DNA of 58,744 nucleotides, from positions 1 to 58,744 of the forward strand of contig CABYBM010000003.1 of assembly GCA_902517175.1 (NCBI GenBank), read 5' to 3'. This document shows, one piece after another, positions 1 to 58,744 of the stretch; the first letter of the stretch is position 1, and the number at the start of each line of letters is the position of its first letter. A model generated the notes under the pieces. The model was not told the origin of the DNA. It saw only the letters and a program-made list of their open reading frames with translations, and searched no databases. This stretch comes from an uncultured Pelagibacteraceae bacterium (GTDB lineage: Bacteria > Pseudomonadota > Alphaproteobacteria > Pelagibacterales > Pelagibacteraceae). Made by a program: the position numbers and the translations under genes.

Positions 1-1271
1 TTTAATCTTTCATGGTTTGGAATTTGTTGATACTTTTTAATATAATCTTTAAACCCATTTACCTCTAACATATTTCCTTTAGCATCTCTTATCTCAGTTA
101 TGCCATCAGTAAAAATATACATTGAGCTGTTTGAGAAATTAATTTTAGTTTCTTTGAATTTAAACTTAGGAGCAATGCCTAAAGGAGGTCCTGCTTCTTC
201 AAAATTAGAAAAGTTTCCATCTTTAGAATAAATTAAAGGAGGTTCGTGACCAGCGTTTGCTAAAGTTAATTCTTTTTTGTTGCTATCATAAATTCCAACG
301 AGCATTGTTACAAACATTCCTCTTGAAGTAGTTTCACAGATCTCTGTATTTAAAATATCTAAAAGACTTGCTGCAGAAAAATTTGTTTTACTTAAGCATC
401 TATAAAGACTAGATGCTTTTGACATTAGTAATGAAGATTTAATTCCTTTACCTGATACATCTGCAACTCCAAATCCATAAACTCCATTAGATAATTCTGA
501 AAAATTATAAAAATCTCCAGAAACAACTTTTGCAGGAATATTAATTCCAGCGATGGGAAAATTTTCTTTAATGTTTTGTGATAGTAATGTTTTTTGAATC
601 TCACCAACAATTTCTATTTCTTTTTCTATTCTATTTTTAATAATCAATTCTTTTGCCATCTTGGCATTTCTAATCGCTAATGCAGCTGGTCCAGATAAAG
701 TCTCTAAAAGTTTTCTGTCACTTTCTTCAAAAAGCTTATTGTCTGTCTTTTTATTTAGACAGTGAATGACACCAATACATTCATCTGAAACGATTAATGG
801 TGAACATAAAACAGAATAAGTTGTAAAATTAGTTTTATTATCTAAGTCAAAATAAAATTCAGCAATTTCTCTTACATCTTTTCTAACATCACCAACCCTA
901 ATACATTTTTTTATAAGTGCTGCTTTTCCCATCACTCCTTGTGTGATTGGTATTTCAAAATCTTCTAAATATGCTTGGTGTTTTGATGCAATACATTGAA
1001 AAGTTTGCTTATCATCATCAATTAAAAAAATGTTAGCTGCTTGAGCATTAATTCTTTTTATGATTAATTCTAATGAAGTTTGTAATGTTTCTTTTAAATC
1101 AAGAGTTTTTGCAAACTCCTGGCTCATTTTTGTAACTAATTCTAAATCTTTAACACTTGTATTATCAACTTTGATTGTTTCTTTTTTTTTAGTACCAAAA
1201 AACATGTTATTTATAAATTGATATTCATTAAATTTTTGATAGTTTTGAGAGTGATGGAACTCATTATTCAT
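1..1271 (-). CDS. GAF domain + PP2C/SpoIIE-type serine phosphatase (RsbU-like), truncated at the left window edge
   Basis: Own translation from the ATG at 1271 (not in the ORF track because no stop lies in the window): MNNEFHHSQNYQKF...; GAF-like middle, then SGDFYNF, VADVSGKGIKSSL, NAGHEPPLIY and FTDGITE typical of SpoIIE/PP2C phosphatases. Confidence 0.85.
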   Translation of the reverse strand, partial: MNNEFHHSQNYQKFNEYQFINNMFFGTKKKETIKVDNTSVKDLELVTKMSQEFAKTLDLKETLQTSLELIIKRINAQAANIFLIDDDKQTFQCIASKHQAYLEDFEIPITQGVMGKAALIKKCIRVGDVRKDVREIAEFYFDLDNKTNFTTYSVLCSPLIVSDECIGVIHCLNKKTDNKLFEESDRKLLETLSGPAALAIRNAKMAKELIIKNRIEKEIEIVGEIQKTLLSQNIKENFPIAGINIPAKVVSGDFYNFSELSNGVYGFGVADVSGKGIKSSLLMSKASSLYRCLSKTNFSAASLLDILNTEICETTSRGMFVTMLVGIYDSNKKELTLANAGHEPPLIYSKDGNFSNFEEAGPPLGIAPKFKFKETKINFSNSSMYIFTDGITEIRDAKGNMLEVNGFKDYIKKYQQIPNHERL

Positions 1272-1370
1272 AGTCCTAACTTCTATTTGCACCTTACAGA
1301 CGCAATTATGTTCGTACAATATTGCCTTGATGGCATCATAGAATTGTCCTCGAAAATTAAATTATAAGTT

Positions 1371-2135
1371 GTGTTATACCTTATAACATTTATTTTTGGA
1401 AGTATATGGGGTAGCTTTAGTAACGTATGTATTCATAGAATTCCTGAAAATATAAGTGTTGTCACAGGAAGATCTCACTGTCCAACTTGTAAAGCTCAAA
1501 TTAAATGGCACAACAACATTCCAATATTTTCTTATGTCCTTTTAAAAGCAAAATGCAGAGACTGTTCAGCTAAAATTGATAGTAGATACTTTATAGTAGA
1601 ATTAACATCGGCAATAAACTTTACAGTGATTTTTTATTTCTTTGGGATTTCGTTAACCACCCTTCTGTTTTTTATTTTAAGTATCTGTTTTGTGATTATT
1701 TTTTTTATTGATTTAAAACATTTTATTATTCCAAATGAGTTGACATACCCTTTGATGATAATAGGTTTATTAAAATCATTTGATCCAAATTTAAACACAA
1801 GCCTATTTCCAAATTTAGTTAACTCTTTAATAGGCGGTTTGTTTGGTTACGTAATCATTTGGTTAATAATTTCTATTTATAAAAAATTAAGAAACAAGGA
1901 AGGAATGGGCTTAGGGGATGCGAAGTTGCTGTCTGCAATTGGTTTTTGGTTTGGATGGGCTTCAATTCCTTTTATAATATTTTTTTCATCAGTCATTGCA
2001 CTTTTGAGTGTAGTACCAGATATAATTAAAAATAAAAAAAATCTTTCGTCTCAAATACCTTTTGGACCTCATATAATAATTGGATGCTTGATGTTCCTTG
2101 TATTCAATGAACAGATAAAGTTATATTTAAATTAA
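1371..2135 (+). CDS. pilD: Prepilin peptidase / N-methyltransferase (type IV prepilin leader peptidase), GTG start
   Basis: Two CxxC pairs (CPTC, CRDC), multi-TM, GMGLGDAKLL (GxGD aspartyl protease motif). Confidence 0.92.
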   Translation: MLYLITFIFGSIWGSFSNVCIHRIPENISVVTGRSHCPTCKAQIKWHNNIPIFSYVLLKAKCRDCSAKIDSRYFIVELTSAINFTVIFYFFGISLTTLLFFILSICFVIIFFIDLKHFIIPNELTYPLMIIGLLKSFDPNLNTSLFPNLVNSLIGGLFGYVIIWLIISIYKKLRNKEGMGLGDAKLLSAIGFWFGWASIPFIIFFSSVIALLSVVPDIIKNKKNLSSQIPFGPHIIIGCLMFLVFNEQIKLYLN

Positions 2136-2150
2136 CATAGATCAGTATAT

Positions 2151-2864
2151 ATGAAAAAGTTTCTTTCAATAATATTAATATTTACTTTACCTTTTTATAT
2201 ATTGGTTGAATTTATAGGAGACAGATTAATTAAAAATATATTAGAAGATAATATTTCAAGTTCATTAAATAGAAAAGTATTGATAAAAAAATTAAATATT
2301 GACTATTTGAGTGGTGAAGCTCAAGCCGAGAACATTAAGCTTCTTAATAAAAAATTTGATGGTTCTTTAGTAGAAATAGAATTTGTCAAAGTAAACTTAA
2401 ATGCATTTTCAATTTTTTCTAATGATATTTTGATTAATGATGTGCAATTAGAGAATATAAATTTAAATTACTATTTTAAATTTACTGACAGAATTACTTC
2501 AGATAACTTAAGAAATCTTCAGCAAGATTTGGAATTTAAAAATACCAACTCCCAATCTAGCAAATACTTTAATATAAATAATCTGGACGCAAAAAATATT
2601 ACTTTGGCTGTATTATCTTCTGATTTTGACTTTGAAAAAACTTTTTCAATTAGTGATATGAATTTTAAAAATATTGGTAATACGAAAGATAGTAAAAACT
2701 ACAAAGATATTTTAAAAAAGGTATTTAAAGACATGGTAGTTGATCTAAGAGAAAAAATTATAAGCAATAATTTACTAGATACTCTTGAAAACTTAAATAT
2801 CGAGGAAATTGAAAATAAAGTTAAAGACAAACTAAAAAATAAGCTTAAAAGTTTGATTAATTAA
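2151..2864 (+). CDS. Hypothetical membrane-anchored protein, AsmA/DUF748-like
   Basis: N-terminal hydrophobic anchor followed by AsmA-like text (LIKKLNIDYLSGEAQAENIKLLN). Confidence 0.5.
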   Translation: MKKFLSIILIFTLPFYILVEFIGDRLIKNILEDNISSSLNRKVLIKKLNIDYLSGEAQAENIKLLNKKFDGSLVEIEFVKVNLNAFSIFSNDILINDVQLENINLNYYFKFTDRITSDNLRNLQQDLEFKNTNSQSSKYFNINNLDAKNITLAVLSSDFDFEKTFSISDMNFKNIGNTKDSKNYKDILKKVFKDMVVDLREKIISNNLLDTLENLNIEEIENKVKDKLKNKLKSLIN

Positions 2865-3101
2865 ATGAATACCTTTTTATTTATCAATATAGTTATTGCA
2901 GCTTTAAACATATTTATTTTAGTGTATGCATATTCTTTAAATTTTTTCCCAATTAAGTGGAGAAAAAAAGTTAAACAAGAAACAATTGTTGGTTTAGCAA
3001 TTATATTTATTACGATGCTTAATATGTTTGTGTGGATAATTTATTTTTATTATAAATTATTTAAACCTCTTAAAATTATTGAAGGACTAATTTTAGCTTA
3101 A
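2865..3101 (+). CDS. Small two-TM hypothetical membrane protein
   Basis: 78-aa ORF starting directly after the previous stop, two hydrophobic segments. Confidence 0.55.
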   Translation: MNTFLFINIVIAALNIFILVYAYSLNFFPIKWRKKVKQETIVGLAIIFITMLNMFVWIIYFYYKLFKPLKIIEGLILA

Positions 3102-6100
3102 TTAATAGCCGGTATCTCTCCAGCCGCCTTTATTAGATAAAACTTCACCAGCCACTGCTAATATTGAGTATAATGTATCAGGATTTTCGCTAGGTCCTGC
3201 GACGTTTGCATAAAGTTTGTCTCCAAATATTACTAATTCAGATAAAACCCCTTTTCTAACAAATGTACAATTACTTCCATTTGCAGATGCACCTTTAACA
3301 AGTTTATGTGAATTATTAGTTCCACACTCGTCATCTGCTACGCAAATATATGCATTACCAATATTACACCTGTTTACTCCTGGCGGTGGCTCATAAACTG
3401 GAAAATATACTTGTCCTTTAAATAAAGTTGGTGGAGCAGATGCTTTTCGATGAGTATTGTTATCACCTTGTGTATCTAAATGAATTACCCAAGCACTTTC
3501 TGCATTTGGACAAAGTGATCCATCAGTGTCCCCTGTAACATCTGAACAAACAGTTGCATCATCTATCGACTTAGCATTATTAGCTCCCTGATGAGCAAGA
3601 GTAGTAAAATCTGGATTAGTGAATGAAGGAATAGTAACTCCATTTAGATGTTTAAAATATGGGAAATCAAAATCTCTAACACCATATAAAATATTATCCA
3701 TATTACGGTCCATGGCACCTAAAGAATTAAAGTCTCCCGTACCACCAAACAACCAAAAATCTTTTGTTGTCACTCCTATACCTGCATCCATTGAGAAAAA
3801 AGTGTAACGTTGATTAGTAGTATTGGCATTTAATCTAAACAAAGTTGTTTGATCAAATAACTTAGCATCGTTTTCTGTAGAGTCTGTTAAATTTATTTTA
3901 GTAATTTTTCCTTCTCTATCGTTAATATAAACCATTGCTCCACGCCAAGGAATTCCAAATGCAGTATCTGGAGTAATCACAAGTGGAGAGGTTGGAACTG
4001 CATTATTAATATCGCTACCGTTAGGTGTTGCGATCACATCATTTCCAATTACTACACCGTCTGGTGAAGTATCAACAATTGTAATTGGCCCGCCGTTTTG
4101 GTCTCCCCCATAGATTTTTCCTGGTTCCTCCAAATTGTCTAATTCAACCATAAATAAAGCAGAGCCCGCACATAAGTTATTATTAGCCATTCCAGCACCC
4201 ATAATAGCAACATATTTATCATTTGCTGGATCACTTCTTTCACTTTCAATGTCAGATGGTAATTTTACAATTCTAGGTGTTGACCAAGTTTCTCCTAATT
4301 TACTATAGTCAAAGTAAGGATCTATTCCTGTCGCTACTGTACAAGAGGTTTGAATAAAAATATTATTTGTTAATCTTGTTTCATTATCACTGATACCTCC
4401 TGGATTATTAATTTTGTCTTCTGGGAAAGTAATTACAAATTGACCATTAACCATTTTTGCATCTGAAAACGCGACAGGTTTAAATTCACCTTCAACCAAT
4501 TCTGTAACATTTAATTTATTTGGATCTATTGAGACGTTATCTGGTGTGTCAAAGAAAATATCATTAAAAGTAAATGTTTTTCCTACATAACAAGATGCAG
4601 TACCATCAGTCCTAAAATTATTAGTTGCATCTTCATTTGATTGACAAGCAGCTATTGCATCTTGTTGAGTAGTTACTCCAGAATCAAGTCCACCATCAGT
4701 ATTAATGGCAGAATCTAAATTATCCTGCGCCTTTTCTGCTTCCTCTGAAAGGCTTAAGGAAGCTGAACTTGAGTAATATTCTTCTGATCTAACTTCTCCT
4801 TCATAATCCATAATATATACAACATTGTTAATATAATCATTGTATACAGAGAACATATGTAACGGTCCTAAACCATCTTTTACTATTGGTTCAGTTACAT
4901 CTAAAACTGAAAAACCTGATCCACCACGACCAAATGGTTGAAATAATATCGTATGCCAACTAGCTGAGCTTTCAGGTTCCCCTTCAGGAGTTAAACCTTT
5001 CATAAACACGTCGTGAACAATTGGGGAGCCATCTACTCCAAATATTGCGTTACTACCTCCTTGATACCCATCAACTTTGCCATCAAGGTTAGCATTTATT
5101 AATGTGGGTAATTTTCCAACTAAGAATGGTGGAAGGAACGCCCATTCTTCATCACCAGTTTCTGCATTAAATGCATGAAGTAATCCACTGTTAGAACCTG
5201 CATACAAAACATTTCTTCTATTTTCATGTTGATTTCTAAAGGCTTGGTAATTATTTATAGTTCTAAAGTATGCTTCCTGATTGTTATCAGTAAATTGAGT
5301 ATTTCCATCTGGTGCCCCAATTTCAATTAGTTGAGAATGATATATATCCCCTAACACATGTTCTCTTAACTCTGTTGTGTCACAATTTCCATTATAATCA
5401 AAAAAATCTTGACCAGCTAAAAAACGCAGAAGTCCATCACGTTCATCATCTGTGGTATCATTCCCACCACAATAAGAGGATGAAGTATGGTAATTTGAAA
5501 GTTCAAATCCTAATCTTGTCATCTCCCCTTCTAATAAATGTGCAGTAGTGTCACTAACATTATCCCAATTACCGATATAATCGAAAGATGGATCTGAAAG
5601 TGGTGTCCAAATATTTCTAAGATCACTTATGCTTGGATCAGCTGCTCCTCCTGAAGATTGAGATCTCACTTGAACTGCCGCATCCCAATTTCCTGGCGCA
5701 TCTGCATCATGCTCAACTGTTCCGTCAGCATTTAATGTTTTTCTTAAAATAGTTCCTTTCCACTCACCAAATTGTTCATAAGCGAATTGTGCTTGGTATA
5801 ATGAGCCACCCTCCTGAACAGTTGCTGTAATTGAAGGTGCAGTAAATGCTAAACGCTCAGCTAAAATTTGTCTAATCTTTTGTTGAAGTTCTGTTTTAAG
5901 TGCTTGAGGAGTTCTTGCAACAATAGTTGGTTCACAATCTTCACCGCCAGCATTGTCACATGAACCATGAACAGCTAATGCATCAAAATATGCCATACCT
6001 CTTGCATCAATTCCATCTCCATAAGCAACCATTAAAGTTTTAACACCTAATTCATTTCTTAATCTAGTAATTCTAGGGGCAGCTTGTCCTCTAAATTGGT

Positions 6101-7754
6101 CTAGAACTCCCGTACCACCTGTAAATTTTCCATCCCCAATGACTATTACGAAATTTAATTGACAATCAGAATTTGGATCATGCGGCGAAACTGGGCCAAA
6201 AAAATAATCATGAGCCATTTGGGACCAAGCATTAGCATCTGTTTTTCCATCAATAGTTATCGTTGAAAGATATGGGATTATTTTTGCTGCACCTTCAGGG
6301 CTGATTCCAACCTGAAAACAAGAATCTTTGTCACAAATTCTGCTTCTACCATCTGGATGATTACCTTGCCATCCACCATAATATGGAGCCCCACCATTCC
6401 AATGACCAAAACCAAAATTTGCACCACTTGTCAAAGAGGTATCAGTAAGAATTGCTGTTATTGCTTTTTGTGCACCTTGTAACCTTGATAGTTTTGGGCC
6501 TCCATATTGTATTTGCCATGCACTATCTCTTCCTGCAGCAGTGAAACTGGCTTCTGTTAGCTCATCAACATAACCATTATGACTAAAAATAAGTCTTCCA
6601 TTTGAAACCTGTAAGCCAGTTATATCATCACTAATTCTAATATCATCAGCATCTAAATTACCTGCAGATGCCGAATTTGATAATCCACTACTTGTTCCAG
6701 CGGATGCAGTGATTCTGCAAGTGGTATTTGAAGTCCATTCTACTCTGTGAATTCTTCTCTTACCCTTATGACCTCCAACATAAAACACATTGTCAGAGCT
6801 GCTTGAAAAATCCCAACGAGCGAAATAACCAATGCTACTTCCGTGACCCCTGCAATATCTAAAATTTGAATCTCTGCCATCATCTATTACTGGTATTCCA
6901 TCAAAATCTAAAGTATTATAACCATATAAATGACCATTAGCAGAAATATAAATTTTAGTGGCGTCACTGCTTAACCTAATCGTCCATCCATTATATAATC
7001 TTCCATATGCATCACTTCTCCCTTTACCTCTGCCAGCCACTTGAAAACATGTACCATCAGTAATATTACAGCTTAATTGGTAGGCACCTTTTTTCACCCC
7101 TCCCTTACCAAATGCTGCTAAAATAAGATCTCCACTTGAATCTGTAGCGGTGTCATAACCTAATATTTGACTAGAGTTAGTAGGAGTTATTGCAAGTCTA
7201 CATCTATATTGATTATCAAGAGCAATTATTGATGTCGACCCACTTTTATCGTATTGAGCGACAAATAATAAATTTTCATTAGAAATTGTTGTTCCGGCAA
7301 CACTAACACCGGTATGATATCTTACTTCGTGCATTCGAACAAATCTGCCAATATAGTGGTTAGTAGTCCTCGACCCATCTCTTATACGATGATCACAACG
7401 CTGATCAGTACTACTGTTAGACCACCATCTATCTCTTGTATAACTTCCCCCTAATTGATCTGTCCCTGTAATATTAAGTTTTGTACCTGCGCTATCAAAA
7501 AGTATCAACCCACCATCTTTACTATCAGTAGACGCTAAAACTCTATTGCCATTTCCATCGATGGCAAATGAGGATTGGTCAGGTATTGCATCTCCTATTT
7601 TATTTTTCATACTCTTGGAACTATCTAATAGAATTAAAATATTAGCTGGAACATCACCTTCACCAGATCCTGGTGGTAACGGTTTTGCATAAGTTAATTG
7701 ATTAAAGTTTAAAAGTAGAATTAAAAGAATAAAAATTTTAAATAATCTTTTCAT
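3102..7754 (-). CDS. pilY1: PilY1-family type IV pilus tip protein with vWA-like MIDAS
   Basis: Signal peptide, DSSKS MIDAS motif, C-terminal PilY1 domain (NVLYAGSNSGLLHAFNAETGDEEWAFLPPFLV...IFGVDGSPIVHDV), flanked by minor pilins. Confidence 0.92.
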   Translation of the reverse strand: MKRLFKIFILLILLLNFNQLTYAKPLPPGSGEGDVPANILILLDSSKSMKNKIGDAIPDQSSFAIDGNGNRVLASTDSKDGGLILFDSAGTKLNITGTDQLGGSYTRDRWWSNSSTDQRCDHRIRDGSRTTNHYIGRFVRMHEVRYHTGVSVAGTTISNENLLFVAQYDKSGSTSIIALDNQYRCRLAITPTNSSQILGYDTATDSSGDLILAAFGKGGVKKGAYQLSCNITDGTCFQVAGRGKGRSDAYGRLYNGWTIRLSSDATKIYISANGHLYGYNTLDFDGIPVIDDGRDSNFRYCRGHGSSIGYFARWDFSSSSDNVFYVGGHKGKRRIHRVEWTSNTTCRITASAGTSSGLSNSASAGNLDADDIRISDDITGLQVSNGRLIFSHNGYVDELTEASFTAAGRDSAWQIQYGGPKLSRLQGAQKAITAILTDTSLTSGANFGFGHWNGGAPYYGGWQGNHPDGRSRICDKDSCFQVGISPEGAAKIIPYLSTITIDGKTDANAWSQMAHDYFFGPVSPHDPNSDCQLNFVIVIGDGKFTGGTGVLDQFRGQAAPRITRLRNELGVKTLMVAYGDGIDARGMAYFDALAVHGSCDNAGGEDCEPTIVARTPQALKTELQQKIRQILAERLAFTAPSITATVQEGGSLYQAQFAYEQFGEWKGTILRKTLNADGTVEHDADAPGNWDAAVQVRSQSSGGAADPSISDLRNIWTPLSDPSFDYIGNWDNVSDTTAHLLEGEMTRLGFELSNYHTSSSYCGGNDTTDDERDGLLRFLAGQDFFDYNGNCDTTELREHVLGDIYHSQLIEIGAPDGNTQFTDNNQEAYFRTINNYQAFRNQHENRRNVLYAGSNSGLLHAFNAETGDEEWAFLPPFLVGKLPTLINANLDGKVDGYQGGSNAIFGVDGSPIVHDVFMKGLTPEGEPESSASWHTILFQPFGRGGSGFSVLDVTEPIVKDGLGPLHMFSVYNDYINNVVYIMDYEGEVRSEEYYSSSASLSLSEEAEKAQDNLDSAINTDGGLDSGVTTQQDAIAACQSNEDATNNFRTDGTASCYVGKTFTFNDIFFDTPDNVSIDPNKLNVTELVEGEFKPVAFSDAKMVNGQFVITFPEDKINNPGGISDNETRLTNNIFIQTSCTVATGIDPYFDYSKLGETWSTPRIVKLPSDIESERSDPANDKYVAIMGAGMANNNLCAGSALFMVELDNLEEPGKIYGGDQNGGPITIVDTSPDGVVIGNDVIATPNGSDINNAVPTSPLVITPDTAFGIPWRGAMVYINDREGKITKINLTDSTENDAKLFDQTTLFRLNANTTNQRYTFFSMDAGIGVTTKDFWLFGGTGDFNSLGAMDRNMDNILYGVRDFDFPYFKHLNGVTIPSFTNPDFTTLAHQGANNAKSIDDATVCSDVTGDTDGSLCPNAESAWVIHLDTQGDNNTHRKASAPPTLFKGQVYFPVYEPPPGVNRCNIGNAYICVADDECGTNNSHKLVKGASANGSNCTFVRKGVLSELVIFGDKLYANVAGPSENPDTLYSILAVAGEVLSNKGGWRDTGY

Positions 7755-7757
7755 AAA

Positions 7758-8282
7758 TTAAAACATCTCTACTATATCTGGATCAGCTAATAGACTAAAA
7801 TAATCTTCTTTCGAAATAATTAGCTGTTCATAAATCCCATTAAAATCCTGTACTCGTCCATAAAGTACCATGTTAACTATAGTGGACATGTTAATAGCTC
7901 CAATCCATTCATCATTAATAACTTGATCAGTTGTATAACCTAAATTTGTTCTTGCAAAATTTAAAATTCTATTATCTTTGGCTTCACCTGGCATACCTGA
8001 AAGTTCTGTTCCAATAATTTTACCTTCTCTAATAAAAACTTTTATAAAAGTATTTTCTAATTGAGAATTTTTGCATAAGTTATTGCTTGCATACATTTTA
8101 GAATATGTGAAAATCTTAGTGTCATTATCATCTGAAGGCTCATCTAAATAGTCATATTTATCAATAATATTTGAAACTGGAGTGCCAATTTGTTCTTTTA
8201 AAAATTCACATGCAATAGCAAAATTTGGTAAGCTGAGATTTGCCAAAAACAATATTAAAATAGATTTTAAAAAAAATTTCAT
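7758..8282 (-). CDS. Secreted protein of unknown function embedded in the pilus cluster
   Basis: Signal peptide (MKFFLKSILILFLANLSLPNFAIA); 3 bp from pilY1; no family recognised. Confidence 0.6.
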   Translation of the reverse strand: MKFFLKSILILFLANLSLPNFAIACEFLKEQIGTPVSNIIDKYDYLDEPSDDNDTKIFTYSKMYASNNLCKNSQLENTFIKVFIREGKIIGTELSGMPGEAKDNRILNFARTNLGYTTDQVINDEWIGAINMSTIVNMVLYGRVQDFNGIYEQLIISKEDYFSLLADPDIVEMF

Positions 8283-8349
8283 TTTATTTTTTTAACAAAA
8301 CAGTAAAAATTAATAAATATTAATATTTAAATATATCACCATTTTAGGT

Positions 8350-9123
8350 TTAGCCTGATAAAATTACTAATGTTTCTAAGGGTATTAAGATTTCAGGATC
8401 ATCTATATCATTAAGTGCTGTGCCTTTTGGCATGAAATATCCGCACCCATATAATTTGTATGCATTTCCCTGCTGTTGGGCATTAGTAGATGTTTTTTTT
8501 AAACTGGCACCAGCACCTTTAAAAGTTGATCTTCCAACATTGATGGCAAAAAATTCCCATCTGTATCTTTTCATATGATTAATTTCTTCATCAGAAGCAC
8601 TTTCAGCATTTAATATAGGTTCAATTAATTCTCCAAAATTCCAAAGTGTTTGATGAACGGCAACTAATGTATTGCCAGCATCATCTTTAAGTAGGTTTCT
8701 AAAGCTAGTAGAACAAGGAGTACTCAATACATTAGTTATGTTTGTCGGTATCCCTCTCCCATTTGGCCAAGGAGAGCTTCCATCTGTATGTCTTGCAAAA
8801 CCGCCATTACCAGATGCTAAAGTTTGTAATTGGGCAACATAATTATTGTGTGCTTCTAATTCTTGAGCAGTTGCACCAGCACCAGGAGGAGTTAATCCAC
8901 CTGGATCTACCCAGGGACCCATCATTTGATTAATTAAATATTTTTCAGCTTCAAGCAAAGCATGTTCGGCTACGTAAAATGTTTGTTGATATTCATCACT
9001 GGTATTATTGCTTTGATGGTCGCTAGAAGAAATTACAATCAAGCTCCCACCCATTAGAGACATCACCAGTAAAAGCACAAGTGATAAAATAAGAGTAAAA
9101 CCTTTTTGATTATTTTTATTCAT
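8350..9123 (-). CDS. pilX: PilX-like minor pilin
   Basis: Prepilin N-terminus KG|FTLILSLVLLLVMSLMGGSL, lacking Glu5 as is typical of PilX/GspK; locus context. Confidence 0.8.
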   Translation of the reverse strand: MNKNNQKGFTLILSLVLLLVMSLMGGSLIVISSSDHQSNNTSDEYQQTFYVAEHALLEAEKYLINQMMGPWVDPGGLTPPGAGATAQELEAHNNYVAQLQTLASGNGGFARHTDGSSPWPNGRGIPTNITNVLSTPCSTSFRNLLKDDAGNTLVAVHQTLWNFGELIEPILNAESASDEEINHMKRYRWEFFAINVGRSTFKGAGASLKKTSTNAQQQGNAYKLYGCGYFMPKGTALNDIDDPEILIPLETLVILSG

Positions 9124-10061
9124 TAAAAAATTCCATCATCAACAATGTTTCTTGTATATACTGTAACAACTACGTTATCCCTTAAATATCTATCTGAATA
9201 TTTTTTAACTGTTCTTGAAAATCCACTTAACTGTCTTTCATTTCCCTGCCTTGCATCAAACCTAAAAAATTCTTTTTCTGATCTGAATGCTAATCTAATA
9301 TCTACAGATCTAACTTTATATAAATTTTTTCTAGCACTATCATTAGATGGGTTAGGGTTAGGTGAAAGTTTTTTTCCTTCTTTATCAAGAGCTATAAACT
9401 CCATGTCTTCGACGTAATCTTTTACTAATTGTTTATGATAACACTCACTACAATCACTTACCCAATTTCCTTCTCTGGGCCAAGTAGCTGTATCTGAACT
9501 CCTAGATTGTCGCCAACTTATCTTGGATTTATAAACTGCATATCTTTTGTTTTGGCCATCAGCATCTTGAGTAGGTAAGGCATAATAAGTTACTTTATAT
9601 CTTTTATAGGGCTGGAGTTTGTCAATTTGATTAAAGTCGTCAAAGACAATGTGAATTTTATCACAACATAGATCTCCAATATCATTTTTAGCTACTGGTG
9701 TTGGAACAGTATCACCAATGTTGTGACCTAGTTGATTTTGTATAATTACTAAGGGATCATGACTTTCTTTAATTGAAGTCGCTCCCCCAATGAATTCTAA
9801 GTAGCTTTGTTCAGGATAACCTAATTCATTTGTTCCAAGATAATATTTAAATCCTGACATTCTAATATCTCGAATTAATAATTCTACCAAATCTCTTGAT
9901 GATCTACTAATCTTTGCTTTGTCAACAACTTGATTGTAACTAGTATTAATAATTGTATAAGTTGAATACATTGCAGCCATCATCAATGATGAAACGACTA
10001 CTGCAATCAACATTTCAACTAAAGTAAGCCCTACAATATTTTTTAAATATTTTTTTTTCAT
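9123..10061 (-). CDS. pilW: PilW-like minor pilin
   Basis: VG|LTLVEMLIAVVVSSLMMAAMYSTY prepilin motif; order between pilX and pilV. Confidence 0.82.
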   Translation of the reverse strand: MKKKYLKNIVGLTLVEMLIAVVVSSLMMAAMYSTYTIINTSYNQVVDKAKISRSSRDLVELLIRDIRMSGFKYYLGTNELGYPEQSYLEFIGGATSIKESHDPLVIIQNQLGHNIGDTVPTPVAKNDIGDLCCDKIHIVFDDFNQIDKLQPYKRYKVTYYALPTQDADGQNKRYAVYKSKISWRQSRSSDTATWPREGNWVSDCSECYHKQLVKDYVEDMEFIALDKEGKKLSPNPNPSNDSARKNLYKVRSVDIRLAFRSEKEFFRFDARQGNERQLSGFSRTVKKYSDRYLRDNVVVTVYTRNIVDDGIF

Positions 10062-10778
10062 TTAACCACTAGGTGTTCCAATCATTCCACCTCCTCCATC
10101 TCCACCACCTGAGTCCGTATCAGTTGTTTTTATTTTATAGTCTGATTGGAAATATAAATATTTTCTTTTTTTTCCATTATTCAAAAACATCTCAACTCTA
10201 CCAATATAAATTGGATCATCGAATACTAAGTTATTTTGATAGGTACAGCCACCCCATCTGCATACCTTAAATGTTTCTACTTTTTTTGTTTCATTATTGT
10301 CTTTACATTTTAAAAATCTGTTTTCATTAAATATTGCGTTCCATTTTTGCTCTTTGTTTCTTGGAGCATCATTATTTTGATTTTCATAAATATTGTCAGT
10401 CTTAGTATTATTTGAGCTGTTTGATGAATTTCCACAATTCAAACTTGCATTCCAGCCATTAGTATTTAAGTGATCTGAAAATTTTTTTAAACTGCTTGCA
10501 TCACTGCCATCTGCAAACGACATTGTACCATCATTATTATATATAATATTTTCATTATCTGAATTTGTGCCGTATAAAGTGTTTTTGCTACCGATGACAT
10601 CTTCGGCTATCATTTCAGTTAAATAGTTTGCTTTTGTTCTGTCTCCTGAATTATCAATAGATTGGACTGAAAAATTTGTCATTTGTAATATGGCTATAAA
10701 ACCAATTCCGACAATAGCAGTCGATACTAAAGCCTCTAAAATTGATAAACCAGAATTATTAGATCTTTTTTTCTTCAT
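10062..10778 (-). CDS. pilV: PilV-like minor pilin (start moved to MKKKRSNN)
   Basis: SG|LSILEALVSTAIVGIGFIAILQM; ATG at 10778 lies just after the upstream pilin stop; Gly-rich C-terminus. Confidence 0.8.
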   Translation of the reverse strand: MKKKRSNNSGLSILEALVSTAIVGIGFIAILQMTNFSVQSIDNSGDRTKANYLTEMIAEDVIGSKNTLYGTNSDNENIIYNNDGTMSFADGSDASSLKKFSDHLNTNGWNASLNCGNSSNSSNNTKTDNIYENQNNDAPRNKEQKWNAIFNENRFLKCKDNNETKKVETFKVCRWGGCTYQNNLVFDDPIYIGRVEMFLNNGKKRKYLYFQSDYKIKTTDTDSGGGDGGGGMIGTPSG

Positions 10779-10780
10779 AT

Positions 10781-11554
10781 TTATTGAGCAACCCAATTTC
10801 CACCGGTCCATTCTTTTTTGCCGTCCTCAGGATCAATTGTATACACATTATTAAATCTTTCATATGTGATATTACCAAATCTTGACCATTCTATAACGTA
10901 TAGATTATCATGTTCAGTTATTGGTTCACCTGTTACGTTATCAATATCACATTCAAATCTTAATTTGGATCTATTACAAATAAATAAAAAGTTATCTACA
11001 ATAACGTCATCTGTCCCCGAAACCAATTGACCATTACCACTATACCATTGGTCATTTTTACCAAAACAAACTGCGCCTATTTCATCACGCCAAGTGGTTG
11101 CAACATTTTCTAATATTATTTGTCTTACTTCTATCTTATCTAAGTCAATTACTTGGTTTCTATCTGGGTCTGGATCTTCATCCCAGTAATCTTGATCAGC
11201 AATATTGCATCGATTATTTGGTTTTTGCCACCAATCACTTTCTCCATTATTTAGAAGTGCACCAATTGTACTTGATTTCATTCCTTTTGAAGTGACAATT
11301 AACCCATCCTCTCCATTTATCAGTTGACCCTCTTTAATATCCACTTGAACAAATGCATATTGGCCTCTTTGAACTTGTGAATTTATTCCTTCAATTAAAG
11401 ATCTTATTTTAATTACCTCACTTCTGACTAGTCTATCTTTTCGCCATTCTGAAAAATTTGGATAGCCAACAGCTGATATGACGCCAATGATTACAACGAC
11501 AATAATTAATTCAAGGATATTAAACCCTTTAATCTTCTCGTCCTGCACTTGCAT
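10781..11554 (-). CDS. Type IV pilin / GspH-FimT-like pseudopilin
   Basis: KG|FNILELIIVVVIIGVISAVGYPNF prepilin motif. Confidence 0.8.
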   Translation of the reverse strand: MQVQDEKIKGFNILELIIVVVIIGVISAVGYPNFSEWRKDRLVRSEVIKIRSLIEGINSQVQRGQYAFVQVDIKEGQLINGEDGLIVTSKGMKSSTIGALLNNGESDWWQKPNNRCNIADQDYWDEDPDPDRNQVIDLDKIEVRQIILENVATTWRDEIGAVCFGKNDQWYSGNGQLVSGTDDVIVDNFLFICNRSKLRFECDIDNVTGEPITEHDNLYVIEWSRFGNITYERFNNVYTIDPEDGKKEWTGGNWVAQ

Positions 11555-12542
11555 CTATCTTGCCTGCTTTAACTAATTCTTCTAAAGATTTAGTCATTGT
11601 GATCATACCATCTCTCACTGCAGTTTGCATAATGCTTGGTATTTGATGAATTTTAGCTTCTCTAATTAAGTTTTGAATTGGAGCAGTACACTTCATCACT
11701 TCGAAAGCTGCACATCGGCCTTGACCATCTTTTGTTTTAAGAAGTCTTTGAGTAACTACCATCTTTAAAGAAGATGATATCTGAGCTCTTATTTGAGCTT
11801 GTTGTTCGGGTGGAAAAACATCTATAATTCTATTTATTGTATTTGGGGCACCACTAGTGTGGAGGGTTCCAAAAACTAAGTGTCCTGTTTCAGCAGCAGT
11901 GAGTGCGAGAGAAACAGTTTCTAAATCTCTCATCTCACCAACTAGAATTACATCTGGATCTTCTCTTAGTGCAGCCTTTAATGCACTAGCAAATGTTTTG
12001 GTTTGTTTGCCTACCTCTCTATGAGACACGATACTTTGTAAGTCTTTATGAATAAATTCGACTGGATCTTCAACTGTAATAATATTTGCAGTTCTAGTCT
12101 TATTAATTTCGTTTACAATTGCCGCAAGTGTCGTAGACTTACCTGATCCAGTTGGTCCAGTAACCAATACCAAACCTTTATGCATATCCACTATGTCATA
12201 TAGAACTTGTGGTAAATCAAATTGTTCCATTTCAGGAATTACACTCTCTACTCTTCTTAATACAGCAGCTGTACCTTGAATAGTTTTATAAAAATTAGCT
12301 CTAAATCTTAACCCGCTTAATGTTACTGACGAGTCTAGTTCATGAGTTTCGCTAAACCTCTTCATTTCAATTTCGTTACAATTAGTAGATATCAGATCTT
12401 GAAGATCTTGTTCTTTAACAGTTATTTCTTTAATTTTATGTATTTCTCCAGTTTGTCTAAACGCTAATGGCCAACCAGTTCTTATATGAAAGTCAGAAAT
12501 TTTTTTATTATTTTTTGCTAATTCTTCTAATTTTTCAAACAT
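11529..12542 (-). CDS. pilT: Type IV pilus retraction ATPase
   Basis: Walker A GPTGSGKST, GEMRDLETVSLALTAAETGHLVFGTLHT, AIRNLIRE-like PIQNLIRE motif. Confidence 0.93.
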   Translation of the reverse strand: MFEKLEELAKNNKKISDFHIRTGWPLAFRQTGEIHKIKEITVKEQDLQDLISTNCNEIEMKRFSETHELDSSVTLSGLRFRANFYKTIQGTAAVLRRVESVIPEMEQFDLPQVLYDIVDMHKGLVLVTGPTGSGKSTTLAAIVNEINKTRTANIITVEDPVEFIHKDLQSIVSHREVGKQTKTFASALKAALREDPDVILVGEMRDLETVSLALTAAETGHLVFGTLHTSGAPNTINRIIDVFPPEQQAQIRAQISSSLKMVVTQRLLKTKDGQGRCAAFEVMKCTAPIQNLIREAKIHQIPSIMQTAVRDGMITMTKSLEELVKAGKIDASAGRED

Positions 12543-12694
12543 GTTAAATTTCTATATACAAATATTAATAAAAACAATATTTACTTGATTTTAAATGCCC
12601 AAAATAAGTTTTTTTTCTTTAATATGGAGGTGTTAGTGTACTCAAAATAGGTACTTATATAGAATATCTTTGATAATAAAGAATTTTAATTTAA

Positions 12695-13357
12695 TTACAG
12701 AACTTTCCAATCCGTTTCAAAAGTAACATAATTAACTTGAATACATCGTCTTTCTTTAACAATTTTTTTCTTTTCCATACCATGCCAAGTATTAGGCCCA
12801 CTTGTAAACATATAGCCGTAGTTATTTCTGTAAGGAACTGTTTTTACTTTTTCTAATTTTTCATTATAAAAATCTGTCCCCAAATCTTCAGACTCATTAG
12901 CATGATTAACAAATATTAAGCCTGACATTAGCTTTTCTTCAATATCACAATGAGGTTTAAGCCAAAAACCCTCTCTGTCACAAATAACCTCAACTCTGAC
13001 ATAAGAATTTGACAAATCTTTGTTAATCATATTTGAAATAGTTTGATGTACATCTTTCGACTGCAATTCATTAATAAATTTTACTAAGTTTGGAAATTGT
13101 TTTTCATTTTCTTTTGTTACAAAACACCTAAATCTTATTGCCTCACCTCCTGATGCTATACCTTTCCTAAACTTAGCTGCTCCACCATCTATTGCTCTGG
13201 TTCCATCATAGTTTAAATTGTGTTTAGTAACATCTGGGATATCTGCTTTGATAACTTCTTCAATAGATGCTTCTGTTAAAGCATTATTATACTCCCAATG
13301 ATCAAAAGGAAATTTATGTTTTTTTGATTGATTTTGAATAGAGTTTAAAAATGACAT
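12695..13357 (-). CDS. Fe(II)/2-oxoglutarate-dependent oxygenase-like protein
   Basis: HxD (PHCD), distal His (TWHG) and downstream Arg (KERR) in the order of the 2OG oxygenase fold. Confidence 0.6.
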   Translation of the reverse strand: MSFLNSIQNQSKKHKFPFDHWEYNNALTEASIEEVIKADIPDVTKHNLNYDGTRAIDGGAAKFRKGIASGGEAIRFRCFVTKENEKQFPNLVKFINELQSKDVHQTISNMINKDLSNSYVRVEVICDREGFWLKPHCDIEEKLMSGLIFVNHANESEDLGTDFYNEKLEKVKTVPYRNNYGYMFTSGPNTWHGMEKKKIVKERRCIQVNYVTFETDWKVL

Positions 13358-14301
13358 TAGGAATTAATTTTTTCTTTGATAATATTAGCTACTCTATTAG
13401 TTTCGTTGAGCTTTTCATAGTTCCAAATTTCAACTTCTTCTCCTAAGTTTCTTGTTATATTTAACTCTCTAAATAAATTTCGAAATCTTTGAAATTTTTT
13501 ATCTTTTTTTTTTGGTAAAATATTTGCAACATATATGGGCTTACCAGTCAAAGCAGCTTCAGAAATCATTGAGCTTGAGTCGCAAGTGACCACTATATTT
13601 TCTGATATTGCAAGTGCAGATAAGTATGCTTTTTTATCTACATCCATTATTATAGTGTGATTTTCACCAAAAAATTCCTTAGCATAATGAATTGTACTTA
13701 ATGGTGTTCTCATTGAAGGAATAACTACAAGTTGAAAATCATGTTTTTTCATTAATTTATAAATCATCGAAAAAATATTTTTAATGTTTTTTGTTGAATA
13801 ATCATAATATTTTGTTGGTCCTCCCATAATTAAAGCCCATATTTTTCTGTCATCTTTTTTAATAAAAGAGCTTAAATATTCTTTATTTTCTGAAATTTCT
13901 TCCTCTGTTAAGTAATGAATTGCTCCTTTTGTACTTATAACATTTTCTCCTTCTATTGCATCGTGTTCTGGCGCAACAATAAAATCAAAATGCTTAAAAT
14001 CTACTTTTGGATCTTGAATGTGAATATTAAATATTTTTTTATTAGAAATATTTTTTAAGTGAATTGAAGGAATAACACTTTTTCTTCCACACGAAATTAT
14101 TAAATCAAAATCTGTTTCATCTATTTTTTTATAAACTGTTTGTGAAATTGGAGAGAATCTTGGTGGGATAATTTTCCAAATATTATTTGTTTCAACCTTG
14201 CAGTGAATGAAATCAATATCAAGAGCTTTTGCTAAACCCTCCACTTGGCTAATCATTCCGTGCATGCCCTGAGTTAATAATATACCTTTTAATTTTGTCA
14301 T
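13357..14301 (-). CDS. ELM1-like (mitochondrial fission ELM1 family) GT-B-fold protein
   Basis: ILLTQGMHGMISQVEGLAKAL, LIISCGRKSV, ALIMGGPTKYY, VTCDSSSMISEAALTGKPIYV. Confidence 0.75.
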   Translation of the reverse strand: MTKLKGILLTQGMHGMISQVEGLAKALDIDFIHCKVETNNIWKIIPPRFSPISQTVYKKIDETDFDLIISCGRKSVIPSIHLKNISNKKIFNIHIQDPKVDFKHFDFIVAPEHDAIEGENVISTKGAIHYLTEEEISENKEYLSSFIKKDDRKIWALIMGGPTKYYDYSTKNIKNIFSMIYKLMKKHDFQLVVIPSMRTPLSTIHYAKEFFGENHTIIMDVDKKAYLSALAISENIVVTCDSSSMISEAALTGKPIYVANILPKKKDKKFQRFRNLFRELNITRNLGEEVEIWNYEKLNETNRVANIIKEKINS

Positions 14302-14322
14302 TTATCCTTATATAACTTTTGA

Positions 14323-15270
14323 ATGAGTGATAATCCAATAAAACACACAAAAGTGTTAATAATTGGATCTGGACCAGCTGGATACACTGCAGCAGTTTAT
14401 GCTGCTCGTGCAATGTTAAATCCTATTTTAGTTTATGGTGCAGAGCCAGGTGGACAATTAACAACTACAACTGATGTGGAAAATTATCCAGGATTTGCAG
14501 ATGCCATCCAGGGCCCGTGGTTAATGGATCAAATGAAAGATCAAGCTAAAGGAGTTGGAACAGAAATGATTGAAGATCATATTTCATCTGTGAATTTGAA
14601 ATCTCAACCTTTTGAGGCTATTGGTGATAGTGGTCAAAAATATACTGCTGACAGTATAATTATTTCAACAGGTGCTCAAGCAAGATGGTTAAATATTAAG
14701 TCAGAACAAGAATTCAGAGGGTATGGTGTCTCGGCATGTGCAACATGCGATGGTTTCTTTTTTAAAGATAAAGAAGTTGCGGTAGTCGGTGGAGGTAACG
14801 CTGCAGTTGAGGAAGCGATGTTTCTTACAAAATTTGCATCAAAAGTAAAGTTGATACACAGGCGTGATAGTTTAAGAGCTGAAAAAATGCTTCAGAAAAA
14901 ATTAATGGAAAATAAAAAAATAGAAATTATTTGGGACTCTGTAGTTGAAGATGTAATAGGTGATAATGAGCCTAAAAATGTAAAAGGAATAAAAATTAAA
15001 AACGTTAAAACAAACAATGTTGAAGAAATAAAACTTGATGGAGTATTTATAGCGATTGGTCATGACCCAGCTACGTCTTTATTTAAAAAACAGTTGGATA
15101 TGGATAACGAAGGTTATTTAATTACTAAACCAGACTCAACTGAAACCAATGTACCAGGTGTTTATGCGGCTGGAGATGTTAAAGATAAAACATTTAGGCA
15201 AGCTGTTACAGCTGCAGGAATGGGATGTATGGCAGCTTTAGAAGCTGAAAAACACCTTTCACATAACTAA
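14323..15270 (+). CDS. trxB: Thioredoxin-disulfide reductase
   Basis: GSGPAGYTAAVYAARA, redox CATC, GGGNAAVEEA, GVYAAGDVKDKTFRQAVTAAG. Confidence 0.97.
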   Translation: MSDNPIKHTKVLIIGSGPAGYTAAVYAARAMLNPILVYGAEPGGQLTTTTDVENYPGFADAIQGPWLMDQMKDQAKGVGTEMIEDHISSVNLKSQPFEAIGDSGQKYTADSIIISTGAQARWLNIKSEQEFRGYGVSACATCDGFFFKDKEVAVVGGGNAAVEEAMFLTKFASKVKLIHRRDSLRAEKMLQKKLMENKKIEIIWDSVVEDVIGDNEPKNVKGIKIKNVKTNNVEEIKLDGVFIAIGHDPATSLFKKQLDMDNEGYLITKPDSTETNVPGVYAAGDVKDKTFRQAVTAAGMGCMAALEAEKHLSHN

Positions 15271-16293
15271 ATGTTAGAAAAAGTATTACTTACTGGCATA
15301 AGTGGTTTTGTTGCAAAACATGTTGCTATTGAATTACTAAATTCAGGTTATGAAGTTTTAGGTACTGTTAGGAATTCAAAATCAATTGATCAAACAAAAA
15401 AAACATTAGAAGAAAATAATGTTGCAATTAATAATTTATCTTTTGTAGAATTAGATTTATTAAAAGATGAAGGATGGAATGAAGCTGCAAAAGGATGTAA
15501 ATATATCATTCATGTAGCCTCTCCTTTCCCTCTTAAAGTTTCAAACGATAGGGAGTCGCTTACCCCAGCTGCAAAAGATGGAACACTTAGAGTTTTAAAT
15601 GCAGGAATAAATGCAGGTGTTGAACATTTTGTCAAAACATCTTCCATTGTATGTATGTTCAGAAAACCAAACAGATCAAACCCTTACACATTTGGTGAAA
15701 ATGATTGGACTGACTTAGATTGGGATAAAACTACAGATTATTTTGTTTCAAAAACTAGAGCGGAAAAAGCTGCGTGGGAACTTATGGAGAGTAAAGGTTT
15801 AAAAAATAATCTTACTTGTATCAATCCTGGATTTGTTTTGGGAAATTTTTTGAACGAGAAAAATTGTACTTCAATGGAATATGTTAAACAATTACTTCAA
15901 GGAAAATTTCCAGCTGCACCAAAATTTTCAGTAATGATATCTCACGTAAAAGATATTGCAAAAGCACATGTTCTATCTTTGAAAAATAAAAGAGCTGGGG
16001 GTAGAAGATTGATTGTTGGTTCTGAGGTAAGAAGCATTCTTGAATTATCACAGATAATGGCCAAAAATATTCCTAGCCATGCAAAAAAGCTTCCAAAAAG
16101 AGAATTGCCTAATTTTATGGTAAAACTTCTAAGTTATGTAGATACAAGTGCAAAAAATATGGTCCCTGATCTAGGACTGAAAATGCAAACAGACCAAACA
16201 TACGCAGAAGACATTCTTCAAATGAAATTCATAGAATCTGAAATTGCTGTGGTTGATGCAGCAAAATCAGTAATAAGATTAAATTTAGCCTGA
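15271..16293 (+). CDS. NAD(P)-dependent epimerase/dehydratase (dihydroflavonol-4-reductase-like extended SDR)
   Basis: LLTGISGFVAKHVAIELL Rossmann motif; YFVSKTRAEKAAW (YxxxK). Confidence 0.85.
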   Translation: MLEKVLLTGISGFVAKHVAIELLNSGYEVLGTVRNSKSIDQTKKTLEENNVAINNLSFVELDLLKDEGWNEAAKGCKYIIHVASPFPLKVSNDRESLTPAAKDGTLRVLNAGINAGVEHFVKTSSIVCMFRKPNRSNPYTFGENDWTDLDWDKTTDYFVSKTRAEKAAWELMESKGLKNNLTCINPGFVLGNFLNEKNCTSMEYVKQLLQGKFPAAPKFSVMISHVKDIAKAHVLSLKNKRAGGRRLIVGSEVRSILELSQIMAKNIPSHAKKLPKRELPNFMVKLLSYVDTSAKNMVPDLGLKMQTDQTYAEDILQMKFIESEIAVVDAAKSVIRLNLA

Positions 16294-16940
16294 AGCTAAC
16301 TCAACTATTTCATTAGATTCGAAAATAGTTTTTTCTAAATTTTCGTTTGCAATTTTTATCATAGCTTGTGCAACAATTTTTGAATTGATTGGCTTCATCT
16401 TTTTTAATGGCCCTAATAACAAAGGTGACAATAAACTAAAAGTCAAAATACCTATTTTTTCACCTACTCTATTCTCTTTTCTATCTCCCTTTAAAAAAGA
16501 AGGTCTTAATATTCCTAAATTAGAGAAGGTTAATTTTTTTAATTCTTCTTCAACTAAACCTTTGAATTTTACGTAATCTCCTGAACTTTTTGGATTAGCG
16601 TATATTGAAGAGATAAAAATAAATGAATTTACTAAATTTGCTTTTGCAATTTGTGCAATTTTTTTTGGTATATCTAGCTCTACTTTTTGATATTCATTTT
16701 TGTCAGGTGAATTTTGCCTAGTAGTGCCAATACAAAAAAAACAATCATCTCCTTTAATATCTTCTTTGTGGTTTTCTAAATTATTGAAATTAGTTTCAAT
16801 AATTTCAATTTTAGGTTCATTAATAACTGGTTCTGAACGTACAAATATCTTTACTTTGTTATAATTATCATTTTTTATTAATTGCTCAAGAAGATGCCCA
16901 CCAATTAAACCTGAAGAACCAAAGACTACGGCTGTTTTCA

Positions 16941-16941
<1 letters not shown>
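16285..16941 (-). CDS. NAD(P)H-binding atypical SDR (HTATIP2-like)
   Basis: VVFGSSGLIGGHLLEQL; FFCIGTTRQNSPDKNEYQKVELD. Confidence 0.8.
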
Positions 16942-20332
<3,391 letters not shown>

Positions 20333-20351
<19 letters not shown>

Positions 20352-21088
20352 TCATTACGGGTGGAGCTACCAGAATTGGTGCTGCAATTGCAAAACAATT
20401 ATCTGGCCCTAATAAAGAAATACTAATTCACTTTAATAAATCAAAATCAAAAGCTGAAAAACTCAAAATAGAATTAGAGATAAATGGTACTAAAGTTTAT
20501 CTTGTCAAAGGTGATTTGAGCAAAGAAAATGATGTAAGCAAAATTGTTAAATATGCAAAATCAAAATTAAAATATTTTGATTGTTTGATAAATAATGCCT
20601 CACTATTTGAAAATGACAAACTCGAAAATTTTACAACAGATAGCTGGGATAAGCATTTAAAAACTAATTTAAGAGCCCCCGCCCAATTATCAAAAGAATT
20701 TGCTAAAAATTTTAAGGGAAAAAACAACAATATAATTAACATAATTGATCAGAGAGTTTTTAAATTAACTCCATACTTTTTTTCATATACCATAAGTAAA
20801 ACTGGTCTTTATACACTTACAAAAACAAGTGCTATGAGTTTGGCACCCAATATAAGAGTTAATGGAATTGCTCCAGGACCAACCATCAAAAATCAAAGAC
20901 AAACTGAAAAACATTTTAGAAAACAGTATTTAGCAACACCTTTAAAAAGACAAGTTGATGTTGAACAAATATGTAATGCTGTTGACTTTTTTATTAAAAA
21001 TAGATCTATTACTGGACAAGTAATTTCAGTTGATAGTGGTCAAAGTCTAAACTGGCAAACACCAGATATTATGGGTGGAAAAGAATGA
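20333..21088 (+). CDS. SDR-family oxidoreductase, pteridine reductase / FolM-like
   Basis: [37 protein letters not shown]; adjacent to folB. Confidence 0.75.
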
Positions 21089-22218
21089 AAAAAATTTTTT
21101 TAATATTATTTGCTACTATTTTAATATCGAATGTATTTGCACATGATACAAAAAAAATAAATTTTGACCCTCAAACAAATTGTACGAAAAAAAAATCTGC
21201 GCTTAATTGGGTTTCAAGAAATAAAACTACAAAAGGTGGTGAACTAATAAAATTTCAGTCTTATACTGGATTTGACCAAAGAACAGTTCTTATTGATGGT
21301 CATAAAAATAACCCAATAGAAATAACAGGATACCTGCAATTACCAAAAGGTTCTGATAAAGTGCCAATAGTAATTTGGACACATAGCAGTGGTGGTCCCG
21401 CTGAATATGCATGGAATGACTTTGTCTATCATGGTACTCAAAATTTATTGGATGCTGGAATAGCAGTTATGTATGTCGATAATTTTTGTCATAGAGGTGC
21501 AAAAGATACTTGGAGAGATCAATCAAAAGTTCCACTTATTAATGGAGCAATAGATGCAATCATGGCATACAAATTACTACAATCTCATCCAAGATCTAAT
21601 GGTAAGTTTGGAACTACTGGTCATTCAAGAGGTGGGAATAACAGTCTATATTTAGCAGATGTAAAGTTCACATCTTTATTTTTAGAAGGAACAAATGGAT
21701 TTGATGCAATATTACCTGAAGCAGCAGAATGCAGGCTCGCAGGTTTTTTTGATAAACCAGAACTAACATCAAATACTAAATTACTTTACGTCCATGGTGC
21801 TGCTGATGATTACACTTTGCCAAAGCCTTGCCAGGATTATGTAAAAAAAATCAAAGCAGACCCTGGACAGATCAATATTGATATAAAAGAAGGTTGGTAT
21901 CATGGATTTCATTACGGTCAAAAACCTAAAAAATATCAAGCAATGACTGTTAGTAAATGTCCTGCTTTTTTTGTGGATAATAAAGGAAACGTTGTTGGAA
22001 ATGAATGGCCAGATTTAGTTTTAAAAAAGTATAAGTTATATCCTTCGATTGATAAATTTTATGAAGCAGCTCAAGTCAATCCTAAAAAAACATGGAAAAA
22101 TTCATTTAAAATTTTAAAAAAAGAAAAATGTTTAGATAGGGGTGTAATGATTGGTGGAGATCATATGGATGAGTATATGCCTCAATTTATAAATTTTTTT
22201 AAAGAAAATTTACTGTAA
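21085..22218 (+). CDS. Secreted dienelactone hydrolase-like alpha/beta hydrolase
   Basis: Signal peptide; GTTGHSRGGNNS nucleophile elbow; late His (WYHGFHYG). Confidence 0.8.
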   Translation: MKKIFLILFATILISNVFAHDTKKINFDPQTNCTKKKSALNWVSRNKTTKGGELIKFQSYTGFDQRTVLIDGHKNNPIEITGYLQLPKGSDKVPIVIWTHSSGGPAEYAWNDFVYHGTQNLLDAGIAVMYVDNFCHRGAKDTWRDQSKVPLINGAIDAIMAYKLLQSHPRSNGKFGTTGHSRGGNNSLYLADVKFTSLFLEGTNGFDAILPEAAECRLAGFFDKPELTSNTKLLYVHGAADDYTLPKPCQDYVKKIKADPGQINIDIKEGWYHGFHYGQKPKKYQAMTVSKCPAFFVDNKGNVVGNEWPDLVLKKYKLYPSIDKFYEAAQVNPKKTWKNSFKILKKEKCLDRGVMIGGDHMDEYMPQFINFFKENLL

Positions 22219-22643
22219 TGAAAAGAAATAATCTTAAAATAGTTAAAATTGATAAAAATAAAACCTTATTTAATTATGAGAAGAAAATTTTAATTAAAGA
22301 GTTAATTTTAGATTTAAAACTTGGTTATTACGACTTTGAAAAAGAGAAGTCGCAGAAAGTTAAATTTAATCTTGAGTTAGACTATGAAGATAAAAAACCA
22401 ACAAATGATAATGATATTAAATCAATTGTAAATTATGGAAAATTAGTAAAGCTCATAAAAAAACTTACTAAAAATAAACATTATAATTTCCTTGAAACAC
22501 TAGCAGAAGACGTTTTTGATGTTTTATTTAAAGATAAACGAATTGGTAAAATAACACTTCAAATTGAGAAATTAGAAATAATGAAAAATTGCTCATCTGT
22601 TGGAATTCAAATATCAAAAAAAAGAAGTAATGCTAAGCCCTGA
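22218..22643 (+). CDS. folB: Dihydroneopterin aldolase
   Basis: [31 protein letters not shown]...[13 protein letters not shown]...[10 protein letters not shown]. Confidence 0.8.
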
Positions 22644-24465
22644 TCAAGGAAAAGAAGTAATAAAAAAAGAACTACCTTTAATTCCTAAATTACCTGGAGT
22701 TTATAGAATGCTAAACTCTAAAAGTGAAATTCTTTATGTCGGAAAAGCAAAAAACTTGCCTAATAGGCTAAAAAGTTACGTTTCAGAAAAAAATCACATT
22801 ATTCGAACAGAAAGAATGTTGTCGCAAACAACTAAGCTTGAAATAACGACTACTTCTAATGAAAGTGAAGCATTACTTTTAGAAGCAAATTTAATAAAAA
22901 AATTCAAACCACGATTCAATATTTTACTAAAAGACGATAAGTCATTTCCTTATATTTATATTTCTGATCATAAATTTCCAAGAATTGAGAGGCACCGTGG
23001 TGCCAAAAATAAACCTGGAAAATATTACGGACCTTTTGCAAGTTCTTTAGCTGTGAATATGGCAATTAAAACTATACAAAAAAATTTTTTATTAAGATCT
23101 TGTACTGATAAGCAAGTAGACGCAGCAGATAAAACTTGTTTTAATTATTTTCTAAAAAGATGCGCGGGACCTTGTGGGGGAAAAATTGATAAGGACGATT
23201 ACGCAAAATTTGTTGAAGCTGCAGATGAATTTTTGAGCAAGGGTAAATCTAGAAAAATTCAAAAGACACTATCCGCTCAAATGGAGGATGCTAGTGAAGA
23301 ACTTGATTTTGAAAAAGCTGCAATAATGAGAGATAAAATTAAATCTTTAAATATAATTCAATCTTCATTAACAATCAGTGAAGCAAATCTTATAGAAGCA
23401 GATGTTATAGCTGGATATAAGGAGTCAGGTAAATCATGCATTCAAGTTTTTTTTTATAGATCAAAACAAAATTGGGGTAATCAAGCATTTTTTCCTAAGC
23501 ATGATCCAGATGAAAAACTAAAAGAAGTATTAAATTCATTTGTTTCTCAGTTTTATGAAAATAAAGCTGTACCCAGTTCAATTATTATAAGTGAAGATAT
23601 TAAAGAAAAAAAATTGATAGAAAAAACTTTATCAAAAAAAGAAGGAAAACAAATTAGCATCTCTACAGCAAAGAAAGGTTCAAAACTAAAAGTAATAAAT
23701 TTAGCGATCAAAAATGCAAAAGACAGCTTAAATAGAAAACTATATGAAAGTCAAAATAACAGAAGTTTACTGGATGAAATTGCAAAAAAATTTAAATTAG
23801 AAAATAGTATTAGCGTCATTGAGGTTTATGATAATAGCCACATTCAAGGAACAAATAGTGTTGGTGGGCTCATTACATATGGTGAAGAAGGATTTATTAA
23901 AAAAAGATATAGAAAATTTAATATTAAAACTGAAGAATATAAGCAGGATGATTACGGTATGATCAAAGAAGTTTTAACTAGAAGATTTAAACGAGCTATT
24001 CAAGAAAAAGGAAATTTTCTTTCTTTTCCAGATCTCGTATTGATTGATGGTGGTAAAGGCCAATATTCGTCTGCAAGAGAAACGATGAATGATTTAGGAT
24101 TAAATGAAGTTCCTATTATAGCAATTGCAAAAGGGAAATTTAGGAATAGTGGTAATGAAACTTTTTTTCATAATGGTAAAGAGTTTAAATTTTCAAAAAA
24201 TGATCCCACTCTATTCTTTCTGCAAAGAATTAGAGACGAAGCACATAGATTCGCTATAACCGCTCATAGAGCAAGGCGGAAAAAGGGAATTAGCAAATCT
24301 CTACTAGATCAAATTGAAGGAATTGGATCAGTGCGAAAAAGATCATTATTAAACCATTTTGGATCAGCTAGATCTGTAGAATCTGCAAGTTTAGATGAAA
24401 TAAAATCTGTTGAAGGTGTTGAGGAAAAAGTAGCAAAAAAGATATATAATTTCTTTCACGAATAA
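22630..24465 (+). CDS. uvrC: Excinuclease ABC subunit C (likely start MLSPDQGK)
   Basis: GIY-YIG N-terminus ([26 protein letters not shown]), UVR motif, DNSHIQGT, HhH C-terminus. Confidence 0.97.
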
Positions 24466-24467
24466 TT

Positions 24468-25052
24468 ATGCTTAAAAAAATCCCTAATATATTAACGATT
24501 GGAAGAATAATTATTGTTCCTTTTTTCGTTTTAGCATTTTACTTACCTGGATTTTATGGCGATTTAACTGCTTTAATATTATTTGTTATAGCGTCATTTA
24601 CTGATTTTCTTGATGGAATGTTGGCAAGAATGATGGGTGAAGAATCAAAACTGGGAGAATTGTTAGATCCAATAGCTGATAAAATCATTGTTGCTACAGC
24701 TTTAATTCTTTTAGTAATGGATGGTACTATTAGAAATTATGAAGTAATTGCTGCAATTATTATTCTTACTAGAGAAATATTAATTTCAGGGCTAAGAGAA
24801 TTTTTAGCAAAAGGAAAAATTAAACTTCCTGTTTCTAGCCTTGCTAAATTAAAAACAGTTTTACAAATGGTTTCGATTGCTCTTCTATTGTCAGGGGATA
24901 CAGGAAATAAGATTATTAATTTTCAAGATTATAATGCTCAAACAATTGGTATAATTCTTTTATGGCTATCTGCTGCTTTAACGCTTTTTACTGGATATGA
25001 TTATATGCGTAAAGGAATTGATCACGCTATGTCAGAGGACAATAAAGATTAG
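24468..25052 (+). CDS. pgsA: CDP-diacylglycerol-glycerol-3-phosphate 3-phosphatidyltransferase
   Basis: DGMLARMMGEESKLGELLDPIADK CDP-alcohol phosphotransferase motif. Confidence 0.93.
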   Translation: MLKKIPNILTIGRIIIVPFFVLAFYLPGFYGDLTALILFVIASFTDFLDGMLARMMGEESKLGELLDPIADKIIVATALILLVMDGTIRNYEVIAAIIILTREILISGLREFLAKGKIKLPVSSLAKLKTVLQMVSIALLLSGDTGNKIINFQDYNAQTIGIILLWLSAALTLFTGYDYMRKGIDHAMSEDNKD

Positions 25053-25930
25053 GCTGCTTTTTTCTTTCTTACTAAAGTTTGATAACTCTCATTTAAATCT
25101 ATTATAGTATCACAAACTTTAAACTGATTTTCTGCAATGCATGAAACTGGTGTTACTTCTGCGGCAGTACCCGTTAAAAAACATCCAACAAAGCTTGATA
25201 ACTCCTCTGGTTTTATTTTTCTTTCGTGAACTTTAATATTTTTTGATTTTGCAATTCCAATTACTGTTCTTCTTGTAATCCCATCTAAAAAAGAATCTGG
25301 AATTGGAGTATGAAGTTCTCCGTTTTTATCTTTGAAAAAAACATTTGCACCAGTTGCTTCAGCTACATTTCCCTCATGATCTAACATTAATGAATCTGTA
25401 TAACCTTGTTTTTCTGCCTCGTGTTTTGACAGTGTACAAATCATATAAAGGCCAGATGCTTTAGTATCCCAAGGGATTGTGTTAGGTGCAGGTCTTCTCC
25501 AGTTTGAAATATTTAATCTTATACCTTCAACTTTTAATTTAGGATCGAAATATGAGCCCCACTCCCATGTTGCAATTGCAACATGAATTTTTGTTTGTTG
25601 TGCAGAAATAGCCATCATCTCACTGCCTCTCCATGCTACTGGTCTTACATATCCATTTTCAACTTTTTGTGATGCAATAATTTTATTTGAAGCAATGTTA
25701 ATTTGTTCCTCCGAATATGGGATCTCAAAACCCATTCTTTTAGCTGAATGAAAAAATCTAGAAGTATGTTCTTCTAATTTAAAGATTGATCCATCATAAA
25801 CTCTCTCTCCTTCAAAAACACAACTTGCATAATGTAAACCATGGCTTAATACATGCAGTTTAACGTCGCCCCAGTCCACAAGCTCATCGTTGTACCATAT
25901 TTTTCCTGATCTTTTATCGTAAGGTATCAT
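25049..25930 (-). CDS. ilvE: Branched-chain amino acid aminotransferase
   Basis: HGLHYASCVFEGERVY, EATGANVFF, DGITRRTVI, FLTGTAAEVTPV. Confidence 0.94.
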   Translation of the reverse strand: MIPYDKRSGKIWYNDELVDWGDVKLHVLSHGLHYASCVFEGERVYDGSIFKLEEHTSRFFHSAKRMGFEIPYSEEQINIASNKIIASQKVENGYVRPVAWRGSEMMAISAQQTKIHVAIATWEWGSYFDPKLKVEGIRLNISNWRRPAPNTIPWDTKASGLYMICTLSKHEAEKQGYTDSLMLDHEGNVAEATGANVFFKDKNGELHTPIPDSFLDGITRRTVIGIAKSKNIKVHERKIKPEELSSFVGCFLTGTAAEVTPVSCIAENQFKVCDTIIDLNESYQTLVRKKKAA

Positions 25931-26000
25931 GATTGATAATATTTAATTATATCTGAAAAATATCTTTGTATCTTTAATATGTCAATATAACTTACCCATA

Positions 26001-26438
26001 ATGAAAGAACTTTTATATTTAAAAGATGATCAGCTTAAAGATTTGATAGAAAAACTTTTTGTGAGCTATAGAGAAACTTTCTCTGACTCTAAAAAGATAT
26101 TAGATAAATACTCTATTGGTTTAGCACACCATAAAGTAATCCATTTATTATCAATGTATGAGGGTATTTCAATATCAGAACTGTTGAAAAGACTAAAAGT
26201 TACAAAGCAAAGTCTTAATAGAGTTTTGAAAGATTTAATAAAATTGGACATTATTGCATTTAAAAAAGACGAGCAAGACACCAGAGTTAAGCATGTATTT
26301 TTGAATGATAAAGGTGAAAAGATATTCAATGAGGTTTTTGATCAGCAAAAAAAAAGAATTTATAATGCATTACTAAACTCCAGTTCAGAGGAAGTAATAA
26401 ATTTTGATAATGTTTTAAGTAAAATTATAAATGGATAA
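26001..26438 (+). CDS. petP: MarR-family transcriptional regulator (PetP-like by context)
   Basis: Winged-helix text ISISELLKRLKVTKQSLNRVLKDLIKLDIIAFKKDEQDTRVKHVFLNDKG; directly upstream of an OmpR regulator. Confidence 0.7.
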   Translation: MKELLYLKDDQLKDLIEKLFVSYRETFSDSKKILDKYSIGLAHHKVIHLLSMYEGISISELLKRLKVTKQSLNRVLKDLIKLDIIAFKKDEQDTRVKHVFLNDKGEKIFNEVFDQQKKRIYNALLNSSSEEVINFDNVLSKIING

Positions 26439-27108
26439 ATTTAAAGCTCATATTTTACTGGTCGATGACGATGAGGGAATAAGATCATTAGTAAAAAAAT
26501 ATTTAAATGAAAATAATTTTTTAGTTACTACTTCAGATAGTGCTGAAAACGCATCAGAGAAAGTTAAAATTATCAAATTTGATTTAATTATCCTCGATAT
26601 AATGATGTCAGGAAAAAGTGGTTTAGATTTTATCAACGAACATAAGAAAGATTTAGATACTCCAATTATACTTTTGACAGCTAAAGGTGAAGCAAGTGAG
26701 AGGGTTGAAGGACTCGAGCTAGGAGCGGATGATTATTTGGCTAAACCTTTTGAGCCAAAAGAACTAATTTTGAGAATTAAAAATATTTTAACTAAAACAA
26801 TTAAAACTGATCAAAAAAGGATTATCGAGTTTGAAAATATAAAAATTGATTTAAATAAATTACTAATTATTAAAAACAAAAAAGAATTCAAAATAAATAA
26901 CACGGAAAAGATAATTTTAGAAAAAATGATTAATAATCCAGGAAATACATTTTCAAGAGAGAGTATTGGTAACTTAATAAATTTAGATAATGAAAGATCA
27001 ATTGATGTAATCATAACTCGTTTAAGAAAAAAAATAGAAATTGATCCAAAAAACCCAAAATTTTTGCAAACCATAAGAGGAGCCGGATATGTTCTCTGGA
27101 TTGAATAG
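26431..27108 (+). CDS. petR: OmpR-family response regulator (PetR-like)
   Basis: Receiver LLVDDDEGIR...LDIMMSGKSGLDF...LTAKGE...GADDYLAKPFEPKEL; C-terminal winged helix. Confidence 0.8.
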   Translation: MDKFKAHILLVDDDEGIRSLVKKYLNENNFLVTTSDSAENASEKVKIIKFDLIILDIMMSGKSGLDFINEHKKDLDTPIILLTAKGEASERVEGLELGADDYLAKPFEPKELILRIKNILTKTIKTDQKRIIEFENIKIDLNKLLIIKNKKEFKINNTEKIILEKMINNPGNTFSRESIGNLINLDNERSIDVIITRLRKKIEIDPKNPKFLQTIRGAGYVLWIE

Positions 27109-28408
27109 TTTATTAAGAAAAGTTTTACCCAAAAGACTATTTTATAGAGCACTTTTAATTGTAGCAGTCCCTGTTATCGTTCTTCAACTAATCATCACAA
27201 TTGTATTTTTTGATAGCCTTTGGATTAAAACCAATAAAGGAATGACAAGAACATTAGTAAATGAAATAAGTGCGTTTATTGAAACTTATGAAAGTGAGAA
27301 AGTTGACAAGCAAGAGATAAATAACCTTTTTTCATTATTTTTAGATTTAAATATTGAACTTAAACTTAATGAAGAATTACAAGCTCAACAAAGTAAAAGA
27401 TGGTTTAGTCCTATAGATCGAACACTAAGAAGAGAATTAAAATCAAAATTTTCTGTAGAAGATTACTGGTTTGACTCAACAAATTATAAAGAGCTAATTG
27501 ATTTAAGAATAAAATATAAAGATGGATATTTTAAATTTTTAGTTCCAAAAGATCGTGTTGCCAGTTCATCTGCTAGAATTTTTGCTTTATGGATAACTGT
27601 ACCTGCAATTATTATGGTGATCATATCTCTGATATTTTTAAAAAATCAAACTAGGCCAATTACAAATCTTGCACGGGCTGCAGAAAGATTTGGTAAAGGT
27701 GAGGATATTGAAGAATATAAGCCGTCTGGAGCTCTTGAAATAAGACAAGCTGGTCACGAATTTGATAAAATGAGAAAAAGAATTGAGAGACATCTAAATC
27801 AAAGAACCGAAATGCTTTCAGGTATAAGTCATGATTTAAGAACGCCATTAACTAGAATGAAGTTACAGCTAGCATTTATTAAAGATAAAAATTCAGTGGA
27901 TAAATTAACTGAAGATATAAATGAAATGGAAAAAATGCTAAACGAATATCTTCAATTTACAAGCTCATCATATATTGAGAAAGATGAAATGTTTAACTTG
28001 TCTGAATTGATTGATGAAGTAATCAAAAAATATAATAATGAAAATATTTCAAAACATTTGTCACCTAGAATCTATATTAACGGTAGAAAAAACTTAATAA
28101 GCAGATGTCTAAATAATCTAATAGATAATGCTTTAAAATATGCAAATAAAGTAGAACTGAGTCTTAATAAAAAGAATACAAATATATTTATTATGATTGA
28201 TGATGATGGTCCAGGTATTGCAAAGAGTGAGTACGATAATGTATTTAAACCATTTTATAAAATAGACAAAGGTAGAGCAGATTCCAAATCCAGTGTTGGA
28301 CTTGGTTTGTCAATTGCATCAGATATTATTAAATCACATGGCGGAAATATTAAACTTGAGAAATCTAAAATGGATGGTTTAAGAGTTAAGATTTTTTTAC
28401 CTGTTTAG
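27089..28408 (+). CDS. EnvZ-like sensor histidine kinase
   Basis: HAMP, H-box GISHDLRTPLTRMKLQL, N box NLIDNALKYA, DDGPGI, GLGLSIASDI. Confidence 0.93.
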   Translation: MFSGLNSLLRKVLPKRLFYRALLIVAVPVIVLQLIITIVFFDSLWIKTNKGMTRTLVNEISAFIETYESEKVDKQEINNLFSLFLDLNIELKLNEELQAQQSKRWFSPIDRTLRRELKSKFSVEDYWFDSTNYKELIDLRIKYKDGYFKFLVPKDRVASSSARIFALWITVPAIIMVIISLIFLKNQTRPITNLARAAERFGKGEDIEEYKPSGALEIRQAGHEFDKMRKRIERHLNQRTEMLSGISHDLRTPLTRMKLQLAFIKDKNSVDKLTEDINEMEKMLNEYLQFTSSSYIEKDEMFNLSELIDEVIKKYNNENISKHLSPRIYINGRKNLISRCLNNLIDNALKYANKVELSLNKKNTNIFIMIDDDGPGIAKSEYDNVFKPFYKIDKGRADSKSSVGLGLSIASDIIKSHGGNIKLEKSKMDGLRVKIFLPV

Positions 28409-28652
28409 TTTTCGTTTTTTTTTTACTCTCAAGCTTTTTAATTTTAATTTCTAGGTTCTCAACTCTTTTTGAAAGAACATCAAATTCGTCCTTGCCTGTC
28501 AATTTCATTTTAAAAACAAATTCATCTCTTTTAGATTTAAAAATATTTAATATTTCTGCTGATAAGTCTTTTGAAGAAACTATCCCTTGCTCTATCAATT
28601 TTGCAAACTTATCAATTATAAATTTAGAATTTTTCATATTTGAGATATACAT
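28386..28652 (-). CDS. ubiK: Accessory factor UbiK / BMFP (YqiC) family
   Basis: Short protein with C-terminal coiled coil DEFDVLSKRVENLEIKIKKLE; located upstream of lgt. Confidence 0.7.
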   Translation of the reverse strand: MYISNMKNSKFIIDKFAKLIEQGIVSSKDLSAEILNIFKSKRDEFVFKMKLTGKDEFDVLSKRVENLEIKIKKLESKKKTKTKQVKKS

Positions 28653-28669
28653 TATAATTATAAATTAAA

Positions 28670-29443
28670 ATGTTCATCAATAATTTTGACCCAGTTGCAA
28701 TTCAAATTTTTTCCTTAGAAATTAGATGGTATTCCTTAGCTTATATTGTTGGAATTTTGTTTGGATGGCTTGTTGCAAAAAAAATATTTATTAAAAATGA
28801 TAGTATCAGTAAAAAATTTGACGATTACATCACTTATTTAATTATTGGAATTATTTTAGGTGGAAGATTTGGATACATATTATTTTACAATCTTGAATAT
28901 TATTTAAATAATTTAATAGATATTTTTAAAATATGGGAAGGCGGCATGTCTTTTCATGGCGGATTAATCGGAATTATATTTGCAAGTATAATTTTTGGAA
29001 AAAGAAATAATCAAAACCCTTTTTTATATATGGATATTGTTGCTTTAGTTTCTCCGATTGGAATTTTTTTTGGAAGAATTTCAAACTTTATAAATTCAGA
29101 ACTTTATGGAAAAGTAACTGATCAACCATGGTCGGTAATTTTTATTCAGGTAGATAACTTGCCAAGACATCCTACGCAAATATATGAGGCACTGCTAGAG
29201 GGAATAATTTTATTTGTAATTTTAATGAATTTTAAAAACAAAAATTTTTTATTTAAGCCAGGCTTGATATCAAGTTTATTTTTAATTTTTTACTCAATAT
29301 TTAGATTTTCTGTTGAGTTCTTGAGAGTTCCAGACGAACAGTTAGGTTACTTATTTTTTAACTTAACTATGGGACAAATTTTAAGTGTAATACTAATATT
29401 ATCTGGATTGGTTTTATTTTATTTTAAAAATGAAAATAAATAA
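28670..29443 (+). CDS. lgt: Prolipoprotein diacylglyceryl transferase
   Basis: IRWYSLAYIVGI, GGRFGYILFYN, GGMSFHGGLIG, FGRISNFINSELYG. Confidence 0.96.
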   Translation: MFINNFDPVAIQIFSLEIRWYSLAYIVGILFGWLVAKKIFIKNDSISKKFDDYITYLIIGIILGGRFGYILFYNLEYYLNNLIDIFKIWEGGMSFHGGLIGIIFASIIFGKRNNQNPFLYMDIVALVSPIGIFFGRISNFINSELYGKVTDQPWSVIFIQVDNLPRHPTQIYEALLEGIILFVILMNFKNKNFLFKPGLISSLFLIFYSIFRFSVEFLRVPDEQLGYLFFNLTMGQILSVILILSGLVLFYFKNENK

Positions 29444-30485
29444 ATCAACTAACTTATCTTTAGACCAATTTATTGATTGGGCACTTTATGATAAAAATTC
29501 TGGGTATTATATGAAGCAAAATCCCTTCGGTAAGGGAGGTGATTTCATCACAGCTCCAAATATTACAAGACTTTTTTCAGAGATTATAAGTATTTGGTTA
29601 ATTACTTTTTTAAAAAGTTTAGGCTCCCCAAAGAATTTTAATTTAATTGAGTTGGGTGCTGGAAACGGTGAAATGATCAAAGTGATTTGTGAAACATTAA
29701 AAAATTTTCCAGAACACTTTAATTCTTGTAATTTTATGATTCACGAAAAAAGTCAATATCTAATAGAACAGCAAAAAAAAAATCTTAAAAGTGAGAAGGT
29801 CACTTGGATACAGGATTTAGAAGAAAATTACACAAATCCAACTATTTTTCTAGCAAACGAATTTTTTGATGCTTTGCCAATAAAACAGTTTTTTAAAAGA
29901 CAAGATGACTGGTATGAAAAATTTGTAGATCTTAGAGATCCTAAACATGCAAAATTTAATGAAATTAAAACAAATATTAAAATAATTGAAAAAAAATTAA
30001 ATTTTGAAATTTCAAAAGAGCAAAATATAATTGAATATTCTCCTGATGCTTTCAAATATTTAAAAATTATAGCTGATAGAATTGAAAAAAATGAAGGTGG
30101 AATATTAATCATAGATTATGGTTACTTAAATGAAAAAATGCAGGATACTCTTCAAGCAGTAAATAATCATAAATATTCAAACATATTAGAAAATATTGGT
30201 GAGTCTGATATTACTTACAATATTAACTTCAACTTATTTCAAAAATTTATTAATCAATATAAAAACTTAGACACCCTTGTAACAACTCAAAAAAAATTCT
30301 TATCAAGCATGGGAATTCTTCAAAGAGCTGAGATTGTGAGCAAAGATATAGATTTTTCAAAAAAAACAGACTTATTTTATAGAATAAGAAGACTTATAGA
30401 TGAAAAGCAGATGGGTGAATTATTCAAAGTTATGCTTATTAAAACCAAAAATAATAAAATCCAAACAGGGTTTCAGAGTGATTAA
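29430..30485 (+). CDS. SAM-dependent methyltransferase, MidA/NDUFAF7 family
   Basis: GDFITAPNITRLFSEIISIWL, LIELGAGNGEM, FLANEFFDALPIKQF, IDYGY. Confidence 0.9.
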   Translation: MKINKSTNLSLDQFIDWALYDKNSGYYMKQNPFGKGGDFITAPNITRLFSEIISIWLITFLKSLGSPKNFNLIELGAGNGEMIKVICETLKNFPEHFNSCNFMIHEKSQYLIEQQKKNLKSEKVTWIQDLEENYTNPTIFLANEFFDALPIKQFFKRQDDWYEKFVDLRDPKHAKFNEIKTNIKIIEKKLNFEISKEQNIIEYSPDAFKYLKIIADRIEKNEGGILIIDYGYLNEKMQDTLQAVNNHKYSNILENIGESDITYNINFNLFQKFINQYKNLDTLVTTQKKFLSSMGILQRAEIVSKDIDFSKKTDLFYRIRRLIDEKQMGELFKVMLIKTKNNKIQTGFQSD

Positions 30486-31236
30486 ATCTAAAAAACTTTC
30501 AAAGATAAAGAATTTAAAACATGGCTTTTTTAATAGCAAAGGTGGAATATCAAAAAATATTTATGAAAGTCTTAACTGTGGTCCAGGGTCAAGAGATAAA
30601 CCAAGTTATGTTAAAAAAAATTTAGAAATAGTAAGAAAAAAAATAAAAAAATCTGCTAGAGATATTTTTTTACTCAATCAAATTCATAGTAATAAATTTA
30701 TTTTTGTTGATGAAAAATATCAATTTAAATCAAAACCAAAAGTGGATGCTGTAATCACTAATCAAAAAAACTTACCAATTGCTATTCTAACTGCAGACTG
30801 TGTGCCAATTTTAATTTATGATCACCAGAAAAAAATAATTGCAGCAATTCATGCAGGTTGGAAAGGAGCATATAAAGGGATAGTTGGTAGAGTTATCAAA
30901 TTTATGCTTAAAAAAGGATCCAAGCCACAAAATATTACTGCCGTAATTGGCCCTTCTATTTCAATTGATAATTATGAAGTTCAAAATGACTTCAAAAATA
31001 AATTTTTAAAAAAAGATAGAAGAAACAAAATTTTTTTTAGAATAAAGCATAAAAAGTTATATTTTGATTTATCAAACTACGTAAAATCTATGCTTTTAAA
31101 GAATAAGATAAAAAAAATTGAAAGAATTAAAATCAATACATTTAATTTAAGGAATAAATTCTTCAGTGCAAGAAGAGCTTTAAGTTTAAAACATGCTGAT
31201 TATGGTAGAAATATTTCAATAATTATGCTTAATTAG
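30478..31236 (+). CDS. pgeF: Peptidoglycan editing factor / laccase-domain protein (YfiH family), GTG start overlapping the upstream gene
   Basis: [52 protein letters not shown]. Confidence 0.9.
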
Positions 31237-31247
31237 GCTCTTTTCAA

Positions 31248-32180
31248 ATGAAATTATTATCTGGAACTAGCAATAAGCCTCTAAGCAAAAGTATTGCTAA
31301 ATTTTTAAAATCTAAACTAGTTAATTCAAGTATTAGAAATTTTTCAGATGGTGAAATATATGTTGAATTAAATGAAAACATTAGAGGGAATAGTATTTTT
31401 ATAATTCAGTCTATTTCATCTCCTGCAAATGACAACTTAATGGAACTATTGTTGTGTATAGATGCTTTAAAAAGATCGTCTGCTAAAAATATAACCGCGG
31501 TTATTCCATATTTTGGTTATGCTAGACAAGATAGAAAAGTTGTTCCAAGAACATCTATTTCAGCAAAACTTGTTTCAAACTTAATTACAAAAGCTGGAGC
31601 AGACAGAGTTGTGACAGTTGATTTGCATGCAGGCCAAATTCAAGGTTTTTTTGATATTCCAGTCGACAACCTATTTGCAACACCCATTTTTGCAAGACAT
31701 GTAAAAAAAAATATTAAAAGTAAAAACATTGTATGTGTTGCACCTGATGTTGGTGGCACTGAAAGAGCAAGAGCGCTTGGGAAAATTTTAAATGTTGGCC
31801 TTGCAATTGTTGATAAAAGAAGACCTAAACCTGGTCAGTCACAAGTAATGAATGTCATTGGAGAGGTTAAAGGTAAAACATGTATTATAGTAGATGATAT
31901 CATTGACTCAGGTGGAACTATAGTTAATGCAGCTAAAGCTTTAAAGGATCGAGGAGCAAAAGAAGTTTATGTTTATATTACTCACGGTGTTTTAAGTGGA
32001 GAAGCTGTAAAAAAAATTAAAAATTCAGTAATTAAAAATTTAGTAATCACAGATACGATTGACAATATAAATAAAACCAAGAGTGCTAAAAACATTGAAG
32101 TTCTATCTATTTCAGCCTTAATGGGAGAGGCAATTAAAAGAATATCGAACTCAACCTCTGTTTCTGATTTATTTAAATAA
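31248..32180 (+). CDS. prs: Ribose-phosphate pyrophosphokinase
   Basis: [57 protein letters not shown]. Confidence 0.97.
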
Positions 32181-32225
32181 TTACCTTGAGTTATTAAGGA
32201 TCTTGAGCTAAAAACCCTTGATTTT

Positions 32226-32939
32226 ATGAATACATTAGAAGCCAATATTAGAAATACTAAAACTAAAGGTGAACTAAGCTCCCTAAGAAACAGTGGGAAT
32301 GTGCCTGCTATAATCTATGGTGGTGAGGCTCAAAACGAAAAAGTAGCAATTTCAAAAAAATTATTAAAATCGTTAATTGAAAAAGAAAATTTTTTATCAA
32401 ATATTATTGCCTTAAATGTTGATGGCAAAACCCAAAATGTTCTTCCCAAAGAAATAAAATATGACATTATAACAGATGAACCTATTCATGTAGATTTCTT
32501 AAGAGTAGTTTCAGGTGTAAAAATTAAAATTGAGGTTCCAGTTAAATTTATTAACCACGAAAGCTCACCTGGACTTAAAAGAGGTGGTGTATTAAATATT
32601 GTAAGAAGAAAAGTTGAATTAAAATGTCCAAGTGAGAAAATTCCTGAAAATCTTGTGATAGATTTAGATGGAATTGATATCGGTGAGAGTTTTAAAATTT
32701 CATCTATAAGCTTAGATGAAGAAGTAACGCCTACTATCCAAGGAAGAGACTTTGTAATTGCAACTTTAGCAGCTCCGACTGTAATGAAAGAGCCTGAAAA
32801 ACCAGCAGAGGCAGAAGCTGCTGAAGGTGAAGAAGGAGCGGCAGGAGCAGAAGCTGCCACTGCAGATGGTGATAAGCCTGCAGCTGAAGGTGACAAAAAA
32901 GAAGGTGAAGATAAAAAACCTGCTGAAGAAAAAAAATAA
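32226..32939 (+). CDS. rplY: 50S ribosomal protein L25/Ctc with a long Ala/Glu/Lys-rich tail
   Basis: L25/TL5 N-domain (RNSGNVPAIIYGG) and C-domain; low-complexity acidic tail. Confidence 0.94.
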   Translation: MNTLEANIRNTKTKGELSSLRNSGNVPAIIYGGEAQNEKVAISKKLLKSLIEKENFLSNIIALNVDGKTQNVLPKEIKYDIITDEPIHVDFLRVVSGVKIKIEVPVKFINHESSPGLKRGGVLNIVRRKVELKCPSEKIPENLVIDLDGIDIGESFKISSISLDEEVTPTIQGRDFVIATLAAPTVMKEPEKPAEAEAAEGEEGAAGAEAATADGDKPAAEGDKKEGEDKKPAEEKK

Positions 32940-32981
32940 GTTATCAAAAATTGAAATTTACTTCCCACTAAAATCCAATAT

Positions 32982-33542
32982 ATGCTTTTATTTGTAGGTT
33001 TAGGTAACCCAACTCCAGATAGTGAAAATAACAGACATAATGTCGGTTTTAAAATAATCGACTCTATTAATAAAAAATTTGGCTTATCAAAACAAAAACC
33101 AAAATTTAAAGGACTACTTACCACTGGTAATGTTGCAGATCAAAAGATTTACGCTATTAAACCATTAACTTTTATGAATAATTCTGGAATATGTATTCGT
33201 GAACTTATTGAATACTTTAAAATTGATGCTGAAAATGTAATCGTTTTCCATGATGATTTAGATGTTGAATTTGGAAAAATAAAAGCAAAGTTTGGAGGAT
33301 CAAGTGCAGGACACAACGGTATCGCCTCAATTGATAAATTTATTGGTAAAGATTATTCAAGAGTAAGAGTAGGAATTGGTAAACCAAAAGAAAATATGGA
33401 AGTAAGTGATTATGTTTTACAAAATTTTGATGAGGATGAAATGATGGGGTTAGAAAAGGTCACAAATGACATTACAGACTCTATCTCGATATTGGTGAAT
33501 AAAAAATTAGATTTATTTTCAAGCACAGTAAATAATAAATAA
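32982..33542 (+). CDS. pth: Peptidyl-tRNA hydrolase
   Basis: LFVGLGNPTPDSENNRHNVGF, KPLTFMNNSG, FHDDLDVEFGKIKAKFGGSSAGHNGI. Confidence 0.97.
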   Translation: MLLFVGLGNPTPDSENNRHNVGFKIIDSINKKFGLSKQKPKFKGLLTTGNVADQKIYAIKPLTFMNNSGICIRELIEYFKIDAENVIVFHDDLDVEFGKIKAKFGGSSAGHNGIASIDKFIGKDYSRVRVGIGKPKENMEVSDYVLQNFDEDEMMGLEKVTNDITDSISILVNKKLDLFSSTVNNK

Positions 33543-34615
33543 TGAGTTTTAAATGTGGTATAGTTGGTTTACCCAATGTTGGTAAATCTACTTTATTCAA
33601 TGCACTCACAAATTCTAGTAAAGCTCAAGCTGCGAACTTTCCCTTTTGCACAATTGACCCTAATATAGGAGTAGTTCCTGTTCCAGACGAGCGACTTGAA
33701 AAATTATCCAAAGTTTCTAATTCAAAAAAAACAATTAATACGACAATTTCGTTTGTTGATATAGCTGGTCTTGTAAAAGGTGCCTCAAAAGGTGAGGGTT
33801 TGGGAAATAAATTTCTCTCTCATATAAGAGAAGTGGATGCTGTAATTCATATGATTAGATGCTTTGACTCTGATGATATTCAAAATGTTAACCCAACTGT
33901 TGATCCCATTAGAGATTTAGAGATTATTGAAACAGAAATGATGCTTGCAGATTTAGAGTCTATACAAAAGAGATTAGAAAAAAATAATAAAAAAAATATA
34001 GAAGAAGATCAGCTCAAAATTTTAGAAATTGCATTAGATTGTATAAATAATGATAAAGATATATCTATTCTTAAATCTCAATTTGAAACAAAACAACTAA
34101 ATCAAAGTGGATTATTATCCATTAAACCAAAGATATTTGTTTGTAATGTTGATGAACAAAGTGTCAAAGAGGGAAATCATTATACAAATGCTTTTATTAA
34201 TAAATATGGAGCAGAAAATACTTTAATAGTTTCAGCTGATATTGAAAATCAAATAAATGAATTAGAAAACGAAGAAAAAAAAAAATATATGGATATGATA
34301 GGCTTAAAAGATACTGGATTAAGCATGCTAATCCAAAAAGGATATAAAATTTTAGAACTTGACACTTATTTTACATCTGGTCCTGAGGAAACTAGAGCTT
34401 GGACAATTCAAAGGAATTGTACTGCTCCAAAGGCTGCTGGTGAGATTCACACTGATTTTGAAAAAGGATTTATAAGAGCAGAAACGATTTCCTACGAAGA
34501 TTTTGTTTCTAATGACGGTTGGGTGAATTCTAAAACTAATGGAAAAATGAGACTAGAAGGCAAGGACTATATTGTAAAAGATGGGGATGTGTTAAACTTC
34601 CGATTTAACACGTGA
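33542..34615 (+). CDS. ychF: Redox-regulated ATPase YchF/OLA1
   Basis: GIVGLPNVGKSTLFNALT, DIAGLVKGASKGEGLGNKFL, C-terminal TGS domain. Confidence 0.97.
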   Translation: MSFKCGIVGLPNVGKSTLFNALTNSSKAQAANFPFCTIDPNIGVVPVPDERLEKLSKVSNSKKTINTTISFVDIAGLVKGASKGEGLGNKFLSHIREVDAVIHMIRCFDSDDIQNVNPTVDPIRDLEIIETEMMLADLESIQKRLEKNNKKNIEEDQLKILEIALDCINNDKDISILKSQFETKQLNQSGLLSIKPKIFVCNVDEQSVKEGNHYTNAFINKYGAENTLIVSADIENQINELENEEKKKYMDMIGLKDTGLSMLIQKGYKILELDTYFTSGPEETRAWTIQRNCTAPKAAGEIHTDFEKGFIRAETISYEDFVSNDGWVNSKTNGKMRLEGKDYIVKDGDVLNFRFNT

Positions 34616-35371
34616 CCAAATCCTCTTCATGCTGAAATAAACAAGTATTGTTAAAATTATCAAATAAACAATAGCTTTGAATCCCATTTGATGTCTAGCT
34701 TCTAAGCTTGGTTCCGCCGCCCACATTAAGAAAGTAGTTACGTCTTTAGACATTTGTTCTACACTTGGACTCGTCCCGTCTGAATATTCAATAATTCCGT
34801 CTGAGAGAGGTGCTGACATTTTAATTTTATTACCGTACATATATTTATTGTAATGAACACCATCATCTAAAATCATTCCACTAGGAGCTTCCTCATAGCC
34901 TTGTAATAAAGAATATATATAATCTACTCCACCCCCTCTAGCTTTTACCAGTACAGACATATCTGGAGGGTATGCACCACCATTAGCTGCTTCGGCTGCC
35001 TTAACATTTTCATAAGGCATCACAAATTTATCAGAGAGTTTTCCTGGTCTTTGAAACATTTCACCATCTGCGTTTGGTCCATCTGTTACCTCAAATGAGG
35101 CAGCAATTGCTTTTGCTTGAGCTATTGAAAACTCTGGCCCACCTTTTTCAGATAAATTTCTATAACTTAAATATTTCATTGAATGGCAAGCTGCACAGAC
35201 TTCTGTATAGACTTGATATCCTCTTTGAAGTGAAGCTCTATCAAATTTTCCAAATAATCCTTTAAAACTCCAATCAGTTTTTAAATATTCAACTTTTTCT
35301 GCAGAAATTACATTTACACTGGATACACAAAACAAAATTATTATTGAAAATAGTTTAAGAATGTTTTTCAC
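34592..35371 (-). CDS. petC: Cytochrome c1 of the bc1 complex
   Basis: Haem motif VCAACHSMKYLSYRNL, C-terminal TM anchor. Confidence 0.96.
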   Translation of the reverse strand: MKNILKLFSIIILFCVSSVNVISAEKVEYLKTDWSFKGLFGKFDRASLQRGYQVYTEVCAACHSMKYLSYRNLSEKGGPEFSIAQAKAIAASFEVTDGPNADGEMFQRPGKLSDKFVMPYENVKAAEAANGGAYPPDMSVLVKARGGGVDYIYSLLQGYEEAPSGMILDDGVHYNKYMYGNKIKMSAPLSDGIIEYSDGTSPSVEQMSKDVTTFLMWAAEPSLEARHQMGFKAIVYLIILTILVYFSMKRIWSRVKSEV

Positions 35372-36633
35372 TATTCTATTTTACTTTCCCTTTTTTTAGC
35401 CATTGCCATATTGGGTGATCCTCCCAGCACTGATTCCGTAATACTTAATGGTAAAGGTATAGTCCTCTCCTTTAACCCTAGCACTGGTAAAATAACTAAA
35501 AAATGTAGGAAATAATAAGCAGTCGCGACTCTTGCAATTAATAAGTAAAGCCCTTCAGCAGGCATTGCACCCATATAACCTAATATTAAAACGTCGGCTA
35601 CTAGTATCCAATAAAATTGTTTATAGAGTGGTCTGAATACTGCTGACCTTATTTTCGAAGTATCTAGCCAAGGTAAAACAGCTAAAATTAAAATTGCAGA
35701 TAACATAGCTACAACTCCAAGCAACTTATCAGGAACTGATCTTAAAATTGCATAAAAAGGTAGTAGATACCATTCAGGAACAATGTGCGCTGGTGTTACT
35801 AATGGATTAGCTTCTATATAATTATCGGCATGTCCTAAAATATTAGGCGCGTAGAATACAAAAAAAGCAAATACAATCATAAACATCAATAATGCAAATC
35901 CATCCTTAATAACTATGTAGGGATGAAAAGGAACTGTATCTTTTGATGGTTTTTTAATATCTATTCCAACAGGATTATTGTTACCAGGAACGTGTAACGC
36001 CCAAATGTGTAAAACTACTAACCCTAAAATTAAAAAAGGTATTAAATAATGTAAAGTAAAAAATCTTGTTAAAGTTGGATTATCTACAGAATATCCTCCC
36101 CACAACCATGTAACTATACCTTCACCAACAAGTGGAATTGCACTAAATAAGTTTGTTATTACAGTCGCTCCCCAGAAACTCATTTGTCCCCATGGTAAAA
36201 CATAACCCATGAAAGCAGCTGCCATCATCAATAAGTAAATAATTATACCAATAATCCAAATGATTTCTCTTGGAGATTTATATGATCCATAAAATAATGA
36301 TCTAAAAATATGAATGTAAACTGCTAAGAAAAACATAGAGGCACCATTTGCGTGTATATATCTTATTAACCAACCATAGTTAACATCTCTCATGATGTGC
36401 TCAACACTTTCAAACGCCATATCGGCATGAGCGATATAATGCATTGCTAAAGTTAACCCAGTTACAATTTGAGTAATTAAACAAAATGTTAAAATTCCAC
36501 CAAACGTCCACCAGTAATTTAAATTTTTTGGAGTTGGATAATCAGTTAAGTGATTTGCCAAAGTAAGTAATGGCAATCTATCATTAAACCATCTACCTGC
36601 TTTTGACTTTGGTGTGTATTCGTGATCACTCAT
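35371..36633 (-). CDS. petB: Cytochrome b of the bc1 complex
   Basis: Multi-[45 protein letters not shown]. Confidence 0.98.
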
Positions 36634-36638
36634 ATATT

Positions 36639-37148
36639 TTATCCAATTTTAATTGTGTTGGCGTTAACAAATTCATACTTCGGAACTTCCATGTTCCATG
36701 GCGCTGGGCCTTTTCTAATTCTTCCAGATGTATCATAATGCGAACCATGACAAGGACAAAACCATCCATCATAATCTCCTTTATCATTTAAAGGCACACA
36801 TCCTAAATGAGTGCACACACCTAACATCACTAACCATTCAGGATTTTTTGCTCTGTCTTCATCTTTTTCTGGATGTATCAAATCTTCCATTTTAACAGAC
36901 CTTGCTTCGGCTATTTCTTCCTGTGTTCGTCTTCTTATAAAAACTGGTTTGCCTCTCCAAAGCACGGTAATTGTATTACCTGGCTTTAAAGAACTAACGT
37001 CAACTTCAGTACTAGCTAACGCTTTTACAGACGCATCAGGATTCATTTGGTCCACTAATGGCCAAACAACTGCTGCAACTCCGACTGCCCCAACAGCATA
37101 AGAGGCTGTAAATAAGAAATCTCTTCTTTCTGGTTTTTTATCTGACAC
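36639..37148 (-). CDS. petA: Rieske iron-sulfur subunit of the bc1 complex
   Basis: CTHLGC...[10 protein letters not shown]-terminal TM. Confidence 0.97.
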
Positions 37149-37239
37149 GATTAGTAACTGTTTATATTGTCTGTTTTGGTTTAAATTACTTAATATACGA
37201 ATTCATATAATATAAAATATTAATTTTACTACTGATAGA

Positions 37240-37713
37240 ATGACACAGAATTCAACCATTTCAGGGCCAAAAATTGCACTATATGAGCCCGATATTCCAC
37301 AAAATACTGCAGCAATAATAAGAACTTGTGCTTGTTTAGGTGCAAAACTAGAAATTATTGAGCCATGTGGTTTTCTACTGTCAGATAAAAGGTTTAAGAG
37401 AGTTGTCATGGACTACATGAACCTTGAACAGATCAAATTTTATCAAAGCTCTGAAAAATTTTTTGAGAAAAAGCAGAATCAGAGAATTGTTTTAATGACA
37501 ACTAAGGGATCAATATCTTATACTGAATTTAAGTTTAAATCAGATGATACAATTTTATTTGGTCGTGAAAGTGCAGGTGTTCCTGAAAAGGTTCACAGAC
37601 TAATCAAAGATAGATTAAAGATCCCAATGAATGATAAAGTAAGATCACTAAATATTGGCTCATCTGTTGCTATAGTGTTGGCAGAAAGTTTAAGACAAAT
37701 TAAATTAATTTAA
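37240..37713 (+). CDS. trmL: tRNA (cytidine/uridine-2'-O)-methyltransferase, SPOUT family
   Basis: ALYEPDIPQNTAAIIRTCACLGAKLEIIEPCGF, FGRESAGVPEKVH, RSLNIGSSVAIVLAE. Confidence 0.92.
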   Translation: MTQNSTISGPKIALYEPDIPQNTAAIIRTCACLGAKLEIIEPCGFLLSDKRFKRVVMDYMNLEQIKFYQSSEKFFEKKQNQRIVLMTTKGSISYTEFKFKSDDTILFGRESAGVPEKVHRLIKDRLKIPMNDKVRSLNIGSSVAIVLAESLRQIKLI

Positions 37714-38541
37714 ATGGACATAGATATTAAAAAAAATCTAACAAGTAATTGGTTTAAAATATTACAAAATGTGATTTGTGATGACATCGTCAAGCTTGAA
37801 AGGAACAAATTTAAATTTAAATCTACTTCTTGGAAAAAAAATACTAAAAAAGATGAGGGAGGTGGAGAGCACAGAATTCTTAGTAATGGAAAAATATTTG
37901 AAAAAGTGGGTGTAAATTACTCAAAAGTATATGGAAAATTTCCAAAAAAATTTCAGAAAAATATTCTAGGTGCTGAAAAAGATCCAAGTTTTTGGGCATC
38001 AGGGATATCAGTTGTAATGCATATGCAAAATCCTCATATTCCTGCAATGCATTTTAATACTAGGTTCATTTGTACAAAAAAAAATTGGTTTGGAGGAGGC
38101 ATGGATGTTACTCCGGCTATTAAAGACATAAGTGAAAAAAATAATTTTCACAAAAAATTAAAACTTATGTGTGACCAACATAACAAAAAATATTATTCTA
38201 AATACAAAAAATGGTGTGATGAATATTTTTATTTACCACATAGGGATGAGGCAAGAGGAATAGGTGGTATTTTTTTTGATTATAAAAGAGATAACTTTGA
38301 AAAAGATTTTAAATTTGTAAGAGATGTGGGTGTAACATTTCAAATGTTATTTAATAATATTATAAGAAAAAAAATTTCGAAAAAATGGACTTTAAAAGAA
38401 AAGGAGAAACAGTATATTAAAAGAGGTCGTTATGCAGAATTTAACTTACTGTATGATAGAGGAACAAAATTTGGACTTCAAACTGGTGGTAATGTAGAGG
38501 GAATACTAATGTCCTTACCTCCAATCGTAAAATGGAAATAA
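37714..38541 (+). CDS. hemF: Oxygen-dependent coproporphyrinogen III oxidase
   Basis: GGGEHRILSNGKIFEKVGVNYS, WFGGGMDVTP, HRDEARGIGGIFFDY. Confidence 0.96.
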   Translation: MDIDIKKNLTSNWFKILQNVICDDIVKLERNKFKFKSTSWKKNTKKDEGGGEHRILSNGKIFEKVGVNYSKVYGKFPKKFQKNILGAEKDPSFWASGISVVMHMQNPHIPAMHFNTRFICTKKNWFGGGMDVTPAIKDISEKNNFHKKLKLMCDQHNKKYYSKYKKWCDEYFYLPHRDEARGIGGIFFDYKRDNFEKDFKFVRDVGVTFQMLFNNIIRKKISKKWTLKEKEKQYIKRGRYAEFNLLYDRGTKFGLQTGGNVEGILMSLPPIVKWK

Positions 38542-38544
38542 AAA

Positions 38545-39021
38545 ATGGATAAAGAACCAATTACACTAAATGGTCTCAATAAATTAAAAGAGGAATTAAT
38601 TTATTTAAAGGAAAAAAAAAGACCTAAAATAGTAGCTGCAATTGCTGAAGCTAGATCTCACGGAGATCTAAAAGAAAATGCTGAGTATCATGCTGCAAAA
38701 GAGGAACAATCACATAGTGAGGGAAGAATAACAGAAATTAATGACATAATTGCACGAGCAAACGTAATTGATGTAACTAAATTAAATAATGACGGTAAAG
38801 TAATTTTTGGTTCTACTGTTTATCTTGAAGATTTAGATACTGGGGAAAAAATAAATTATAAAATTGTTGGTAAAGATGAAGCTGATTTAAAACAAAAATT
38901 AATTTTTTTTCAATCTCCTATCAGTAAGGGCTTAATTGGTAAAAATAAAAACGATCTAGTTGAAATTACTACCCCATCAGGATTGAAAAATTTTGAGATT
39001 AAAGACGTAAAATATATTTAA
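38545..39021 (+). CDS. greA: Transcription elongation factor GreA
   Basis: ITLNGLNKLKEELIYLK, EARSHGDLKENAEYHAAKEEQ. Confidence 0.97.
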   Translation: MDKEPITLNGLNKLKEELIYLKEKKRPKIVAAIAEARSHGDLKENAEYHAAKEEQSHSEGRITEINDIIARANVIDVTKLNNDGKVIFGSTVYLEDLDTGEKINYKIVGKDEADLKQKLIFFQSPISKGLIGKNKNDLVEITTPSGLKNFEIKDVKYI

Positions 39022-40292
39022 CCTTTAGCAATTTTTTGAACTTGTTTATCTGAGATTTGAAAACCGTTTTGAACCCAAATTTCTTCTATCATCTTCAATT
39101 TATTTCCTAGAACTTTACCTTCAGGGATATTGTACTTTGACATAAGAATATTTGCCCCAACAGGTAAGCTTGGCAAAGTTTTATTATTATAAAAATCAAG
39201 CAATTTAATTAGTTTTTTTTCTAATTTTTTTGAAATAAATAATTTAAAACTAATAATATCAGTTACAGTTTGCCTACCATTAAAATAAAAAATTTTGTTC
39301 AAATTTTTTTCAGTAAAATAATTGATATTTACTTTTTGCTTATAAAAATTATCAATAAATTTTATTCTTTTTTGATCTTTATTAGAAATTTTAAATTTAT
39401 ATAAAAAATAATCTGCGTTATCAGTTCCATCAATAATTAATAATGAAATCAATAAAATAAAATCAATTTTAGATAAATTTTTCAGTGCGTATACATTTAA
39501 CTTTTTAAAACTTTGAAGATTTTTTAACTGAGGGAAAATTATCTCTATTAACTCAAGGCTTTCTTTGTCCTTAAGTAATTTAATAAACCCATCTGATTTT
39601 GTTAATTTTTTAAATTCCTCTACTAATCTTTCAGAAGAAAGTTTTGAAATTCCTCCAATATTTTTTTTAATAGTTTTAAAAATTTCTAGCTCATGTTTGG
39701 TATTAGAATAATTCAAAAAGAAGCGTAGGTATCTTAAGATCCTTAAGTAATCCTCTTGAATTCTTTCCTCCGGATTTCCTATAAATTTTACATTTCCACT
39801 TTCTAGGTCTTTTTTACCATTATGCGGATCAAACAAATTTCCATCTTTATCAGAATAAATTGCATTAATAGAAAAATCTCTACGATTCGAATCTTCTTTC
39901 CAGTCTAATGAATATTCAACTTTAGCATGCCTTCCATCTGTTGAAACATCTTTTCTAAGAGTAGTGATTTCATATTTTTGATCTCCTATAATTGCAGTAA
40001 TTGTTCCATGGTCAATTCCTGTTTCATAAAAGTTAATATTATTTTTTTTCAGTACATTACAAACTTCTGTGGGTATTAAGTTTGTAGCTAAATCAATATC
40101 ATCTACTTCTTCTTTTTTTATAATCTTTCGAATACATCCACCAACATATCTAACTTCGCTAATTTCGTTAAAATTATTTATTGCCTCAAATACTTTGTAA
40201 GCTGAAGTTTTTTGGGTAATTTTTTTTATGTTTTGACTTATGTAATCAAGATTTCTTGATCTGAAAAATATTTTATCTAATAATTTATCCAT
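39018..40292 (-). CDS. cca: CCA tRNA nucleotidyltransferase / poly(A) polymerase family
   Basis: VRYVGGCIRKIIKKEEVDDIDLATNL, EYSLDWKEDSNRRDFSINAIY, EERIQEDYLRILRYLRF. Confidence 0.93.
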   Translation of the reverse strand: MDKLLDKIFFRSRNLDYISQNIKKITQKTSAYKVFEAINNFNEISEVRYVGGCIRKIIKKEEVDDIDLATNLIPTEVCNVLKKNNINFYETGIDHGTITAIIGDQKYEITTLRKDVSTDGRHAKVEYSLDWKEDSNRRDFSINAIYSDKDGNLFDPHNGKKDLESGNVKFIGNPEERIQEDYLRILRYLRFFLNYSNTKHELEIFKTIKKNIGGISKLSSERLVEEFKKLTKSDGFIKLLKDKESLELIEIIFPQLKNLQSFKKLNVYALKNLSKIDFILLISLLIIDGTDNADYFLYKFKISNKDQKRIKFIDNFYKQKVNINYFTEKNLNKIFYFNGRQTVTDIISFKLFISKKLEKKLIKLLDFYNNKTLPSLPVGANILMSKYNIPEGKVLGNKLKMIEEIWVQNGFQISDKQVQKIAKG

Positions 40293-40295
40293 ATA

Positions 40296-40369
40296 TGGCT
40301 GGGGCGCTAGGATTCGAACCTAGGATGCCGGTACCAAAAACCAGTGCCTTACCGCTTGGCTACGCCCCA
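40296..40369 (-). tRNA. tRNA-Gln (anticodon TTG), CCA encoded
   Basis: Reverse complement TGGGGCGTAGCCAAGCGGTAAGGCACTGGTTTTTGGTACCGGCATCCTAGGTTCGAATCCTAGCGCCCCAGCCA folds as a cloverleaf: acceptor TGGGGCG/CGCCCCA, T-loop GGTTCGAATCC, anticodon loop with TTG, 3' CCA. Confidence 0.95.
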
Positions 40370-40402
40370 ATATTATTTTCATATAGCACAAAAAATCAAA
40401 AT

Positions 40403-41248
40403 TTATATAGTTTTTGATACATTGCACCAATAATTTTTAAATTTTCTTTTAAACTGTATCTTTGCCAACTTACAATCTTTTGAATATTGGTAATAAGCAC
40501 AAATAGCTGATCCTGAACCAGTCATCCTAACAAATAAGGGGCTATTAAGGTTTTTCAAAAATAACTTTATGTTTTTTAGTCGCGGGTATTTTAAAAAGGC
40601 TATTTTCTCAAGCGCATTAACTTGCTGAGTTAAATAGTTTGAACTGAACATTTGTTTTTTTGGACAATTGAGGTTTGGTTTAGTGAATTTTCTAACTCCA
40701 GAGTATATTTTTTTTGTAGAACATCCAAAGTTTGGTTTAACCAATAAAGTATTATATTTAGGACACTTTGTGAATTTTTTAATTTGATTGTTTGATTTCA
40801 AGATAGAGCTAGAAAAATTTATTCCTAATATCACATCAGATCCAATTGAATTACATAGTTTTTCTATTTTTATTTTAGTTAGTTTTATAATTTTTTTTTT
40901 TATAAAAAAATTTAATATCGCTGCTGCATTCATGGACCCACCACCAAGTCCAGCTTCTTGTGGTATATTTTTTTTAATACTTATTTTAAATTTTTCATTT
41001 TTTAATAAATTAGTTCTATCAAGTAATTCTAGTAATTTTTGAACTGTGTTTTCCCTTTTTATATTCTTTGAAAATTTTCCATTAAAAGAAATTTGGTGAT
41101 TATCTGACTTAATCTTTCTAATGGAGATTATATCGTGCAAGTGAATAAATGAAACAATACTCTCAATTTTATGCATTGAGTTTCTTTTTCCTGTTACATT
41201 TAGCGCTAAATTAATTTTAGCATAAGATTTAAGATAATTATTCCTCAT
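40403..41248 (-). CDS. ispE: 4-diphosphocytidyl-2-C-methyl-D-erythritol kinase
   Basis: SYAKINLALNVTGKR, IPQEAGLGGGSMNAAAIL, MTGSGSAICAY. Confidence 0.93.
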   Translation of the reverse strand: MRNNYLKSYAKINLALNVTGKRNSMHKIESIVSFIHLHDIISIRKIKSDNHQISFNGKFSKNIKRENTVQKLLELLDRTNLLKNEKFKISIKKNIPQEAGLGGGSMNAAAILNFFIKKKIIKLTKIKIEKLCNSIGSDVILGINFSSSILKSNNQIKKFTKCPKYNTLLVKPNFGCSTKKIYSGVRKFTKPNLNCPKKQMFSSNYLTQQVNALEKIAFLKYPRLKNIKLFLKNLNSPLFVRMTGSGSAICAYYQYSKDCKLAKIQFKRKFKNYWCNVSKTI

Positions 41249-42934
41249 TTAGGAATTTTTAAGGCCTTCAATCACTTTAATATTTATTTTATCTTTCATA
41301 CTATCTTCAGTATCATCAAACTTTAAAACATTATTCCAAAAATATCGTGCTTGTATTTTTTGATTTAATTTCCACAATATATCTCCGTAATGATCGTTCA
41401 CTATTGGATCCTCAGGCATTAATTCCACTGCCCTTTTAAGATATTTTTCAGCCTGAATGTAATCGTCTATAAGATAATAAGCCCATCCAATAGAGTCGAT
41501 AATATAAGGATCGTTACTTTTTGATTCGTATGCCCTTTTCAACATTTCCATTGCTTCATCAATTTTATAATCACGTTCTAACCACGAATAGGCTAAATAA
41601 TTAAGAACGTATGCGTCATCGGGATTTATTTTTAAAGAATTGAGTAAATCTTCGTCTGCTTTTTTATAATCTCCTACCCTCTCATGGCTTCCCCCTCTTC
41701 GGTAAAATAAATCCGCTCTAAGCTCAGATTGATCATCTAATGTTGTAATAATTTGAGAGTAATATTCGATTGCTTTTTCATAATTTTTCGAATTTTTATA
41801 AAAATTTGCAACATCAAATATCATTTTTAAATTTGGATTTTCTATTTTGCTAAATTTTACTTTGATAAATTTAATTGCTTTTTCATAACCTTGTTCTTCT
41901 ACAATTATTTGTGCCTCTTTCTTTAACCTAAACCAATAATAAAACTCATCTTTTTTATTAAATTTTGTAATAATTTTTTTAACTTTATTAAATTCTTCGT
42001 TTAAATAAAAATTTTCTGCGACCAAAGATAAATTAAACTCAAATTTCGAATTTAAATAATTAGACAAATTTAGATAAAAATTAGATTTTTCAAAATTATC
42101 TTGGGATGAGTAGAGATTGGACACTAAAAATAAAAATTCAGATACAACATCATTATGGTTTTGACATGAAAAAATTTTATTAAATTCCTTAAATTTTTTA
42201 TTCTCTACCCAACTTTTACTTTGGGACAGTAAAATGGTTGAGTTCATATAATCAAATTGACTAACTACATTTTCTGCTGCATTTATTTTATTTTTATCAA
42301 TTAAATAATTAAGGTAAAAAAAGATATATCTAGAATAATCTCCTTGTTGACTATTAATTAAATTAAGAAAATATGCTCCAGTCTTTTCATCCTTTAAATA
42401 ACATCTTTGAAAAGTTTCCGATATTAAAGACAAATTTCCAAAATTTTTTTTATTATTTAAAATTTTTTTATTTTTAAAAGTATAGATATATTGTTTTAAG
42501 GTCTCAAAAATTACTAAGTTTATTCTATTTTGATCTTGAAATTTTAGACTTTGAGTTAAATATCTATCAGCCTCATCAAAATTATTTTTTTTTAAACTAT
42601 CAATAATTAAAATTAAGTAAGCGTCATAAAAATCAGCATTGTCTTTGTTACCATTGTTTTTAATCACATTAATTGCTTGTGGAACCTTATTATCTAAAAC
42701 TAATGAATTTACATACCTTTTTAAATATGTGTCATGTTTGTTAAGTAAAACTTTTGAAAGGTTAAAAAATTTTAATGCTTTAGAATTATTTTGATTTTCA
42801 TACGCAATAATCCCTGAAAAATAATTTGATAAATCTCTAGAATTAAAGTCATGAAAACTAGTACTTTTAGAATATATTGGTGTCTGATAGAATAAACCAA
42901 AAATGAATAATAGTTTTATTAATTTTTTTAACAT
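41249..42934 (-). CDS. Secreted/envelope TPR-repeat protein
   Basis: Signal peptide; C-terminal TPR units (ADLFYRRGGSHERVGDYKKADEDLLNSLKINPDDAYVLNYLAYSW...PYIIDSIGWAYYLIDDYIQAEKYLKRAVELMPEDP). Confidence 0.85.
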   Translation of the reverse strand: MLKKLIKLLFIFGLFYQTPIYSKSTSFHDFNSRDLSNYFSGIIAYENQNNSKALKFFNLSKVLLNKHDTYLKRYVNSLVLDNKVPQAINVIKNNGNKDNADFYDAYLILIIDSLKKNNFDEADRYLTQSLKFQDQNRINLVIFETLKQYIYTFKNKKILNNKKNFGNLSLISETFQRCYLKDEKTGAYFLNLINSQQGDYSRYIFFYLNYLIDKNKINAAENVVSQFDYMNSTILLSQSKSWVENKKFKEFNKIFSCQNHNDVVSEFLFLVSNLYSSQDNFEKSNFYLNLSNYLNSKFEFNLSLVAENFYLNEEFNKVKKIITKFNKKDEFYYWFRLKKEAQIIVEEQGYEKAIKFIKVKFSKIENPNLKMIFDVANFYKNSKNYEKAIEYYSQIITTLDDQSELRADLFYRRGGSHERVGDYKKADEDLLNSLKINPDDAYVLNYLAYSWLERDYKIDEAMEMLKRAYESKSNDPYIIDSIGWAYYLIDDYIQAEKYLKRAVELMPEDPIVNDHYGDILWKLNQKIQARYFWNNVLKFDDTEDSMKDKINIKVIEGLKNS

Positions 42935-42945
42935 TTAGACATTGT

Positions 42946-43668
42946 ATGACTAAAAAAGTAATAAATCAAAATGACAAATTTAGAGAAGAATTGATAAATA
43001 CAATTGAACCAAATTTTGTTTTTACTGATAAACCTATAAACAGATTTATTAACAATAATGCAAAACTTGATGATAATCAGTCAAAAAATAAGAATGCGTT
43101 ACTGCTAAAACTAAAAAAACAAATCAATTCAATTGAAAATTGTAAATTGAAACAAAATTCAAGAAATTTAATTCTAGGAGATGGAAACATAAACAGTCCT
43201 ATAATGTTAATTGGTGAAGCTCCAGGTTTAGAAGAAGATAGTAACACAAATACTTTTATGGGAGAGGTTGGAGAACTCCTAGATAAAATGCTGCTGGCTA
43301 TCGAGATAAAAAAAAAAAATATTTATTGTTGTTATTCAATAAATTTTAGACCCCCAGAGGACAGAAAGCCAACGTCAGTAGAGATCAAAAGATATTCTGT
43401 GTTTTTAAAAGAGCATATATCAATAATTGAGCCAAAAATTGTTATTTTAATGGGAAGTACAGCTATGGAGGCTGTTACAGGAATTAACGGTAAAATTTCG
43501 AGTGAAAGAGGAAAATGGGAAGAGGTAATACTAAATGGTAGAACCTATCCTTTGATGATAACTTTCAATCCTTCATATTTAATAAGGTTTCCAGAGAATA
43601 AGAAATACTCATGGGAAGATCTAAAAAAAATAAGACAGAAGATAAAAGACTTAAATTTAAGGGTTTAA
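42946..43668 (+). CDS. Uracil-DNA glycosylase, family 4-like
   Basis: IMLIGEAPGLEED, FMGEVGELLDKMLLAI, NFRPPEDRKPT, late TFNPSYLIR. Confidence 0.88.
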   Translation: MTKKVINQNDKFREELINTIEPNFVFTDKPINRFINNNAKLDDNQSKNKNALLLKLKKQINSIENCKLKQNSRNLILGDGNINSPIMLIGEAPGLEEDSNTNTFMGEVGELLDKMLLAIEIKKKNIYCCYSINFRPPEDRKPTSVEIKRYSVFLKEHISIIEPKIVILMGSTAMEAVTGINGKISSERGKWEEVILNGRTYPLMITFNPSYLIRFPENKKYSWEDLKKIRQKIKDLNLRV

Positions 43669-44240
43669 TGAAAATAATCGCAGGTGTTGACGAAGTTGGT
43701 AGAGGAAGTTTAATTGGACCAGTTTATGCAGCAGCTGTTATTTTGAATAAATCAGTTAATTCTAAAATAATCAAAGACTCTAAAACACTGACTAAAGAAA
43801 AAAGGGAAATTTTATTCAATTATATTAAAAAAAATTCAATTTGGGCTACTGGTAAAGCCTCTGTTAAAGAAATAGACAAAATAAATATTCTTCAAGCGAG
43901 TTTACTTGCCATGAAAAGAGCAATAAAAAAACTCAAAAAAAAACCTTCACAAGTTTTAATAGATGGAAATAAAATACCAGATTTAAAAAATTATAAATTA
44001 AAGGCAATAGTAAAAGGTGACCAAAAAATACCTTCTATTTCAGCAGCATCCATTATTGCTAAAGTAACTAGAGATAATTTTATAAAAACATTAGCTAAGA
44101 AGAACAAAGGATATTATTGGGATCAAAATTTTGGTTATGGAACTAAGCGGCATTTAAAGGCAATAAAAAAGTTTGGTGTTAATAAACATCATAGAAAAAC
44201 ATTCTTACCAATATCAAAACTTAAGAAACACAATATCTAG
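43668..44240 (+). CDS. rnhB: Ribonuclease HII (start moved to MKIIAGVDEVGRG)
   Basis: IAGVDEVGRGSLIGPVYAAAVIL, SISAASIIAKVTRD. Confidence 0.96.
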   Translation: MKIIAGVDEVGRGSLIGPVYAAAVILNKSVNSKIIKDSKTLTKEKREILFNYIKKNSIWATGKASVKEIDKINILQASLLAMKRAIKKLKKKPSQVLIDGNKIPDLKNYKLKAIVKGDQKIPSISAASIIAKVTRDNFIKTLAKKNKGYYWDQNFGYGTKRHLKAIKKFGVNKHHRKTFLPISKLKKHNI

Positions 44241-44291
44241 TTATATTAAATTTTAGCCACACAAAACGAGTTTAAATATTTCAATCTCAGG

Positions 44292-44320
44292 TTGACCCTA
44301 GAGTCCATTTGGAGTCTAAT
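44292..44320 (+). promoter_or_regulatory. Putative ccrM promoter containing two GANTC sites
   Basis: TTGACC (44292-44297), 17 nt, TCTAAT (44315-44320); GAGTC at 44301-44305 and 44312-44316. Confidence 0.5.
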
Positions 44321-44332
44321 TATTTTTTAAAA

Positions 44333-45403
44333 ATGAAAACTGATTTCAAAAATAAAATTATTAATGGAGACAGCCTAGAAGAATTAAAAAAAATTCCACA
44401 TGAAACTTTTGATTTAATTTTTGCAGACCCGCCATACAATCTTCAATTAAAAGGCGAATTGGTAAGACCAGACAGATCTAAAGTAGATGCTGTAAATGAC
44501 AAATGGGATCAGTTCGAAAATTTCAAAAAATACGATGAGTTTACATATGAGTGGTTATCAGAGTGTAAAAGAATTTTAAAAAAAGATGGAGCAATTTGGG
44601 TTATTGGAAGTTATCACAATATTTTTAGAGTAGGAACTGCAATTCAAAATTTAGGATTTTGGATTTTAAATGATGTAATTTGGAATAAAAATAATCCAAT
44701 GCCTAATTTTAGAGGAACAAGATTTACCAACGCTCATGAAACTTTGATTTGGGCATCTAAAAGTGAAAAATCAAAATATACATTTAATTATCAATCACTA
44801 AAATGTTTGAATGATGATTTACAAATGAGATCAAACTGGGACCTTCCAATTTGCAGTGGTTCAGAAAGATTGAAGAAAAACGGCAAAAAAGTGCATTCAA
44901 CTCAAAAACCAGAGGCTTTACTTCATAGAGTTTTGTTAGCATCTTCGAATAAAAATGACATGATTTTAGACCCCTTTTTAGGTTCAGGTACAACAGCAAC
45001 CGTTGCGAAAAAACTTGGTAGGAATTATTTTGGTATAGAAAAAGAAAAAAATTATTTCAAAGCTGCAGAAAAAAGAATTAAAAATGCAAAACCTATTGAA
45101 GATGATTTACTTGATACTCTTAAAAATAATAGATCAAAACCTAGAATACCATTTGGATCATTAGTGGAACTTGGAATAGTTAAGCCAGGTACTAACATTT
45201 TTGATAATAAGAAAAAAATTAATGCAAAAATTTTGGCTGATGGAAGTATAAAGCATAACCAATCTGAGGGCTCTATTCATAAAGTTGCAGCTACTATTTT
45301 AGGTGCTGAAAGTTGTAATGGATGGACGTATTGGCATTGTAATATTAATGGCAGAATATATCCAATAGACTACTTGAGACAAAGATTAATCTCAAAAAAT
45401 TAA
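44333..45403 (+). CDS. ccrM: Adenine-specific DNA methyltransferase, CcrM-type (GANTC); ATG start preferred over the upstream TTG at 44309
   Basis: IFADPPYNLQLKGELVRPD (DPPY), LDPFLGSGTTATVAKKLGRNYFGIE, CcrM-type C-terminal domain. Confidence 0.93.
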   Translation: MKTDFKNKIINGDSLEELKKIPHETFDLIFADPPYNLQLKGELVRPDRSKVDAVNDKWDQFENFKKYDEFTYEWLSECKRILKKDGAIWVIGSYHNIFRVGTAIQNLGFWILNDVIWNKNNPMPNFRGTRFTNAHETLIWASKSEKSKYTFNYQSLKCLNDDLQMRSNWDLPICSGSERLKKNGKKVHSTQKPEALLHRVLLASSNKNDMILDPFLGSGTTATVAKKLGRNYFGIEKEKNYFKAAEKRIKNAKPIEDDLLDTLKNNRSKPRIPFGSLVELGIVKPGTNIFDNKKKINAKILADGSIKHNQSEGSIHKVAATILGAESCNGWTYWHCNINGRIYPIDYLRQRLISKN

Positions 45404-46551
45404 TTATTGTAAATTTTTCCTAAATAATTTTCTAAGAATTTTTTGTTCTTAGTTAATATTTTTAATCCCATATTCCTAAAGAAAACTATAATTGGATTTG
45501 ATGCATGAAATGTAAATTGATTTAGTTTTGATCTATTATTGATCATTTTTACTCTTGAAACTCTTTTACTATAATAATCAGATTTGTTATTTATAGTGCT
45601 TTCAAATAATTCTGATGCACCTTCAATAGATTGTGAGGCTCCTTGTGCAAAAGAAGGTGGAAAAGCAAAAAAAGCATCTCCGACAAGATCGATATTTTCA
45701 TCTGATTCATGAAAATCTTTACTAACAAAAACTGGGAAGCACTTTATATTATTTAGGTTATTTAAAATTGAAGAAGAAATTTTATTTTGTAATTTGTTTT
45801 TAATTCCATTGATAAAAACTTTTTCTTCAAAAAGGCCATAGTTTTTTAGCTCATTTGCGGTTAATTGATGCTTTAAAACACCAATAAAATTCAATTCTCC
45901 ACTACTATTATCAATTGGGTAAATAACATAATGGAAATCAGGACCTACAAATAAAGAAATGTTCATTTCATTTAAATTATTTAGGTTGGCCCGAGCAATT
46001 TTACCTCTAATTGCAATACAATTATCATAAGTTGGTTGAATTTGATTATTAGAAATTAAGGATTTTCCTTTAGAAAAAATACCGTCAGAAATAATTAGAT
46101 GGTCACAAACAAAATTTTGATTGTTATTAAAAGTTAAATTTATTTGATCATTTTTTTTTTCGATTTTCTCAATGCTATGTTCATATTTTACATCCTGTTC
46201 ATCTAATCTATTTTTTAAAAATTCAACTAATATAGATCTTTTCATTGTGGTGTATTTACAATCTTCAGAATTATATTCAGAAATATTCAAATCAGATATT
46301 TTTTTTTGATTTTTAATCTCATAAAAATCAATTTTTTCAGGATTAAACTTTTCCTTCTTTTCTATTTCATTAAACCCAATTTTGTTTAAAAGCTTGATAC
46401 TATTGGTTGAAAGTTGAATTCCATACCCCTCTTCTAACTCTATTGAGTGCTTTTTTTCAAATATTGTAAGTTGATAATCTGGATTTTCTTTAAATAAATT
46501 AGCAATGAATAAACCTGAAATTCCTGCTCCTATAATTCCAATTTTTTTCAT
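45400..46551 (-). CDS. FAD-dependent monooxygenase (PHBH/UbiH-like)
   Basis: IGIIGAGISGLFIANLF, VGDAFFAFPPSFAQGASQSIEGASEL. Confidence 0.85.
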   Translation of the reverse strand: MKKIGIIGAGISGLFIANLFKENPDYQLTIFEKKHSIELEEGYGIQLSTNSIKLLNKIGFNEIEKKEKFNPEKIDFYEIKNQKKISDLNISEYNSEDCKYTTMKRSILVEFLKNRLDEQDVKYEHSIEKIEKKNDQINLTFNNNQNFVCDHLIISDGIFSKGKSLISNNQIQPTYDNCIAIRGKIARANLNNLNEMNISLFVGPDFHYVIYPIDNSSGELNFIGVLKHQLTANELKNYGLFEEKVFINGIKNKLQNKISSSILNNLNNIKCFPVFVSKDFHESDENIDLVGDAFFAFPPSFAQGASQSIEGASELFESTINNKSDYYSKRVSRVKMINNRSKLNQFTFHASNPIIVFFRNMGLKILTKNKKFLENYLGKIYNN

Positions 46552-47531
46552 TTATTACTTTCTAGGTATCTAACAATTCTTTTTGTAAAAGTGGGCAATG
46601 TATAGGTTTTTAACTTCTTGGGATCAATCCAGTGGGAAGTTGGCAATGAACTTACTTTATTTTTATGCTCAATTTTTATATTCATATTCATATTAGACAT
46701 CTTAAAATTAACTATATCTGTTGAGCTTATAGGCTTTGATAATTCATACATGGGAAAAATACTAAAATTTTTCAAAAAATTAAATTTAGTATTTTTAATC
46801 AAAAGATATTTATTTTTATCTTTATATACTTTTAGTAAATAATATTTATTGTTATTCTTTTTTTTGATTTTAGTAAGTAGAAAATCTTTTTTTTTTAAAG
46901 CAATACATTTACTTGAAATTGGACATTGTTCACAATGAGGATTATTCGGTTTGCAGATTAAAGCTCCTAGTTCCATTAAGGCTTGAGCATAATCACTTGC
47001 CCTACTTGAATACCCAAAGATTTCTTTTTTCTTGATTAAGTTCTCTTTATTAATTTTGTTTTCTTTTTTTAAATATAAATATCTTTTAAGAACTCTTTCA
47101 ATGTTTCCGTCTAAAGGGATAATGCGTTGATTAAAAGCTATAGCTGATATTGCACTAGCAGTGTAATCACCAATACCTGGAAGAGATTTTAAATCTGAAT
47201 AGTTTCTTGGAAGTTTTTTATCAAATTTTTTAATAACTAATAGAGCAGTTTTTTTTAAGTTTCTAACCCTAGAATAATAGCCAAGTCCCTCCCAAAGCTT
47301 AATCAGTTTTTGATTTTCGAAATTTGCTAAAGTCTCTAAGTCAGGAATATTTTTTATAAATCTATTAAAGTAAGGAATTACTGTTGCTACCTGAGTTTGC
47401 TGTAACATAAATTCACTAACTAATGTGTAATATTGCTTTTTTTTATGAGAAACTTTTTTTCTCCAGGGTAAAACTCGCTTATTTATGTCATACCAATTAA
47501 GAATTTTATTTGTTATTATTTGATCTTTCAT
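46548..47531 (-). CDS. mutY: A/G-specific adenine glycosylase
   Basis: FMLQQTQVATVIPYF, LPGIGDYTASAI, CKPNNPHCEQCPISSKC (C-x6-C-x2-C-x5-C Fe-S loop). Confidence 0.95.
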   Translation of the reverse strand: MKDQIITNKILNWYDINKRVLPWRKKVSHKKKQYYTLVSEFMLQQTQVATVIPYFNRFIKNIPDLETLANFENQKLIKLWEGLGYYSRVRNLKKTALLVIKKFDKKLPRNYSDLKSLPGIGDYTASAISAIAFNQRIIPLDGNIERVLKRYLYLKKENKINKENLIKKKEIFGYSSRASDYAQALMELGALICKPNNPHCEQCPISSKCIALKKKDFLLTKIKKKNNNKYYLLKVYKDKNKYLLIKNTKFNFLKNFSIFPMYELSKPISSTDIVNFKMSNMNMNIKIEHKNKVSSLPTSHWIDPKKLKTYTLPTFTKRIVRYLESNK

Positions 47532-48020
47532 ATGCAATTTAAAAATAATACTAAGCAGAGAAATGTCTCCATTCAAGGCTTAAGATCTTTTAAAGACACT
47601 TTGCCAAAAAATGTAAAAAGGATTATTAATAAAAAAGGTCATATTTATTCAGAAACCCTGAGTAATTGGAAATACCTTGTAGGTGACGAGTTATTCAAGT
47701 GCTGCTATCCAAAAACATTTAAAAGTTCAAATAAATTTGGTGTAAGTACATTAGTGATAATGGTCAAAAGAGGTCACGAAGTTGACATAGAGTATTCTAA
47801 AAAAGATATTTTAAATAAGATGAATGCTTATTTTGGTTATGAGGTTGTTGAGAAACTTAAATTTATTAGTTTTGATGATGAACAAAAAGTTTCCCCTAAA
47901 CTAGAAATTAATGAGAAAAATGTGACAATAAATAGATATAAAGACAAAATCAGTGATGTTAAAAATGAAAAAATTAAACAATCATTATTAGAGCTAACTA
48001 AAGTTTTTAAAAAAAAATGA
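47532..48020 (+). CDS. DUF721/DciA-like protein
   Basis: NWKYLVGDELFKCCYPKTFK...STLVIMVKRGHEVDIEYSKKDILNKMNAYFGYEVVEKLKF; mutY-DUF721-dsbA-smc order common in alphaproteobacteria. Confidence 0.75.
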   Translation: MQFKNNTKQRNVSIQGLRSFKDTLPKNVKRIINKKGHIYSETLSNWKYLVGDELFKCCYPKTFKSSNKFGVSTLVIMVKRGHEVDIEYSKKDILNKMNAYFGYEVVEKLKFISFDDEQKVSPKLEINEKNVTINRYKDKISDVKNEKIKQSLLELTKVFKKK

Positions 48021-48595
48021 AAAAAATTTTAATAATTTCAATATTTTTTTTCTTCAGTACTTTAAGTACTCAAGCTGACGAAATTAAAAGAATTCTTGTA
48101 GGAAATCAGAGTGCAAAAATATCTATTATTGCTTTTGAATCTTTAACTTGTAGCCACTGTGCTAACTTTCATAAAGAAGTTTTTCCTTTATTAAAAAAAG
48201 AATATTTAGATACAGGTTTAGCCAAAATTGAATTTAGACATTTTCCGCTAGACATTGCTGCTTTTAATGCATCAAAAGTTGCCCAATGTAAAAATGATGG
48301 GAACGCAGAGATATTGGAAAGTTTATATGCTAATCAACAAAAGTGGGTAAAAGGAAGTTCAGTTGAGGAGGCAAATATTAATCTAAAAAAATTTTTATCA
48401 ACAGAAGGTTTCAATATTGATTTCGAAAGCTGTATTAACAACAAGCAAATTGAAGATTTTGTATTAAATGACCGAATCGATGGAGCTAAAAACTTCAAAG
48501 TAAATGCTACCCCTACGATAATAATTAATAACGAAAAGTTTGATAAAACCTTAAATTACAAAAATTTAAAAAAAGCTCTTGAAAAACTGATATAA
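48017..48595 (+). CDS. DsbA-family thioredoxin-fold protein
   Basis: Signal peptide; FESLTCSHCANFHKEVFP (CSHC); NATPTIIINNEKF (cis-Pro). Confidence 0.92.
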   Translation: MKKILIISIFFFFSTLSTQADEIKRILVGNQSAKISIIAFESLTCSHCANFHKEVFPLLKKEYLDTGLAKIEFRHFPLDIAAFNASKVAQCKNDGNAEILESLYANQQKWVKGSSVEEANINLKKFLSTEGFNIDFESCINNKQIEDFVLNDRIDGAKNFKVNATPTIIINNEKFDKTLNYKNLKKALEKLI

Positions 48596-48603
48596 GTTTG
48601 TTC

Positions 48604-51177
48604 ATGGAGTTTAAAAAAATCCAATTAAATGGATTTAAATCTTTTGCAGAAAAAGCCGACTTTTTAATCGAAGATGGTTTAACTGGTATTGTTGGACCTA
48701 ACGGGTGTGGAAAATCTAATATAGTTGAGTCTCTAAGATGGGCAATGGGTGAAACATCAGCAAAAAGTATGCGTGGATCTGGAATGGAGGATGTAATTTT
48801 TTCAGGCACATCAAATAAAGCTTCAAAGAATATTGCCGAAGTAACAATAGAAGTTGAAAATAAAGATAAAGAAGGTCCAATTCAGTATCGAGAGCATGAT
48901 CAAGTTCAAATTAAAAGAAAAATAGAAAAAGATAAAGGTTCTAAATTTTACATTAACGGTAAAGAAGTGCGAGCTAGAGATGCTCAAATGTTTTTTGCTG
49001 ATCTATCTACTGGTGCACATTCGCCTTCAATGATTAGTCAAGGAAGAATTGGAGCCTTAGTAACTGCAAAACCTACAGATCGAAGAGCAATATTAGAGGA
49101 AGCTGCAGGTATTTCTGGGCTGCATGTGAGGAGGCATGAAGCTGAATTAAGATTGGGAGCAGCAGAAAACAATCTTAAAAGAGCTGATGAGCTTAGAAGA
49201 CAACAAGAAAAACAATTAGCAAATCTTCAAAAACAAGCAGAGGAAGCTACAAAATATAAACTTATTTCTGAAGAAATAAAAAAAATTGAGGCCGGTTTAT
49301 ATTATTTAAAATTAATTGAGATAGACAAAGAAATCAGGATAGAAAATGAAATAAATAATGAGGCTGAAGGTGAAGTTGATGGATTTAATACTAAAATATC
49401 AGAGCTGGAAAGTTTAATAAAACTTTCCACTAATAAAATTTCACCACTTAGAGAAAAAAATATAGAAAATTTGTCAAGAATTCAAAGACTTAATCTAGAG
49501 CTTCAAAGTTTAGATGAAGAAAACACAAGAACTCAAGATGAAATCGAAACTATTAAAAAATCAATTCAAACTCTTGATGACGATATCGCAAGAGAAAAAG
49601 GGATAATTATTGACGCAAATTCTAATGAAAAAAGACTAAAAGAGGAAAAATCAGATTTAGTAGAGACTGACTCTAAATATTTTGAAACAGAAAAGCTTTC
49701 TAACGAGGAGCTAGAAGTAGAAAAAAATAGATTAAAGGAAGAACAAAAAGCTGTTGAAGATGTTATAAATAGCTTTGCTGACCAGACGATCAATATTAGC
49801 TTGGGTCCAATCAAAAATGTGCAAAATTCAATCCTAAGGGTTAAAGAATTAATTGATAGTAATGAAATTAATCAGGCGGTTACTATACTAGAAAGATGTA
49901 ACATGGAGCTTAATAATTTTTTGAATGACCTAAAAGATGACAAATCTAGGAATGAATTATTAAGTGTTAATGAAAAATCTCAAAATATAAAATTACTGCA
50001 AGAAAAATATGCTGATGCTTATAGTAAAAATCAATCTATCAAAAATGAGTCTATAAAAAGAAATGAAAGAATTAAAACCATTGAAACTGAAATTGAAAGT
50101 TGGAAAAATTTATTATCAAATTCAGAGAAAATGGTTTTAGAACTTACTGAAAGAAAAAATAAATTATCATCTCAATTGAATGATTTAGAAAATCAACCAA
50201 GAGTTCACGCTGAACGAAAAGGTCAAATTTCAGAAAATTTAAGAATTTCTGATAAGGAAAAAATTGATAACGAACTAATTATTGATGAAACTGATAAAAA
50301 AATTGAAACTTTAAGAGGTGAATTAAATGAAATTCAAGAGCAATCAATACAAATCAGAGAAAGAAAAGCTAGTTCAGGAGCAACTATTGAAGGTCTTAAA
50401 AAAAGAAAAAGAGATTTATTAGACCGTATAAGTTCTGAACTGAATCTTAATGAAGAAAATATTTTAGAGAATTCAAATTTAAATGGTGTTGATGAGCTCC
50501 CCAACGCTGTTAATCAAGAAGATGCGTTAGATAAAAAGAAGCAAGAAAGAGAAAGGTTTGGCTCCGTAAATTTAAAAGCAGATGAAGAAACTAATAAATA
50601 TAAGGAAGAGATTAAGAAAATGGAGCAAGATCGAGCAGATTTAGTAACAGCTATTGTAAAATTAAAAGATAGCATAAATGAACTTAATCGAAAAGGACGT
50701 GAAAGATTAATAGAGGCTTTCGAGAAAGTTAATAGAAAGTTTAATGAGGTCTATACAAAATTGTTTAATGGAGGAAATGCAAAATTAGAATTGGTTGACT
50801 CTGATGATCCTCTTGAGGCAGGATTAGAGATGTTAGTAAGCCCTCCTGGAAAAAGATTGCAATCAATAACCTTATTATCTGGAGGAGAACAAGCACTAAC
50901 GGCACTTTCTTTGATTTTCGCAGTATTTTTAACTAACCCATCTCCAATTTGTGTTTTGGATGAAGTTGATGCTCCGCTGGATGACGCAAATGTAACAAGA
51001 TTTTGCAGTCTACTTGAAGAGTTGACTAAAATAACAAATACTAAATTTATCATTGTAACTCATCATGCTTTAACCATGTCTAAAATGAATAGATTATATG
51101 GGGTAACTATGCCTCAAAAGGGTATTAGTCAGTTAGTTGCAGTTGATTTACAAAAAGCAGAGAGTATGGTTGCCTAA
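48604..51177 (+). CDS. smc: Chromosome segregation protein SMC, short form
   Basis: Walker A GIVGPNGCGKSNIVESLRWAMGE, signature LLSGGEQALTALSLIFA, Walker B ICVLDEVDAPLDDANV, coiled coils between; 857 aa from this ATG (859 aa from the track start). Confidence 0.93.
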   Translation: MEFKKIQLNGFKSFAEKADFLIEDGLTGIVGPNGCGKSNIVESLRWAMGETSAKSMRGSGMEDVIFSGTSNKASKNIAEVTIEVENKDKEGPIQYREHDQVQIKRKIEKDKGSKFYINGKEVRARDAQMFFADLSTGAHSPSMISQGRIGALVTAKPTDRRAILEEAAGISGLHVRRHEAELRLGAAENNLKRADELRRQQEKQLANLQKQAEEATKYKLISEEIKKIEAGLYYLKLIEIDKEIRIENEINNEAEGEVDGFNTKISELESLIKLSTNKISPLREKNIENLSRIQRLNLELQSLDEENTRTQDEIETIKKSIQTLDDDIAREKGIIIDANSNEKRLKEEKSDLVETDSKYFETEKLSNEELEVEKNRLKEEQKAVEDVINSFADQTINISLGPIKNVQNSILRVKELIDSNEINQAVTILERCNMELNNFLNDLKDDKSRNELLSVNEKSQNIKLLQEKYADAYSKNQSIKNESIKRNERIKTIETEIESWKNLLSNSEKMVLELTERKNKLSSQLNDLENQPRVHAERKGQISENLRISDKEKIDNELIIDETDKKIETLRGELNEIQEQSIQIRERKASSGATIEGLKKRKRDLLDRISSELNLNEENILENSNLNGVDELPNAVNQEDALDKKKQERERFGSVNLKADEETNKYKEEIKKMEQDRADLVTAIVKLKDSINELNRKGRERLIEAFEKVNRKFNEVYTKLFNGGNAKLELVDSDDPLEAGLEMLVSPPGKRLQSITLLSGGEQALTALSLIFAVFLTNPSPICVLDEVDAPLDDANVTRFCSLLEELTKITNTKFIIVTHHALTMSKMNRLYGVTMPQKGISQLVAVDLQKAESMVA

Positions 51178-51186
51178 GCTATACAA

Positions 51187-51462
51187 ATGCCAAATGATCC
51201 GTTAAAAACTCGCCTAGAGATTGCAAAAAACAAGGTTTCTAAGAAAAATCTTTTTGATAAAAAAAGTAATCCCTCACCTATTGGTACAGCCTTTAAATTA
51301 AGCACTGAACTGGTCGCTGCGGTTGCTGTAGGGACAATTATTGGGTTTATTTTTGATAAGACCTTTGGTACTAAACCTTGGTTTATATTAATATTTTTTT
51401 TTGTGGGTGTAGTTGCTGGAATAACGAACGTAATTAGATCTGCAAAAAATATGCAAAAATAA
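51187..51462 (+). CDS. atpI: ATP synthase accessory protein AtpI
   Basis: Small two-TM protein (AVGTIIGFIFDKTFGTKPWFILIFFFVGVVAGITNV) directly upstream of atpB. Confidence 0.88.
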   Translation: MPNDPLKTRLEIAKNKVSKKNLFDKKSNPSPIGTAFKLSTELVAAVAVGTIIGFIFDKTFGTKPWFILIFFFVGVVAGITNVIRSAKNMQK

Positions 51463-51468
51463 GTATTT

Positions 51469-52203
51469 ATGGCAGCAAATCCTATGTCTCAATTCGATGT
51501 ATATCGAATTGGACCTGAAATAAAAGTTGGAGCATTTGATATATCATTTACTAACGCCAGTTTGTTTATGATTATTAGTACAGTTTCGATTTTACTTGTG
51601 TTTAATTTGGGCTCAAAAAGAAATTCAGTATTACCAAATAAAATGCAACTACTAGCAGAGCTTAGTTATACATTTGTTGCAAAAATGATAAGTGATACAG
51701 CTGGATCAAAAGCAAAACCCTATTTTGCGTTTATATTTTCTTTATTCATGTTTGTTCTATTTTGTAACATGTTTGGTATGATCCCTTACACATTTACTGT
51801 AACGAGTCATATAATCGTTACATTTATTTTAGCGTCATTTATTTTTATTGGAGTGACAATTATTGGCTTTATCAAACATGGATTTGGTTATCTTAAATTA
51901 TTTGTACCTAGTGGGGTACCAGCTGTGCTACTACCCTTAATAGTAGTCATAGAAATTATATCTTATTTAAGTAGACCAATAAGTTTATCAGTTCGATTAT
52001 TTGCAAATATGATGGCTGGTCACACAATGATGAAAGTTTTCGGAGGCTTTGTGATAAGTCTTGGATTAGTCGGTGGTTGGCTTCCACTGAGTTTTTCGGT
52101 TGCATTAACAGGTTTAGAGATCTTAGTTGCTTTTCTTCAAGCTTATGTTTTTGCAATCTTAACCTGCATCTATTTAAATGATGCATTAAATTTACACCAT
52201 TAA
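51469..52203 (+). CDS. atpB: F1Fo ATP synthase subunit a
   Basis: FCNMFGMIPYTFTVTSHI, SLSVRLFANMMAGHTMMKV, FLQAYVFAILTCIYLNDAL. Confidence 0.97.
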   Translation: MAANPMSQFDVYRIGPEIKVGAFDISFTNASLFMIISTVSILLVFNLGSKRNSVLPNKMQLLAELSYTFVAKMISDTAGSKAKPYFAFIFSLFMFVLFCNMFGMIPYTFTVTSHIIVTFILASFIFIGVTIIGFIKHGFGYLKLFVPSGVPAVLLPLIVVIEIISYLSRPISLSVRLFANMMAGHTMMKVFGGFVISLGLVGGWLPLSFSVALTGLEILVAFLQAYVFAILTCIYLNDALNLHH

Positions 52204-52208
52204 TTAAC

Positions 52209-52216
52209 AAAGGAGG
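52209..52216 (+). promoter_or_regulatory. Strong Shine-Dalgarno of atpE
   Basis: AAAGGAGG ending 5 nt before the ATG at 52222. Confidence 0.8.
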
Positions 52217-52221
52217 AAATA

Positions 52222-52449
52222 ATGGAATTAGAAGCAGCAAAAATGATCGGAGCTGGTTTAGCAGCAATTGCTTTAGCAGGTGCCGGTGTAGGTATCGGAA
52301 TAATTTTTGGAAATTATTTGTCTGGAGCGATGAGAAATCCGTCTGCAGCACAAAAACAGTTTCCTAATTTGCTTTTAGGTTTCGCTCTTGCGGAAGCTAC
52401 AGGATTATTTGGATTAGTAGTTGCATTAATCATTTTATTTGCGTTTTAA
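52222..52449 (+). CDS. atpE: F1Fo ATP synthase subunit c
   Basis: GAGVGIGIIFGNYLSGAMRNPSA, ion-site helix FALAEATGLFGLVVALIILF. Confidence 0.97.
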   Translation: MELEAAKMIGAGLAAIALAGAGVGIGIIFGNYLSGAMRNPSAAQKQFPNLLLGFALAEATGLFGLVVALIILFAF

Positions 52450-52453
52450 ATTA

Positions 52454-53044
52454 ATGATTAAAAAAATATATTTTCAGTCGATATTTTTTAGCTTCTTATT
52501 TTTTAAAGAAGCTTTTGCAGCTGAAAGCGGAGGTATGCCTCAATTAAATCCTGAGTTTTGGATTTCTCAAATTTTTTGGTTAATACTTACATTTGGAATT
52601 ATGTATGCTGTTTTGTCAAAATTCATACTACCAAAAATTAGTAACAATTTAGAGTCGAGAAAATCTCAAATTTTAGAAAATATTGAGGCCGCAGAAAAAC
52701 AAAGAGAAGATAGTGAGGCTAAGCTTAAAGAATATGATGAAATTATATTAAAAAGGAAGAGTGAGGCTAAAACTATGTTTAATCAAACAAGAGAAAAAGC
52801 GCTAAAAGATATAATGGCTAAAAAAGAAGTTTTAGATCAGCAAATTGATGATGAAATTAATAAAGCTGAAAAAGAAATAGAAGTATTAAGAGTTAGCGCT
52901 CCAGATAAAATAAATAAAATAGCAATTGAGACTTCTTCAGAACTTTTAGAAAAGTTAATTGGTTCTGGAGTAAACAGTAGTAGCATATCTGCAATTGTTG
53001 ATGATCTATCAAAAAGAAATGGGGATAAATACTATGGTAATTGA
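52454..53044 (+). CDS. atpG: F1Fo ATP synthase subunit b'
   Basis: ESGGMPQLNPEFWISQIFWLILTFGIMYAVLSKFILPKI then coiled coil; position after subunit c. Confidence 0.9.
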   Translation: MIKKIYFQSIFFSFLFFKEAFAAESGGMPQLNPEFWISQIFWLILTFGIMYAVLSKFILPKISNNLESRKSQILENIEAAEKQREDSEAKLKEYDEIILKRKSEAKTMFNQTREKALKDIMAKKEVLDQQIDDEINKAEKEIEVLRVSAPDKINKIAIETSSELLEKLIGSGVNSSSISAIVDDLSKRNGDKYYGN

Positions 53045-53531
53045 TGCAACATTTTGGGTAGCAGTATCATTTGTAATTTTTTTTGGTGCTTTAATTTATT
53101 TAAAAATTCCACAAAAAGTTTCTCAAATTTTAGATAAGATGATCTCTGATATTAAAAATGAAATTAATGAGAGTGAAAAATTAAGAACTGAAGCAAAAAA
53201 TTTACTAGATAATGCACAAAAAAAATTAGATACCGCTCAAACGGTTAGTAATGATATTTTAGATCAAGCAAAAAAAGACTCGGATAGATTGGTAATAGAA
53301 TTGAACGATAAATTCCATAAATCTTCTGAGATAAAAAAAAATCTTGCTGAAAATAAAATAAGTCAAATGAAAGAAGCAGCTATAAAAGAGATAAAAGATG
53401 CTTCAATTAAAATAGCAGTGGACTCAGTTAAAAAAATTATATCCACATCAGTAGATAAATCAAAACTCGATGCTGTATTTCAAAAAAATTTAGATGAGAC
53501 TAAAGAGCAGCTAAAAAAAATTAGCTCATAA
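53034..53531 (+). CDS. atpF: F1Fo ATP synthase subunit b (start moved to MVIDATFW)
   Basis: MVIDATFWVAVSFVIFFGALIYLKIPQKV TM then coiled coil. Confidence 0.92.
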   Translation: MVIDATFWVAVSFVIFFGALIYLKIPQKVSQILDKMISDIKNEINESEKLRTEAKNLLDNAQKKLDTAQTVSNDILDQAKKDSDRLVIELNDKFHKSSEIKKNLAENKISQMKEAAIKEIKDASIKIAVDSVKKIISTSVDKSKLDAVFQKNLDETKEQLKKISS

Positions 53532-53570
53532 TACACTTACAATTTCCAAAAAAAACTATAAATTATTAAT

Positions 53571-55031
53571 ATGAATTCTATAGTGATTGGATCTGGATTT
53601 GGAGGAATTGCTGCAGCTTTGCGCCTAAAGGCAAAAGGGCATCAAGTTAAATTAATTGAAAAACATCCTGATCTTGGTGGTAGAGCTAGAGTGTTTAAGA
53701 AAAATGGTTTTATATTTGATGGTGGCCCAACTGTAATTACTGCACCCCACTTAATTAATGAGTTGTTTGAATTATTTAAAAAGGATCCAAAAAACTACAT
53801 TGAGTTATCTCCTCTTAAAATTTGGTACCAATTTATTTTTGAGGATAAATCTAAATTTAATTATTCTGGTGATGAACCTAATATGGTTAAACAAATAGAA
53901 GATATAAGCAAAGATGATGTTGAAGGATATCAAAAATTAGTAAGTTTTACCAAAAAGATTTTTGATAAAGGGTTTACAGAGTTAGCAGATGTTCCTTTTG
54001 ATAAACCTTTTGTAATGATGCAACAACTTCCAGCGCTACTTAAACTTAAAAGCTATAAATCAGTTTACTCATTAGTATCTTCATTTATAAAAAATGAAAA
54101 ATTAAGAAGAATGCTCAGTATGCATCCACTATTGGTAGGAGGTAATCCATTCACCACTACTTCAATTTATGGACTAATACTTTACTTAGAGAAAAAATGG
54201 GGAATCCATTATTCTATGGGGGGCACAGGAAATATTATTAAAGGTCTAGAAAAACTTATGCTTGAAGAGGGAATTGATATAATCAAAAATAGTGAAGTTA
54301 CTGAGATCATTTCAAAAAGTAATAAAATTACCGGTATTAAATTAAATAACCAAGAAATCATTGAGGCTGAAAACGTTGTTTGTAATGCAGATCCACCAGC
54401 TTTTTACGAAAAAATGTTAAAAAAAAATGGTCAAGGCTCTTTTATTTTTAATTGGAAAAAGAAAAGAATGGAATATTCAATGGGTCTTTTCGTTTACTAT
54501 TTTGGAACCAAAAAAATTTATCCAAATGTTGAGCATCATACAATTAAGTTTGGAAATAAATACAAAGAACATTTAGAAGATATTTTTAATAATAAGAAAT
54601 TAAATAACGATATTAGCTATTATCTCCACAGACCCTCGGCGACTGACAAATCTATGGCACCGGAGGGAAATGACTGTTTTTATGTTCTAGTCCCAGTTCC
54701 AAATAATCAATCTAGAATTGATTGGCGAACTGAAGGTGAAAACATGAAAAATTTAGTAATTGATAAAATGGAAAAAGATTTAATGCCAAATCTTAGAGAA
54801 AATATTGTGGCTGATTTTTATTTAACCCCAGATTATTTTGAAAAAGAGTTAAACACAAAATTTGGATCTGGATTTTCAATTCAGCCTAAATTCACTCAAT
54901 CTGCATATTTTAGATTTCATAATAAATCTGAAATTTATGACGGACTTTATTTTGTTGGAGCTGGAACTCACCCTGGAGCTGGGGTACCCGGAGTGTTATC
55001 CTCAGCAAAAGTCTTGGATAAACTGCTTTAA
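53571..55031 (+). CDS. crtI: Phytoene desaturase
   Basis: VIGSGFGGIAAALRLKAKGHQVKLIEKHPDLGGRARVF, FDGGPTVIT, GLYFVGAGTHPGAGVPGVLSSAKV. Confidence 0.97.
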   Translation: MNSIVIGSGFGGIAAALRLKAKGHQVKLIEKHPDLGGRARVFKKNGFIFDGGPTVITAPHLINELFELFKKDPKNYIELSPLKIWYQFIFEDKSKFNYSGDEPNMVKQIEDISKDDVEGYQKLVSFTKKIFDKGFTELADVPFDKPFVMMQQLPALLKLKSYKSVYSLVSSFIKNEKLRRMLSMHPLLVGGNPFTTTSIYGLILYLEKKWGIHYSMGGTGNIIKGLEKLMLEEGIDIIKNSEVTEIISKSNKITGIKLNNQEIIEAENVVCNADPPAFYEKMLKKNGQGSFIFNWKKKRMEYSMGLFVYYFGTKKIYPNVEHHTIKFGNKYKEHLEDIFNNKKLNNDISYYLHRPSATDKSMAPEGNDCFYVLVPVPNNQSRIDWRTEGENMKNLVIDKMEKDLMPNLRENIVADFYLTPDYFEKELNTKFGSGFSIQPKFTQSAYFRFHNKSEIYDGLYFVGAGTHPGAGVPGVLSSAKVLDKLL

Positions 55032-55882
55032 TGTCTGCTAAAAATTATCTAGCAACATATGCAAAATCTTTTAACTGGGCTGGTTTTTTTTTACCAAAAG
55101 ATACTTATAAAAAGTGTTCAGCCCTTTACGATTTTTGTAGAGTAGCTGATAATATTGCAGATGATGAAAACACTATTACAGTCAAAAAAGAGAAATTTAA
55201 AAAATTTAAAGATAATTTTGAAAATAAAAATTTCGACGATCCAATAATTAAAAATATTTGGGATCTGATTTCTGAATATAATATTTCAATTACAATTATT
55301 CATGATTTATTTGACGGTATCAATTCTGATATCAAAGAACAGGTAAAGTTAACTACAGAAAAAGAGTTACTAATTTATTCTTATCGAGTAGCAGGTACTG
55401 TAGGACTAATGATGGCAAAAATACTAAAAGTAAATAAAAAAAATTCTTTAAAATCTGCAATTGATCTTGGTATCGCTATGCAACTAACAAATATTTCAAG
55501 AGATGTAATTGAAGATTTTAATAATAACAGGGTCTACATTGATCAAAATTTTGAAAATATAAAATCTACAATTGAATTATCAGAAAAATTTTATGAAAAT
55601 TCTTTTTACTCAATTAAAGAAATACCCTTAACTTTTAGACTTTCTATTTTAGTTGCAAGAAGAGTTTATAGAAAAATTGGTTATAAAATTTTAAACAAAA
55701 AAAACTTTGAAAATTATAAAAAATCAGGCAAAATTTATGTCAATAATTTAGAAAAAATAATTGAAACATTACTTTCAATAATTGATTTACTTAAACTTGT
55801 ATTAACCAATAATAATGATGATAATATTGATCATGACCATTATTTAATTAATGAAGAAATAAATTTAAATGAGAGAATTTGA
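55031..55882 (+). CDS. crtB: Phytoene synthase
   Basis: ALYDFCRVADNIADD, AMQLTNISRDVIEDFNNNRVYI. Confidence 0.95.
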   Translation: MSAKNYLATYAKSFNWAGFFLPKDTYKKCSALYDFCRVADNIADDENTITVKKEKFKKFKDNFENKNFDDPIIKNIWDLISEYNISITIIHDLFDGINSDIKEQVKLTTEKELLIYSYRVAGTVGLMMAKILKVNKKNSLKSAIDLGIAMQLTNISRDVIEDFNNNRVYIDQNFENIKSTIELSEKFYENSFYSIKEIPLTFRLSILVARRVYRKIGYKILNKKNFENYKKSGKIYVNNLEKIIETLLSIIDLLKLVLTNNNDDNIDHDHYLINEEINLNERI

Positions 55883-56933
55883 CTATATAATTATTGGTGG
55901 AGGTTGTGCGGGTCTTTCATTAGCATATGAGCTAGAAATTAATAATAAATTAAAAAATAAAACTTTAGCAATCATTGAACCAAGAGATGATTATAAAAGA
56001 GATAAAACCTGGTCTTTTTGGAAGGTTTTTCCACATAACTTTGATGATTGTGTAAAAAAAAGTTGGAATAATTTTTCAATAAATACAACATATGAAACAA
56101 AATATGTAGATTGCCAATCTACCCCGTATCAGACGATTGATAGTGGTATATTTTATGAAAAAATACTTTCAAAACTTAAATTAAATGAAAACATTTATTT
56201 TTTTAAAAGTGTTGATCAAATAGATAAATCAAATTCAATTGTATTTAATAGTGTGCCTAATTTTGAAAATAAAAAAAGCGAGTTGTGGCAACATTTTTGT
56301 GGTGTGGAGATAGAAACTCGAAAAGATTTTTTTGATGAAGAAATATTTAATTTAATGGATTTTAAATGTGATCAAAGAAATAGAGTGCATTTTTTTTACA
56401 CACTACCCTTTACAAAAAAGACAGCACTTGTTGAAACTACTTGGATATCAGAGCTCAATAACAGTTCACTAAATGATTATGATGAACAAATTGATGACTA
56501 CCTATGTAATCATTTAAACTTAAGACAATGTAAAATACATTTTAGAGAACAAGGAGCCATTCCTCTTTTTAGACAAAAAAATGTTAATAAATCAAATGAA
56601 ATTAACATAGGATCAGCAGGAGGCATGACTAGATTAAGTACCGGTTATACTTTCCTAAATATTCAAGAGCAAAGCAGATATATAAGAAAAAACATAGAAA
56701 ATATAAAAAAAGTAAATCTATTTAAAATAAATTCAAAATATGATTTTTTAGATAAAATATTATTAAGGGTTCTTAAAAATAATCCTAACGAAATGGGTAA
56801 TATTTTTTTCAAAGTTTTTAGTTCAAAATCTGAGACAGCCATTAATTTTTTATCAAATAAAAGCAGTTTTTTTGAAGATTTAGAAATTATTCTTAAAATG
56901 CCTAAGTGGAAATTTTTCAAAGAATTGATTTAA
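55869..56933 (+). CDS. crtY: Lycopene beta-cyclase
   Basis: DYIIIGGGCAGLSLAYEL, DKTWSFW, YTLPFTKKTALVETTW, GGMTRLSTGYTF. Confidence 0.94.
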   Translation: MREFDYIIIGGGCAGLSLAYELEINNKLKNKTLAIIEPRDDYKRDKTWSFWKVFPHNFDDCVKKSWNNFSINTTYETKYVDCQSTPYQTIDSGIFYEKILSKLKLNENIYFFKSVDQIDKSNSIVFNSVPNFENKKSELWQHFCGVEIETRKDFFDEEIFNLMDFKCDQRNRVHFFYTLPFTKKTALVETTWISELNNSSLNDYDEQIDDYLCNHLNLRQCKIHFREQGAIPLFRQKNVNKSNEINIGSAGGMTRLSTGYTFLNIQEQSRYIRKNIENIKKVNLFKINSKYDFLDKILLRVLKNNPNEMGNIFFKVFSSKSETAINFLSNKSSFFEDLEIILKMPKWKFFKELI

Positions 56934-56934
56934 T

Positions 56935-57870
56935 ATGAGTAATAAAATAAAAAAAATAAATCTAAATCATTCTTTTATTTTTTTTTTATTTTGTAATATA
57001 TTTTCAATAATAATTTTTAAATTTAGTAATTTAAATATATCGTCCTTAGCATGTTTACTACTTATATTGATAATAGGTGTTTCGCATGGTGCACTGGACC
57101 ATTTAAAAGGTAAAAAACTTCTCACAATTTTAAATATTAAAAAATCTTATATTTTTTATTTATTTTACATATTAATAGCTATCTCGGTGATATTGATATG
57201 GACTGTTTTGCCAGCTATTACCTTAATAATTTTTTTGGTAGTTGCGTCGTTTCATTTTGGTAAAGAAGATACACAATTTTTAATAAATAAAAGTTCAAAT
57301 TTAATTCCAATACTTTATTTTTTGAGAGGCTTATTGGTTATTATTACTCCTTTATACTTCAATTTCGATGAGACGGTGTATATATTTAAAATGTTGCTGA
57401 TTGATAATGAGCAATTTTACTCAAGTTTAAGCTTTATTGAAAACTATAAAATTATTGAAATAGCTATTGGTTTAAGTGCACTATCGAGTATTATTTTATT
57501 TTTAACCGAGTTTAACTTTAAAAAATTTGCGATTTTATTAGATTTTTTCTCAATTATAATTTTAAACTATTACCTATCTCCATTAGTTGCATTCACAATT
57601 TACTTTTGTTTTTTACATTCTATTAGGCACACAATTTCACTTTCTGTTGAAATGGATAACACAAACCTAAAAAATGGTTTTCAGTTATTTGTTAAAAAAG
57701 CTTTTCCATTAACTGTTTTGACTGCTATTTTCTGTTTAGTGGGTCTTTATTTCCTAAATAATGTCTATGAATTAGATAGTGCGATATTAAAAATAACTTT
57801 TATAGGTTTGGCGTCTTTGACCTTTCCACATATATTGCTGGAATATTTTTTAGAAAAAAATGAAAAATAA
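56935..57870 (+). CDS. blh: Beta-carotene 15,15'-dioxygenase, Brp/Blh family
   Basis: Multi-TM with GVSHGALDH, ASFHFGKEDTQ, HSIRHTISL histidine motifs. Confidence 0.92.
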   Translation: MSNKIKKINLNHSFIFFLFCNIFSIIIFKFSNLNISSLACLLLILIIGVSHGALDHLKGKKLLTILNIKKSYIFYLFYILIAISVILIWTVLPAITLIIFLVVASFHFGKEDTQFLINKSSNLIPILYFLRGLLVIITPLYFNFDETVYIFKMLLIDNEQFYSSLSFIENYKIIEIAIGLSALSSIILFLTEFNFKKFAILLDFFSIIILNYYLSPLVAFTIYFCFLHSIRHTISLSVEMDNTNLKNGFQLFVKKAFPLTVLTAIFCLVGLYFLNNVYELDSAILKITFIGLASLTFPHILLEYFLEKNEK

Positions 57871-58744
57871 AGAATTAAACATACTATTATCTGCACCACG
57901 TGGGTTTTGTGCAGGTGTTGAAAGAGCAATTGAAATTGTTGAAAAATCAATTCAAAAATTTGGCGCTCCAGTTTACGTTCGTCATGAAATAGTTCACAAC
58001 AAGCACGTAGTTGATAATTTAAAGAGTAAAGGAGCCATATTTGTAGAAGAGCTTGAAGAAATTAAGGATAAAACTAGACCTGTTATTTTTTCTGCTCATG
58101 GTGTGCCCAAAAAAATACCAGAAGATGCAAAAAACTATAAGATGACTTATGTTGATGCAACATGTCCTTTGGTTTCAAAAGTACATAGAGAAGCAGAAAA
58201 TCTGAATAAAGCTGGATATCACATTATTTTAATTGGACACGAAAACCATCCAGAAGTTGTTGGAACTATGGGACAACTCCCAGATGGTGCAGTAAAACTA
58301 ATTCAGAATGAGTATGAGGCTAAAAATTATCACACTGAAAAATTTGATAAAATTGCGTATATAACTCAAACAACATTATCAGTAGACGACACCAAAGAGA
58401 TAATAAAAATCTTAAAAAATAAATATCCATCAATAAAAGAACCAATGAAGGAAGATATTTGTTATGCCACTACAAATAGGCAGGCTGCTGTTAAGAATAT
58501 TGCGAAACAATGTGAAATGTTTTTTGTGATTGGAAGTAGAAATTCCTCAAACTCTGTAAGATTAGTTGAAGTTGCAAAAAAATCAGGATGTAAGAATGCT
58601 CACTTAATTCATTCCGAAAGTGAAATTCCATATGATGAAATAGAAAAGTTTAATACTATAGGTATATCATCAGGTGCGTCTGCTCCAGAAATTTTAGTTG
58701 AGAATTTCATAAATGCACTAAAAAATAAATTCACTATAAGTATA
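57860..58744 (+). CDS. ispH: 4-hydroxy-3-methylbut-2-enyl diphosphate reductase, truncated at the right window edge
   Basis: Own translation from the ATG at 57860: MKNKELNILLSAPRGFCAGVERAIEIVEKSIQKFGAPVYVRHEIVHNKHVV...FSAHGVP...DATCPLVSKVH; open to the window end. Confidence 0.96.
   Translation, partial: MKNKELNILLSAPRGFCAGVERAIEIVEKSIQKFGAPVYVRHEIVHNKHVVDNLKSKGAIFVEELEEIKDKTRPVIFSAHGVPKKIPEDAKNYKMTYVDATCPLVSKVHREAENLNKAGYHIILIGHENHPEVVGTMGQLPDGAVKLIQNEYEAKNYHTEKFDKIAYITQTTLSVDDTKEIIKILKNKYPSIKEPMKEDICYATTNRQAAVKNIAKQCEMFFVIGSRNSSNSVRLVEVAKKSGCKNAHLIHSESEIPYDEIEKFNTIGISSGASAPEILVENFINALKNKFTISI

Follow-up and report, generated by a model that had tools for sequence, protein, structure and literature searches.

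A predicted NHL-type beta-propeller interrupts the vWA domain of the putative pilus tip protein PilY1 in Pelagibacterales

Introduction

A published survey of InterPro lists 68 architectures for PilC/PilY1 proteins (PMC8179133). In models of the M. xanthus pilus, the N-terminal domain of PilY1 forms the ultimate tip (PMC11046646). In the A. baumannii PilY1 orthologue ComC, deletion of a finger within the vWA domain has the same effect as deletion of the full protein: adhesion is reduced, and both twitching and DNA uptake are lost (PMC10374093). In P. aeruginosa PA14, Cys152 of the vWA domain affects force behaviour as well as signalling (PMC8806160). Such inserts in the vWA domain of a tip protein are also known from Caulobacter crescentus CpaL (PMC12607857) and from the arms of PilB; we did not find a propeller insert described in PilY1, and the open-access literature yielded nothing joining PilY1 with NHL repeats.

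SAR11 ranks among the most abundant bacteria of the ocean. Gene clusters over-represented in the Mediterranean include one from SAR11 with a PilY1 annotation (PMC3686209). In the open-access literature, no treatment of PilY1 domains was found in work that joins Pelagibacter and PilY1. Here, we describe a pilY1 locus within a stretch of 58,744 nucleotides, hereafter the window, from an uncultured Pelagibacteraceae bacterium (contig CABYBM010000003.1). The source genome is small and incomplete (817 kb, 63% complete).

Results

The PilY1 of the window consists of 1550 amino acids (3102..7754, minus strand) and is predicted to be a type IVa pilus tip protein on the basis of its Pfam family, its match to a known PilY1 and the neighbouring minor pilin operon. 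A Pfam search with the whole protein places PF05567 at aa 801-954 (E 1.4e-10, above cut-off), marking the start of the C-terminal PilY1 propeller (4893..5354, minus strand), and phmmer matches the protein to P. aeruginosa PilY1 (3hx6, E 4.5e-14). The hydrophobic N-terminus, ending ..LTYA/KPLPPG, is a likely signal peptide (aa 1-23; 7686..7754, minus strand). Reading in one direction, the locus comprises a PilT-type ATPase, four pilin-like genes, a gene for a conserved 174-aa protein, and pilY1; the prepilin peptidase PilD (1371..2135, plus strand) lies on the opposite strand and is identified by Peptidase_A24 (E 3.5e-23) and A24_N_bact (E 2.7e-32). The ATPase (11529..12542, minus strand) matches T2SSE with E 6.9e-51 and appears by sequence to be of the PilT/PilU type, which would imply pilus retraction. 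The minor pilin genes (8350..11554, minus strand) are PilX-like, PilW-like, PilV-like and FimU-like, as judged from Pfam together with gene order: PilX_N is above cut-off (E 9.5e-6), the others have N_methyl motifs that fall under the Pfam cut-off, and PilW is weak. The 174-aa protein (7758..8282, minus strand), located between pilX and pilY1, is found in 31/49 SAR11 PilY1 loci, where its gene usually lies directly upstream of pilY1. Its start resembles a signal peptide, and a Pfam search gave no family. In outline, the locus reads as a type IVa pilus tip operon. Elsewhere in the window (53571-57870, plus strand), translations read as CrtI-, CrtB-, CrtY- and Blh-like carotenoid/retinal synthesis genes, matching expectation for SAR11 with proteorhodopsin.

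The original prediction held that the vWA domain of this protein is split by a propeller-like insertion at window positions 6489-7577 (minus strand), and this interval indeed corresponds to aa 60-422 of the 1550-aa reading frame. The MIDAS motif DSSKS occupies aa 44-48, while the helix LQGAQKAITAIL starts at aa 425. The gap between the MIDAS loop (D44-S-S46-K-S48) and vWA helix 1 (aa 424-437) therefore amounts to about 380 residues. Strand beta1 and MIDAS loop 1 are contained in aa 37-49 (7608..7646, minus strand), and the remainder of the domain, beginning with helix 1, in aa 424-638 (5841..6485, minus strand). This remainder carries T505 and D541, so two of the MIDAS residues come after the insert. 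All five residues, D44, S46, S48, T505 and D541, are invariant in 33 aligned sequences.

The structure prediction that had been proposed for aa 25-700 was carried out with AlphaFold2 using 33 homologues (mean pLDDT 82.7). The model runs beta1 (aa 37-44), insert, alpha1 (424-437)-beta2-beta3-alpha-alpha3-beta4-alpha-beta5-alpha-beta6-alpha, which is the canonical vWA order. The topology is complete, and its sole interruption is the beta1-alpha1 loop. We also looked for an uninterrupted vWA domain elsewhere in the protein and found none; Pfam reported PF05567 as the only family and no vWA match. When a profile of the post-insert half was compared with the PDB, no significant vWA match was obtained, the best being TRAP (E 0.75). 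The same half aligns in hhalign with the corresponding block of other PilY1 proteins around the MIDAS T and D (P 2.2e-5, probability 76.5%). In place of a significant vWA sequence match, the assignment is based on the AlphaFold2 model, on the residues of the MIDAS and on this alignment with other PilY1 proteins. Recognition of vWA domains by sequence profiles is common, but not strictly required.

The insert (aa 54-422; 6489..7595, minus strand) is predicted to be a six-bladed NHL-type beta-propeller. Modelled alone (AlphaFold2, aa 54-424), it is all-beta with a pLDDT of 93.0 and a pTM of 0.92, and since it folds by itself at this quality we regard it as an autonomous domain. A Foldseek search of the PDB with the insert, as had been suggested, returned beta-propellers throughout among the matches listed. 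Of the matches that consist of one domain, the NHL domain of Brat, which has six blades, is the best (1q7f; TM 0.65 for target and 0.51 for query, rmsd 4.7). A viral fold library gave generic propellers. We considered a seven-bladed WD40 propeller, because DDB1/WD40 entries lead by Foldseek E-value, but the single WD40 domains superpose less well (rmsd 6-9), and the 24 strands in the AlphaFold2 model suit six blades.

Those 24 strands were assigned to six four-stranded blades, the first two of which are separated by a variable stretch. By model strands, blade 1 covers aa 60-98 (7461..7577) and blade 2 aa 141-189 (7188..7334), all blades being on the minus strand. Between them lies a variable elaboration (aa 99-140; 7335..7460, minus strand), delimited by model strands and alignment, that is missing in a short form of the insert. 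Blade 3 follows at aa 195-242 (7029..7172), blade 4 at aa 256-290 (6885..6989), blade 5 at aa 313-352 (6699..6818) and blade 6 at aa 378-418 (6501..6623). Six blades are a strong reading of the model, drawn from strand assignment and match quality rather than measured. The "several cysteines" noted here number six, at positions 120, 185, 229, 236, 301 and 346, with Cys185 in blade 2 and Cys236 in blade 3 both conserved in 44/44. Across homologues the cysteine count of the insert is always even, either 6 or 4. The D-A/B-C side loops appear more variable than the A-B/C-D ones; as the turns that are conserved have a structural role in NHL repeats, we draw no conclusion on face-specific variability. 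One long-form insert, that of L072, measures 466 aa in the aligned fragment and has about 70 extra residues before strand B of blade 5.

Searched by sequence alone, the window insert matched no family, delta-60 and NHL included. The signal emerges from its homologues. The family delta_60_rpt is matched in 7/33 inserts (best E 1.1e-6), and a homologue profile of the insert matches NHLRC2 (E 1.6e-4). Pelagibacterales inserts occur in a long form of about 370 aa (up to about 400) and a short form of about 295-335 aa. The short form is found in a second SAR11 PilY1 class (about 1360-1390 aa) and in L020, which belongs to another family of the order. It consists of plain NHL-like repeats, six of them read by eye, and matches the Thin NHL domain (E 9e-8) and Pfam NHL (E 4e-5 to 8e-5). 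The two forms align end to end in hhalign (probability 98.9%, E 2.4e-17), and on these sequence grounds they are homologous over their full length. The simplest account would be one insertion event predating the split of these lineages. We also considered the insert as a copy of the C-terminal PilY1 propeller. This is not favoured, because the insert matches NHL/delta-60 and never PF05567; the model and the Foldseek results likewise agree with the original view of an extra propeller distinct from the C-terminal one. Overall, the propeller fold and its insertion site are well supported.

Some 45 full-length pilY1 genes of SAR11, taken from single-cell genomes and MAGs that are independent of one another, show the same arrangement. 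Since the same architecture recurs in many independent genomes, chance and misassembly, including a chimera, are ruled out. Across the roughly 45 homologues, the distance from MIDAS to FGFGHW is 384-435 aa, reaching 498 in L072. The insert is present in all complete Pelagibacterales PilY1 heads examined. A profile of the long-form head matches 55/148 Pelagibacterales genomes (53/134 of those of good quality) and 0/398 other genomes of the phylum sample. Outside the order, the short-form profile retrieved NHL-like proteins or vWA pieces, and no single reading frame was seen to join both; a PilY1 fragment at a contig end (G744) was left out of this judgement. A plasmid search returned a single PilY1, from Legionella, that does not bear on the insert. 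One Pelagibacterales genome (G630, contig C1) carries three PilY1 heads close together, at about 901.6, 925.5 and 930 kb.

Comparison with PilY1 from other Pseudomonadota qualifies how unusual the insertion is. Neither insert profile matched any of 40 sampled reading frames (HMM search), so the NHL-type propeller is what sets SAR11 apart in this sample. A large segment at this site is, however, ordinary: in nine other proteobacterial PilY1 proteins, MIDAS and helix 1 already lie 155-221 aa apart, and tip vWA inserts have been published. The site therefore appears to be a common acceptor, and the propeller the SAR11 version of what it holds. Two other Pseudomonadota PilY1 proteins (L141 and L144) have a different vWA insert, located after strand beta2, in which a beta-rich unit is repeated two or three times.

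The insert evolves faster than its surroundings. Its mean identity to the window protein is 31%, compared with 54-61% elsewhere. In distant pairs, identity within the insert drops to 11-20%. In disjoint pairs, dN/dS of the insert exceeds that of the carrier in 17/20 (P 3e-4) and that of the vWA domain in 16/20 (P 7e-4). Median values are 0.27 for the insert and 0.18 for both carrier and vWA domain, all below 1. The insert is under weaker or changing constraint, and with dN/dS below 1 positive selection is not indicated; relaxed constraint is as good an explanation of this rate as selection for new binding. When the window was compared with L031, dS was about 0.05 through aa 1-625 and then 0.2-0.4, and nucleotide identity was 94-99% over window positions 5800-8050 and lower on either side. 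This tract, spanning the PilY1 head and most of the 174-aa gene, is recombination-like. Module swapping does not seem to be the rule, since over all pairs insert and carrier divergence are strongly correlated (r 0.93); this tract (P0001/L031) was the one clear case.

Discussion

We lean, with moderate confidence, towards reading the vWA domain with its NHL-type propeller in the beta1-alpha1 loop as a lineage-specific recognition module on a conserved scaffold, at the tip of a retractable pilus. The fold, the site, MIDAS conservation, homology of the inserts, absence from the sampled Pseudomonadota PilY1 and faster evolution are computed parts of this explanation. We postulate that the C-terminal propeller and minor pilins would display the head at the far tip. 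The fast-evolving propeller may then be the surface that recognises what SAR11 pili hold on to, and the conserved vWA domain may be the scaffold, bearing the pull of retraction and possibly sensing it. This division of roles is suggested by the published PilY1, ComC and PA14 results together with the rate pattern; evolutionary rate and position make recognition by the insert plausible. If so, the conserved carrier and the fast-changing propeller single out the part deciding what SAR11 cells may hold.

The main rival is that the propeller acts as a mechanical cap over the MIDAS, pulled aside under load to expose the vWA adhesin, so that the insert regulates binding instead of performing it. The insertion loop directly follows MIDAS residues, and the MIDAS is invariant while the insert varies. 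Furthermore, to judge from MIDAS distances in related proteins, PA14 Cys152, with its effects on force behaviour and signalling, probably falls within the segment found at this site. A pure cap, however, should be as conserved as the vWA domain beneath it, and we consider this reading rather unlikely. The rate pattern also bears on escape from phages or predators that use the tip as a receptor, in which case any function of the propeller itself would be secondary. Higher dN/dS in the insert, indels within the propeller and the recombination-like tract over the head of P0001 and L031 are all consistent with such escape, but dN/dS stays below 1, and the correlation between insert and carrier divergence (r 0.93) speaks against rampant swapping. 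This makes escape an improbable main explanation.

A tip for DNA uptake, with DNA or DNA-protein particles as the ligands of propeller and MIDAS in transformation by PilT-driven retraction, would suit the adjoining PilT-type ATPase and minor pilins. The minor pilin ComZ of Thermus offers a parallel, in that it carries an inserted beta-solenoid thought to bind DNA (PMC8179133). Nothing DNA-specific was noticed in the insert, however, and we hold this reading to be distinctly improbable. That the insert is a neutral spacer, enlarging the head with no partner, is scarcely credible. Its evolution, fast yet constrained, and the 11-20% identity between distant pairs would fit a spacer, but the examined PilY1 heads of Pelagibacterales have kept the insert even though the genomes are streamlined, and its length and disulfide-like cysteines are preserved.

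Known systems close to the SAR11 PilY1 include Pseudomonas-type PilY1 of type IVa pili. Both have a signal peptide (a likely one in SAR11), an N-terminal MIDAS vWA domain, a C-terminal PilY1 propeller and a minor pilin operon, and in both a large segment separates the MIDAS from helix 1. In the nine sampled Pseudomonas-type proteins, this segment of 155-221 aa lacks a propeller signature, whereas in SAR11 it is predicted to be a six-bladed NHL-type propeller of about 295-400 aa. ComC likewise has an insert in its vWA domain, but instead of a propeller this is a finger that covers about 90 aa (166-256; PMC10374093). CpaL differs in being a minor pilin of a Tad pilus, and its insert consists of two six-stranded barrels without a good structural match (PMC12607857); beginning about 40 aa past the MIDAS, it probably occupies another location in the vWA domain than that of SAR11. 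In Streptococcus sanguinis PilB and in RrgA, two arms flank the MIDAS of a vWA domain (PMC8179133). These arms are small, and neither protein is a PilY1, the former being a type IV pilin and the latter an adhesin of Gram-positive bacteria.

The NHL domains of Brat, Thin, TRIM71 and NHLRC2 are six-bladed propellers like the one predicted here, with matches in sequence and fold, but do not lie within a vWA domain and have no pilus link. In integrin alpha subunits with an I domain, a vWA domain is inserted into a seven-bladed propeller. Here too, a MIDAS vWA domain and a beta-propeller are joined by insertion in an adhesive head. The SAR11 PilY1 would be the mirror image, an analogy and not a homologous arrangement. 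An integrin-like coupled head, in which ligand, metal and pulling force interact at a retractable pilus tip, may by this analogy have evolved independently, although we think it unlikely. Alongside these systems, the SAR11 PilY1 is a clear further example of the pilus-tip vWA domain as a docking place for lineage-specific modules.
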